Assembly (NCBI GenBank): GCA_016288855.1
Contig: JAEELJ010000078.1
Location: 1-47,581, forward strand
DNA length: 47,581 nt
Direction of reading: 5' to 3'
Source of the DNA: Acholeplasmatales bacterium
GTDB lineage: Bacteria; Bacillota_I; Bacilli_A; Acholeplasmatales; Anaeroplasmataceae
The notes under the pieces are model-generated. The model was not told where the DNA came from and searched no databases. It was given only the letters and a program-made list of their open reading frames with translations. Below are positions 1 through 47,581 of the stretch, one piece after another (the stretch's first letter is position 1; each line of letters begins with the position of its first letter). The translations under genes and the position numbers were made by a program.

Positions 1-82
1 ATTTTTTAGATAAAAATCTATAAATAAAGAATTCACCATTGGTAGATTTAAGCTTTTGTTTTAGAACTTTATATTGCTTCAT
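1..82 (-). CDS. N-terminal end of an unidentified protein (partial, runs off the left edge)
   Basis: A minus-strand ATG at 80-82 opens a frame that stays open for 27 codons to the window edge. It is preceded at 9 bases by AAGGAGG (complement of 92-98), a strong ribosome binding site, so the start is credible. The visible N-terminus begins MKQYKVLKQKLKS and is basic, with no signal peptide. I do not recognise it. A large palindrome with a TATAAT-like -10 lies directly upstream at 104-131. The product could be anything from a small protein to a long one, since only the first residues are visible. Confidence 0.5.
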   Translation of the reverse strand, partial: MKQYKVLKQKLKSTNGEFFIYRFLSKK

Positions 83-103
83 CGTTTTATTCCTCCTTTC
101 ATT

Positions 104-131
104 TTTATTATATCATATATGATATAATAAA
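104..131. promoter_or_regulatory. 28-bp perfect palindrome overlapping a putative -10 box
   Basis: The 14 bases at 104-117 are the exact reverse complement of 118-131. The only G/C pair is C114/G121. Both arms contain TATAAT (minus strand 107-112, plus strand 123-128), so the minus copy would sit as a -10 box about 25 bases before the start codon of the partial gene at 80-82; the matching -35 is poor. Perfect dyads over a -10 box are typical operators, but the stretch is almost pure A/T, so chance symmetry is possible. Confidence 0.45.
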
Positions 132-154
132 TTAATAATTAGAATTTCCCAATA

Positions 155-190
155 AATAAAAATGAGCTTGTAGTTTTTCTACAAGCTCTT
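155..190 (-). terminator. Intrinsic terminator of the alpha/beta hydrolase gene
   Basis: The arms GAGCTTGTAG (164-173) and CTACAAGCTC (179-188) form a perfect 10-bp stem with a 5-base loop. Read on the minus strand it is followed by ATTTTTATTT. It lies just beyond the stop of the gene at 197-1141. A T-rich run also follows on the plus strand, so it could act in both directions. Confidence 0.85.
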
Positions 191-196
191 CTTTTT

Positions 197-1141
197 TTAT
201 CCTCTTATTTTTAAGAAATCCTTAATTTCTTTAAAAGTTTTATCGAAATCCTCATAACATGACATCGCATGATTTGCCTTAGTTCTAAATATCCTTTTAT
301 CGAATGTATTATCACTATTATAATTCTCATCACTCATTCCTTTAGGAATAAAAGTATCATTTTCTCCATAAAAATATAATGTTCTTACATTTTTATTCTT
401 CATTAATTCTAATTTAGGATTGATATCTAATGAGAAACCATGCATTTTTGCAAGTAAAGAAATCATTGGCATGTTTATTTTTAAAATATTCTTAAATGGC
501 ATTTTCCCTGCATTTTTAATTATTTGATATTCTATTATTCTTTTTGTATTAGAATAGCTTGCTTCCATTATCGCATTCTTAACATTACCAAGTCTATTAA
601 TGCCTAAGAATTCCTGTACAATACTTGCGCCCATAGAAACACCATATAATGTTATTTCTTCTGCGTGCTTATTTTTGTTAATATATTCAACCCATAAAGC
701 TAAATCAAATCTTTCCTTATCACCAAATGTTATCCATTTACCTTCACTATCATTTGATGCTCTATTCATAATTAACAATAAATTAAAGCCTTTATTATAT
801 AATTCATAGCCTGGTATCATAAAATTATTTTCTACTGTTGCATGATATCCATGGACAAAAATAATAGTTTTTTTACTATTATTATTGTAGTAATGTGCAT
901 GAAGAGTTAGATTATCCTTAGATTTAATGGTTAAATCCTCATATTCTAGCTTTTCAAATAGATTACTATAAGTATAAACTTTATCCTTAACTAGCTTATA
1001 TTGAGTTTTATCTAAATCTAATGTTTTAAGTGGTACACATGGTTTTCTTTTAAAAATAACATTAAATAAAATAACACTTAATACCAAATATAAAACTAAG
1101 AAAGATCCCAAAATAGATAATATTATAATCAATGGTAACAT
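197..1141 (-). CDS. Membrane-anchored alpha/beta hydrolase
   Basis: This 314-residue protein starts with one hydrophobic segment (about residues 2-30) followed by KRK, which suggests an N-terminal anchor with the hydrolase domain outside the membrane. The hydrolase core shows the oxyanion-region motif HGYH (97-100), the nucleophile elbow GVSMG with Ser169, an acid in YGENDTF (Asp262) and the catalytic His in KANHAM (His291). The family (COG1073-like serine esterases/peptidases, including Bacillus YqkD-type proteins) has varied and mostly unknown substrates, so no reaction is assigned. The start at 1139-1141 has the ribosome binding site AAGGTGA. A perfect sigma-A promoter lies at 1167-1195 and a terminator follows the gene, so it is probably monocistronic. 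Confidence 0.85.
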   Translation of the reverse strand: MLPLIIILSILGSFLVLYLVLSVILFNVIFKRKPCVPLKTLDLDKTQYKLVKDKVYTYSNLFEKLEYEDLTIKSKDNLTLHAHYYNNNSKKTIIFVHGYHATVENNFMIPGYELYNKGFNLLLIMNRASNDSEGKWITFGDKERFDLALWVEYINKNKHAEEITLYGVSMGASIVQEFLGINRLGNVKNAIMEASYSNTKRIIEYQIIKNAGKMPFKNILKINMPMISLLAKMHGFSLDINPKLELMKNKNVRTLYFYGENDTFIPKGMSDENYNSDNTFDKRIFRTKANHAMSCYEDFDKTFKEIKDFLKIRG

Positions 1142-1166
1142 AATTCACCTTCCAATAATTATGGAT

Positions 1167-1195
1167 ATTATATTAAAAAGATTTTAAGTTGTCAA
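1167..1195 (-). promoter_or_regulatory. Consensus sigma-A promoter for the hydrolase gene
   Basis: On the minus strand TTGACA (complement of 1190-1195) and TATAAT (complement of 1167-1172) are separated by exactly 17 bases. Transcription would begin near 1160, about 20 bases before the start codon. It is divergent to the yfhO operon. Confidence 0.85.
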
Positions 1196-1223
1196 AATTT
1201 ATAAAATAAATTTAAGTTATTAA

Positions 1224-1252
1224 TAGGAAAAAGAAGAAAAATATTATATAAT
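1224..1252 (+). promoter_or_regulatory. Likely promoter of the yfhO-gtrB-gtrA operon
   Basis: TATAAT at 1247-1252 is a perfect -10 box, but the hexamer 17 bases upstream (TAGGAA, 1224-1229) is a weak -35. Transcription would start near 1259, which leaves too little leader for a TTG start at 1264 and favours the ATG at 1282. Confidence 0.4.
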
Positions 1253-1281
1253 ATTTGTAATGTTTGTTAAAGAGGTTTATT

Positions 1282-4200
1282 ATGTTAGTCAAAAGTGAAA
1301 ACAATAATTCAAACGACAATAAAAATTCAACAAAAAGTGTTAAGGAAATGGGTCTTGCATCACTAAATTACTGTAAGACTATGTTTCAAACATATCAAAG
1401 AGCTTTTGATTTCTTAATAGTTGTGTTATTTATAATGACTGTGATTTTGGTTTGGGTGCCACAATCTCATGATACATTCTATAACTGTAATACAGATGAT
1501 ATTGTTCAATATTATCCATATATTCAAAATTTCTTTGATAGAATTAAATCTGGTCAATTGTCATTTTATGATGTGACATTATATGGTGGTGCTTCTTATT
1601 TTGCATCAACATACTATATACCAATTGACTTATTCTTATTACTAGCATTCCTATTAAGTAGTTTCTTAAGTGTAGAATTATCTTACTATATAACTCTACT
1701 GTTAAAGATTATGTGTGGTGCAATGATTTTATTCTATGTATTTAAGCGTAAGGGATTTAAGCCTTCTGTGTGTGTTATTATTGCATTAATATATACACAA
1801 ACAGCTGTTACTGAAACATGCTTTGTATTCCCTGTTTACTTAGGTATTTCATTCTATGCACCCCTAGCTATGCTATTAGTTGATCTATTCTTAGATAAAA
1901 AGGATAGAGTTAAGGGGTATATTTTTATACCACTTTATGTCTTAAATTGTATTATATTTGACTTTTATATTGCATATATGCTTGTTGCATTTATGTGTGT
2001 ATTCTTTGTTATTGAATCATCAATTCAATCTAAGAAATTCTTCTTAATTACAAAAGAATTCTATATTAATTTTGGAACATTTATGTCACTTATATTTATA
2101 GGACTTGCCTTAAGTGCATTCTATTTATTACCAAGTGCATTATATATTATGAATCAATCATCTAGAGCTTCTTCTTCAGTTGATTATTTCTGGTATTATT
2201 CAACATCTCATTATGATAAAAGTGAGATATCATTTAGACATTATTTTACTCAATTTATTAATTATTATATTCCAAATAATCCATTTAGATTATGCTTAAT
2301 ATCTGCAGGAGACTATATAAGAGAGCATGGTACATTATATATGACTACTGGTGGTATAATTTACTTTGCATACTTTTTTACATTAAGAGGAAAACAAAAT
2401 CACAGATTAAAAATCTGGGTTGGAATTATGAATATTATGTATTTAATTCCAATATTTGCGATGATATTCTCACTTTCTACTTGGGCATATTTAAGATGGT
2501 TCTTTATTCCATATTTAATAAATGTTTATGCCATGGCAGTTGGTATGAATGAAACTGGTTTTGTTATTGGTAAGAAAAGACCTCTTGCGTTAGTACCATT
2601 ATTAATGATGCTAGTTGGCTTTGTATTATTAGTATATACTTTAAAAGTTTCACCTAAGGAATTTATTCACTATCAGGCAGAAAGCCAGGGTGAAGAATCT
2701 CAAAGCTTCTTCTATGGTATATTAGTTACTGAATTAGTATTTGTTTTAGTATATTTATTGTTACTATGCCTACCACATGTGTGGAAATGGTTTTATAACC
2801 ATAATCAATATATAACTGGATTAATTCCTTTTGTAATTGGTTTAGAAGTTGTTTTTGCAGCTATTATTACTTTCTGCAGTATTGGTAGTGAATCTTATTC
2901 AACAACATATAATAATACTAAAAATGAAATTGATTATTTAAAAAATAATTTAGGATATGATGTAACAGATGGTTATAGAATAAATATGTACACATCTCAA
3001 AAGGGAGATATTAATGCAAATATTAAATATGGTAATGTAAATGCATCAAGCTTCTTCCAATCTTTCTATAATACACCGTTAAATGCATATTTTGGGGATA
3101 TTCATAATCAAACATCTACTGCATGGACAAGACGTAGTATATTTGGCTATTCTTTATTAAATGGCCCTATGTTTAATACAAAATATGTTATTACATCAAC
3201 TGATATTACTGAGGTTAAATTACCTCAAAGATATTATAATCTTTATAAGAATCCACAGAATACTTCATTAAATTATTATGTATTAAAGGACACTACTCCT
3301 TTTATTGTATATGATACAATCGCATTACAAACAACAGAAACTGTTTATGGAGATCACTTCCTAAGAGATTTAATATTATTAGATAATGCTTATATTAAAA
3401 CTCCTGAAGAAGTATATAAATTAAATTTCAGTCAAAGAAACTTCGATACATTACTTGAAGGATATGATGAGAAAGCAAAAACTCTAACAGATGGTACAGA
3501 TACTATAGAATTATCTAAAACATCTATTAGATACATGAATACAATTAAGAAGCTTAAGGAAAATGGCTTTGCGACAAAGACATTTAATACAATATATAAT
3601 AATGTTAAAAATGATTATTATAGCTATTCATTTACTATCTCATCTATAGATTATAAGAGTGGATATTTCAATTATGACTTATCTTCTTCTATAACTAATT
3701 ATCAAAAGGTATTTAATTGTGATGCAGTTTATTTATCATTCTTTAATAGCCAAACTGCAGGATTATATGATTATCATGCATACCTAAGAGATCCTGATGA
3801 TAATTCATTGCGTCCTTTCCATTATAACGTGTTCTATAATGACACTTATAATATTATGCCAAAGGAATTAATTGTTAGAGCTGAAAATGCAGTATCTTCT
3901 TCTAGTATTACTGTATATGGATTTAATTATGATGTTTATGATCAATTCTTAGAAAAGCAAGATAAATTTACTAATAAATCATTTAAGCTTGATGGTAATA
4001 ATATGTTAATTAAATTCACTAACAATAACCCTACTCAAGCAAGAATTATTAAAACAGCTTATGCTTATTCAGATGATTGGAAAATTCTAAATAATAATTT
4101 AGGATACGAAACAATTGATGTTGATGGTGGATTTTTAGGAATTATCGTACCTGAAAATGTTTTAGACGTAGATATTAATCTATATTATGTTCCTGAGGGA

Positions 4201-4314
4201 TATCAAACAGGATTTAAGATTTCAGCAATTGGTTGTGTCCTATATATGGCTATAACTGCAACTGTATTAGTTTATGAGCTTAATAAGAGAAAGAAAAGAG
4301 GAATTATTAGATAA
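1282..4314 (+). CDS. yfhO: YfhO-family multi-pass membrane glycosyltransferase
   Basis: A protein of about 1010 residues. The first half has many hydrophobic segments, including the FNCNTDDIVQYYPYI-type loop after the first membrane helix. A large polar extracytoplasmic region follows, and a final membrane helix ends in a basic NKRKKR tail. This layout matches YfhO (DUF6044/PF09586-type GT-C-like proteins). In B. subtilis and Listeria, YfhO-like proteins are reported to transfer sugars from undecaprenyl phosphate to lipoteichoic or wall teichoic acid outside the membrane, together with a GtrB-like enzyme (CsbB) and a GtrA-like flippase (GtcA). The next two genes here are exactly those partners. 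I chose ATG 1282 because AAAGAGG lies 6 bases upstream; an in-frame TTG at 1264 would overlap that site. The stop overlaps the next start as TAATG. Confidence 0.85.
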   Translation: MLVKSENNNSNDNKNSTKSVKEMGLASLNYCKTMFQTYQRAFDFLIVVLFIMTVILVWVPQSHDTFYNCNTDDIVQYYPYIQNFFDRIKSGQLSFYDVTLYGGASYFASTYYIPIDLFLLLAFLLSSFLSVELSYYITLLLKIMCGAMILFYVFKRKGFKPSVCVIIALIYTQTAVTETCFVFPVYLGISFYAPLAMLLVDLFLDKKDRVKGYIFIPLYVLNCIIFDFYIAYMLVAFMCVFFVIESSIQSKKFFLITKEFYINFGTFMSLIFIGLALSAFYLLPSALYIMNQSSRASSSVDYFWYYSTSHYDKSEISFRHYFTQFINYYIPNNPFRLCLISAGDYIREHGTLYMTTGGIIYFAYFFTLRGKQNHRLKIWVGIMNIMYLIPIFAMIFSLSTWAYLRWFFIPYLINVYAMAVGMNETGFVIGKKRPLALVPLLMMLVGFVLLVYTLKVSPKEFIHYQAESQGEESQSFFYGILVTELVFVLVYLLLLCLPHVWKWFYNHNQYITGLIPFVIGLEVVFAAIITFCSIGSESYSTTYNNTKNEIDYLKNNLGYDVTDGYRINMYTSQKGDINANIKYGNVNASSFFQSFYNTPLNAYFGDIHNQTSTAWTRRSIFGYSLLNGPMFNTKYVITSTDITEVKLPQRYYNLYKNPQNTSLNYYVLKDTTPFIVYDTIALQTTETVYGDHFLRDLILLDNAYIKTPEEVYKLNFSQRNFDTLLEGYDEKAKTLTDGTDTIELSKTSIRYMNTIKKLKENGFATKTFNTIYNNVKNDYYSYSFTISSIDYKSGYFNYDLSSSITNYQKVFNCDAVYLSFFNSQTAGLYDYHAYLRDPDDNSLRPFHYNVFYNDTYNIMPKELIVRAENAVSSSSITVYGFNYDVYDQFLEKQDKFTNKSFKLDGNNMLIKFTNNNPTQARIIKTAYAYSDDWKILNNNLGYETIDVDGGFLGIIVPENVLDVDINLYYVPEGYQTGFKISAIGCVLYMAITATVLVYELNKRKKRGIIR

Positions 4315-5261
4315 TGGAAACAATATCACTTATAGTTCCATGCTATAACGAGCATGAAACCATTGAAACATTCTATAATGAAGCAACTAAATATATGGAT
4401 GAAAACCATAAATGGAATATCATTTATGTAAATGATGGTTCTAAGGATGATTCACTTGAAATCATGAAGAAGCTTGCAGAAAAGGATTCAAGAGTTAAAT
4501 ATGTTGGATTCTCTAGAAACTTCGGTAAAGAGGCTGGAATGTATGCTGGTCTTGAAGCTGCAAAAGCCTTAAATAGTGATGCAGCAGTCATAATGGATGT
4601 TGACCTACAGGATCCACCTAAGCTTTTACCTGAATTCTTAGAAGCACATAATGAAGGATATAATTTAATATTCGCAAGACAAAAGGATCGTAGTGGTCAA
4701 TCTAAGCTTGGTAAGATTTTCTCATTAGGATTCTATAAGGTTTATGCTAAATTAACTGGTGATACTAAGATGCGTGCTGGTGCAAGAGACTACTGCTTAC
4801 TTGATAGAAAGGTAATTGATGCATTCTTAAGTGTTAAGGATTATGAAAGATTTACTAAGGGCATTTATAATTATGTAGGATTTAAGAGCAAAATCATTAC
4901 TTTCGATTATGAAAAGAGAGTTGCTGGAGAAACTAAGTGGACATTTAAGAAATTATTAAAATACGCATTCGTTGGAATTAGAGAATTCTCAGACCTATAT
5001 TTATTAGTTCCTAAGTTTATTGGCTTTTTAGTATCACTTCTTCTATGCTATGATACTGGATACCAAATTTATAATGTAATACATAATAAGGATATAATGT
5101 TCTGGGATTGGACACATATTAGATTTGATGCGCTAATCTTAGGTGTAATAATTGTATTATTCTATTTAATGAAGCTTGGATATCAAAATAGAGCTCAGGT
5201 TAGAAATAGACCAATCTATATCTTAGAGGAGTCAAACGTAGAAAATGAAGAATCAAAGTAA
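4314..5261 (+). CDS. gtrB: GtrB/CsbB-like polyprenyl-phosphate glycosyltransferase (GT2)
   Basis: A 315-residue GT-A enzyme. It begins with ISLIVPCYNE, has VNDGSKDDS near residue 40, and carries the metal-binding DXD as MDVDLQDP (Asp95 and Asp97). Two C-terminal membrane segments (about 230-250 and 268-290) anchor it, as in GtrB, CsbB and dolichol-phosphate-mannose synthase relatives. The expected reaction is transfer of a sugar from a nucleotide donor to undecaprenyl phosphate on the inner face of the membrane. The start ATG overlaps the yfhO stop (TAATG) and the end overlaps gtrA by 17 bases, so the three genes are probably translationally coupled. The sugar cannot be read from the sequence. 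Confidence 0.88.
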   Translation: METISLIVPCYNEHETIETFYNEATKYMDENHKWNIIYVNDGSKDDSLEIMKKLAEKDSRVKYVGFSRNFGKEAGMYAGLEAAKALNSDAAVIMDVDLQDPPKLLPEFLEAHNEGYNLIFARQKDRSGQSKLGKIFSLGFYKVYAKLTGDTKMRAGARDYCLLDRKVIDAFLSVKDYERFTKGIYNYVGFKSKIITFDYEKRVAGETKWTFKKLLKYAFVGIREFSDLYLLVPKFIGFLVSLLLCYDTGYQIYNVIHNKDIMFWDWTHIRFDALILGVIIVLFYLMKLGYQNRAQVRNRPIYILEESNVENEESK

Positions 5262-5796
5262 AAAGGATTTATTCTTTGAAATATTTAGATTCTTACTTGT
5301 TGGTGGACTAGCAACATTAGTAGACTATGCTGTAACATGGGCAGTTAAAAATTATGCAGTTAAAGACTTAAATGAAGGTCTTGCAACATTCTTATATACT
5401 GCCGCAGGCTTTACTGCAGGTCTACTTACAAACTGGTTCTTACAGAAATTCGTTTATAGATATATTACAAAGGAACAACAAAGAAGCAAGGTTGTATTCC
5501 TAAAGTTCGTAGTATTATCATTAATCGGATTTGGTATTACTTGGGTAGGTATGCAATTATCTACACCATTACATGATGATATTTTAGTAGATATTCTATT
5601 CTTAAAGAATGTTCAATTAGTATTCTGGATATTTAAAGTAATTCTAACAATTATCGTATTAATTATTAACTACATAGGAAGAAAGCTTTTCGTATTTAAT
5701 CAAAAGGAAGCTGAATTAGAAGTAGAAAATAATATAGAAATCGATAAAGAATTAGAAAGAGACAAAGAATTAAATAACTATAATAAAGAGGATTAA
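5245..5796 (+). CDS. gtrA: GtrA/GtcA-family membrane protein (putative lipid-linked sugar flippase)
   Basis: A 183-residue protein with four hydrophobic segments and the GtrA signature region FLLVGGLATLVDYAVTW near residue 17, followed by NWFLQKFVY. GtrA-family proteins are thought to move undecaprenyl-phosphate sugars to the outer face of the membrane. The last 30 or so residues are a strongly charged Glu/Lys/Asn tail, longer than in short family members. It is the last gene of the yfhO-gtrB-gtrA unit, and its stop codon lies in the loop of the terminator. ATG 5245 lies inside gtrB and is preceded by TTAGAGGAG. Confidence 0.87.
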   Translation: MKNQSKKDLFFEIFRFLLVGGLATLVDYAVTWAVKNYAVKDLNEGLATFLYTAAGFTAGLLTNWFLQKFVYRYITKEQQRSKVVFLKFVVLSLIGFGITWVGMQLSTPLHDDILVDILFLKNVQLVFWIFKVILTIIVLIINYIGRKLFVFNQKEAELEVENNIEIDKELERDKELNNYNKED

Positions 5797-5814
5797 AATC
5801 CTCTTTTATTTTTG
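5785..5814 (+). terminator. Intrinsic terminator of the gtrA operon
   Basis: AAAGAGGAT (5785-5793) pairs with ATCCTCTTT (5798-5806) around a 4-base loop and is followed by TATTTTTG. The last codons and the stop of gtrA are part of the hairpin. Confidence 0.85.
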
Positions 5815-5860
5815 CGTTATTATATTTATGATAAAACATATATTTTATAGATAAAAATCA

Positions 5861-5898
5861 AAAAAAGAGTCGATTTTGATATAATATCGGCTCTTTTT
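5861..5898 (-). terminator. Intrinsic terminator after ybxB
   Basis: The arms at 5862-5874 and 5886-5898 pair over 13 bases with one G-U pair and an 11-base loop. Read on the minus strand it ends in TTTTTT. It overlaps the ybxB stop codon at 5897-5899. Confidence 0.8.
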
Positions 5899-6514
5899 AA
5901 TGCTTTATTGACTTTAAAATGTAATATCCTTTATCCCTTTTTACAATTTCACAGTTACCAAATAATTTAGTTAGGTAATCCTTAGATGAAGGAGCACCTT
6001 GCTTCTTTTGAATAACAACCCATAATTCTCCTTCTTCTACTAAATGAGAATATGCGCCATCATATATTTTATTAATAACATCTTTACCTGCGCGAATTGG
6101 TGGATTTGTAACAACAGATGAGAATTTCATATCATCAGTTATCTTTTCATATAAATCAGAATTATATACTAAAGAATTACTATTATTTTCTTTAACATTC
6201 TTTAGAATAAGATTATATGCTCTTTCATTTATTTCAGCCATGACAGTCTTTTTATTATATAAAACTGAAATAACAATTCCTAAAGGACCATATCCAGCAC
6301 CCATATCAAGAATAGGGTATGGAAGTTCATTAGGGATGAAATTATTTAGCATAACAAAAGAACCATAATCTATATAATCTTTTGAAAATACACCAGCATC
6401 AGTATTAAATGTGAAATGGTGATCTTTATAATAGAAATCGAATTTTGCTGGCTTAGATTCTAAGTCACCTTGTGTTCTGGAATAATAGAATTTTCCTGCG
6501 TCTTCTTTTCCCAT
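5897..6514 (-). CDS. ybxB: Class I methyltransferase, RsmC/YbxB-like
   Basis: A 205-residue protein with the SAM-binding loop DMGAGYGPLGI (70-80), an acidic strand end at AEINERA, and the NPPIRAGK motif (137-144) typical of N6/N2 amino methyltransferases of the RsmC group. RsmC methylates G1207 of 16S rRNA in E. coli, where it has an extra N-terminal domain; this single-domain form matches Bacillus YbxB. In B. subtilis ybxB lies between rplL and rpoB. Here it still follows rplL, but rpoB has moved. A terminator hairpin sits between rplL and this gene, only 14 bases from the start, and no good Shine-Dalgarno is visible, so expression probably depends on read-through. The substrate is inferred from the family. 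Confidence 0.85.
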   Translation of the reverse strand: MGKEDAGKFYYSRTQGDLESKPAKFDFYYKDHHFTFNTDAGVFSKDYIDYGSFVMLNNFIPNELPYPILDMGAGYGPLGIVISVLYNKKTVMAEINERAYNLILKNVKENNSNSLVYNSDLYEKITDDMKFSSVVTNPPIRAGKDVINKIYDGAYSHLVEEGELWVVIQKKQGAPSSKDYLTKLFGNCEIVKRDKGYYILKSIKH

Positions 6515-6527
6515 AATTTATAGTTTT

Positions 6528-6556
6528 AAAAAGGACCTAAGCAAAGCTTAAGTCCT
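6528..6556 (-). terminator. Intrinsic terminator after rplL, just before ybxB
   Basis: The arms AGGACCTAAGC (6532-6542) and GCTTAAGTCCT (6546-6556) pair over 11 bases with one G-U pair and a 3-base loop. Five Ts follow on the minus strand. The ybxB start lies 14 bases beyond it. Confidence 0.8.
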
Positions 6557-6591
6557 CTTAATTTAAATGTCTAGTCTATAGTATCAATTAA

Positions 6592-6966
6592 TTACTTAAT
6601 TTCAACAGTAGCGCCAGCTTCTTCTAACTGCTTCTTTAAGTCTTCAGCTTCAGCCTTAGAAACCTTTTCCTTAACAGCCTTAGGAGCGTTATCAACAAGG
6701 TCCTTAGCTTCCTTTAAGCCTAAACCAGTAACAGTCTTAACAACCTTGATAACGTTTAACTTGCTTGCGCCAGCGTTAGCAAGAATTACGTCGAATTCTG
6801 TCTTTTCTTCAGCAGCAGCAGCACCAGCACCAGCAGCAGGAGCAGCAGCAACTGCAGTTGGGTCAATACCATATGCTTCCTTCATAGCGTCTACTAATTC
6901 CTTGATTTCAAGGATTGTCATTTCATTTAATGATGCGATAAATTCTTCTTTATTTAACTTAGCCAT
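6592..6966 (-). CDS. rplL: Ribosomal protein L7/L12 (bL12)
   Basis: A 124-residue L7/L12. The N-terminal dimerisation helices ([20 protein letters not shown]) are followed by an Ala/Gly/Pro hinge (about residues 38-52) and the globular domain that recruits translation GTPases ([20 protein letters not shown], then [12 protein letters not shown]). It is present in several copies on the stalk, bound to L10. AGGAGG precedes the start, and rplJ is 46 bases upstream, so the two are co-transcribed under the L10 leader. Confidence 0.98.
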
Positions 6967-7012
6967 TTTATTTTTCCTCCGATAATTTATATTATAATTT
7001 TAATTTTTTTAA

Positions 7013-7546
7013 TTAGGCCTGAGCAGCTTCAGCTGCACCTTCGTTCTTCTCAGCAATCATATTAAGACCGATAGCTAATTGAGATAATGTACCAATCATA
7101 CCTGCAGCTAACTGAGTTAATAATGTTTCACGAGAAGGTAATTGAGATAATGTCTTTAACTGGTCGAATGAATATAATTCGCCGTCTACAACACCACATA
7201 CGATTTCAATCTTAGATGTCTTACCATCTTCTAAAACGATGTCTTTAGCAGCCTTGAAAATAACCTTAGCTGGTGCAACAACGTCTTCCTTAGAAGTGAT
7301 TGTTACTACAGTTCCCTTATAAGCATCTGCAAATTCGTTATATCCTAATTCCTTAGCAGCACGACGTGAAATATTGTTTCTTAAAACTTCAACTTCGCAT
7401 CCAGCTTCTCTCATTTGTCTACGAATAGACTGGAATTCAGCAACTGTTAAACCGTTATTCTTGAATGCAACGATTGCAGCAGAATTCTTGAACTTTTCAG
7501 TAGCAGCAACAACTTCTTGCTTCTTTTGTTCTAGACTTTCCTTCAT
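7013..7546 (-). CDS. rplJ: Ribosomal protein L10 (uL10)
   Basis: A 177-residue L10. The N-terminal rRNA-binding domain (LEQKKQEVVAATEKFKNS, then TVAEFQSIRRQMREAG) leads to a C-terminal Ala-rich helix that binds L7/L12 dimers. Its start has AGGAGG (complement of 7552-7557). The 155-base gap from rplA holds a complete L10 leader with an attenuator, so L10 with L12 is expected to repress its own transcript. Confidence 0.97.
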   Translation of the reverse strand: MKESLEQKKQEVVAATEKFKNSAAIVAFKNNGLTVAEFQSIRRQMREAGCEVEVLRNNISRRAAKELGYNEFADAYKGTVVTITSKEDVVAPAKVIFKAAKDIVLEDGKTSKIEIVCGVVDGELYSFDQLKTLSQLPSRETLLTQLAAGMIGTLSQLAIGLNMIAEKNEGAAEAAQA

Positions 7547-7574
7547 TTTGTTCCTCCTGTAAAATTTTTAAATG

Positions 7575-7680
7575 AAAAAATCTTCTCATACCGAGGTACA
7601 AGAAGATTAATTGTTATAATCAAAAAGTTCCTCGGTAGGAAATTAAGGACACATAAATGTCCGCCTACTGTCTTCGGCTT
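7575..7680 (-). ncRNA. L10 (rplJL) leader with attenuator
   Basis: The RNA contains CCGAAGACAGTAGG (complement of 7664-7677) and CCTACCGAGG (complement of 7630-7639), the hallmarks of the Rfam-type L10 leader. GTAGG:CCTAC forms the L10-binding stem. TACCGAGG (7630-7637) can instead pair with CCTCGGTA (7589-7596) as antiterminator. The terminator is AATCTTCT (7601-7608) with AGAAGATT (7579-7586), followed by six Ts. The L10 stem and the antiterminator share three bases, so they exclude each other. L10 binding should therefore favour termination, as shown for B. subtilis rplJL. Confidence 0.92.
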
Positions 7681-7701
7681 AAATTGTTCAATATTGTAAA
7701 A

Positions 7702-8391
7702 TTACTTAATTGATGTTTCGTCAATCTTAACACCAGGGCCCATTGTTGATGCAACAGAGATGTTCTTTACATATGCACCCTTAATTGTTGATGGCTTAGC
7801 CTTAACTAATGTGTTATAGATAGTAACGAAGTTTTCGTATAGCTTTTCAGCTCCGAATGATGTCTTACCGATTGTTAACTGAATGTTACCAACCTTGTCT
7901 GGACGATATTCAACCTTACCAGCTTTAACATCGTTTACAGCCTTTGCGATGTCCATAGTTACTGTACCAGTCTTAGGGTTTGGCATTAATCCCTTAGGTC
8001 CTAGGACACGTCCTAATCTACCTAATTTACCCATCATATCTGGTGTAGCAATAATTACATCGAAATCGAACCAATTTTGTTGAATCTTAGCGATATAATC
8101 GTCTTCACCAACATAATCAGCTCCTGCAGCCTTAGCTTCTTCCTGCTTAGCTCCACGGCATAATACTAAAACCTTCTGAGTCTTACCTGTACCATTTGGT
8201 AACACGATAGCACCACGGATGTTTTGTTCAGCCTTACGTGGATCAATGTTTAATCTGAATGCAACATCTACTGATGCATCAAACTTAACAGTTGAAGTCT
8301 TAATAGCTAAATCTAAAGCTTCCTTAGCATCATATGCCTTGCCAGCTTCGATTAACTTTGCTGCTTCTGCGTACTTCTTTCCTCTCTTCAT
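7702..8391 (-). CDS. rplA: Ribosomal protein L1 (uL1)
   Basis: A 229-residue L1 beginning [17 protein letters not shown]. The central domain contains [20 protein letters not shown], the strongly conserved L1 motif. L1 forms the mobile stalk at the ribosomal E site and is also a translational repressor in many bacteria. I placed the start at ATG 8389-8391, with AGGAGGA 6 bases upstream. A longer frame starting at TTG 8436 would add 15 non-conserved residues encoded by a hairpin that resembles an L1 binding site. rplK lies upstream and rplJ downstream. Confidence 0.97.
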
Positions 8392-8401
8392 TGTCTTTCC
8401 T

Positions 8402-8444
8402 CCTAAAATGTGGTCAAGCGGGAATTCCTCCCACAAGTTTTAGG
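8402..8444 (-). promoter_or_regulatory. Hairpin resembling an L1 binding site before rplA
   Basis: On the RNA, CCTAAAA (8438-8444) pairs with TTTTAGG (8402-8408), and TGTGG pairs with CCACA one step further in. The inner strands read GTGGGAG and TTGACCAC. The same pair of motifs (GTGGGAG and TTTAACCAC) flanks a hairpin before rplK. L1 is known to repress its own operon through an rRNA-mimicking hairpin. The outer stem includes the start of the rplA AGGAGG, so folding could block ribosomes. A rival hairpin is possible inside it, so the exact fold is uncertain. A second imperfect hairpin lies at 8443-8470. Confidence 0.55.
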
Positions 8445-8476
8445 TCGTTTTATATCAATATATAACAACCAAATTA

Positions 8477-8902
8477 TTAATCTTCTACAGCAATACCCAT
8501 GTTTCTTGCTGTACCTGCAATAATGTTAGCGCCAGCTTCAACGTCATTAGCGTTTAAGTCAGCCATCTTCATCTTTGCAATTTCTCTTAATTGATCTCTA
8601 GTAACCTTACCAACAATCTTCTTATTTGGTGTACCAGAACCCTTTTGGATTCCAGCAGCCTTTAATAATAAGTCTGCAGCTGGTGGTGTATGTACTACGA
8701 ATGTAAATGATCTGTCTTCGTATACAGAGATAACAACTGGCAATATATATCCCATTTTATCCTTTGTTGCGTCATTGAACTGAGAACAGAATCCTGGAAT
8801 ATTAACTCCTGCCTGTCCTAGTGCTGGACCTACTGGTGGAGCTGGATTTGCTTTGCCGGCAGCGATTTGTAACTTTACAACTTTTGTAACTTTCTTTGCC
8901 AT
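8477..8902 (-). CDS. rplK: Ribosomal protein L11 (uL11)
   Basis: A 141-residue L11. It begins [20 protein letters not shown] and includes [18 protein letters not shown], the N-terminal domain signature around the thiostrepton-site prolines; the C-terminal rRNA-binding domain ends [11 protein letters not shown] placed the start at 8900-8902, 8 bases after AGGAGGA (complement of 8911-8917). An upstream in-frame start at 8926 would put the ribosome binding site inside the gene. It is the first gene of rplK-rplA-rplJ-rplL. The usual upstream genes secE and nusG are absent; a Sel1-repeat gene is upstream instead. Confidence 0.97.
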
Positions 8903-8930
8903 GAACCTTTTCCTCCTTTTTGTCAATGAT

Positions 8931-8967
8931 GTGGTTAAACAGACTATTCAAGAGATAGTCCTCCCAC
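8931..8967 (-). promoter_or_regulatory. Hairpin resembling an L1 binding site in the rplK leader
   Basis: The leader RNA shows GTGGGAG (complement of 8961-8967), a perfect 6-bp inner stem GACTAT:ATAGTC (8955-8960 with 8942-8947), then TTTAACCAC closing a GTGG:CCAC outer stem. Two helices separated by a purine-rich internal loop is the layout of L1 sites on 23S rRNA and on rplK/rplA mRNAs. It lies between the promoter and the rplK ribosome binding site, where L1 feedback control is expected. Confidence 0.65.
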
Positions 8968-8993
8968 TCAGGTATGCACAGACGTGCTTTTAT

Positions 8994-9022
8994 ATTATAT
9001 CAAATGAAAAATATAGTGTCAA
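8994..9022 (-). promoter_or_regulatory. Consensus sigma-A promoter of rplKAJL
   Basis: TTGACA (complement of 9017-9022) and TATAAT (complement of 8994-8999) lie 17 bases apart on the minus strand. Transcription should start near 8987, giving a leader of about 85 bases. It lies after the terminator of the upstream Sel1 gene, so the ribosomal operon is separate from rpoBC. Confidence 0.92.
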
Positions 9023-9047
9023 CATAGTTTTTCCATTATTTTAATAT

Positions 9048-9083
9048 AAAAAATTGCGACCCATTTGAGTCGCATAATTTTTT
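9048..9083 (-). terminator. Intrinsic terminator of the Sel1-repeat gene
   Basis: TGCGAC (9055-9060) pairs with GTCGCA (9069-9074). It is flanked by A-runs and T-runs on both sides, so further pairing and bidirectional action are possible. It lies immediately after the stop of the Sel1-repeat gene. Confidence 0.85.
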
Positions 9084-9084
9084 A

Positions 9085-10251
9085 TTAAACTTTTTTTAAT
9101 TTTACCTTACCAGTAAATGATTTACTGAATCTAGCGCATGCTTCTTCAGCATCCTTATATCCATTCTGTGCTGCAAGACGATACCATTTAAATGCATCAT
9201 CTAAGTTAACATTAGATACACCAATACCATTTTCTAAGCAGTCACCTAAACGGAACATTGCATAAGCATCTCCTGCTTCTGCAGCCTTTGTCCACCAGCT
9301 CTTTGCTGTAACTAGGTCAACCATAACTGTCTTATCAGAAGGGTCAGTTAATATTTCAGCTAAGTGAATCATAGCATCAATATTTCCATCTTCAGCTGCT
9401 TTAGTCCACCATTGTACTGCTAATGTATTATCGTGAATAATACCTTCACCTGAATGATATGATTCAGCTAATGCATTTTCAGCCTCAGGGTTACCAGCCT
9501 TAGCTGCTGTTTGATATAGCTCAAGTGCATGTCTTGGGTCCTTAGCAACACCATTACCCATATCATATCTTCTTCCTAATGCAACCTGTGCAGGTGCATA
9601 ATTTTGCTTTGCTGATTCTTCTAAATAGAATACAGCTAAAGGCGTAGATTGAGTAATTCCTTTTCCTTCACTGTAATAACCAGATAATCTAAATTGAGAT
9701 TCAGCATCTCCATTCTTTGCGCCAGCTAAGAATAAAGTTGCAGCTCCATGGAAGTTGCCTAATATTTCATAGCACTTGCCTGCATCTCTTTGTGCTTCAA
9801 CAATTCCTTGATTTGCAGCATGTACTAACCATTGTGCAGCTCTTGGAACGTCCTTAGTGATACCTTCACCATTCATATAAGCAACACCTAAATAATACTG
9901 AGATAGAGGATGTGCATATTTAGCCGCTTCAGTGAACCAAGCAACAGCTTGGAAAAGCTCTTGCTTAACACCTTCACCCTTTAAATAGCATAATCCAACC
10001 ATGTATTCAGCTTCAGTAACTCTTCTTGTTGCTGCTTTCATATATAAATCAAATGCTCTTTTTAAATCTTTATTAACACCATGGCCATTATAATATAGAT
10101 TTCCTAAATAATAAGCTGCATTATAATTAGATTCATCATTTTTAACAACTAAATCTAAGAAGTTAGCTGCTTCCTTAAAACTACCCTCATTATATAATTC
10201 GATTGCTCTTTTATATACTGATACATATTTATTAATTTTATATTCAGGCAT
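9085..10251 (-). CDS. Sel1-like repeat (SEL1/TPR) protein
   Basis: A 388-residue cytoplasmic protein made almost wholly of helical repeats. After a TPR-like opening (VYKRAIELYNEGSFKEAANF) there are about nine Sel1-like units of 32-38 residues. Typical units contain AEYMVGLCYLKGEGV, SQYYLGVAYMNGEGI and AQVALGRRYDMGNGV; unit four is shortened and lacks the Gly-x-Gly turn, and the eighth is lengthened. No signal peptide, membrane segment or catalytic domain is visible. Such proteins are scaffolds for protein complexes, and the partner here is unknown. It has its own terminators on both sides and sits between rpoC and rplK, where Bacillota normally have no such gene. The ribosome binding site is the G-rich GGGGGTGATG. 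Confidence 0.85.
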   Translation of the reverse strand: MPEYKINKYVSVYKRAIELYNEGSFKEAANFLDLVVKNDESNYNAAYYLGNLYYNGHGVNKDLKRAFDLYMKAATRRVTEAEYMVGLCYLKGEGVKQELFQAVAWFTEAAKYAHPLSQYYLGVAYMNGEGITKDVPRAAQWLVHAANQGIVEAQRDAGKCYEILGNFHGAATLFLAGAKNGDAESQFRLSGYYSEGKGITQSTPLAVFYLEESAKQNYAPAQVALGRRYDMGNGVAKDPRHALELYQTAAKAGNPEAENALAESYHSGEGIIHDNTLAVQWWTKAAEDGNIDAMIHLAEILTDPSDKTVMVDLVTAKSWWTKAAEAGDAYAMFRLGDCLENGIGVSNVNLDDAFKWYRLAAQNGYKDAEEACARFSKSFTGKVKLKKV

Positions 10252-10322
10252 GTCATCACCCCCACATATAAATATTTTATTTCATTATTATTATTTTAAC
10301 TTAATATCTAATCAAATACAAG

Positions 10323-10363
10323 AAAAAAGGGCAGAATTTCATTTTATTGAAACTCTACCCTTT
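10323..10363 (-). terminator. Intrinsic terminator of rpoBC
   Basis: Arms of 16 bases at 10326-10341 and 10348-10363 pair with two G-U pairs and a 6-base loop. Six Ts follow on the minus strand. It ends the rpoB-rpoC transcript. Confidence 0.88.
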
Positions 10364-10381
10364 ATTAATTATTGGTATAAA

Positions 10382-13300
10382 TTAGTCAAGTTCTGATAAA
10401 TCAGTATCAACGTGTTCAGCATCAAAATCTGATTCTTCTTCACCATCATTAATTATATCCATATATGATTCATGTTCTTCAGCATCATTTAGAGCCTTTG
10501 CATAAACATTGCCATCTAAATCTTCTGGAGCATGAGGACATTCAAATGATTCTTCCTGTAAAATACCAGTACCAGCAGGGATTAATCCACCGATAATTGT
10601 ATTTTCCTTTAAACCTTCAAGATCATCAACTGCAGATTCAATAGCTGCTGTTGTTAATACTCTTGTAGTTTCCTGGAATGAAGATGCAGATAAGAATGAA
10701 TCTGAACCTAATGCTGCCTTAGTAATACCAAGTAACATTTGCTTACCAACTGGTAATTCAGTTCCATCAGCTAATGCCTTATCAACTGCATGCTTGAAAG
10801 TATGTACAGATACAGAATGTCCAGGTAATAAATCTGAACCACCTTCTGTAATTACTGAAATCTTTCTCATCATTTGTCTAACGATGATTTCGATATGCTT
10901 ATCAGAAATTTCAACGTCCTGAGCACGGTAAACCTTCTGAACTTCATCAACGATATAACGTTGTGCTGCTTCAGCATTTAAGATTCTTAAGATATCCTTT
11001 GGATTTAAAGACCCCTTAACTAATGGCTTACCACGGCTAATCTTAGAACCAACTGCGATTTCACCATCATATAATTCTGCTGTTGCATCAACCTTGTATG
11101 AAACTTCCTTAGGTTCTTGGCTATCTTCATCAACGATTGTGATAACACGGCCAGCCTTAGTCATTTCAATCTTCTTAATTGTACCGTTAACTTCACTCAT
11201 CTTAGCAAGACCCTTAGGCTTTCTTGCTTCGAATAATTCCTGAACTCTTGGAAGACCTTGTGTGATATCGGCTGCACTGGCAACACCACCTGTATGGAAT
11301 GTACGCATTGTTAACTGTGTACCTGGTTCACCAATTGACTGAGCGGCAATAACACCAACTGCTTCTCCAACTTCAACCATCTTGTTAGTTGCTAAGTTTC
11401 TACCATAACACTTAACACATACGCCTGTCTTACAAGCACATGTTAAGTTTGTACGGATGCAAACTTCAGAAATTCCAGCCTTATCAATTGCCTTAGCTTG
11501 TTCTTCTTCAACAAGTTCATTTCTTCTAACGATAACTTCGCCAGTCTTTGGATTAACAATATCCTTAGCAGCGAAACGACCTAATGCACGTTGTCCAACT
11601 GTAACGATAGTCTTAGGATCACCATTTGTCATTTGGATAACTGCACGTACTGTGAATCCATTTTCTGTTCCACAGTCTTCACTAGATACTACAACATTCT
11701 GAGATACATCTACTAATCTACGAGTTAAGTAACCAGATTCAGCTGTCTTTAAGGCTGTATCTGTTGAACCCTTACGAGCACCGTGTGTAGAAATGAAGAA
11801 TTCTGCTACTGATAGACCTTCACGGAAGTTTGCCTTAACTGGAACTTCGATGATATCACCTACAGTATTGTTCATTAAACCACGCATTCCGGCTAACTGT
11901 GAGAAGTTAGAAGATGAGCCACGGGAACCAGAATCACCCATGATGTAAATACCGTTTGACTTATGTTTAGAAAGTTCTTTCCAAAGACCCTTTTCAATTT
12001 CTGAACGAGCAGATTCCCATTCAGCTTGAACTTGCATCTTACGCTCTGTGTCTGTAATAAGACCCATTTCGTAATACTTAGTGATTTGAGCAACCTTCTT
12101 ATCACCAGCTGCAATTCTAGCATCCTTACCTTCGTACTTTAATACATCGGCCATAGAAATTGAAATACCTGAAATAGTTGAATACTTATATCCTAAATTC
12201 TTAATAGCATCAAGTGTAGCTGATGTCATAGTTGTAGGATATCTCTTGAATACTTCAGCAATAACTCTGATAATATTCTTCTTCTTGAATGGATTTGTAA
12301 CATCTCTTGCAATGAATTCATCATAAGATTGCTTCATTACATCTCCTGTTACCTTATCTCCTGCCTTAAATCCTTCAGTATAACCTAAGAAATATTGAGC
12401 TGGAGTCTTATCATAATAATCATTATCCTTAGCATAATCATTTAAGTATGTCATATCTGTAGGAAGGATGTTGTTGAAAATCATCTTACCAACAGTTGTG
12501 AATAAATACTTAGATGGTAACTCATCTAAAGACTTATGCTTATCTGGTCCAACAATCTTATCAATCATGAATTCAACGTTAACGAAGATTCTTGTATGTA
12601 ATGTAATAATATTGTTCTTATATGCCATATAAGCTTCATCGAAGCTGTTATAGAAATGTCCTTCGTTTGGTTCACCCTTAACTTCAGTTGTTAAGTAATA
12701 GTTACCTAAAATCATATCCTGTGAAGGAGTAACTACTGGCTTACCATCCTTAGGGTTTAGGATGTTGTTGCAAGCTAACATTAATAATCTAGCTTCAGCC
12801 TGTGCTTCTTGAGATAGAGGTACGTGGATAGCCATCTGGTCACCATCGAAGTCGGCATTGAATGGTGTACAAACTAATGGGTGAAGACGAATAGCCTTAC
12901 CTTCAATTAATACTGGTTCGAATGCTTGAATACCTAATCTGTGTAGAGTAGGAGCACGGTTTAATAGAACTGGATGTTCTCTAATAACTCTTTCAAGAAT
13001 ATTCCATACAGAGTTATCTTGGTTATCACATAACTTATTAGCTGCTGCTAAAGTAATGTGCTGTTCTTTAATAATTTCTCTTAAAACGAATGGCTTGAAT
13101 AATGTTAAAGCCATTTCCTTTGGAATACCACATTGATACATCTTTAATGATGGACCAACAACGATAACTGAACGTCCTGAGTAGTCAACACGCTTACCTA
13201 ATAAGTTCTGACGGAAACGTCCTTGCTTACCACGTAGCATATCTGATAAGCTCTTTAACTTATGAGCCTTATCGATTGCTGACTTCTTGCCTCTCTTAGA

Positions 13301-14194
13301 GTTATCAATTAAAGAGTCAACTGCTTCCTGAAGCATACGCTTTTCATTCTTAGTAATTAAGTGTGGAGCATGTACTTCATATTGCTTCTTTAAACGGTTA
13401 TTACGGTTTAAGATACGTCTATATAAATCGTTTAAGTCAGTTGTTGCAAAACGTCCACCATCAAGTGGTACCATTGGTCTTAAGCTTGGTGGTAATACTG
13501 GTAATACTGTTAAGATCATCCATTCAGGCTTGTTATCAGATCTTAAGAATGCTTCAACAACTTCTAGCTTCTTAATAACCTTATCACGCTTTTGCTTAGA
13601 TGAGTTCTTTAATCTTGCTCTTAACTTCTTATCCATAGCTTCAAGGTCTAGCTTAGATAATAATTCCTTGATAGCTTCAGCACCTGTCATAGCCTTGAAC
13701 TGGCCAGGGTACTGCATTTGTAATTCTTCATATCTAGATTCAGTAATTACATCGTTTTTAGATACAACGCCCTTTGGAAGCTTTGAATCAATAACGATAT
13801 AAGATGCTAAATAAACAACTTCTTCTAGATCCTTATTCTTTAATTCTAATAATGTAGCAAGTGGAGATGGTGAATTTCTTAAGAACCAAGTATGTACTAC
13901 TGGTGCTGCAAGAGTAATGTGGCCCATTCTTTCACGTCTAACCTTAGCTTCAGTGATTTCAACACCACACTTTTCACAGATCTTACCCTTATCAGTAGAT
14001 CTCTTTGACTTTCCACATGCACATTGGAAATCCTTTGTAGGTCCGAAAATCTTTTCACAGAATAATCCATCTGGTTCTGGTTTTAAAGTACGATAGTTAA
14101 TTGTTTCGTGCTTTAAAACTTCACCATGTGACCATGAATAGATTTCTTCAGGAGATGCTAGACCAATTTTGAAATATTTATACTGTTTACTCAT
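10382..14194 (-). CDS. rpoC: RNA polymerase subunit beta'
   Basis: A 1270-residue beta' subunit. The N-terminal zinc site is seen as CACGK...ICEKCG. The catalytic Mg-binding loop is complete as [14 protein letters not shown]. The second zinc site includes [13 protein letters not shown], and bridge-helix/trigger-loop sequences such as [21 protein letters not shown] (split across positions) and [19 protein letters not shown] are present. The C-terminus carries an acidic tail of roughly 40 residues ending DTDLSELD. The start has an AGGAGG-like site and lies 17 bases after rpoB. A strong terminator follows, so rplK is not co-transcribed. Confidence 0.98.
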
Positions 14195-14211
14195 ATTATC
14201 TTACATTCCTC

Positions 14212-17200
14212 CTACTTTTCATCGGCTTCTGCCATTAATTCTTCTTTTGACTTAGTTAATGAATATTTAACTCTTGGAGTTTCAACATTCTTAATCTTGA
14301 AGTCAACAATAGAACGGTTAACTTCATTTTCACCATCCTGGTTGATTAATTCAACATGGATACCTAAAGATTGAAGTTCTCTTGTTAATACTCTAAATGA
14401 TTCTGGAATTGATGATTCAGGGATTGGCTTTCCATCAACAATTGCGTCGAATGTTCTATCACGTGCAACAAGATCATCTGACTTAATAGTCATCATTTCT
14501 CTTAATGTATGTGCAGCACCATAAGCCTGTAATGCCCAAACTTCCATTTCACCGAAACGCTGACCACCGTTTTGAGCTTTACCACCCATTGGCTGTTGAG
14601 TAACTAATGTATACTTACCAACGTTTCTTGCATGTAACTTATCATCAACCATGTGGCTTAACTTGATGAAGTACATGATACCAACTGAAATCTTATTTTC
14701 AAATGGTTCACCGCTACGACCATCATATAATGTATACATACCATCTGCAGGCATGTTTGCATCAGCCATAGCTTGTTCAATATCTTCAATTGTAGCACCA
14801 TCGAATGCTGGTGTTGCAACCTTAACGCCTAATTTCTTAGCTGCGATACCTAAATGTAATTCAAGTACCTGACCAATGTTCATACGTGAAGGAACGCCCT
14901 GTGGGTTAAGCATGATGTCGATTGGACGACCATCCTCTGAGAATGGCATATCTTCTACTGGTAAAATGTTAGAAATAACACCCTTGTTACCATGACGACC
15001 GGCCATCTTATCACCGACTTGGATCTTTCTCTTCTGTAAGATGAATACTCTTACTACTTCGTTAACTGTTGGATTTAATGAATCGTCCTTCTTTCCATCT
15101 GGTCCCTTCTTATAGAAGTGCTGGATTGATTGAACAACTCCTCCACCACCGTGTGGAACACGTAATGATGAATCCTTAACGTCACGGCTCTTTTCACCGA
15201 AGATTTGTAATAATAACTTTTCTTCTGGAGTTGGGTCTGTTTGTCCCTTAGGAGTAGTCTTACCAACAAGAATATCTCCTTCCTTAACTTCAGTACCAAC
15301 TCTAACGATACCATATTCATCAAGGTTCTTCTTAGCATCTTCACCTACGTTAGGAATTTCACGAGTGAACTCTTCAGGTCCTAACTTAGTGTCTCTTGCT
15401 TCGATATCATAATCTTCAATATGTAATGAAGTATAAACATCATCATATACCATTCTTTCTGACATGATAACGGCATCCTCGAAGTTATATCCTTCCCATG
15501 TCATGAATGCGATACGTACGTTTCTACCTAATGCTAATTCTCCGTCCTTCATTGACTGACCATCAGCAATAACATCACCACGGCTAATTACTTCGCCAGC
15601 CTTAACGATTGGACGTTGAATAATTGCAGTTGATGAGTTTGAACGTAAGAATTGATATAAATCATAACGACGAGTGTCGCCTGATGTTTCCTTAACAATA
15701 ATCTTCTTTGCATCAGCGTATTCAACAACACCATCACCTAATGCACATAAAGCAGCACCAGAGTCCTTTGCTGCTCTATATTCCATACCAGTACCAACGA
15801 TTGGTGATTCTGGAGCGATGATAGGAACTGCCTGACGTTGCATGTTGGCACCCATTAGGGCACGAGTAGCGTCATCGTGTTCAAGGAATGGAACGCATGA
15901 TGCGGCAACAGATACGATCTGACGTGGAGCAACGTCCATGTAGTCAACTTCTGTTCTAGAAACCATTTCAGTTTCAAGATCTCTACGACCGATGATTGTT
16001 TCATCAACGATATAGAATCTATCGCCTCTTACTTCTAGCTTAGTTGATGCAGCTGCAATAACCTTACCATCTTCATCGAATGCTGTTAAATATTCGATTT
16101 CAGCATCATCCATTGCTAAATTTGTAACATAATCATTCTTCTTGTCATCCCAGTCAGTAACCTGCTTAGACTTGAAGTATGTTTCACCATTTTCATCCTT
16201 ATATGCCTTGAAATAAGGAGCTTCAATGAAGCCATACTTATCAATCTTAGCATAAGATGCAAGTGATGTAATTAAACCTACTGATGGACCTTCTGGTGTT
16301 TCAATTGGGCACATACGACCATAGTGTGAGTTATGAACGTCACGTACTTCTGTACCAGCACGGTCTCTTTGAATACCACCACTACCTAACGCACTAATTC
16401 TTCTCTTCTGAGTGATTTCAGCTAATGGGTTAATTTGATCCATGAACTGAGATAACTGAGATGAACCGAAGAATTCCTTTAATGTAGATGTTAATGGCTT
16501 TATATTAATTAAGTTAGATGGAGTAGCCTTTTCAGATTCAGTTAAAGACATTCTATCCTTAATGTTCTTCTTAAGCTTACCAAAACCAACTCTAAATTGA
16601 TTTCTTAATAATTCACCAATTAATCTTAAACGTCTGTTTCCTAAGTTATCAATATCATCGATATTACCAGCACCCTGGTATAAGTTAATGAAATAAGAAA
16701 TAGATGCTAAAATATCAGATAATGTGATATGTAATGCAGTTTCTCTTTGGTCATTACCAACAATCTTAACTTCCTTAGTTTCGTCACCTACTGTAACGTC
16801 AACATATAAGATTTCTTGATATGGATCAGCACAACGAGAAGATGAATCAACTGTTTCATATGCATCGCTATCAAATGTGTTACCACAATCGATTTGATAA
16901 CGGAATCCAGCTCTTGCCTTCTTTAAAGTTTCAAGAACTTCTCCTTCAACTCTTTGGCCCTTAGATGCAATTACTTGACCCTTTTCAAATAATACTTCAC
17001 CTGTTTCTTCATCGAATACGTCATCTGCTGCTAAAACGTCACGAGAAAGAATTAAGCCCTTAGCTCTTTGTAAAACATCTAGCTTAACATTGAACTTAAA
17101 ACGACCAACTTCTTGTAAGTCGTACTTTTCTCCGTTAAATAACTTATCAGCGATACCAATTCTTGAACCTTCAACTGGAGCTGCTTCACCTTGACGTAAC

Positions 17201-17946
17201 TTAGAATATAATTCTGTTGCACCATATTCAGCATTAATTGTTGCGCCCTTAGCTAAAGATGTTTCCTTTTCATATGTTTCAGCGAAGAATTCCTTTGTAC
17301 CAAATAATTCTTCAATTTGTTCATTAGTTCCTAAACCAAATGCTCTTAACATAGTTGTTAGTGGAACCTTCTTTGAACGGTCTAGCTTACCATAGAAAAT
17401 ATTTCTTGAACCTGCTTCATATTCTAACCAAGCACCACGTGTTGGGAAGATTTGAGCAGAGAACTTAGTATCTCCTGTCTTCTTATCAATGTCCTTTGAA
17501 TAATAAACACCTGCAGAACGGATAATCTGTGAAATGATAACACGTTCAGCACCATTGATAATGAATGTACCAACTGGTGTCATGAAAGGGATATCACCCA
17601 TAAATAATTCATTTTCCACACTAGTACCTGTTTGTGCATTTTCAAGACGAACCATTACCTTTAAAGGTCTTGAATAGTTAGTTCTTCTTAATCTTGATTC
17701 AACAACAGAATACTTTGGATCTTCGAAATGACATGCACCGAAATAAAGCTTTAAATCCTGGTTTGTTGATGAAATAGGAGAGATGTCATTTAATAACTTT
17801 TCAAGTCCTGATGTTACGAATTCATCAAATGACTTAGTCTGAATCTCAATTAGATCAGGTACATCTACTCTACTTCTGATTTTTGAGTAATTACGTCTTT
17901 TTGACTTTTTACCAAAATCTTCGACTCTGTAACCTACGTTTGCCAT
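14212..17946 (-). CDS. rpoB: RNA polymerase subunit beta
   Basis: A 1244-residue beta subunit with all core regions: the GPSVGLITSLASYA region, KTTPKGQTDPTPEEKLL, KMAGRHGNKGVISNILP and GEMEVWALQAYGAAHTL. In the rifampicin pocket the stretch QLSQFMDQINPLAEIT is followed by Gln513, where E. coli has His526 (B. subtilis His482), then KRRISALG. Gln at this site is a known resistance change, so natural resistance is likely. Ile replaces E. coli Asn518 nearby. The gene opens the rpoBC operon, with a consensus promoter about 200 bases upstream. The ribosome binding site is weak (AAAGG at about 12 bases). Confidence 0.98.
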   Translation of the reverse strand: MANVGYRVEDFGKKSKRRNYSKIRSRVDVPDLIEIQTKSFDEFVTSGLEKLLNDISPISSTNQDLKLYFGACHFEDPKYSVVESRLRRTNYSRPLKVMVRLENAQTGTSVENELFMGDIPFMTPVGTFIINGAERVIISQIIRSAGVYYSKDIDKKTGDTKFSAQIFPTRGAWLEYEAGSRNIFYGKLDRSKKVPLTTMLRAFGLGTNEQIEELFGTKEFFAETYEKETSLAKGATINAEYGATELYSKLRQGEAAPVEGSRIGIADKLFNGEKYDLQEVGRFKFNVKLDVLQRAKGLILSRDVLAADDVFDEETGEVLFEKGQVIASKGQRVEGEVLETLKKARAGFRYQIDCGNTFDSDAYETVDSSSRCADPYQEILYVDVTVGDETKEVKIVGNDQRETALHITLSDILASISYFINLYQGAGNIDDIDNLGNRRLRLIGELLRNQFRVGFGKLKKNIKDRMSLTESEKATPSNLINIKPLTSTLKEFFGSSQLSQFMDQINPLAEITQKRRISALGSGGIQRDRAGTEVRDVHNSHYGRMCPIETPEGPSVGLITSLASYAKIDKYGFIEAPYFKAYKDENGETYFKSKQVTDWDDKKNDYVTNLAMDDAEIEYLTAFDEDGKVIAAASTKLEVRGDRFYIVDETIIGRRDLETEMVSRTEVDYMDVAPRQIVSVAASCVPFLEHDDATRALMGANMQRQAVPIIAPESPIVGTGMEYRAAKDSGAALCALGDGVVEYADAKKIIVKETSGDTRRYDLYQFLRSNSSTAIIQRPIVKAGEVISRGDVIADGQSMKDGELALGRNVRIAFMTWEGYNFEDAVIMSERMVYDDVYTSLHIEDYDIEARDTKLGPEEFTREIPNVGEDAKKNLDEYGIVRVGTEVKEGDILVGKTTPKGQTDPTPEEKLLLQIFGEKSRDVKDSSLRVPHGGGGVVQSIQHFYKKGPDGKKDDSLNPTVNEVVRVFILQKRKIQVGDKMAGRHGNKGVISNILPVEDMPFSEDGRPIDIMLNPQGVPSRMNIGQVLELHLGIAAKKLGVKVATPAFDGATIEDIEQAMADANMPADGMYTLYDGRSGEPFENKISVGIMYFIKLSHMVDDKLHARNVGKYTLVTQQPMGGKAQNGGQRFGEMEVWALQAYGAAHTLREMMTIKSDDLVARDRTFDAIVDGKPIPESSIPESFRVLTRELQSLGIHVELINQDGENEVNRSIVDFKIKNVETPRVKYSLTKSKEELMAEADEK

Positions 17947-18140
17947 AAGTTCTTCTACCTTTGTATACTTTTATATACAATATCCTTTCGTTCTTTTTTA
18001 AACCGTCTTCAGACTTCTTAACTCTATGAGTTAAAAGGGCGTTTATTACCTTTATTTATGGATGTCCGCGAATATATATTATAAGCTATATCTATAGATA
18101 TAACTGTAAAATCTTAACGATATTTAGCCATTATAGGCAT
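17947..18140 (-). other. Long 5' leader of rpoB
   Basis: From the predicted start near 18140 the leader runs about 190 bases without an obvious gene. It contains a perfect 7-bp hairpin, TTAACTC with GAGTTAA (18018-18034), and a short stretch GTCTGAAGACGG beside it. No T-rich tail follows, so it is not an intrinsic terminator. I cannot match it to a known leader family. The rest of the region to 18308 is AT-rich spacer with the DMT-gene ribosome binding site. Confidence 0.5.
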
Positions 18141-18146
18141 TTTATA

Positions 18147-18175
18147 ATTATATAGCAACGTCTCGCAAATTTCAA
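18147..18175 (-). promoter_or_regulatory. Consensus sigma-A promoter of rpoBC
   Basis: TTGAAA (complement of 18170-18175) and TATAAT (complement of 18147-18152) are 17 bases apart on the minus strand. rpoBC therefore has its own promoter, divergent from the transporter gene. Confidence 0.85.
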
Positions 18176-18308
18176 CTATTTATTAAAAATATTTAATATT
18201 GTGAAACGTTTTATATAAAATATGACCAAAAACACACTTTTTTAATATAGTATTTCCTTGTTTTTGCTAAGCATTGTAATAGAATATAACAGTAAAGGAG
18301 ATGTTTTA

Positions 18309-19247
18309 ATGAAAAAAGCTTTACCTCATACACTAGCATTAATAACAATAGTAATATGGTCATCTACATTTGTAGTTACAAAATATTTATTAGAATATTT
18401 TAGCCCAACAGCTATCTTAATATATAGATTTTTTATATCAATTATCTTATTATTCATAATTTACCCTAAATTCCATAAGCCACAAAAATTAACACATGAA
18501 TTATATTTCTTAGGGGCTGGATTATCTGGTATAACAGGATATTTCTTATTACAAAATATCGCATTATCATATACTTCTGCAACTAACGTTGGTATTATAT
18601 CTGGTATTGTTCCTATAGTTACATTATTATCTTCATTTATTGCATTTAAAAAACCTAAGATTTCTTGGAATTTTGTTTTAGGATTCTTTATTGCAATATC
18701 AGGAATAATTCTTATAACATTAAATGGTGCCTTTGAGCTTAAGCTAAATCCACTAGGTGATATCCTAGCAATACTAGCAATGGTATCTTGGGGTATATAT
18801 GGAGTATTCTTAAAACTTTTAACTGATTTAGGATACCAGGGTACAACAATGACTAGACATATTATGGAATACGGCTTTATATTCCTAATACCTGCATTCT
18901 TCATTACAAAGTCTAGTTTTAATTTTAATGCATTTACTGATTATAAGGTAGTATTATCATTATTATTCCTTGCATTATTTGCATCAACTCTAGCATTCCT
19001 ATTATGGAATTATTCATGTCAAAGAATATCTACTGTTACAACTAATATCTACTTATATTTATCACCATTAATATCAACTTTATTCTCATTTATTTTCTTA
19101 AAGGAAAAGATAACACTATTCATTATTATTGGTATGATATTATCAATTATAGGTTTATTAGTTTCTTCTAATTTCACAATAAATTTTATAAAGAAATTAT
19201 TTAATTTTAATAAAAATAATATAGACGAAGAAAAAGGTAGCGATTAG
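18309..19247 (+). CDS. EamA/DMT-family transporter
   Basis: A 312-residue membrane protein with ten hydrophobic segments and two EamA repeats, roughly residues 8-140 and 150-290. The first repeat opens with LALITIVIWSSTFVVTKYLL, and the second half contains FLFLKEKITLFIIIG-like sequence near the end. DMT proteins export or import amino acids, nucleobases or other small metabolites, and the substrate cannot be predicted. I chose ATG 18309 because AAAGGAG lies 8 bases upstream (18294-18300); an earlier in-frame start at 18258 has no ribosome binding site. The gene converges on the next one, and the stops overlap by 4 bases inside a shared terminator. Confidence 0.88.
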   Translation: MKKALPHTLALITIVIWSSTFVVTKYLLEYFSPTAILIYRFFISIILLFIIYPKFHKPQKLTHELYFLGAGLSGITGYFLLQNIALSYTSATNVGIISGIVPIVTLLSSFIAFKKPKISWNFVLGFFIAISGIILITLNGAFELKLNPLGDILAILAMVSWGIYGVFLKLLTDLGYQGTTMTRHIMEYGFIFLIPAFFITKSSFNFNAFTDYKVVLSLLFLALFASTLAFLLWNYSCQRISTVTTNIYLYLSPLISTLFSFIFLKEKITLFIIIGMILSIIGLLVSSNFTINFIKKLFNFNKNNIDEEKGSD

Positions 19248-19257
19248 GCTACCTTTT
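19231..19257. terminator. Bidirectional terminator shared by two convergent genes
   Basis: AAAGGTAGC (19233-19241) pairs with GCTACCTTT (19248-19256) around a 6-base loop. An A-run precedes and a T-run follows, so it works for both strands. The stop codons of both genes are in the loop. Confidence 0.8.
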
Positions 19258-19714
19258 CATTTTCATTTAAATATGCTTCTAAAGTAGATTTCTTTAAAAA
19301 TTCTTTTAAATCATCTAAAGAAGAAAATAATAATACTGCTTTTTTATTTCCAATGACCTTAAGTTTATATAAAAGAAATCTTTTTTTATAAGATACTTCT
19401 TTTATATCATCATAAATAATATTCTTTTCTTTACCAATAGGAAATGAAGCAATCATAATTTTAGATGTTTCACCTTTATAATATTGTAGTTTCTTTATTA
19501 TTAGTCCAAAAATAAATAACAATAAAAGCCAAACTACATTAAGTAAAATAAATGTAATTATTAAAGATAAAACATGCTCCTGCTTAAAGCCTCTTACAAG
19601 TAAAGAGATTAAAAGCAAAACAATTAAAATACCAGTTACGGGAAGCATTGGCATTATTAAATAAGATAATGCAAATCTAGCCGCAAAGCCATTTTTATTT
19701 TTAATTTCTTCCAT
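19244..19714 (-). CDS. Small two-helix membrane protein of unknown function
   Basis: A 156-residue protein with two strong hydrophobic segments (about residues 15-40 and 48-75) followed by a soluble C-terminal part of about 80 residues. That part contains IIYDDIKEVSYKKRFLLYKLKV, which looks like a small beta-rich, PH-like domain as in bacterial YcxB/YdbT-type proteins, but the similarity is only by pattern. It starts 3 bases after the RpiB-like gene, so the two are co-transcribed. I do not recognise a function. Confidence 0.65.
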   Translation of the reverse strand: MEEIKNKNGFAARFALSYLIMPMLPVTGILIVLLLISLLVRGFKQEHVLSLIITFILLNVVWLLLLFIFGLIIKKLQYYKGETSKIMIASFPIGKEKNIIYDDIKEVSYKKRFLLYKLKVIGNKKAVLLFSSLDDLKEFLKKSTLEAYLNENEKVA

Positions 19715-19717
19715 TTC

Positions 19718-20353
19718 TTACTTTAATAAATTCTTGAAATAAGTAATTAAAGCTTCATCCTTTGCATTCTTAAAGAATAAGTCACGGAATGTAGGACGAT
19801 CTACTGTTTCAAGTAAGAAGTCCTTATCAATATCATTTAAGATATCAATTAATGGACGGTATGTTTTTTCTTTAATACCATCTAAGATTTTCTTGTTTCT
19901 TTGTTCAGGGATAACTCTTTCCTTAGGGTATCCTCCTCCAAATGGGGCCTTGAATAATTGTTCAAATACATTTTCAAGATTTAATTCAGCACCCCAGCCA
20001 AATCCTTTCGCAAAAGGCATTGCGATTGCGTTACCTGCGTTAATTTGAGTAAATAAATAAGCATCTGATGGTTCAACTACATATCCACATAAAACATTAG
20101 GGAAAGAGTTTAATGCTAATAAAGCACCTTCACCAGTACCACATCCTGTAACTACAAAATCAGCTGCACCACTTGTTAATAGGATTGATGCTAAAAGACC
20201 ATTTTGTACATATGTTAAAGACTTATCTTCAGCATTCTTCATACCATAGTTATCAACCTGATGACCATGAGATGATGCAACCTTAGATAAAGTATTATAA
20301 ATAATTTCATTTTTTCCTGCTTGTGAATTTTCATTAATTAATGCGATTTTCAT
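19718..20353 (-). CDS. RpiB/LacA/LacB-family sugar-phosphate isomerase
   Basis: A 211-residue protein beginning MKIALINENSQAGKNEI. It contains GAADFVVTGCGTGEGALLALN, where Cys71 matches the catalytic cysteine of RpiB/LacAB enzymes, and NAGNAIAMPFAKGFGWG. It is longer than classical RpiB (about 150 residues) because of a C-terminal extension rich in charged residues. The expected reaction is aldose/ketose isomerisation of a pentose or hexose phosphate, probably ribose 5-phosphate to ribulose 5-phosphate, but the substrate is not certain. I placed the start at 20353, just after AAAGGAG; an upstream ATG at 20371 lies before that site. Confidence 0.82.
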   Translation of the reverse strand: MKIALINENSQAGKNEIIYNTLSKVASSHGHQVDNYGMKNAEDKSLTYVQNGLLASILLTSGAADFVVTGCGTGEGALLALNSFPNVLCGYVVEPSDAYLFTQINAGNAIAMPFAKGFGWGAELNLENVFEQLFKAPFGGGYPKERVIPEQRNKKILDGIKEKTYRPLIDILNDIDKDFLLETVDRPTFRDLFFKNAKDEALITYFKNLLK

Positions 20354-20443
20354 TTTAATTCTCCTTTTCATTGCATTTATTATAAATATTATACATTTAA
20401 TATAATACCAATATTATTAAAAAATATAAATACTTAATTTGTT

Positions 20444-20466
20444 AAAAAGAGGGCTTGAGCCCTCTT
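20444..20466 (-). terminator. Intrinsic terminator after fba
   Basis: AAGAGGGC (20447-20454) pairs with GCCCTCTT (20459-20466) around a 4-base loop, with five Ts after it on the minus strand. It separates the aldolase gene from the RpiB-like gene. Confidence 0.88.
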
Positions 20467-20474
20467 CTATTATA

Positions 20475-21344
20475 TTAATTTGCCTTGCCTACTGAGCCAA
20501 ACATTTCCATCTTAATTTTAACAATTTCTTTAATACCTAAGAAACCTGGCTTTAAAACATTTCTTGGGTCATAGCCCTTCTTTTCTAAATCCTTACCAGC
20601 TTCAAAATATTTTCTTGTTGCTTGAGTGAAATACTGCTGACATTCAGTATTAACATTAACCTTGCATACTCCTAAAGAAATAGCCTTCTTAACCTGGTCT
20701 TCTGGAATACCAGTACCACCATGTAAAACTAATGGCTTATCTCCTACTGTCTTTTTAATTTCAGCTAAAGTATCAAAATCAAGTCCTTGCCAATTTGCAG
20801 GATAAGGGCCATGAATATTACCAATACCTGCCGCAAGCATATCAATTCCTAAATCAGAAATAATCTTACATTCCTTAGGGTTTGCAACCTCGCCTCTACC
20901 CTTAACGCCATCTTCTTCTCCGCCGATTGCGCCAACCTCAGCTTCAACACTAACTCCTTTAGAATGTGCTAATTTAACAATTTCTTTTGTCTTTTCGATG
21001 TTCTCATCAAATGGTAAATGTGAGCCATCAAACATTACTGATGTATATCCAGCCTCAATACAAGCCTTAGCACCTTCATATGTACCATGATCTAGGTGTA
21101 GGGCAACAGGAACTGTAATACCCATAGATTCAACCATTGCCTTAACCATTGCTGCAACAGTCTTATAACCTGTCATATATTTATTTGCTCCCTCAGAAAC
21201 CTCTAGTATAACAGGAGATTTTAATTCTTCTGCTGTTTCTAAAATAGCCTTTGTCCATTCTAAATTATTAATATTAAAAGCCCCTACTGCGTAATGACCT
21301 TTTAAAGCATTCGCCATCATTTCATTAACATTAACTAATCCCAT
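20475..21344 (-). CDS. fba: Class II fructose-bisphosphate aldolase
   Basis: A 289-residue zinc aldolase that splits fructose 1,6-bisphosphate into glyceraldehyde 3-phosphate and dihydroxyacetone phosphate. The catalytic Asp85 and metal-binding His86 are in ALHLDHGTYE. EAEVGAIGGEED, AAGIGNIHGPYP and LVLHGGTGIP carry the other metal and phosphate-binding residues. Length fits the bacterial class II family. AGGAGG precedes the start, and a TTGAAA-17-TATAAT promoter lies just upstream. The RpiB-like isomerase follows after a terminator, so both act in central sugar metabolism but are separately transcribed. Tagatose-bisphosphate aldolase activity cannot be excluded. Confidence 0.95.
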   Translation of the reverse strand: MGLVNVNEMMANALKGHYAVGAFNINNLEWTKAILETAEELKSPVILEVSEGANKYMTGYKTVAAMVKAMVESMGITVPVALHLDHGTYEGAKACIEAGYTSVMFDGSHLPFDENIEKTKEIVKLAHSKGVSVEAEVGAIGGEEDGVKGRGEVANPKECKIISDLGIDMLAAGIGNIHGPYPANWQGLDFDTLAEIKKTVGDKPLVLHGGTGIPEDQVKKAISLGVCKVNVNTECQQYFTQATRKYFEAGKDLEKKGYDPRNVLKPGFLGIKEIVKIKMEMFGSVGKAN

Positions 21345-21392
21345 AATCTATAACCTCCTCAATTATTACAAAAATTAATTATCGCAACTTAT

Positions 21393-21421
21393 ATTATAGA
21401 AGAATTTTCACTAATTTTCAA
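21393..21421 (-). promoter_or_regulatory. Consensus sigma-A promoter of fba
   Basis: TTGAAA (complement of 21416-21421) and TATAAT (complement of 21393-21398) are 17 bases apart. The promoter begins 11 bases after the dnaE stop, and no terminator is seen between dnaE and fba. Confidence 0.85.
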
Positions 21422-21431
21422 TATTTAGGCA

Positions 21432-24368
21432 CTATCTGAACTTAGGTAATTCAATAATATTTGTTATTGAAAAAGAATCTTCATCCCTATTATCCTTTTC
21501 AAGTTTTCCTTCTATTATATATAGTCTTCCCAAATCAAAATTTTTACCTGTTTTTTCAAGCGTTTTAGGGAAAATGACTGCTTTAAAATCAGAAGACTGT
21601 AATGACATATCTAATATTAGCATGTCATCTCCCTTTTTTGTCTTTAATGATTTTATTCTATTAAAATATCCAATAACCTTAACAATTCTATTATATCTAA
21701 TATCTAAGGATGAAATACATCCATATAATCTTTCTAGCTTCTCAACACCATTAAATATATCATATGTTAAATTAAATCCTAAATATTTCAATTCATTTTC
21801 TCTTAATTGATTAATATCAAGCTCTTCACTATTATCCTCTACTACTTTAATATAGTCCATCATAATAGAATCCTCATTAGATGAAGATGATAGCATTCTT
21901 CTTTTTGTTTCACCAAAAATATCTAATGCACCAGAATATATTAAAGCTTCAATATTTGCCTCTGATAAGAATCTACAGCGTTCTTTAAAATCAATATAGC
22001 TTTTAAATAAGCCATTTTCTCTTTCTAAAACAATTTTATTAGCATTCTCAGTACCAATAGATAAAACACTAACTAAAGGCATAAATAGTCTATCAGCCTC
22101 ATATTTATATTTTAATCCTGAAACATTAATATTAGGCTTTAGTGTTATTAAGCCATTTTTTCTAGCATATCTTATATAAGAAACTGTTGCATTCTTATTG
22201 TTAATAACATTATTTAAAATAACAGACATAAAAGTATTTAAATGATTACATTTTAAATATGCCATTTGATATGAGAATAAAGCATATGCAACAGAATGTG
22301 ATTTATTAAATCCATAGGATGCAAATTTATAAATCATATCAAATATTTCTATAGCAATCTCTTTTGTATATCCATTCTTTAATGCACCATCAATAAACTT
22401 AGGCATCATTTCTTGAAGCTTTTCTTCCTTCTTTTTAGAAATAGCTCTTCTTAGGTTATCAGCATCTGCAAAAGAATATCCTGCAAACTTTTGAGCAATT
22501 TGCATTATTTGCTCCTGATATACAATAATGCCATATGTATCCTGTAATATAGGCTTTAAATCATCATGTATATATGCAAATCTTTTACCATGAGCTCTTT
22601 CAATATAATCATCGATAAATTGCATAGGTCCTGGTCTATATAATGCAATTATTGCAACTAAATCTAAAAATCTTTTAGGCTTTAGCCTCATACAAACATT
22701 AGTAATACCAGCCTTTTCAAATTGGAATATGCCTAAGGTATCCCCCTTAGAAAACATATCAAATACCTTTCTATCATTTAATGGGATATTTCTTAGGTCA
22801 TTCAAATTCATCCCTAGCATGTCCATCATATCCTTAATCATAGTAAGGTTAGATATTCCTAAGAAATCCATTTTTAATAATCCAATTTCTTCTAGATCAG
22901 AGGCTTCATATAAGGATTGATATAATCCATTTAAACCTTCTCCTAAAGGAATTAATGAAGATAAGTCTCTATCTGATAATATAATACCTGCAGCATGTGT
23001 AGATATATGACGTGGTAGTCCCTCAATTCCTCTTGCAACATATAAGAAATTATATAAATCACTATCATCTCTATAATAAGACATTAATTCATCATAGCTT
23101 TTTTCAGTAAGCATATCTAATACTTTTTCTACTCTTTCAGGATTAATATTAAATATTTTAGATAATTCCTTTATAGAGCTTCTAACCTGGAATCTAGAAT
23201 ATGCAGATATATAGCATATATGATCAATTCCATATACCTTACTAACATAATCAATAACTAAATCTCTTTTATTATCAGGGAAATCCGTATCAATATCTGG
23301 CATTGTTACACGATTTGGATTTAAGAATCTTTCAAAAAATAAATTATATTTAATTGGATCAATTTCAGTAATGCCTAAGCAATATGTTGCTAAAGAGCCT
23401 GCAGCACTACCTCTTCCTGGTCCAACTAATATACCGTTCTTTTTAGAATATAAAATAAAATCCCATACTATTAAGAAATAATCATTATATCCCATTTTAT
23501 CAATAATAGATAATTCATAATTTAATCTATTAATATATTCTTCCTTATATAATCCTCTTCTTTCAAGTCCCTTAAAACACAACGCTTCTAAATATTCCTT
23601 TGATGATACTCCCTTAGTATCACGGAATTTAGGAAGTAATATCTTTTCATTAAAAATATCTAAATTAATTCTATTAATAAAATCATCTATTCTTTTATCT
23701 TCTTTAGGATTATCTAGCATAGAATAATCATCAAAATCATCTATATTAACATTTGAATCATCAATTAATCTTAACGTTTTATATATTATTTCATCACTTG
23801 GCTTTAAATATAATGCCTCATGAATTGGTAATACATTAAAGCCTTTACTAGATACATATGATTCAAAATCAGTAACCTCATTTATTAATCTAATTCTATT
23901 AGTATATGAAATACCTAAATAAGTATTATCACTATTAATCTTTAATAAATACTCATCTAGCATATTGAAATCTCTTGTTTGAAATAACTTTTCAATATAT
24001 GAATCAAAAAATACAAATACATATAATAAATCAGGATTACCTAATATAGAATCTAGGTCATTAATTTCCTTAGTGTTAATATCCTTTACGATATTTAATA
24101 ATGCCTTAAATCCATTATTATTCTTTGCATATATTAAAACCTTAGATAAAGAATTATCCATATCAACATATGGATATTCAATACCTATTACAGGCTTAAT
24201 ACCTTCATTCATACACTTCTTATAAAACTTATAAGAACCATACATCAAAGGATCAGTAATAGTTAGGAAGTCATAAGAATGCTCCTTCGCAAAAGAAATG
24301 TAAGAGTCAAAATGAATTGCATTCTTAAGCATGTCATATTCAGTTTTACCATAAATAAATCCACGCAT
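21432..24368 (-). CDS. dnaE: DNA polymerase III alpha subunit, DnaE type
   Basis: A 978-residue replicative polymerase. The palm holds VGPGRGSAAGS (316-324) and PDIDTDF with catalytic Asp360 and Asp362, and the third acidic residue is in GLLKMDFLG. RHISTHAAG and GFNKSHSVAYA are also present, and an OB-fold region occupies the C-terminus. It is shorter than B. subtilis DnaE (about 1115). The N-terminal PHP domain has lost its metal ligands: there is no His-x-His near residue 10, and the usual TDH is TDP (38-40), so no PHP nuclease is expected. In Bacillota DnaE extends RNA primers and hands over to PolC. The ribosome binding site is AAGGTGA, at ATG 24368. Confidence 0.95.
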   Translation of the reverse strand: MRGFIYGKTEYDMLKNAIHFDSYISFAKEHSYDFLTITDPLMYGSYKFYKKCMNEGIKPVIGIEYPYVDMDNSLSKVLIYAKNNNGFKALLNIVKDINTKEINDLDSILGNPDLLYVFVFFDSYIEKLFQTRDFNMLDEYLLKINSDNTYLGISYTNRIRLINEVTDFESYVSSKGFNVLPIHEALYLKPSDEIIYKTLRLIDDSNVNIDDFDDYSMLDNPKEDKRIDDFINRINLDIFNEKILLPKFRDTKGVSSKEYLEALCFKGLERRGLYKEEYINRLNYELSIIDKMGYNDYFLIVWDFILYSKKNGILVGPGRGSAAGSLATYCLGITEIDPIKYNLFFERFLNPNRVTMPDIDTDFPDNKRDLVIDYVSKVYGIDHICYISAYSRFQVRSSIKELSKIFNINPERVEKVLDMLTEKSYDELMSYYRDDSDLYNFLYVARGIEGLPRHISTHAAGIILSDRDLSSLIPLGEGLNGLYQSLYEASDLEEIGLLKMDFLGISNLTMIKDMMDMLGMNLNDLRNIPLNDRKVFDMFSKGDTLGIFQFEKAGITNVCMRLKPKRFLDLVAIIALYRPGPMQFIDDYIERAHGKRFAYIHDDLKPILQDTYGIIVYQEQIMQIAQKFAGYSFADADNLRRAISKKKEEKLQEMMPKFIDGALKNGYTKEIAIEIFDMIYKFASYGFNKSHSVAYALFSYQMAYLKCNHLNTFMSVILNNVINNKNATVSYIRYARKNGLITLKPNINVSGLKYKYEADRLFMPLVSVLSIGTENANKIVLERENGLFKSYIDFKERCRFLSEANIEALIYSGALDIFGETKRRMLSSSSNEDSIMMDYIKVVEDNSEELDINQLRENELKYLGFNLTYDIFNGVEKLERLYGCISSLDIRYNRIVKVIGYFNRIKSLKTKKGDDMLILDMSLQSSDFKAVIFPKTLEKTGKNFDLGRLYIIEGKLEKDNRDEDSFSITNIIELPKFR

Positions 24369-24388
24369 ATTATCACCTTAAAGAATAG

Positions 24389-24413
24389 AAAAGCCCTCAT
24401 TTGACTAGAGGGC
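24389..24413 (-). terminator. Intrinsic terminator of the surface-protein gene
   Basis: GCCCTC (24393-24398) pairs with GAGGGC (24408-24413) around a 9-base loop, followed by TTTTCTATTC on the minus strand. The stem is short but GC-rich. Confidence 0.65.
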
Positions 24414-24439
24414 CAAATCATCACTATTTATTATAACAT

Positions 24440-25906
24440 TTATATAGATGATTTTGTATTAAATTGTTTCTTTCTTTTGATAATAAAAATAACTAAAACA
24501 ATAACTAAAGATATTATGATTAAGCCAAGTAATACCATTAATGTTATAAATAAGCCAATATTATTTGAATTAATTAAATCACTTTCAATATATACAATAA
24601 ATTTCTTTTCACTATAAAGTCCACTAGTGTTATGACATGATACTGTAACATAATATGTTCCATCAGCTTTATAATCAACTTGACTATCATCAATTACTAA
24701 AGTTTCTTTTGCATAACTATCTGATTCATCATAAATAGTTATATAATTTCTTAAATCAATATTACTGTTTTTCTTAATAGAAATATCTTCTACTATTATT
24801 TTTGGCGCTTCATATGAAAGCATTCTAATATTCATAGTTTTTTCAACAGAGTTAAAACCATCTGAATAATAATATGTAACATCATAAACTCCAACCTTAT
24901 TACATATGTTAGTTTCATATATAAAATTATCTTCAATAATTACATTATTATCACTAACAGTTGCATAATATGCGAAATCAAATGTATCAAGGTCTGTTTT
25001 ATAATCTAGATTAATACTTTCATATTTTAATGTAATAACTGGTGAAACATCATCAATTATATATATATGAACCGGTAGGATAGATGTTAATTCACTAGAA
25101 TTAGTAACATAGATATTAGTATCATAATCATGTATATAAGATGAATCTATTTTGTCATATAAAATCTTATCTGTAATATCTCCATCTAATCTATCATATG
25201 CTTTAATATAATCTTTTAAATCAATCTTATCATCTAAATTAACATAAATAACATTATCTGAATTTGTACAAGATAAAGATGGGAAATCTTCATAATAAAC
25301 ATTTACTAAGAATTTATCCCTAGTAATATTACCTGATTCATCTGTTGCTAAAACCTTACATTCATATAAACCAATTGTATTGATATCAATTGAATGACTT
25401 ACAGTTGTTTTTATATTAGTACTGTAATTATCACTTACTATTACATTAGATAATAAATAGCTATCTAATTCACTACTATCAATAGATAATCTTTCTATAT
25501 TTATAACATCACTTATAATATTAACTTGAGGTGAAATATTATCATATACTTCAAATGTAATTAAGGCTTTATATCCAGTACATGTACCAGGCTTATATTT
25601 ATCATATTCTCCAGCCTTATACCAAACCTTATATATTCCTACCTTGCTAGTATTAACATCCTTTAAATAATATAACCAATCCCCATCTCTAGAATATGTT
25701 ATTTTAGCATCTGTTAATGCTTCTCCATCCTTATATAGAGTTGCAGTAGGAACATTAGAGTAATCATATAAGGCATCTCCTACAGGTATTTTTACATAAG
25801 TATTCTCCCAAATAAAATTCCATGTTGCAGCAAATGTATTAACGTTTGATAGTAATAATACTACAACAGCAATAAAAGTTAATGTAATTAGTTTTTTTAT
25901 TCTCAT
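24440..25906 (-). CDS. Secreted Ig-repeat protein anchored by a C-terminal membrane helix
   Basis: A 488-residue protein. Residues 1-27 form a signal peptide (MRIKKL, hydrophobic core, probable cleavage after TFA). The exterior part looks like five Ig-like/DUF5011-type modules at about 28-120, 121-205, 206-287, 288-366 and 367-448. The repeated elements are a DxxSP(Q/V)I strand, an Asp-rich turn such as YDRLDGDI, and a closing GxYxVTxxxxDxxG motif (VGVYDVTYYYSDG, IGLYECKVLATDESG). A single membrane helix (about 452-477) is followed by a basic KRKKQ tail, so most of the protein faces outside. There is no LPXTG. It starts 4 bases after the XRE regulator gene. Function unknown; adhesion or signal sensing are inferences. 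Confidence 0.72.
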   Translation of the reverse strand: MRIKKLITLTFIAVVVLLLSNVNTFAATWNFIWENTYVKIPVGDALYDYSNVPTATLYKDGEALTDAKITYSRDGDWLYYLKDVNTSKVGIYKVWYKAGEYDKYKPGTCTGYKALITFEVYDNISPQVNIISDVINIERLSIDSSELDSYLLSNVIVSDNYSTNIKTTVSHSIDINTIGLYECKVLATDESGNITRDKFLVNVYYEDFPSLSCTNSDNVIYVNLDDKIDLKDYIKAYDRLDGDITDKILYDKIDSSYIHDYDTNIYVTNSSELTSILPVHIYIIDDVSPVITLKYESINLDYKTDLDTFDFAYYATVSDNNVIIEDNFIYETNICNKVGVYDVTYYYSDGFNSVEKTMNIRMLSYEAPKIIVEDISIKKNSNIDLRNYITIYDESDSYAKETLVIDDSQVDYKADGTYYVTVSCHNTSGLYSEKKFIVYIESDLINSNNIGLFITLMVLLGLIIISLVIVLVIFIIKRKKQFNTKSSI

Positions 25907-25910
25907 AAGC

Positions 25911-27053
25911 TTACAAATTTAAATCAAGATAAATTTCATAGATAAGTTTATATCTTTTATACTTTTCAGCTAATATTACCGCTTGAGACATTAAATAACG
26001 TTTTAAAAAATCAGACCTAGTATTTTTAACATAAGGTATTGCTCTCGAAATTAAAAAATCTAATTTAGTTTCTTCAGGCTCAATTAAATATTCTAAATAT
26101 AATTTTGAGTAATCTACATCTAAAATATATCCATCTAATTCTTTTATTTCTTCTTTTATATTTTTACCAATACCATAATCATATAAAATCCTTAAAAATA
26201 AAGGAGTTTTATTAGATGGTTTTATTGTCATCTTGTGATTCATGAAATTCTTAAAAATATTTAAATTTCTAAGTAATTCTGGATAATCCACTAATGATAA
26301 TTTATCTATTTCATAATCTTTATTTCTTTTTATGCAAGATAATTCATAATAATAATTTACCTTAGCGAATATATATGAAAATGATCTAGCATATGGATTA
26401 AATTTAAAATATTCCATAAATGAAGATAGCTTAGGATTATTCCAAATCAAATAAATCTTTAATCCAAAATAATTTGCAAAAAGCTCTAATAGCCTACTTG
26501 GTTCCATATATGTTATTGCCATAACACCTTCATATGCAAGATCTAACCTAGATGTTTTATAATCAAATGCAATATAAATAGCACATATATATTTTAAATC
26601 ATGTGCATTAATGCTCTTAATACATGTTTCAATATCCTTTAGCTCATCCTTAGCATCAGATATTTTATCAATTGATAAATAATATAGAGCTTTAATTAGC
26701 TTATATACATAATTTAATAAACCATTTCCTTCATTAACAAGCTTTTCTAAAACTTGTTTTTGGTCTAATAGATAAGCAAGCATTGCTTCTTCTATTTTAT
26801 CTTTAGAATTATTCATAAAACCAATTTTATCTGGTTCTATATATAATCTTTTACAAACTTCCTTTACATAAATATTTTTTAAACTAGCCTGATTGTTTTC
26901 CACCTTACATAAATATGATGGAGACATCAATTTATAACATACACTTGTTAATGTCTGATCCAATTTAGTTCTTTGCGCTTTTATTTCAAAGCCAATTGGG
27001 TTGATTTCGTTAATAAAGTCTAAGTATAACTTTTTTAACTTATCGTACTTCAC
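25911..27053 (-). CDS. XRE-type transcription regulator with a helical (TPR-like) C-terminal domain
   Basis: A 380-residue protein. Residues about 20-75 fit an XRE helix-turn-helix: GFEIKAQRTKLDQTLTSVC then MSPSYLCKVENNQASLKN and VCKRLYIEP. The remaining 300 residues are predicted as stacked helices with no clear enzyme motif, as in Rgg/PlcR-like regulators whose TPR domain binds a peptide, but no closer identity is visible. The start is GTG (27051-27053), preceded by AGGAGG and AAAAGG. The gene lies 4 bases before the surface-protein gene, so the two form one operon. A cre-like palindrome and a TATAAT lie upstream. It could be a peptide- or stress-responsive regulator; this is inference. Confidence 0.72.
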   Translation of the reverse strand: MKYDKLKKLYLDFINEINPIGFEIKAQRTKLDQTLTSVCYKLMSPSYLCKVENNQASLKNIYVKEVCKRLYIEPDKIGFMNNSKDKIEEAMLAYLLDQKQVLEKLVNEGNGLLNYVYKLIKALYYLSIDKISDAKDELKDIETCIKSINAHDLKYICAIYIAFDYKTSRLDLAYEGVMAITYMEPSRLLELFANYFGLKIYLIWNNPKLSSFMEYFKFNPYARSFSYIFAKVNYYYELSCIKRNKDYEIDKLSLVDYPELLRNLNIFKNFMNHKMTIKPSNKTPLFLRILYDYGIGKNIKEEIKELDGYILDVDYSKLYLEYLIEPEETKLDFLISRAIPYVKNTRSDFLKRYLMSQAVILAEKYKRYKLIYEIYLDLNL

Positions 27054-27089
27054 TTTACCTTTTCCTCCTTAAAAATATTATTTTCTCCC

Positions 27090-27095
27090 ATTATA
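27090..27095 (-). promoter_or_regulatory. Possible -10 box for the XRE regulator operon
   Basis: TATAAT on the minus strand lies about 38 bases before the GTG start. No good -35 is found at the right distance, which would fit an activated promoter. The nearly symmetric TTTGGGTCCCGAA sits in the spacer (complement of 27099-27111). Confidence 0.35.
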
Positions 27096-27157
27096 ATAAT
27101 TCGGGACCCAAATAACCATAAAACCTCTCGTTTCCTAAAAGGTCTTTTTTTCTAAGG

Positions 27158-27173
27158 TTCCAAGCGCTTGCAT
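27158..27173. promoter_or_regulatory. cre-like palindrome (possible CcpA site)
   Basis: The core CAAGCGCTTG (27161-27170) is a perfect palindrome. On the minus strand the 16-base site ATGCAAGCGCTTGGAA fits the cre consensus WTGNAANCGNWNNCWW at all but one defined position. It lies about 105 bases upstream of the regulator start. No ccpA gene is in the window to support it. Confidence 0.4.
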
Positions 27174-27264
27174 AGATATCTTATAAGAAAAACATATTTT
27201 TTTTAAGTATTATTTATTATGAATTATTATATTAAAATGGGATATTTCTCGCGTTTTAGTACCA

Positions 27265-27295
27265 AAACAAAAAGCATTGATGTGTATCAATGCTT
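27265..27295 (-). terminator. Intrinsic terminator after nth
   Basis: AAGCATTGAT (27272-27281) pairs perfectly with ATCAATGCTT (27286-27295) around a 4-base loop; TTTTTGTTTT follows on the minus strand. The nth stop codon is within the stem. Confidence 0.9.
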
Positions 27296-27919
27296 CCCTT
27301 TTCCTTTACAATATTCTTTTAATTTACATCCTTCACATAAAGGAGATATTGCCTTACAATAATATCTTCCAAATAATAAGAATAGATGATGTGCTAAAAT
27401 CCATTCTTCTTTTGGTATATATTTTTTTAAAGCCTCTTCTGCCTCTTTAACAGAAGCACTAAATTTAACATAGCCTAATCTTTTTGACATTCTTAATAAA
27501 TGTGTATCAATAGGTAACGCAGGGATATTAAAGCCTAATGCTAAAACAACACTTGCGGTTTTATGCCCAACACCATCTAAGCTTTCTAAATCTTTAAAAT
27601 TAGATGGAACCTCACCATCAAATTTTTCTACTAATGACTTTGACATACTAATTAAATTAGTAGCCTTATTCTTACTAAATCCTAAGGAATGAATTATATC
27701 AATTACATCATCTATCAAAGCATTAGATAAAGATTTTGCATTAGGATATTTTTGAAATAATATAGGTGTAACCTCATTAACTCTTTTATCTGTTGTTTGT
27801 GCTGATAATGAAACAGCACATAAAAGCTCAAAATTATTTTTAAAATCTAATTCAGGCTTTGGATTTGTAATTATAGTTTTTAATATATTTACTATTTCTT
27901 CTGATCTTTTCTTATTCAT
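27287..27919 (-). CDS. nth: Endonuclease III (base-excision repair)
   Basis: A 210-residue DNA glycosylase/AP lyase acting on oxidised pyrimidines. The helix-hairpin-helix LESLDGVGHKTASVV carries catalytic Lys120. The catalytic Asp138 is in LPIDTHLLR. The four cysteines of the 4Fe-4S cluster are complete (188, 195, 198, 204; spacing C-6-C-2-C-5-C). It follows dnaD with a TAATG overlap, the same dnaD-nth order as in B. subtilis, and ends in a strong terminator. Confidence 0.96.
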   Translation of the reverse strand: MNKKRSEEIVNILKTIITNPKPELDFKNNFELLCAVSLSAQTTDKRVNEVTPILFQKYPNAKSLSNALIDDVIDIIHSLGFSKNKATNLISMSKSLVEKFDGEVPSNFKDLESLDGVGHKTASVVLALGFNIPALPIDTHLLRMSKRLGYVKFSASVKEAEEALKKYIPKEEWILAHHLFLLFGRYYCKAISPLCEGCKLKEYCKGKGKH

Positions 27920-28524
27920 TATTTTATCTTAGACATAAAGTCTGAAATCATCTTGTTGTTCTTTTTAGGCTTTGGAGCCTCTTCCTTTGGAATTGCAAGC
28001 TCTTGTGCAATAATCTTAACAGTTATTCTTCCCTTTTTAGATTCTAGTGATGTAATAACCTCTTTAAAATCATTTACTGTATATTTATCCTCATTAACTA
28101 AAGTTGTTATTATATCAAGCTCTGATGAGGATAATACTCTATTTATCTTATCCTGTACTAATGATGTAATAGTATAGATATCAGAATCTGATTCACTTAA
28201 TGTATTATTTAAAATATCCTTTGAATGATTAAAGAATCCATCTATTGATATAGCTTCATAGCTTCTTCCATCTGATTCCTTTAAGAAGATAGAATAATAT
28301 TTTTTTGTTAAAAGCTTAGATAATGATTCAGCAACCTCTTCTTTAGGTAATAATACCTTATCTTGAATTGAATCCATAGAAATAGAATCTTGATCCTTTG
28401 CATATGATTCTAAAAGTGATATTAAAACAATAGTTTCATTAGGAGTAAGCCCTAATTTCTTTTGGTTATCAATTATGAATTTTTTATAATCAAAATAGCC
28501 TTCTAAATATAGCTTTTTAAGCAT
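27919..28524 (-). CDS. dnaD: DnaD-like replication initiation protein
   Basis: A 201-residue protein. The N-terminal part (LGLTPNETIVLISLLESYAK) fits the DnaD winged-helix region. The part around LSSSELDIITTLVNEDKYTVNDFKEVI fits the DnaB_2/DnaD C-terminal domain, though the final motif is weak. DnaD acts in helicase loading at the origin and in primosome restart. The identification is helped by the dnaD-nth order known from Bacillus. The C-terminus is basic (KPKKNNK), likely DNA-binding. Confidence 0.82.
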   Translation of the reverse strand: MLKKLYLEGYFDYKKFIIDNQKKLGLTPNETIVLISLLESYAKDQDSISMDSIQDKVLLPKEEVAESLSKLLTKKYYSIFLKESDGRSYEAISIDGFFNHSKDILNNTLSESDSDIYTITSLVQDKINRVLSSSELDIITTLVNEDKYTVNDFKEVITSLESKKGRITVKIIAQELAIPKEEAPKPKKNNKMISDFMSKIK

Positions 28525-28537
28525 TTTAAATCCCCCT

Positions 28538-29206
28538 TTATAAAATTGCTTCCTTTCCTAATGCATCTCTTGCAGCATTTTGTTCGGCTTGTTTTTTAGA
28601 TTTACCAGTACCAACACCCATTTTTATATCATCCATATAAACAGTAGCTTCAAATAGCTTATCGTTTGCTGGACCTAAATCCTTTGTAATTTCATATCTA
28701 ATACTTCTTTTTTCACTTTGAAGTTTTTCTTGTAATAAGCTCTTATAATCCTTATTTTTTAAAGCTTCATCTAAATATGGAATAAAATGCTCTTCTACAA
28801 CCTTATTAGCATGTCGAAAATCAGAATCTAAGAATACAGCACCAAGTACTGCTTCCATTGCATCTGCAATAATTGCAGGTCTATTTCTTCCACCTGATGA
28901 TTCTTCACCATTACCTAAAAATAAATATTTAGGTAGATTTAATTTCTTTGCATAAATATCTAATGCAGGCTCACATACAGCCTTTGCTCTTTGCTTAGTT
29001 AAAACACCTTCATCTAAGGAAATAACATTGTATAAATACTTACTCATTGCAAGTTCTAGTACAGCATCTCCTAAGAATTCCATTCTTTCATTATATTCGC
29101 AATTGTGCTCATTACCATAAGATGAATGAGTCAAAGCTACCTGTAGTAATTTTTTATTATTAAATTTATAACCTAATGCTTTTTCAAATTCATCTAAATT
29201 ATTCAT
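28538..29206 (-). CDS. rnc: Ribonuclease III
   Basis: A 222-residue enzyme that cuts double-stranded RNA in rRNA processing and antisense decay. The signature NERMEFLGDAVL (39-50) carries the catalytic acidic residues. A double-stranded RNA binding domain fills the last 70 residues (SLLQEKLQSEKRSIRYEI, ending GKSKKQAEQNAARDAL). plsX lies 6 bases upstream. In most Bacillota acpP lies between plsX and rnc and smc follows; neither is here. Confidence 0.97.
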   Translation of the reverse strand: MNNLDEFEKALGYKFNNKKLLQVALTHSSYGNEHNCEYNERMEFLGDAVLELAMSKYLYNVISLDEGVLTKQRAKAVCEPALDIYAKKLNLPKYLFLGNGEESSGGRNRPAIIADAMEAVLGAVFLDSDFRHANKVVEEHFIPYLDEALKNKDYKSLLQEKLQSEKRSIRYEITKDLGPANDKLFEATVYMDDIKMGVGTGKSKKQAEQNAARDALGKEAIL

Positions 29207-29212
29207 ATGATA

Positions 29213-30244
29213 CTAAGCCTCGTTTTCTTTGTTAGCTTCTTCAACTATTTCAATATTTTCTGGTAACTTTTCCATTACCTTTTCAATTATATTAGCACTA
29301 ACCATTGTTCTTGCTTGCTTAATTGCATTCATTATTGCATAAGCATTTGAGTTACCATGTGCTTTAACAATATTTGAATCAACACCAAATATCATTGCAC
29401 CACCAACCTCAGAAGATGAAACCTTCTTAATTACACCCTTTAAGGTTTTCTTCATAAATAAGTAACCAATCTTTGCCATGAAGCTTGATTTAATGCCATC
29501 CTTTAGCATTCCACCAAATGCTTTTAGTGTACCTTCTGCTGTCTTTAAAGCAATGTTTCCACCATAACCTTCTGCAACAACAATATCAACTGGACAATCA
29601 AGTAATTGATCTCCTTCAACATTGCCATAGAAGTTAATACCATTTAATTCCTTAAGGTAATCATATACTTCTTTATCTAATAATCTTCCCTTACCTGGTT
29701 CAGATCCAATATTTAAATATCCAACCTTAGGATTATCAATTCCTAAAATTTCCTTTGCAGCAACTGTTGCAAATATTGCAAACTGACCAATATGCTCAGG
29801 CTTTAATTCAACGTTTGCTCCAACATCTAGCATTAATCTTGGATTACCATCTCTATTAGGTAATAATGGGCATAATGCTACACGCTCAATCTTAGGTAAT
29901 CTTTTTACAATAATATGGGCTGCCATTACAACTGCCTGTGTAGGACCTGATGTGACAACTGCATCAACCTCTTTAGTTTTTGCACCAGTCATAGCCTTTA
30001 CTAATGAAGTTTCTTTTCCTTTTCTAACAGCTCTAAATGGATCTTCTTCACCCATTGAAATTGTATCCTTTGCATCTACAATAGTAATTCTTTCACTATT
30101 AGTTAATAAAGGCTTAATCTTAGCTTCATCACCATATAATACTATTTCTATATCTTTATATTTTTCTACTGCCATCATTGCGCCTGGAACAGTTGAATTA
30201 ACTCCAAAATCTCCACCATTTGCGTCTAAACCGATTTTAATCAT
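29213..30244 (-). CDS. plsX: Phosphate acyltransferase PlsX
   Basis: A 343-residue enzyme making acyl-phosphate from acyl-ACP, which PlsY then uses to acylate glycerol 3-phosphate. It opens with MIKIGLDANGGDFG, the family hallmark, and contains GEEDPFRAVRKGKETSLV and VVAEGYGGNIALKTAEG. The N-terminal start has AAAGGGAG-type spacing to ATG 30244. It lies with fakA, which makes acyl-phosphate from free fatty acids, so two routes to the same intermediate are encoded in one cluster. fapR, fabD and fabG, usual neighbours, are absent. Confidence 0.96.
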   Translation of the reverse strand: MIKIGLDANGGDFGVNSTVPGAMMAVEKYKDIEIVLYGDEAKIKPLLTNSERITIVDAKDTISMGEEDPFRAVRKGKETSLVKAMTGAKTKEVDAVVTSGPTQAVVMAAHIIVKRLPKIERVALCPLLPNRDGNPRLMLDVGANVELKPEHIGQFAIFATVAAKEILGIDNPKVGYLNIGSEPGKGRLLDKEVYDYLKELNGINFYGNVEGDQLLDCPVDIVVAEGYGGNIALKTAEGTLKAFGGMLKDGIKSSFMAKIGYLFMKKTLKGVIKKVSSSEVGGAMIFGVDSNIVKAHGNSNAYAIMNAIKQARTMVSANIIEKVMEKLPENIEIVEEANKENEA

Positions 30245-30303
30245 AAATTGACACTCCCTTTATTGTAGTACTTTTTTATTTTATCATTTTTAACATTATA
30301 AAA

Positions 30304-32298
30304 CTAGTTTATTTTACCATTTTGCTGATTATTTAATAAAACTATTTCATCATATAAAGAAGATTTAATACTTCCATCTATAAAAGATTTCAATATATTA
30401 TTTGCATCATTCTTTGCACATTCCCATATATTTCCATCATCAATTATTGATGAATATTCTAAATTAACAAATCCAGACTGAACATGACCAAAGAAATCCC
30501 CAGCCCCTCTTTCCTTAAAATCAATCTCGGAAATAGAGAATCCATCCTTATAATTTACTAATGCATTTAATCTTACATTATCTTCTTCATCACTCATTAA
30601 GCAGCAGTAGCCTTTTAAATTACCTCTTCCTACTCTACCTCTTAACTGATGTAGTACTGCAAGACCAAACATAGATGCATCAAATATAACTATAGTAGTT
30701 GCATTCTTATTATCAATACCAACCTCAATTACAGTTGTTGCAATAAGACAATCAATCTCACCATTTCTAAAGCGAAGCATTATATCATCCTTTTCTTTAG
30801 CTTTCATCTTACCAGTTATTATTTGACTTCTTATTCCATCTATTTCATCAATATATCTTTTAGCATCCAAAACAGTATGATGTTTAATATCATCATTACC
30901 TTGAATCAAAGGACATACAACATAGCATTGATGCTTTAGCTCCTTTTCTTTTTTAATGAATCCTAAAACTCCACCAAGCTTCTTATAAGGTATAATTTTA
31001 GTTTCAATCTCACTTCTACCTATAGGCATAGTTTTAATTGATGTAATATCTAAATCTCCAAATGAAGTTAATCCTAATGTTCTAGGAATAGGTGTTGCAG
31101 ACATATATAATGCATCAGCACCTTCATATTTCTTTAAAATTTTTGATCTTTGTTCAACACCAAACTTGTGCTGCTCATCAATCACCAAAAGACCTAAATT
31201 CTTAAATTTTAGCTTATCATTTAAAATCGAATGAGTTCCAATTAATATATCTATACTACCAAGCTTTAATCTTTGCAAAATATCATCATATTCACTCTTT
31301 TTTAAATCAGATGTCATTAATGCAATTCTAATTCCAAGCTTCTTAGAATATTCACTTAATCCTTTAAAATGCTGTTGAGCTAAAACTTGCGTTGGTGCAA
31401 GTATGATTGCTTGCATACCACAAGAAACCTCAAATATTGCTGAATAGAATGCAACAATAGTTTTCCCACATCCAACATCACCTTGTATTAATCTATTCAT
31501 TACAACATTATTTAATATATCATTTCTACAATCATTTATTGCAGTCAACTGATCACTTGTTAAATCAAATGGTAGCATTGATAAAAATCTATCATGATAA
31601 TCATTATTTAAAACTCTTTTTTCTTTTTTAGTTCTTAATATATTTTCTTTAAGCATTCTTAATCTTAAAGAATACCAAAACATCTCTTCATATTTTCTTC
31701 TTCTCATTACCTCTTTAATATCATTTTTAGTAACTGGGAAATGAGATAAATATAAGTATCTATCTAATGTTAATAATTTATATTTAGATAATAATTCAGT
31801 TGGTAAAGTTTCTTCTAATCTTATATTACTTTTAAATATTTCTTTTATTATATTTTGATAATTCTTATTTTGAATTCCTTTAAGATTATAATTAACATCA
31901 ACTGAATCAGAAATATATTCAAAAAATATTTTTTCTATATGGAATTCCTTTTTCATTTTATTATATCTTCCATATAATGATATTTCATTTCCTTCATGAA
32001 GCTTAAATCTTAAATAATCCATCCCAAAATATAAGCATTTTAATTTATATCCATAAGCATTGATATAAAAAATTATTGCGTTAACACCAGAAGGCATTTT
32101 AATAAAATATGGAGAAGATATAACATTACCTTTAATTAAAGATTTTAAATCAGTATCAAAATAATTTTTATTTTCTTCATAAATTATATATTCCTCTGGA
32201 AAATGGTAAAGGACGTCATGAATAGTATTAATATTTTCTTTTTCTAATGCTTCTAATGTTTTTTTCCCAATTCCTTTTACTTCTAAAAGACTATTCAT
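30304..32298 (-). CDS. recG: ATP-dependent DNA helicase RecG
   Basis: A 664-residue branched-DNA helicase for stalled forks. An N-terminal wedge/OB domain (residues about 45-130) is followed by the helicase core with Walker A GDVGCGKT (273-280), the APTQVLAQQH motif, a DEQH box in VIDEQHKFG and HQLRGRVGRG. It is slightly shorter than the usual 680-690 residues. AAGGAGGTC precedes the start. An intrinsic terminator lies only about 20 bases upstream, so part of its expression must come from read-through or an unseen promoter. Confidence 0.97.
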   Translation of the reverse strand: MNSLLEVKGIGKKTLEALEKENINTIHDVLYHFPEEYIIYEENKNYFDTDLKSLIKGNVISSPYFIKMPSGVNAIIFYINAYGYKLKCLYFGMDYLRFKLHEGNEISLYGRYNKMKKEFHIEKIFFEYISDSVDVNYNLKGIQNKNYQNIIKEIFKSNIRLEETLPTELLSKYKLLTLDRYLYLSHFPVTKNDIKEVMRRRKYEEMFWYSLRLRMLKENILRTKKEKRVLNNDYHDRFLSMLPFDLTSDQLTAINDCRNDILNNVVMNRLIQGDVGCGKTIVAFYSAIFEVSCGMQAIILAPTQVLAQQHFKGLSEYSKKLGIRIALMTSDLKKSEYDDILQRLKLGSIDILIGTHSILNDKLKFKNLGLLVIDEQHKFGVEQRSKILKKYEGADALYMSATPIPRTLGLTSFGDLDITSIKTMPIGRSEIETKIIPYKKLGGVLGFIKKEKELKHQCYVVCPLIQGNDDIKHHTVLDAKRYIDEIDGIRSQIITGKMKAKEKDDIMLRFRNGEIDCLIATTVIEVGIDNKNATTIVIFDASMFGLAVLHQLRGRVGRGNLKGYCCLMSDEEDNVRLNALVNYKDGFSISEIDFKERGAGDFFGHVQSGFVNLEYSSIIDDGNIWECAKNDANNILKSFIDGSIKSSLYDEIVLLNNQQNGKIN

Positions 32299-32318
32299 AA
32301 AAAGACCTCCTTTTTGAA

Positions 32319-32348
32319 TTAAAAATGGTTGGACTTGCCAACCATTTT
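32319..32348 (-). terminator. Intrinsic terminator between fakA and recG
   Basis: AAAATGGTTGG (32322-32332) pairs perfectly with CCAACCATTTT (32338-32348) around a 5-base loop, and TTAATTC follows on the minus strand with T-rich arm ends. recG begins about 20 bases beyond. Confidence 0.82.
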
Positions 32349-32365
32349 AGTTAATTAATATATTT

Positions 32366-33982
32366 TTATTCTACAGCAATAATGTATGAATAAATATCTT
32401 GCTGACCTGGAATGATTTCTACATCAAGGTTTTCATTAATTGATAATGCAATTTCTTCTAAAGCGTCTGCTTCCTCTTCAATAATATCCTTACCATAGAA
32501 GATAGTAACAACTTCAGAATCTTCATTAATAATCTTTTCAAGTAAGCTTCTTAAAGCGTCACTCTTTTCCTTTGTAGATACAACAATTTCACCATCAGTA
32601 ATACCCATGTAGTCACCAGCAGTAATCTTTACACCACCGATTTCAGTATCACGAATTGAATATGTAACCTCACCAGATGTAACAGATTCAATTTCAGCTT
32701 CCATTGTAGCAATGTTTTCTTCCATTGTTGCTTCAGAATTGTAACCAACTAAAGCAGCATAGCCCTGTGCAATTGTCTTAGCCTTTAATACAGAAACCTT
32801 AGTTCCTGATACTAAGCCTGCAGCTTGGTTAGCAGCCATGATTACATTACCATTGTTTGGAATGATAATAACATTCTTTGCATTACAAGCTTCAATAGCC
32901 TTAACGAAAGATTCAGTAGATGGGTTCATAGTTTGACCACCTTCAATAACGTAGTCAACACCCATTTCCTTAAATGTATTAATAATACCTTCACCGAAGC
33001 ATACAGAAACTAACGCAAAGTTCTTCTTTGGAGCTTCTTCCTTCTTAGCTTCAGGCTTCTTATACTTTAAGTTCTTAATTGTGATTTCAGTGAATTCACC
33101 TTGCTTTTGAGAAATTTCTAAAGCACGGCCTGGTCTATCTGTAGTAACAGATACAACAACTTCATTATCGTTTCTCTTTAAAGATAGCTTATCGCCAAGT
33201 AATGATAATGCAGCGCCTAAAACTTTTGCTTCAAATGCATCAGGCTTATTTAAAGATAAAGAGAATTCCATTTGATACATATATCCTGTATCAGTTGCTG
33301 TCATCTCTTCTTCAGTCTTTTCTTCTACATCAGTATTTTCTTCAACAAGATCTAAAATTTCACCCTTTAAGGCAAGTAGCATACCTTCAACAATCTTAAC
33401 GAAGCCAGCTCCACCAGAGTCTAATACTCCAGCTTCCTTTAATACTGGTAATAAGTTTGGAGTGTTCTCTAAAGCCTTATTAGCTTCCTTAGTATAATCC
33501 TCCATAAATGAAATTATATCTTCATATGACTTATTTTCTGTATTTTCAATTGCTTCTCTAATGACTGTAAGAATAGTACCTTCAACAGGCTTCATAACTG
33601 CCTTATAAGCAATTTCTCTACCTGAATCTAAGCACTTAATAAAATCCTGTAATGATAATTTATTTTCTTGTAATTCTAATGATTTAATTCCAACAAATAA
33701 TCCTCTAAAGAATTGTGATAGGATAACACCTGAGTTTCCTCTTGCACCCATTAAGCATCCTCTTGATAAAACCTTTGCGTTATCAACAATTGAAGATGAT
33801 TCACAATTTTCTAATTCTCTTACACCCGAAGTAACAGTCATTGACATATTTGTACCAGTATCTCCATCTGGAACTGGGAATACATTAAACATGTCGACTT
33901 GTTGTCTATTATTCTTTAAGTTGATGGCACCATTAATAACCATCTTCTTAAATAGTTCAACGTCAATATAGCTTACACTCAT
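32366..33982 (-). CDS. fakA: Fatty acid kinase subunit A (DAK2/DegV-type, YloV)
   Basis: A 538-residue protein. The N-terminal DhaL-like kinase domain has NVFPVPDGDTGTNMSMT (PDGDTGTN at 38-45), whose aspartates bind Mg-ATP, and GARGNSGVILSQFFRG. A middle linker is rich in Glu, and the C-terminal domain (from about 320) resembles DegV-like folds. FakA phosphorylates fatty acids held by a FakB protein; no fakB is in the window. ATG 33982 has AGGAGG. The Asp23-family gene usually before it (yloU) is missing; instead an unusual leader of about 270 bases precedes it. Confidence 0.93.
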   Translation of the reverse strand: MSVSYIDVELFKKMVINGAINLKNNRQQVDMFNVFPVPDGDTGTNMSMTVTSGVRELENCESSSIVDNAKVLSRGCLMGARGNSGVILSQFFRGLFVGIKSLELQENKLSLQDFIKCLDSGREIAYKAVMKPVEGTILTVIREAIENTENKSYEDIISFMEDYTKEANKALENTPNLLPVLKEAGVLDSGGAGFVKIVEGMLLALKGEILDLVEENTDVEEKTEEEMTATDTGYMYQMEFSLSLNKPDAFEAKVLGAALSLLGDKLSLKRNDNEVVVSVTTDRPGRALEISQKQGEFTEITIKNLKYKKPEAKKEEAPKKNFALVSVCFGEGIINTFKEMGVDYVIEGGQTMNPSTESFVKAIEACNAKNVIIIPNNGNVIMAANQAAGLVSGTKVSVLKAKTIAQGYAALVGYNSEATMEENIATMEAEIESVTSGEVTYSIRDTEIGGVKITAGDYMGITDGEIVVSTKEKSDALRSLLEKIINEDSEVVTIFYGKDIIEEEADALEEIALSINENLDVEIIPGQQDIYSYIIAVE

Positions 33983-34106
33983 TGTATAAACCTCCTACAA
34001 TAATAACAATATAAATTTTTATATATGGTAAGTAGTTTTTCCTTCAACTACTTTTTATTTTTTATTAATAAAAATAAATGAATTTTTTGAAATAAAAATA
34101 AATTAC

Positions 34107-34232
34107 CTATAATTGATATAGATAGTTCATTGAATGGTTTTTTCTAAAGCCATCAAAACAAACACACACCATCACATCATCCTTTTTGCCGTTGTAATCA
34201 ACTTGGATAACCCCAAACTTCAAGTTAGCCAT
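34107..34232 (-). CDS. Possible 41-codon small ORF at the 5' end of the fakA transcript
   Basis: An ATG at 34230-34232 opens 41 codons ending in TAG at 34107-34109. The peptide begins MANLKFGVIQVDYNGKK and ends NYLYQL; it has alternating hydrophobic residues, as in a beta-hairpin, and no signal peptide. The stretch uses TTG, GGG, GGC and GTG codons more than neighbouring genes, and is much richer in G/C than the surrounding spacer. It begins about 20 bases after the start of the predicted fakA transcript, with no Shine-Dalgarno. I do not recognise the product. A structured RNA or a remnant of a lost gene are alternatives, and an open frame on the opposite strand (34134-34244) shows that openness alone is weak evidence. 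Confidence 0.3.
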   Translation of the reverse strand: MANLKFGVIQVDYNGKKDDVMVCVCFDGFRKNHSMNYLYQL

Positions 34233-34250
34233 AGCGGACACTAATAACGA
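34110..34250. other. Composition island in the fakA-rpmB intergenic region
   Basis: The spacer 33983-34426 is very AT-rich except for this stretch of about 140 bases, which is near 40% G/C by eye. It holds the 41-codon frame on the minus strand and a 36-codon frame on the plus strand, plus an AACTTG/CAAGTT inverted pair near 34198-34226. Between it and fakA a hairpin AAGTAGTT/AACTACTT lies near 34030, followed on the plus strand by a T-rich run. No known RNA family was recognised. Confidence 0.5.
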
Positions 34251-34258
34251 TTGTATTC

Positions 34259-34287
34259 AATATATCACTTTCTAAACAAAAAGTCAA
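34259..34287 (-). promoter_or_regulatory. Sigma-A promoter reading toward fakA
   Basis: TTGACT (complement of 34282-34287) and TATATT (complement of 34259-34264) are 17 bases apart. Transcription would begin near 34252, just before the 41-codon frame, giving fakA a leader of about 270 bases. A weaker promoter closer to fakA is possible. Confidence 0.75.
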
Positions 34288-34350
34288 ATTTTTTAAAAAC
34301 GTTTTACTATAAGTAAAAAGTAATATATATATTTAACATAAAATTTCCAC

Positions 34351-34379
34351 TTGAAATTGAATAAAAAAAAGTGTATACT
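34351..34379 (+). promoter_or_regulatory. Sigma-A promoter of rpmB
   Basis: TTGAAA (34351-34356) and TATACT (34374-34379) are separated by 17 bases. Transcription begins near 34386, about 40 bases before the start codon. Confidence 0.85.
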
Positions 34380-34426
34380 GAAAAGGCTGAGTATCAAAAC
34401 TCAAAAAGCAAACAGGAGGTTTATAT

Positions 34427-34615
34427 ATGGCAAAGTGCTATGTAACTGGTAAGACAACTGTTACCGGAAACAAAAGATCTCATGCTTTAAATGCTACTCG
34501 TCGTACTTGGAAGGCAAACTTACAAACAGTTCATATCAAGGACGAAAACGGAAACGTTAAGAAGGTTAAGGTTTCTGCTAGAGCATTAAAGAAGGGCAAC
34601 CTTGAAAGAGCTTAA
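34427..34615 (+). CDS. rpmB: Ribosomal protein L28 (bL28)
   Basis: A 62-residue L28, nearly the full length of the Bacillus protein. The N-terminus [22 protein letters not shown] and the end [15 protein letters not shown] match the family. It has only one cysteine, so it is the zinc-free form. AGGAGG (34414-34419) lies 7 bases before the start. It is transcribed alone, with its own promoter and terminator, and is the only plus-strand gene in a long minus-strand block. Confidence 0.97.
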
Positions 34616-34643
34616 TCTTAGTTCAAAAACAATTGTGCGATTT

Positions 34644-34667
34644 AACTGGCTTTAGCCAGTTTTTTTG
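34644..34667 (+). terminator. Intrinsic terminator of rpmB
   Basis: ACTGGCT (34645-34651) pairs with AGCCAGT (34654-34660), followed by a run of Ts ending at 34666. Confidence 0.9.
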
Positions 34668-34683
34668 CGCCATAAAAATATTA

Positions 34684-34703
34684 GGGTGGATTAAAATCCA
34701 CCC
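34684..34703 (-). terminator. Intrinsic terminator after rpe
   Basis: GGGTGGAT (34684-34691) pairs with ATCCACCC (34696-34703) around a 4-base loop. TAATATTTTT follows on the minus strand, and a T-run follows on the plus strand, so it may act both ways. Confidence 0.78.
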
Positions 34704-34707
34704 TTTT

Positions 34708-35346
34708 TTACATTTCTTGTAATTTCTTTAAATTTGCTATTTGGTCTTCTGCATTACATACAAAAGAACCTGATACTGCTAAATCTAAGTAATCCTTAAC
34801 CTGTGGTAATGTTTTATCATTTATACCACCATCAATATTAATTAGATAATTATATCCAAATTCTTCTTTTAATTCCTTTAGTCTCTTAGCCTTTTCAATT
34901 GAATTAGGCATAAACTTTTGCCCACCAAATCCTGGTTCAACAGACATAATTAAAACCATATCTAGATATGGTAATAATTCTTCTATTACCTTAACTGGAG
35001 TTTTAGGCTTAATTGATATACCAGCCTTAATACCATATGAATGAATTAAATCTATTACTTCCTTTGCATTACAATCAGCTTCAATATGGAATGTAATATA
35101 TTGGCTTCCTGCATCAACGAATTCCTTAATATAGTTTTGTGGGTGTCTTATCATAAGATGTGTATCAAAAGGCTTATCAGTAAGCTTTCTTAATGACTTA
35201 ACAAACGCAGGTCCTATAGAAATATTAGGAACAAATTCACCATCCATTATATCCATATGAACATAATCAGATGCCTTCATAACTTCGCCAACTGAATTTT
35301 TAAAATCTGAAAAATCAGCAGTTAAAATAGATAATGAAACTTTCAT
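34708..35346 (-). CDS. rpe: Ribulose-phosphate 3-epimerase
   Basis: A 212-residue TIM-barrel enzyme converting ribulose 5-phosphate to xylulose 5-phosphate. SLSILTADFSDF opens the barrel, YVHMDIMDGEFVPNISIGP carries metal-binding His and Asp, DTHLMIRHP carries another His, and LIMSVEPGFGGQKF and INIDGGIN complete the phosphate site. It overlaps the rsgA stop by 4 bases (ATGA). rsgA-rpe is a common Bacillota pair. Confidence 0.97.
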   Translation of the reverse strand: MKVSLSILTADFSDFKNSVGEVMKASDYVHMDIMDGEFVPNISIGPAFVKSLRKLTDKPFDTHLMIRHPQNYIKEFVDAGSQYITFHIEADCNAKEVIDLIHSYGIKAGISIKPKTPVKVIEELLPYLDMVLIMSVEPGFGGQKFMPNSIEKAKRLKELKEEFGYNYLINIDGGINDKTLPQVKDYLDLAVSGSFVCNAEDQIANLKKLQEM

Positions 35347-36257
35347 TTTTTTGTATCTCCTATTTGATTAAACATTTTAATATAATTTTCATATCTTGAA
35401 TAAAGAATATCTCCATCTAATGCTGCTTGATGTACCATACAGCCTAAAATATTTTCTTGATGGTTACAATCACTAAACTTACATTGGAATTTTTTAAATT
35501 CAGGAAAATAATTCTTTAAATCATTTTTATCCATCTTGAATAAATCAAGCTTTGAAAATCCTGGGGTATCTCCAATAAATCCATTCTTATATCTATATAA
35601 GTTAGATTCTCTTGTAGTATGCTTACCACGACCTAATGCTTGTGATATCTCTTGAGTTTTTAAATTAAATTCAGGAATAATAGCGTTAATAAGAGTTGAC
35701 TTACCTGCACCAGTCTGACCTGATAATACAGTTATTTTATTATCTAAGTCAGCTGCAAGCTCATCAGTACCTTCCTTTGTTAAGCTGTTAACATATACTA
35801 CATCAAAGTCTAATGTTTTATAATATTCCATTCCATTCTTTAGATTATCTAATTCTTCTTTTGACATCTTATCAATTTTAGATATAACTATTAATGGCTT
35901 AATATTATACATAGTAATATTAACAATAAACATATCAAGTAGGTAATAAGAGAAATCAGGCTCCTTTGCTGCAAAAACCAATAATATTTGATCTACATTT
36001 GCAATATCAGGTCTTATAAGCGAATTCTTTCTTTCTAGGTAATGATCAATCATATCATTTTCTATAACAACAATATCTCCAACCTTAGGGGAATTTTTTA
36101 CTGTTTGCATAACTTCCTTTTTTGATTGAGATTTCTCATTAACCTGATATTTCTTTTCGCTTCTTAATTTTCCTCTTGCCTTAACATCTATAATAGTATC
36201 ATCATCTAATAATACCTTATAGATTCCTCCATTTAAATTTATAACTCTTCCTTGCAT
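35343..36257 (-). CDS. rsgA: Ribosome small-subunit GTPase RsgA
   Basis: A 304-residue circularly permuted GTPase that helps mature 30S subunits. An N-terminal OB fold is followed by G4 SKID (126-129), G1 GQTGAGKS (180-187) and G3 DTPG (230-233), in the permuted order. The C-terminal zinc knuckle has Cys259, Cys264, His266 and Cys273. I placed the start at 36257, where ATG overlaps the rlmN stop as TAATG with AAGGAAGG upstream. A longer frame from 36302 would add 15 residues inside rlmN. prpC and prkC, which separate rlmN from rsgA in B. subtilis, are missing. Confidence 0.95.
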   Translation of the reverse strand: MQGRVINLNGGIYKVLLDDDTIIDVKARGKLRSEKKYQVNEKSQSKKEVMQTVKNSPKVGDIVVIENDMIDHYLERKNSLIRPDIANVDQILLVFAAKEPDFSYYLLDMFIVNITMYNIKPLIVISKIDKMSKEELDNLKNGMEYYKTLDFDVVYVNSLTKEGTDELAADLDNKITVLSGQTGAGKSTLINAIIPEFNLKTQEISQALGRGKHTTRESNLYRYKNGFIGDTPGFSKLDLFKMDKNDLKNYFPEFKKFQCKFSDCNHQENILGCMVHQAALDGDILYSRYENYIKMFNQIGDTKK

Positions 36258-37291
36258 TAATTGCCTTCCTTTTTCATTTGATTGCTTCTTAATTGACCAC
36301 ATGCTGCATCAATATCAGAGCCTTGTTCTTTTCTTAATTGAACATTAATATGTCTTTTCTTTAATATATCAAAGAATTGACGCATATCACTTCTTTCACT
36401 ACGCTTAAATGGCTTTTCTTTAACCTCATTATAAGGAATAAGATTAATATAACAATTCATACCAAGTACTAAATCACAAAGGTCATTAGCACACTTTTGT
36501 GTATCATTTAATCCCTTAAGCATTATATATTCAAAAGTAACTCTTCTATCAGTTATTCTAATATATTCCTTAATTGCTGGCATTAAAACCTCTAAAGGAT
36601 ATGCCTTATTAATAGGCATTATTTGATCTCTTATTTCATTTGTTGGTGCATGTAATGATACTGCAAGATTAACCTGTAGTGGGAAATTTGCAAATTCATA
36701 AATCTTTGGTACAACACCACATGTAGATACTGTAATATGTCTTGAACCAATTTCTAATCCTTTAGCATTATTGATAATATTTAAGAATGTTGTAACATTT
36801 TCGTAATTATCAAATGGTTCACCAATACCCATAACAACAACATGGCTTACTCTAAATCCTGTTAGGATAGATACCATTAATATTTGTAATACCATTTCTG
36901 CCGCAGTTAAATTTCTTTTCTTTTTCTTCATTCCTGATGCACAGAATGCACATGACATATTACATCCAACCTCAGATGTAACACATACAGAATATCCATA
37001 TTCATGGTCCATTAATACTGTTTCAATTAAATTACCATCTGATAATCTAAATAAAAACTTTTTAGTCCCATCATAAGAATCCTGTCTTGTTACACATTCT
37101 AGTCTATCAAGTGTAAAATCTTCTTTTAATTTTTCAATAAACTTTTTACTAATATTAGTCATTTCATCAAATGAAGTGACCTTTTTTCTATATAACCATT
37201 CCATAATTTGAGATGAACGGAATGGCTTTTCACCCATGTTTACCATGTAGTTTTTAAGCATTTCTTCAGAATAGCCGTAGATACTTTCCAT
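36257..37291 (-). CDS. rlmN: 23S rRNA/tRNA adenine-C2 methyltransferase RlmN
   Basis: A 344-residue radical-SAM enzyme that methylates A2503 of 23S rRNA and A37 of some tRNAs. The 4Fe-4S/SAM cluster cysteines are Cys110, Cys114 and Cys117 (GCNMSCAFC). GIGEPFDNYENV and a C-terminal DAACGQLRSN supply the SAM site and the second catalytic cysteine. The ribosome binding site is AGGTGATAA. It opens the rlmN-rsgA-rpe unit; a TATAAT lies about 30 bases upstream, but the -35 is weak. Confidence 0.96.
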   Translation of the reverse strand: MESIYGYSEEMLKNYMVNMGEKPFRSSQIMEWLYRKKVTSFDEMTNISKKFIEKLKEDFTLDRLECVTRQDSYDGTKKFLFRLSDGNLIETVLMDHEYGYSVCVTSEVGCNMSCAFCASGMKKKKRNLTAAEMVLQILMVSILTGFRVSHVVVMGIGEPFDNYENVTTFLNIINNAKGLEIGSRHITVSTCGVVPKIYEFANFPLQVNLAVSLHAPTNEIRDQIMPINKAYPLEVLMPAIKEYIRITDRRVTFEYIMLKGLNDTQKCANDLCDLVLGMNCYINLIPYNEVKEKPFKRSERSDMRQFFDILKKRHINVQLRKEQGSDIDAACGQLRSNQMKKEGN

Positions 37292-37336
37292 TTTTTTATC
37301 ACCTATGTAATTATACTATTAAAATTTTAATAAGAA

Positions 37337-37374
37337 AAGAAAAATGTTACCCATTTTGTACTGGATAACATTTT
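37337..37374 (-). terminator. Intrinsic terminator after pheT
   Basis: AAAATGTTA (37341-37349) pairs with TAACATTTT (37366-37374), and inner CC/GG pairs extend the stem past a mismatch. A T-rich TTTTCTTTTC tract follows on the minus strand. Confidence 0.82.
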
Positions 37375-37382
37375 CATATTAA

Positions 37383-39767
37383 TTATTGACGGATCTTAGC
37401 ATTAAACTTTTCAGTAAGCTTATCTAAAATCTTCTTTACTTCATTATCTACTTCTTCAGATTCTAATGTCTTAGTGAAATCTTCAAATGTCATTGTGAAT
37501 GCGATAGACTTTTCATCCTCTAATACATTCTCACCCTTATAAACATCAAATACTTCAACCTTAGTAATATATTTACGTCCAGTCTTCTTAACTAATTCAA
37601 TAATATCAGAAGCCTTAACCTCATCCTTAACTACTATTGCAAGGTCACGGTTAATTGATGGGAACTTATTGATTGAATGATACTTCATCTTCTTTTGTCC
37701 TTCAACAATCTTTGTTAAATCAATTTCTAATGCGATAGTACCCTTAACATCATGTTCCTTAGCGAACTTAGGATGTAATTCACCAATAATACCAATTCTT
37801 TCATTATGTAGCTTAATTTCAGCTGTTCTACCTGGATGGAATGATTTAATACCATCGTATGGAGAATATGTAACCTCAACACCTAATCTAGTTAATAATG
37901 AATCTAATAATCCCTTTAATACATAGAATGATGAAACCTTTCTTTCACCCTCCCACATACTTGATTCATAAAGACCGTTTAGAGCCATTGCTAGATGTAA
38001 GCTTTGATTATCCTCAGGCTTACCACCATCATAATAGACATTACCAATTTCAAATAATGCTAAATTCTGGTTTTTTCTTGCAAGGTTATATTGAATTGCA
38101 TCAACAACACCATTTAATAATGATTGTCTCATTACTGCATGCTCATCAGTTAATGGCATTAATGGCTTAATTGGTGCCTTTTCTTCAAATACATAATTAT
38201 ATAAGTCACATTCTTTAATTAATGAATATGAAACAATCTCGTTGAATGCAACAGTTGATAAGAACTGACGAATAGTTCTAATCTTCTTTTGCTTTTCAGT
38301 TAAACCACCACGAGATGACATTTCAGCAATAGTTGTTGGGATATTATCATATCCATACATTCTTGCAACATCCTCGCAAATATCTTGGAATGATGGTTCT
38401 AAATCCATTCTTCTTGATGGAAGATTAATTTCAAATTCATCATTATTTACTTTAAATTCAAATGATAAACGATTGAATAAATCAGTTAAGTAATCAGTAG
38501 TTAGGTTAGTACCTAAGTAATTATTAACCTTAGATGTTGTAATAGATACACTTGAAGTTTTTAATTCCTTCTTAATAACTTCTTTCATATTAGAAATCAT
38601 ACCACCAGCAAGCTCTTTTATCATTACTGATGCATAATCAAGTGCACGTTCAACTCTTTCATAGTCAATCTTGTGCTCAAATCTTGATGAAGATTCACTC
38701 TTTAAGCCTAGACGAGATGAAGTCTTTCTAATTGATAAGAAGTCAAAATATGCAGCTTCTAATGTGACATTCTTTGTTTCATTTGTAACTTCAGTAGTTA
38801 AACCACCCATTACACCAGCAACACATAATGCATCCTTACCATTAGTAATAACAATATCATCAGAAGTTAATTTTCTTTCTTGTTCATCTAATGTAGTAAT
38901 TAATTCATTATCTAATGCTTGTCTTACAGAAATCTTATTACCTAATTTATCCTTATCGAATGAATGTAATGGTTGTCCTAAAAGCATTAATACGTAATTA
39001 GTAACGTCAACTACATTATTAATAGGTCTAATTCCTGATGCAACAAGCTTCTTCTTTAACCACATAGGAGATTCACTAACAGTTACTCCTTCAATTACTC
39101 TTGTTGCATATTTATAGCAATTATCAGTTAAAACCTCAATTGAAGTATTATTTTCAATTTCTTCTTTAACTTCCTTTAAAGGCTTAGTAAATTTCTGATT
39201 AATTGCAGCTGCAAGATCATATAGTACACCTTCAATAGAAAGTAGGTCACTTCTATTTGATGTTACTGCAAGCTCATAAATAGTATCATTAATTCCTAAA
39301 TATTCTAATGGATTATCTCCAACCTTAACATCGCCACGTTCAAATAAATAAATTCCATTCTTATATTGTTCAGGAACATATTTTTCTTCAACGCCTAATT
39401 CTTGTAATGAGCATAGCATACCATTAGATTCAATTCCACGAATCTTTGATGCCTTAATCTTAAAATTACCAGGTAGGATTGCGCCAGGGTTTGCTGCAAT
39501 AACAAGCTTACCAGCACTAACATTAGGTGCACCACAAACAATTTGTGTAACCTCACCAGGTCTTACTTCAACACTACACTTATGTAGGTGTGTATCAGGT
39601 ATATCTTCACAAGTTAATACCTTTGCAACTGTCATGTTCTCAGCACCACATGTCTTATACATCAATTCAACTTCACATACATGTGCTGTGAAAATATTAT
39701 ATAAATCATCATCTGAATACTTTGATAAATCTAGGTATTCTTCTAACCATTTTCTAGATACTAGCAT
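37383..39767 (-). CDS. pheT: Phenylalanine-tRNA ligase beta subunit
   Basis: A 794-residue subunit. The N-terminal EMAP/tRNA-binding domain (VAKVLTCEDIPDTHLHKCSV, about residues 46-65) is followed by B3/B4 editing regions (LLGQPLHSFDKDKL), B5 and the core-like module, and a C-terminal FDX-ACB anticodon-binding domain (KYHSINKFPSINRDLAIVV to the end). The (alpha-beta)2 enzyme charges tRNA-Phe. The start lies 1 base after the pheS stop, so the two are coupled. Controlled by the upstream T-box. Confidence 0.97.
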   Translation of the reverse strand: MLVSRKWLEEYLDLSKYSDDDLYNIFTAHVCEVELMYKTCGAENMTVAKVLTCEDIPDTHLHKCSVEVRPGEVTQIVCGAPNVSAGKLVIAANPGAILPGNFKIKASKIRGIESNGMLCSLQELGVEEKYVPEQYKNGIYLFERGDVKVGDNPLEYLGINDTIYELAVTSNRSDLLSIEGVLYDLAAAINQKFTKPLKEVKEEIENNTSIEVLTDNCYKYATRVIEGVTVSESPMWLKKKLVASGIRPINNVVDVTNYVLMLLGQPLHSFDKDKLGNKISVRQALDNELITTLDEQERKLTSDDIVITNGKDALCVAGVMGGLTTEVTNETKNVTLEAAYFDFLSIRKTSSRLGLKSESSSRFEHKIDYERVERALDYASVMIKELAGGMISNMKEVIKKELKTSSVSITTSKVNNYLGTNLTTDYLTDLFNRLSFEFKVNNDEFEINLPSRRMDLEPSFQDICEDVARMYGYDNIPTTIAEMSSRGGLTEKQKKIRTIRQFLSTVAFNEIVSYSLIKECDLYNYVFEEKAPIKPLMPLTDEHAVMRQSLLNGVVDAIQYNLARKNQNLALFEIGNVYYDGGKPEDNQSLHLAMALNGLYESSMWEGERKVSSFYVLKGLLDSLLTRLGVEVTYSPYDGIKSFHPGRTAEIKLHNERIGIIGELHPKFAKEHDVKGTIALEIDLTKIVEGQKKMKYHSINKFPSINRDLAIVVKDEVKASDIIELVKKTGRKYITKVEVFDVYKGENVLEDEKSIAFTMTFEDFTKTLESEEVDNEVKKILDKLTEKFNAKIRQ

Positions 39768-39768
39768 T

Positions 39769-40806
39769 TTACTTAACCTCCTTGAATTGAGATAAGAATC
39801 TTACATCATTTAAATAGAAGTTTCTAATATCATCAATCTTATACTTAAGCATTGTAATTCTTTCAACACCAATACCGAACGCAAATCCTTGGATTTCATC
39901 TGGATTATAGCCTGACATTCTTAATACATTATTATTAACCATACCAGCACCTAATACCTCGATCCAACCAGATCCCTTACATGTAGGGCATCCCTTACCA
40001 CCACAAATACCACAAGAAACATCTACTTCAACAGATGGTTCTGTGAATGGGAAGAATGAAGGACGAAGACGAATATTTCTATCCTTATCAAACATACATC
40101 TAGCCATTTCAAGTAATGCACCCTTTAAATCAGCTAATGTAATATTTGGTCCTAATACTAATCCTTCAAATTGCATAAATTGATGTGAATGTGTTGCATC
40201 ATCCTGGTCACGTCTATAAACCTTACCAGGGCATACAATCTTAAAAGGCTTACCCTTCTCTTCAATCATTGTTCTAACCTGAACTGGAGATGTTTGACTT
40301 CTTAATAATAATTCAGGGTTAATATAGAATGTATCCTGCATATCTCTTGCTGGATGTCCCTTTGGAAGGTTTAACTTTTCAAAACAGTTTTCATCTGTTT
40401 CAATTTCTGGTCCTTCTGCAATAGTATATCCCATAGAAATATATAAATCCTCAAGGTCCATAATTGTTTGATATAATGGATGAATTGAACCCTCCTGTAA
40501 CTTTAAGCCAGGTAATGTAACATCAATCTTTTCCTTCTTAAGCTTTGCTTCAAGCTGCTTTTCTTCGATTTGACGTTTCTTTTCTTCAAATTTCTTTTCC
40601 ATATAGACCTTGCACTCATTGATTCTCATACCTAAAGTCTTCTTTCCTTCAGGTGTTTGATTCTTCATGTCTGCCATTGCTTGTGTTAAAGGTCCCTTTT
40701 TACCTAAATACTTAGCTTTCTTTTCTTGAAGCTTATTTAGATCATTAACATCTGATAGGTCGCCATCTAGCTCTTTTGCTATAGCGTCAATTAAATTCTC
40801 AATCAT
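39769..40806 (-). CDS. pheS: Phenylalanine-tRNA ligase alpha subunit
   Basis: A 345-residue class II synthetase catalytic subunit. An N-terminal coiled coil (about 20-100) is followed by motif 2 ([21 protein letters not shown], split across about residues 198-218) and motif 3 ([16 protein letters not shown]). A cysteine-rich insertion [17 protein letters not shown], seen in many bacterial PheS, could bind zinc. AGGAGG precedes the start. The leader carries a T-box with a UUC (Phe) specifier, so charging of tRNA-Phe sets expression. Confidence 0.97.
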
Positions 40807-40872
40807 ATTTTGCCTCCTAATAATTTGTTATATCATTAATACTTTTACTTTCTAATATTTGATTTTCACAAT

Positions 40873-41100
40873 AAAAAAATCCTTAGAAAGTATAAACTCT
40901 CTAAGGACGAATTATCGCGGTACCACCTTAGTTCCATGAATATAATAATTCATGACACTTATTACCTTTAACGCAGGTATACGTAGATGATTAGTCTAAC
41001 TAGAATGGTGAACTCATATTTCCTACCTTAGAAGGCTCGCACCTAACCCTTCTTCTCTTAAAGGTATTTCATACCATGTCCATTCGTACGCTTTATATAA
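40873..41100 (-). ncRNA. T-box leader, phenylalanine specific
   Basis: The T-box sequence TGGTACCGCG lies at 40916-40925 on the minus strand. Stem I closes with GAATGG/CCATTC (41080-41085 with 41003-41008). AAGAGAAG (AGAGA motif) and GGTGCGAGC (GNUG loop) are in the right places. The specifier is TTC (complement of 41010-41012) in GAGTTCACC, a Phe codon followed by A. The terminator is TCCTTAGA (40900-40907) with TCTAAGGA (40880-40887), followed by seven Ts. Uncharged tRNA-Phe is expected to stabilise the antiterminator and allow pheS-pheT transcription. Confidence 0.96.
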
Positions 41101-41108
41101 CGAATATT

Positions 41109-41137
41109 ATTATAATCTAATCTTAAATTTAAATCAA
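41109..41137 (-). promoter_or_regulatory. Sigma-A promoter of pheS-pheT
   Basis: TTGATT (complement of 41132-41137) and TATAAT (complement of 41109-41114) lie 17 bases apart. Transcription begins near 41102, at the base of the T-box. It lies directly after yhaM, and no terminator is seen between them. Confidence 0.85.
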
Positions 41138-41158
41138 CAAACAATTTTTTATTTAAAA

Positions 41159-42037
41159 TTAAAACTTATAAATCTTTGTTTTATCTAAAACTGCAATAGT
41201 ATCAGTCCATGTATTATCTTCTGTTTCATCTAATCTTTCGCCCATTGCACGGAACTTAGAATCTATTGTATCAATAAACCATAATGCCATTGCTTCTGCA
41301 GTTTGTGGTTTCTTACAAGAACCATACTGTGGAATACCATGGTGAGATATAATCATATGAGTTAGGACTAATGCTTCTTCAGTATCCTGATATCCTAATT
41401 CCTTTGCAACCTCACCAATCTCCATTGCACCCATAACTAAATGTCCAAGTAATTGCCCTTCTAATGTATATGTTGTTTCACCGTTTCCAGATAATTCCTT
41501 TGTTTTACCAATATCATGTAGGATTACACCTGCATAAATATAATCACTTTTTAAATATGGATAATTACTAATAAAAGACTCTGCAAGATGTAGCATACCA
41601 ATTGTATGATATGCTAACCCACCAACATATGCATGATGCATTTTAGATGCGGCAGGATATGTTAAGAAAGCCTCATAATAATTATTCATTAATGAATTAG
41701 TAATATCATATATTACTTTATTCTTTATTTTAGATAAATAATTCTTTATCTCTTTTATTTCTTCTTCTAATGATAATGGTGATTTATTATAAAAAGCTCT
41801 TAAATATTTATCCTTATTTTCTAGAGTAAAATTATCTACTTTAATGTATGAAATTACATTATAAGATACTCTTTCTCCTTCTTTAACATTTAAAATAAAT
41901 TTATAAATATCACCAATTTTAATATCAGCTAAATCTTTAATTTTAACATTTGTTAAAACTCCTTCTGGATTTTCAACAATTATATTATGAAATTCATTAG
42001 ATTTAGATATTTGTGTAACCTTGCCTACTAATTCCAT
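41159..42037 (-). CDS. yhaM: YhaM-like 3'-5' exoribonuclease (HD domain)
   Basis: A 292-residue protein. The N-terminal OB-fold (MELVGKVTQISKSNEFHNII, about residues 1-60) binds nucleic acid. The HD-domain metal site is seen as HHAYVGGLAYHT, LHDIGKTKEL and ISHHG. B. subtilis YhaM (314 residues) shortens RNA and DNA from the 3' end and takes part in mRNA decay. The start overlaps the pulA stop as TAATG. It is the last gene of cca-pulA-yhaM. Confidence 0.9.
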   Translation of the reverse strand: MELVGKVTQISKSNEFHNIIVENPEGVLTNVKIKDLADIKIGDIYKFILNVKEGERVSYNVISYIKVDNFTLENKDKYLRAFYNKSPLSLEEEIKEIKNYLSKIKNKVIYDITNSLMNNYYEAFLTYPAASKMHHAYVGGLAYHTIGMLHLAESFISNYPYLKSDYIYAGVILHDIGKTKELSGNGETTYTLEGQLLGHLVMGAMEIGEVAKELGYQDTEEALVLTHMIISHHGIPQYGSCKKPQTAEAMALWFIDTIDSKFRAMGERLDETEDNTWTDTIAVLDKTKIYKF

Positions 42038-44106
42038 TATTTAATCTCTCTTTCCTTTTTGAAAAGGTATAAACCCTTTTTAGTTAAGGTTATATCTTGA
42101 ACTTTTAATTTAACCTCTTTATTACTATCGAATATCATTATAGCATTGAGTGATGGAATAAACAAATCATAACAATCATTTTTTATAACTGCAATTATTT
42201 CATAATTTGAGCCCTGATATAGCAATGATATTGTTGTATTGGTTGTTAATCCTTCAAGTAAATGTACCTGATTTTGAATTTCTTCTGCTGTACTTAATCT
42301 AAATACATCATATTTTTTTCTTATTTTTATTAAGTCAGTTAATCCTATTACATCATCAACATGTCTATAATATATTTCAAACTTCATAGAATTAATTAAA
42401 TCACTTGATTTATATGAATTTTCGACACCCATCTTAGAATGGTATGTTTCCATTCCTGAATGTATAAATGGTACACCTTCTGATATCATAATCATTTGTA
42501 TACCTAATTTTATTGAAGATGTTATTTCTTCTTCATTTTCATATTTAAGTATAAATTTAGCATAGTCATAAATAGTATAATTGTCATGACATTCTAAATA
42601 ATTAATACTTCTTGAGGGACTATTGAATTTAAAATAATCTAGACAAGAACCTAATAATAAATGTAGGACATCATAAATATTATTAGTTTGATTAAATAAG
42701 AATCCACCAACTCCAGTAAATTGACTTCCTCTTATTGTATCTCTAAATCTATCATTGAAGAATCCATAGCCTTCTATTTTATAGTAATTGTACATAGTAC
42801 CAAGCTCACTTGATGGATATGTTGTTAGCATATTCCATCCCTCACCATAAAACATTGCCTTAGGATCAATTTTTAATGCAACCTCTTCTATTTCATTTAA
42901 TGTTTTAATATCTATTAATCCCATTAAATCAAAACGGAAGCCTGAAACATTATACATTTCCATCCAGTATTTTACAACATCCTTAAAATATTTTCTTACC
43001 ATAGGACGTTCTGTTGCAAGTGTATTACCACAACCTGTTGCGTTATTATAAGTTCCATCTGGATTAATTCTATATGCATAGCCTGGTGCTAATACATCAA
43101 ATGGGAATGATTCAGGGTCATATACATGGTTAAATACTACATCAAGTATTATTCTAATTCCTTCCTTATGGAATATATCAATCATTTCCTTTAATTCATT
43201 AATTCTAGAATATGGATTATCAGGTAATTGACTATACCATCCACTAGGTACCATATATTGTACTGGGTTATATCCCCAGTTATATTTAATATTCTTCTTT
43301 ATATCATCTACACCATAAAAATCATTTACAGGTAGAAGCTGAACATGTGTAACACCTAAATCGCTAAGATATTTTACTGCAGGTATTTCTATACTATCAT
43401 CAACCATAGTTAGGTAATGTCCTTGGTTCTTTTTTGCGTTAATTGTAAAATCTCTTATTGATGCTTCATATAATATAGCATCAGTATATTTGCCACTAAT
43501 ATTAGGTTTCTTATATTTCATTTGATATGTTTTATTCTTATCAATTACATAGTTATATCTAGAATTAGATCCTGATGCAATACCATTTGGGTCTAGAGTA
43601 TAAAAGAATTTATCAAATGTTCTAACTAAATAATTATAAGCAACACCATCTAAATCTCCATATATTTTGACCATCCAAACACCAGACTTAATATATTCTA
43701 GCATATAATTATTTTCTTTTTCTCCATCATATAATGAGATGAATATTTCTTTTGCGATAGGAGACCAAATCTTAAATATTGTATATTCCTTATGATATTC
43801 AAATCCCAACCATCCATCATAATAGAATTCCTTATCAAATCTAGGATCTCTTACAACAGCCCCACTCAAAAGCATTACTGAATTATCATCCTCATCCTTA
43901 ATATAATAGTCTAAATATAATGAATATCCCTCATTTAATGCGATATATTTATATCTATCTCCATCATCATAATGTCTTATGATTTTTAATTCTTTTTCAT
44001 GCATTCCACCAGAAATATAAAATATTTTATTTTCTTTATAAATGCTTTTGTCTATTAATATTGTAATTTCATCATATGAATCTATATAAGCACTTAAAAG
44101 CTCCAT
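42037..44106 (-). CDS. pulA: Type I pullulanase (GH13), cytoplasmic
   Basis: A protein of about 689 residues that cuts alpha-1,6 branches of pullulan, glycogen or starch fragments. A CBM48-like domain (about 90-180, GVWMVKIYGDLDG) precedes the catalytic barrel with YNWGYNPVQYMVP (the type I pullulanase signature), ILDVVFNHV, GFRFDLMGLID (nucleophile Asp), FYGEGWNM (acid Glu) and LECHDNYT (third Asp). It has no signal peptide, so it works on imported or stored glucan. I chose ATG 44104-44106, 9 bases after AGGAG. A TTG start at 44115 would abut that site. It lies in one operon with cca and yhaM. Confidence 0.94.
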   Translation of the reverse strand: MELLSAYIDSYDEITILIDKSIYKENKIFYISGGMHEKELKIIRHYDDGDRYKYIALNEGYSLYLDYYIKDEDDNSVMLLSGAVVRDPRFDKEFYYDGWLGFEYHKEYTIFKIWSPIAKEIFISLYDGEKENNYMLEYIKSGVWMVKIYGDLDGVAYNYLVRTFDKFFYTLDPNGIASGSNSRYNYVIDKNKTYQMKYKKPNISGKYTDAILYEASIRDFTINAKKNQGHYLTMVDDSIEIPAVKYLSDLGVTHVQLLPVNDFYGVDDIKKNIKYNWGYNPVQYMVPSGWYSQLPDNPYSRINELKEMIDIFHKEGIRIILDVVFNHVYDPESFPFDVLAPGYAYRINPDGTYNNATGCGNTLATERPMVRKYFKDVVKYWMEMYNVSGFRFDLMGLIDIKTLNEIEEVALKIDPKAMFYGEGWNMLTTYPSSELGTMYNYYKIEGYGFFNDRFRDTIRGSQFTGVGGFLFNQTNNIYDVLHLLLGSCLDYFKFNSPSRSINYLECHDNYTIYDYAKFILKYENEEEITSSIKLGIQMIMISEGVPFIHSGMETYHSKMGVENSYKSSDLINSMKFEIYYRHVDDVIGLTDLIKIRKKYDVFRLSTAEEIQNQVHLLEGLTTNTTISLLYQGSNYEIIAVIKNDCYDLFIPSLNAIMIFDSNKEVKLKVQDITLTKKGLYLFKKEREIK

Positions 44107-44107
44107 A

Positions 44108-45196
44108 TTAATCAACTCCTAGGTATTTTAAAATATCTTCTCTACTATTAGATATCTTATTAGTAAGAATAGCCCTTATGACCTCTTCTATTTTTAAAGA
44201 TATTTCCTTCCCCCTAAAATATGTAGATATTTCTTTTTTTGATACTTCAAGCTCACCCTCATTTGATATAGGTAATCTTGCAAGCTTAAGCATTAAATTA
44301 TCATATTTATCTAAATATAAAAACAATCTTCTATATTTATCTATTAAATTTCTATTTATGAATAAATAATAAATATCAAAATTAGAATTAAATAATTCAT
44401 CAATTTTAATTATATCAGCTTTTATATTTTGATAAATATAAGGTGGCATTTTACCGAATTTTAAGTAATATAATATCATATTCTCTTCTTTAGATAATGC
44501 ATTATCTGCAATAGAAAGCCAATATTTATATTCAGGTATATATGAAAATAAATCGAATTTGTTTATTGCAACTATACCATTACCAAATGGTTCATATAAT
44601 ATTTTTTCAAAATATTCAAATAATCTTTGATCCGATAAATCTCTTAAAAGATTCTTATTTTTATCCATAGATATTAATGTTTCATCATCTATTTCAAAGC
44701 CAAGCTTATTTGAAAAATAAATTGCTCTTAATATTCTTAAGGAATCCTCTTCAAATCTTTTATCAGGATTACCTATTATTCTTATTTTTTTATTTTTTAA
44801 ATCAGTTAAGCCGGAATAATTATCTTTAATATTTTTATTCTTATCCATAGCTAAGGCATTAATAGTAAAATCACGTCTACATAAATCCTCATCTATTGTA
44901 TTAACCTTTTCTACTATAGGGTGTCTATGATCCTTATATGAGATATCTGATCTAAATTCAGTTACCTCAAATAGAATTCCCTTATATTCTACTTTAATAG
45001 ACATATATGGGTTTTTAGAATTAGATGTTTTAAAATTCTTTCTTATATCATCAATAGGCATAGATGTTGCAACATCTAAGTCAGTACTATCAACTCCTAA
45101 TAGATAGTCACGAACAGCACCACCTACAATATATGCATCATATCCAAGGCTATTAATTTTTCCTATTAATTCTAATCCAATTTCTATATTTAACAT
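44108..45196 (-). CDS. cca: CCA-adding tRNA nucleotidyltransferase (or related poly(A) polymerase)
   Basis: A 362-residue class II nucleotidyltransferase. The head has AYIVGGAVRDYLLG with DXD Asp39-Asp41 (STDLDVATS), RRDFTINALAMD and EEDSLRILRAIYF, all typical of enzymes that add or repair the 3' CCA of tRNA. The bacterial poly(A) polymerase is hard to tell apart by sequence, but Bacillota generally use this family for CCA. I placed the start at 45194-45196 behind AGGTG. The long upstream in-frame extension overlaps yigZ on the other strand and is not conserved in character. Confidence 0.92.
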   Translation of the reverse strand: MLNIEIGLELIGKINSLGYDAYIVGGAVRDYLLGVDSTDLDVATSMPIDDIRKNFKTSNSKNPYMSIKVEYKGILFEVTEFRSDISYKDHRHPIVEKVNTIDEDLCRRDFTINALAMDKNKNIKDNYSGLTDLKNKKIRIIGNPDKRFEEDSLRILRAIYFSNKLGFEIDDETLISMDKNKNLLRDLSDQRLFEYFEKILYEPFGNGIVAINKFDLFSYIPEYKYWLSIADNALSKEENMILYYLKFGKMPPYIYQNIKADIIKIDELFNSNFDIYYLFINRNLIDKYRRLFLYLDKYDNLMLKLARLPISNEGELEVSKKEISTYFRGKEISLKIEEVIRAILTNKISNSREDILKYLGVD

Positions 45197-45247
45197 ATTA
45201 ACACCTACTAAAATATTATAGCATTTATATTGTTTTTTTAATATTAC

Positions 45248-45276
45248 TTTATTAATCAAAGTAAATATTTTATAAT
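45248..45276 (+). promoter_or_regulatory. Likely promoter of yigZ
   Basis: TATAAT (45271-45276) with a weak -35 TTTATT (45248-45253) at 17 bases. Transcription would start near 45283, giving a very short leader containing GAGG. The divergent cca gene has a TATAAT (45218-45223 by complement) without a clear -35. Confidence 0.4.
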
Positions 45277-45293
45277 AGCATCGAGGTTTAATT

Positions 45294-45902
45294 ATGAGAT
45301 ATATAAAAGATGAAGTTGAAAATTTAATAGAAATTAAGAAATCTAAATTCATCTGCCATATATACCCTGTATCTAGTGTTGATGATGTCACAAGAATTCT
45401 TTCTTTAGTAAAAAAGAAATATTATGACGCAAGACATAATTGCTATGCGTATATTATTGGTGATAACCAAGAAATACAAAAAGCATCAGATGATGGAGAA
45501 CCACAAAAGACTGCAGGATATCCTATGATGGAGGCTTTAAAGAAATATGAGGTTACTAATATACTTGCGGTAGTAACTAGATATTTTGGTGGTACATTAC
45601 TTGGAGCATCAGGTCTTATTCATGCTTATTCTTCATCTATTCATGAAGCAATGAATAATATGAAATTTTATATTAAAAAGAATTTAGAAGAAGTTTTGGT
45701 AAAAACTGATTATAAGGGATATAATCAGATAATTAAAATTTCAGGTGTTAATATAATTGATCAGCAATTCATTGATTATGTTATATTAAGAATAGGCTTA
45801 GATGGCTTAAATTTCGATTCTTTTAACGAAATAGTATTACAAACTAAGATTGATGCAGAAATTAAAAAAATCGGGGATTTCACTACTGAAATCCCCGAAT
45901 AA
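45294..45902 (+). CDS. yigZ: YigZ/YvyE (IMPACT) family protein
   Basis: A 202-residue member of the widespread IMPACT/UPF0029 family. The N-terminal domain has KKSKFICHIYPVSS, ARHNCYAYIIG, ASDDGEPQKTAGYPMM and VVTRYFGGTLLGASGLIHAY, all diagnostic. The C-terminal part is a ferredoxin-like domain. The molecular function is not settled; ribosome or RNA-associated roles have been suggested. The last ten codons coincide with the hairpin that terminates the convergent ATP-synthase operon. Confidence 0.92.
   Translation: MRYIKDEVENLIEIKKSKFICHIYPVSSVDDVTRILSLVKKKYYDARHNCYAYIIGDNQEIQKASDDGEPQKTAGYPMMEALKKYEVTNILAVVTRYFGGTLLGASGLIHAYSSSIHEAMNNMKFYIKKNLEEVLVKTDYKGYNQIIKISGVNIIDQQFIDYVILRIGLDGLNFDSFNEIVLQTKIDAEIKKIGDFTTEIPE
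45863..45898 (-). terminator. Terminator of the ATP-synthase/ywzB operon, inside the end of yigZ
   Basis: TCGGGGATTTC (45871-45881) pairs perfectly with GAAATCCCCGA (45888-45898) around a 6-base loop. On the minus strand seven Ts follow (complement of 45864-45870). On the plus strand no T-run follows. The hairpin lies in the last codons of yigZ. Confidence 0.88.
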
Positions 45903-45903
45903 T

Positions 45904-46134
45904 CTATCCAATATAGTTCATAACTAAGTCAACTAGAAGTTTAACACCAAAAGTAAGTAATGTTGCCGTAATAAATGCAACAATTATATAAGCTGTTCTT
46001 ATTTCAATTATATGACCTTGCTTAAATAATCTTTCTAGATTTGTTGCGATAGCAATGTAATATGAAATTATAAAGAATAGTATAAATAATCCAATTAGAA
46101 TCATCCAAACTGGATTAAATGCTTCTAAAAACAT
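45904..46134 (-). CDS. ywzB: YwzB/DUF1146-family small membrane protein
   Basis: A 76-residue protein with two hydrophobic helices (about 8-30 and 48-70) joined by a loop containing LERLFKQGHIIEIRTAYI. It matches the DUF1146 family, such as B. subtilis YwzB, which also follows the atp operon. The function is unknown. The ribosome binding site AAAAGGAGA lies between the start and a terminator-like hairpin after atpC, so expression may depend on read-through. Confidence 0.8.
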   Translation of the reverse strand: MFLEAFNPVWMILIGLFILFFIISYYIAIATNLERLFKQGHIIEIRTAYIIVAFITATLLTFGVKLLVDLVMNYIG

Positions 46135-46150
46135 GATTATTCTCCTTTTA

Positions 46151-46180
46151 TATTAAAATGCCATATTTCTATGGCATTTT
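46151..46180 (-). terminator. Terminator-like hairpin between atpC and ywzB
   Basis: AAAATGCCAT (46155-46164) pairs perfectly with ATGGCATTTT (46171-46180) around a 6-base loop. Only a short T-run (TTTTAAT) follows on the minus strand, so it may be leaky. The ywzB start is about 20 bases further. Confidence 0.65.
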
Positions 46181-46185
46181 TTATT

Positions 46186-46577
46186 TTATAATCTTCCGGC
46201 TCTTGATTTCTTGATGTTTTTCGCTAAATCTTTTTCTTTTTGTGAGAAGTCAGCAGATTCTTTTCTGTTCTTTTCAAGTCTATCTTTACGAACAGCAATT
46301 AAGTGCTCCTTCGCAGATTCAGGAGTTCTACCTAAGTGTGCTTCTTGAACTAAAACACTACAGTAGTTATCTTGGAATTGTAGAATGCCAGATACTACTA
46401 CAACATAAAATGTATCTTCTCCTCTTACAACCTTAAGATATCCTTCATCCATAACGGATACAACCGGGATGTGATTTTTCATGATTGTAAATTCACCAGC
46501 TACGCTATCGTGAACTAATACATAATCAACCTCATCATTAAATTGATATCCCTGATGTGTTGCGACAACAACTCTCA

Positions 46578-46578
<1 letters not shown>
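46186..46578 (-). CDS. atpC: ATP synthase F1 epsilon subunit
   Basis: A 130-residue epsilon subunit. The N-terminal beta-sandwich contains HQGYQFNDEVDYVLVHDSVAGEFTI (conserved core near GEFTI), HIPVVSVMDEGYLKV and VVVSGILQF; the C-terminal part is two basic helices that regulate ATP hydrolysis. The usual epsilon N-terminus MxLxIVTPx is slightly altered here to MRVVVATHQ. The start overlaps the atpD stop as TAATG. Confidence 0.95.

Positions 46579-47581
<1,003 letters not shown>

Follow-up and report, generated by a model that had tools for sequence, protein, structure and literature searches.

A predicted structured cis-acting leader of fakA in a rumen-type lineage of Acholeplasmatales

In many Firmicutes, the yloU-yloV (asp23-fakA) genes are joined in a conserved operon (PMC5437119). 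Two kinds of stabilising leader are described in Bacillus. The STAB-SD of cry3A from B. thuringiensis binds the 3′ end of 16S rRNA; it does not start translation there, and it blocks RNase J1 (PMC4113751). The 5′ stem-loop of the aprE leader of B. subtilis is cited as a stabiliser in PMC3997798. Here we analysed a 47,581-nt stretch (the window) of G000, a metagenome-assembled genome (MAG) of a rumen-type Acholeplasmatales lineage, in which fakA is divergent from rpmB (34427-34615, identified from sequence). An initial annotation had marked a G/C-rich island at 34107-34252, upstream of fakA, as a possible small gene or structured RNA. Judged from sequence comparison, the island is the start of a structured non-coding leader and not a small gene. 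The features of the locus are listed below (SD, Shine-Dalgarno sequence; G004, the sole relative with the island sequence).

34259-34287, minus strand: fakA promoter TGATATATT, with TTGACT, a 17-bp spacer and an extended -10 TATATT (TG before the -10)
34168-34251, minus strand: 5′ domain of the leader (G/C-rich island), for which a branched structure is predicted with AUCGUUAU/GUGAUGGU as its closing stem; single copy, with G004 as the only other genome that has it
34107-34241, minus strand: open frame with 44 codons when read from GTG and 41 when read from the first ATG
34173-34187, minus strand: purine-rich SD-like motif AAAAAGGATGATGTG, a possible upstream site of ribosome binding; strong in relatives, weak in the window
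34132-34154, minus strand: hairpin P2 GATGGCTTTAGAAAAAACCATTC, with paired changes in the G004 version GTGATTTTAGAAAAAATCATC (folding and comparison with G004)
34105-34126, minus strand: further leader hairpin ACTATCTATATCAATTATAGGT, predicted by folding only
34030-34053, minus strand: hairpin P3 AAGTAGTT-GAAGGAAA-AACTACTT, a covarying stem before the SD (25/25 leaders; model R2)
34020-34027, minus strand: CATATAT motif CATATATA, lying within a few bases downstream of P3 and conserved in nearly every leader
33991-33996, minus strand: true fakA SD, AGGAGG, in a structure-depleted region (sequence; folding over 35 leaders)
32366-33982, minus strand: fakA (fatty acid kinase subunit A), with Dak2, FakA-like_M and FakA-like_C domains

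The fakA promoter and the extent of the leader

Leaders of fakA were extracted from relatives (n = 27: 26 of the same genus and L031), and a later set (n = 35) covered two genera, g1 and g6. Promoter-type matches in this AT-rich DNA numbered 14, against 12.8 expected by chance. The match alone is therefore at about chance level, and the promoter was judged real because it is conserved at the same place in relatives. TTGAC, followed by 16-18 bases and an extended -10, stood at this place in all 27 extracted leaders, and 10 further genomes of the second genus, g6, had an equivalent promoter there. The promoter that the initial annotation had placed upstream of the island was thus confirmed, with an equivalent in every same-genus genome that has DNA at this position. 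No terminator-like site was found by a scan of the minus strand from 34259 to fakA. Measured from the -10, the leader is 277 bases long in the window and 138-277 bases in 25 of the 27 leaders; the exceptions, L012 and L013, measure 58 and 100 bases. From these sequence features we infer that the fakA promoter drives transcription through a non-coding 5′ leader of ~260 bases, which runs to the fakA SD and is longer than the 146-base island.

Several other features of the locus and its genome were noted. The MAGs that hold L012 and L013 carry 7-8% contamination; these two leaders could therefore belong to foreign contigs, or else represent variants of the lineage. A second promoter lies inside the fakA leader, followed by the palindrome AATGTTAAATGAATTAAACATT, in L015, L021, L023, L025, L031, L032, L055 and L099-L108. 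This palindrome is absent from the window; in the window's genus it occurs at most once per genome, mostly at fakA. It could be an operator, or else an element of the start site. The palindrome ATGTTAAATGAATTAGACAT behind the second promoter was considered as a regulon operator and rejected; it matches at most once per genome, mostly at fakA and never in the window genome, and therefore there is no regulon. Terminator-like hairpins follow rpmB at 34644-34661 and 34683-34704; the latter could work on either strand and separates rpmB from a convergent rpe-like gene (34708-35346). The Rfam L10_leader (ribosomal protein L10 leader) was matched at 7566-7695 of the window, minus strand, with 72.1 bits. 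Another FakA-like protein, diverged to 47% identity, is encoded at G000:C53:48332-48919 and also in many relatives.

Conserved elements of the leader

The best-supported part of the leader is the hairpin P3, which lies outside the span first annotated; 34107-34252 does cover the 5′ half of the leader, but it is too short and leaves out P3 and the rest. The 3′ edge of P3 was found 21-33 nt upstream of the SD in 25/25 leaders (Stouffer Z -11.5 versus dinucleotide shuffles). As a negative control, the rpmB leaders that diverge from fakA at these loci were put through this test and gave a Stouffer value of -0.05. MAFFT alone misaligned the hairpins, and six cases without gaps were therefore used as the seed of a model. 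In alignment A5, which was fitted to the hairpin model and leans towards structure, the covariation of P3 was 0.744, compared with 0.182 for shuffles and no more than 0.145 when the partners were slid, and 56 alignment cells were changed on both sides, against 13.3. Both the stem and the loop sequences vary freely among species while the pairing is kept.

A covariance model, R2, was built from 34 leaders and placed the P3 module in 34/35 leaders of the two genera, its input leaders matching by construction. With this model the window P3 scored 33.8 bits, the top place in its genome, and nearly every g1 or g6 genome had its best match, or one close to the best, at the fakA leader. Elsewhere there was essentially no R2 match of comparable score, and the others that we inspected stood upstream of unrelated genes; with the first covariance model, the other strong matches were T-box terminators of the window genome. 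The other matches of the P3 models were judged to be chance. The sequences thus point to a P3 module essentially confined to fakA leaders and kept by compensatory changes in both g1 and g6, which are related genera from gut and rumen. P3 is not indispensable, because L012 (G001) and L013 (G012), of the same genus, have short fakA leaders without it. P3 was also considered as an intrinsic terminator, and rejected since it has no U run and was not called by the terminator scan, and as a DNA operator, rejected since its stem sequences change while the pairing stays.

Downstream of P3 follow the CATATAT motif and then the open SD region. The surroundings of the SD were less structured than shuffles (mean z +0.78 over 35 leaders), and the whole leader folded more strongly than shuffles (mean z -1.52 over 35 leaders).

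At the 5′ end, the G/C content was 0.349 over 34107-34252 and 0.392 over 34156-34252, compared with 0.199 upstream and 0.134 downstream, and the island is indeed richer in G/C than its surroundings, as had been annotated. Among 160 genomes of the order, its sequence was found as a single copy and in G004 only; beyond that there were just 18-23 base matches, judged to be chance, and searches gave one short weak match to phages and none to viral contigs. Between the window and G004, the leader segment 34258-34156 was 93% identical, compared with 76% at the third codon positions of fakA, and the first ~85 leader bases were conserved above the synonymous sites of fakA. The island is considered to be under constraint because the first value exceeds the second. 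The predicted fold of the 5′ domain is the same in both, and every one of the four differences found from 34252 to 34168 falls in one apical loop region of it. The folding energy of the island itself is ordinary (z -0.37), and the evidence for an RNA is therefore evolutionary, not energetic. Hairpins equivalent to P2 were recognised by eye in L006-L011, L014 and L027.

In most leaders, the SD-like motif precedes the true SD by ~100-130 nt (Stouffer -10.2 over 35 leaders), as AAGAGGTGATTT in g6 and as GAAAGGATGAT, GAGGTG or GGAGAGTG in g1. The window motif stands ~180 nt before the SD with z 0.13, is outranked by another site of the same leader and was recognised through its similarity to L007, L008 and L010. 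The duplex with the 16S 3′ end, an assumed sequence as this end was not found in the window MAG, had -8.2 kcal/mol for the window motif and -11.4 kcal/mol for the true SD. A start codon at usable spacing follows the motif in 11/35 leaders, window and G004 included. The idea of a hidden or an exposed motif was dropped, its accessibility (0.35) showing no clear difference from the leader average (0.40). Most g6 leaders (L099-L105) also have conserved AGAGTCGAATTGTGTC and TTTGGAAGAGTTG after the motif. The motif is reminiscent, by analogy, of STAB-SD mRNA stabilisers.

Alternative readings of the island and the leader

The initial annotation had offered a leader peptide or small protein as one reading, and the 41-codon frame that it described in the island does exist. 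Its remark that a Shine-Dalgarno sequence is missing holds at the start of the frame but not at an inner ATG (34172), where AAGGA stands seven bases upstream and a 21-codon frame begins. Translation of the 44-codon or the 21-codon frame would be in line with the open frame itself and with the SD-like bases at usable spacing before the inner ATG, present in both the window and G004. However, in G004 the long frame is broken by a stop and by a change of frame, while the mini-frame has 4 codons; identity by codon position is 84/88/84% in the frame and 93/96/76% in fakA; a Pfam search of the frame gave no family match; and the other leaders have neither a matching peptide nor a consistent start. 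At the protein level, the frame is not kept and shows no codon-type substitution pattern, while at the RNA level, the other of the two comparisons first suggested, the P3 stem covaries and the leader changes follow no codon pattern. We consider a translated product extremely improbable. The same annotation had rightly noted that the island occupies the place of yloU (Asp23) in other Bacillota (PMC5437119), between rpmB and fakA, and had raised a remnant of a lost gene. Of 40 related genomes, however, 39 lack Asp23 (PF03780), among them every searched genome from the other families of the order; the single match, in MAG G005, stands beside a second fakA copy and not at the place of the island. 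With no Pfam match in the frame, and with a leader that is under constraint and not decaying, a decayed yloU has virtually no chance of being correct.

A separate, trans-acting small RNA gene would account for the island having its own promoter, a high G/C content and conservation between two species, but no terminator separates it from fakA, the conserved elements extend to the fakA SD, and the leader architecture is wider than the island sequence with its two species; this reading is highly improbable. The annotation had also suggested a regulatory RNA sensing fatty acids. A regulatory RNA is supported as a structured cis-acting 5′ leader, not as a sensor, and the 5′ domain is not conserved in sequence across the genus. 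A riboswitch or ligand-sensing RNA, for fatty acids or acyl-phosphate for example, would agree with a strongly folding leader before one metabolic gene and with a 5′ domain nearly unchanged between the window and G004. Conservation of that domain sequence in two species only is unlike an aptamer, though, and the leader has no terminator and no CCUCC-type SD-hiding stretch was seen in it. Rfam searches of the window and 20 relatives, at gathering and relaxed thresholds, gave only chance matches in the leader region. We regard a riboswitch as very unlikely. Less improbable, yet still unlikely, is an RNA-binding protein that recognises P3 and CATATAT and switches fakA translation. A conserved single-stranded motif adjoining a hairpin is typical of protein sites, and here P3 and CATATAT have a fixed, fakA-specific place beside the ribosome-binding site; against this, the loop and stem of P3 vary freely, P3 does not overlap the SD, and no candidate protein was identified.

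Proposed role and comparison with known systems

The region 34287-33983 (minus strand, promoter included) very probably encodes a cis-acting structured leader of the fakA mRNA, as its pattern of conservation indicates. Such a leader would set fakA expression in cis, after transcription start, and it probably tunes the persistence or the translation efficiency of the mRNA. As its most likely mode of action we propose, by analogy, that of a 5′ stabiliser and translation-initiation leader, a specific model that we rate about as likely as not. The 5′ hairpins and the SD-like motif, as a docking site for 30S subunits, would shield the RNA from the 5′-3′ exonuclease RNase J, and P3 would act as an insulator that holds upstream structure off the AU-rich, open ribosome-binding site. 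It is a distinctly speculative extension that P3 with CATATAT, the variable 5′ domain and upstream ribosome docking make up a new leader class, which would sense lipid or translation state and adjust the synthesis of the fatty-acid kinase.

A literature search on the regulation of fakA by its leader found nothing relevant. The fakA leader is lineage-specific and new as a named element, having no Rfam match, but it is known in kind. A single-gene leader backed by covariation offers a defined RNA with which to test how rumen bacteria control their use of exogenous fatty acids. The leaders of the relatives may in addition form a natural series of the STAB-SD-like type, in a lineage that lacks yloU.

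As in the yloU-yloV operon, fakA is preceded by a promoter, which stands where the operon promoter would be; the order, however, is nearly without yloU, and the space is taken by a non-coding leader. The T-box leaders of the window genome resemble the P3 arrangement in having a hairpin ~22-25 nt before AGGAGG. Those hairpins have a U run, serve as intrinsic terminators and come with the T-box sequence, whereas P3 has no T-box and, in place of the U run, CATATAT. The aprE leader, as far as it is described in the citing paper, likewise joins leader hairpins with ribosome binding in a low-GC Gram-positive bacterium; compared with that description, P3 lies near the SD and not at the 5′ end, and the 5′ hairpins of the fakA leaders are not conserved in sequence. 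Like the STAB-SD of cry3A, the SD-like motif of the fakA leaders is a purine-rich element of the 5′ UTR at a long distance before the true SD. Most leaders offer no start codon that could be used with it, and the organism has RNase J-type enzymes (two such genes in the window genome). In contrast to cry3A, the fakA motif is weak in the window, degenerate among relatives and placed among hairpins, and mRNA stabilisation is its candidate role.
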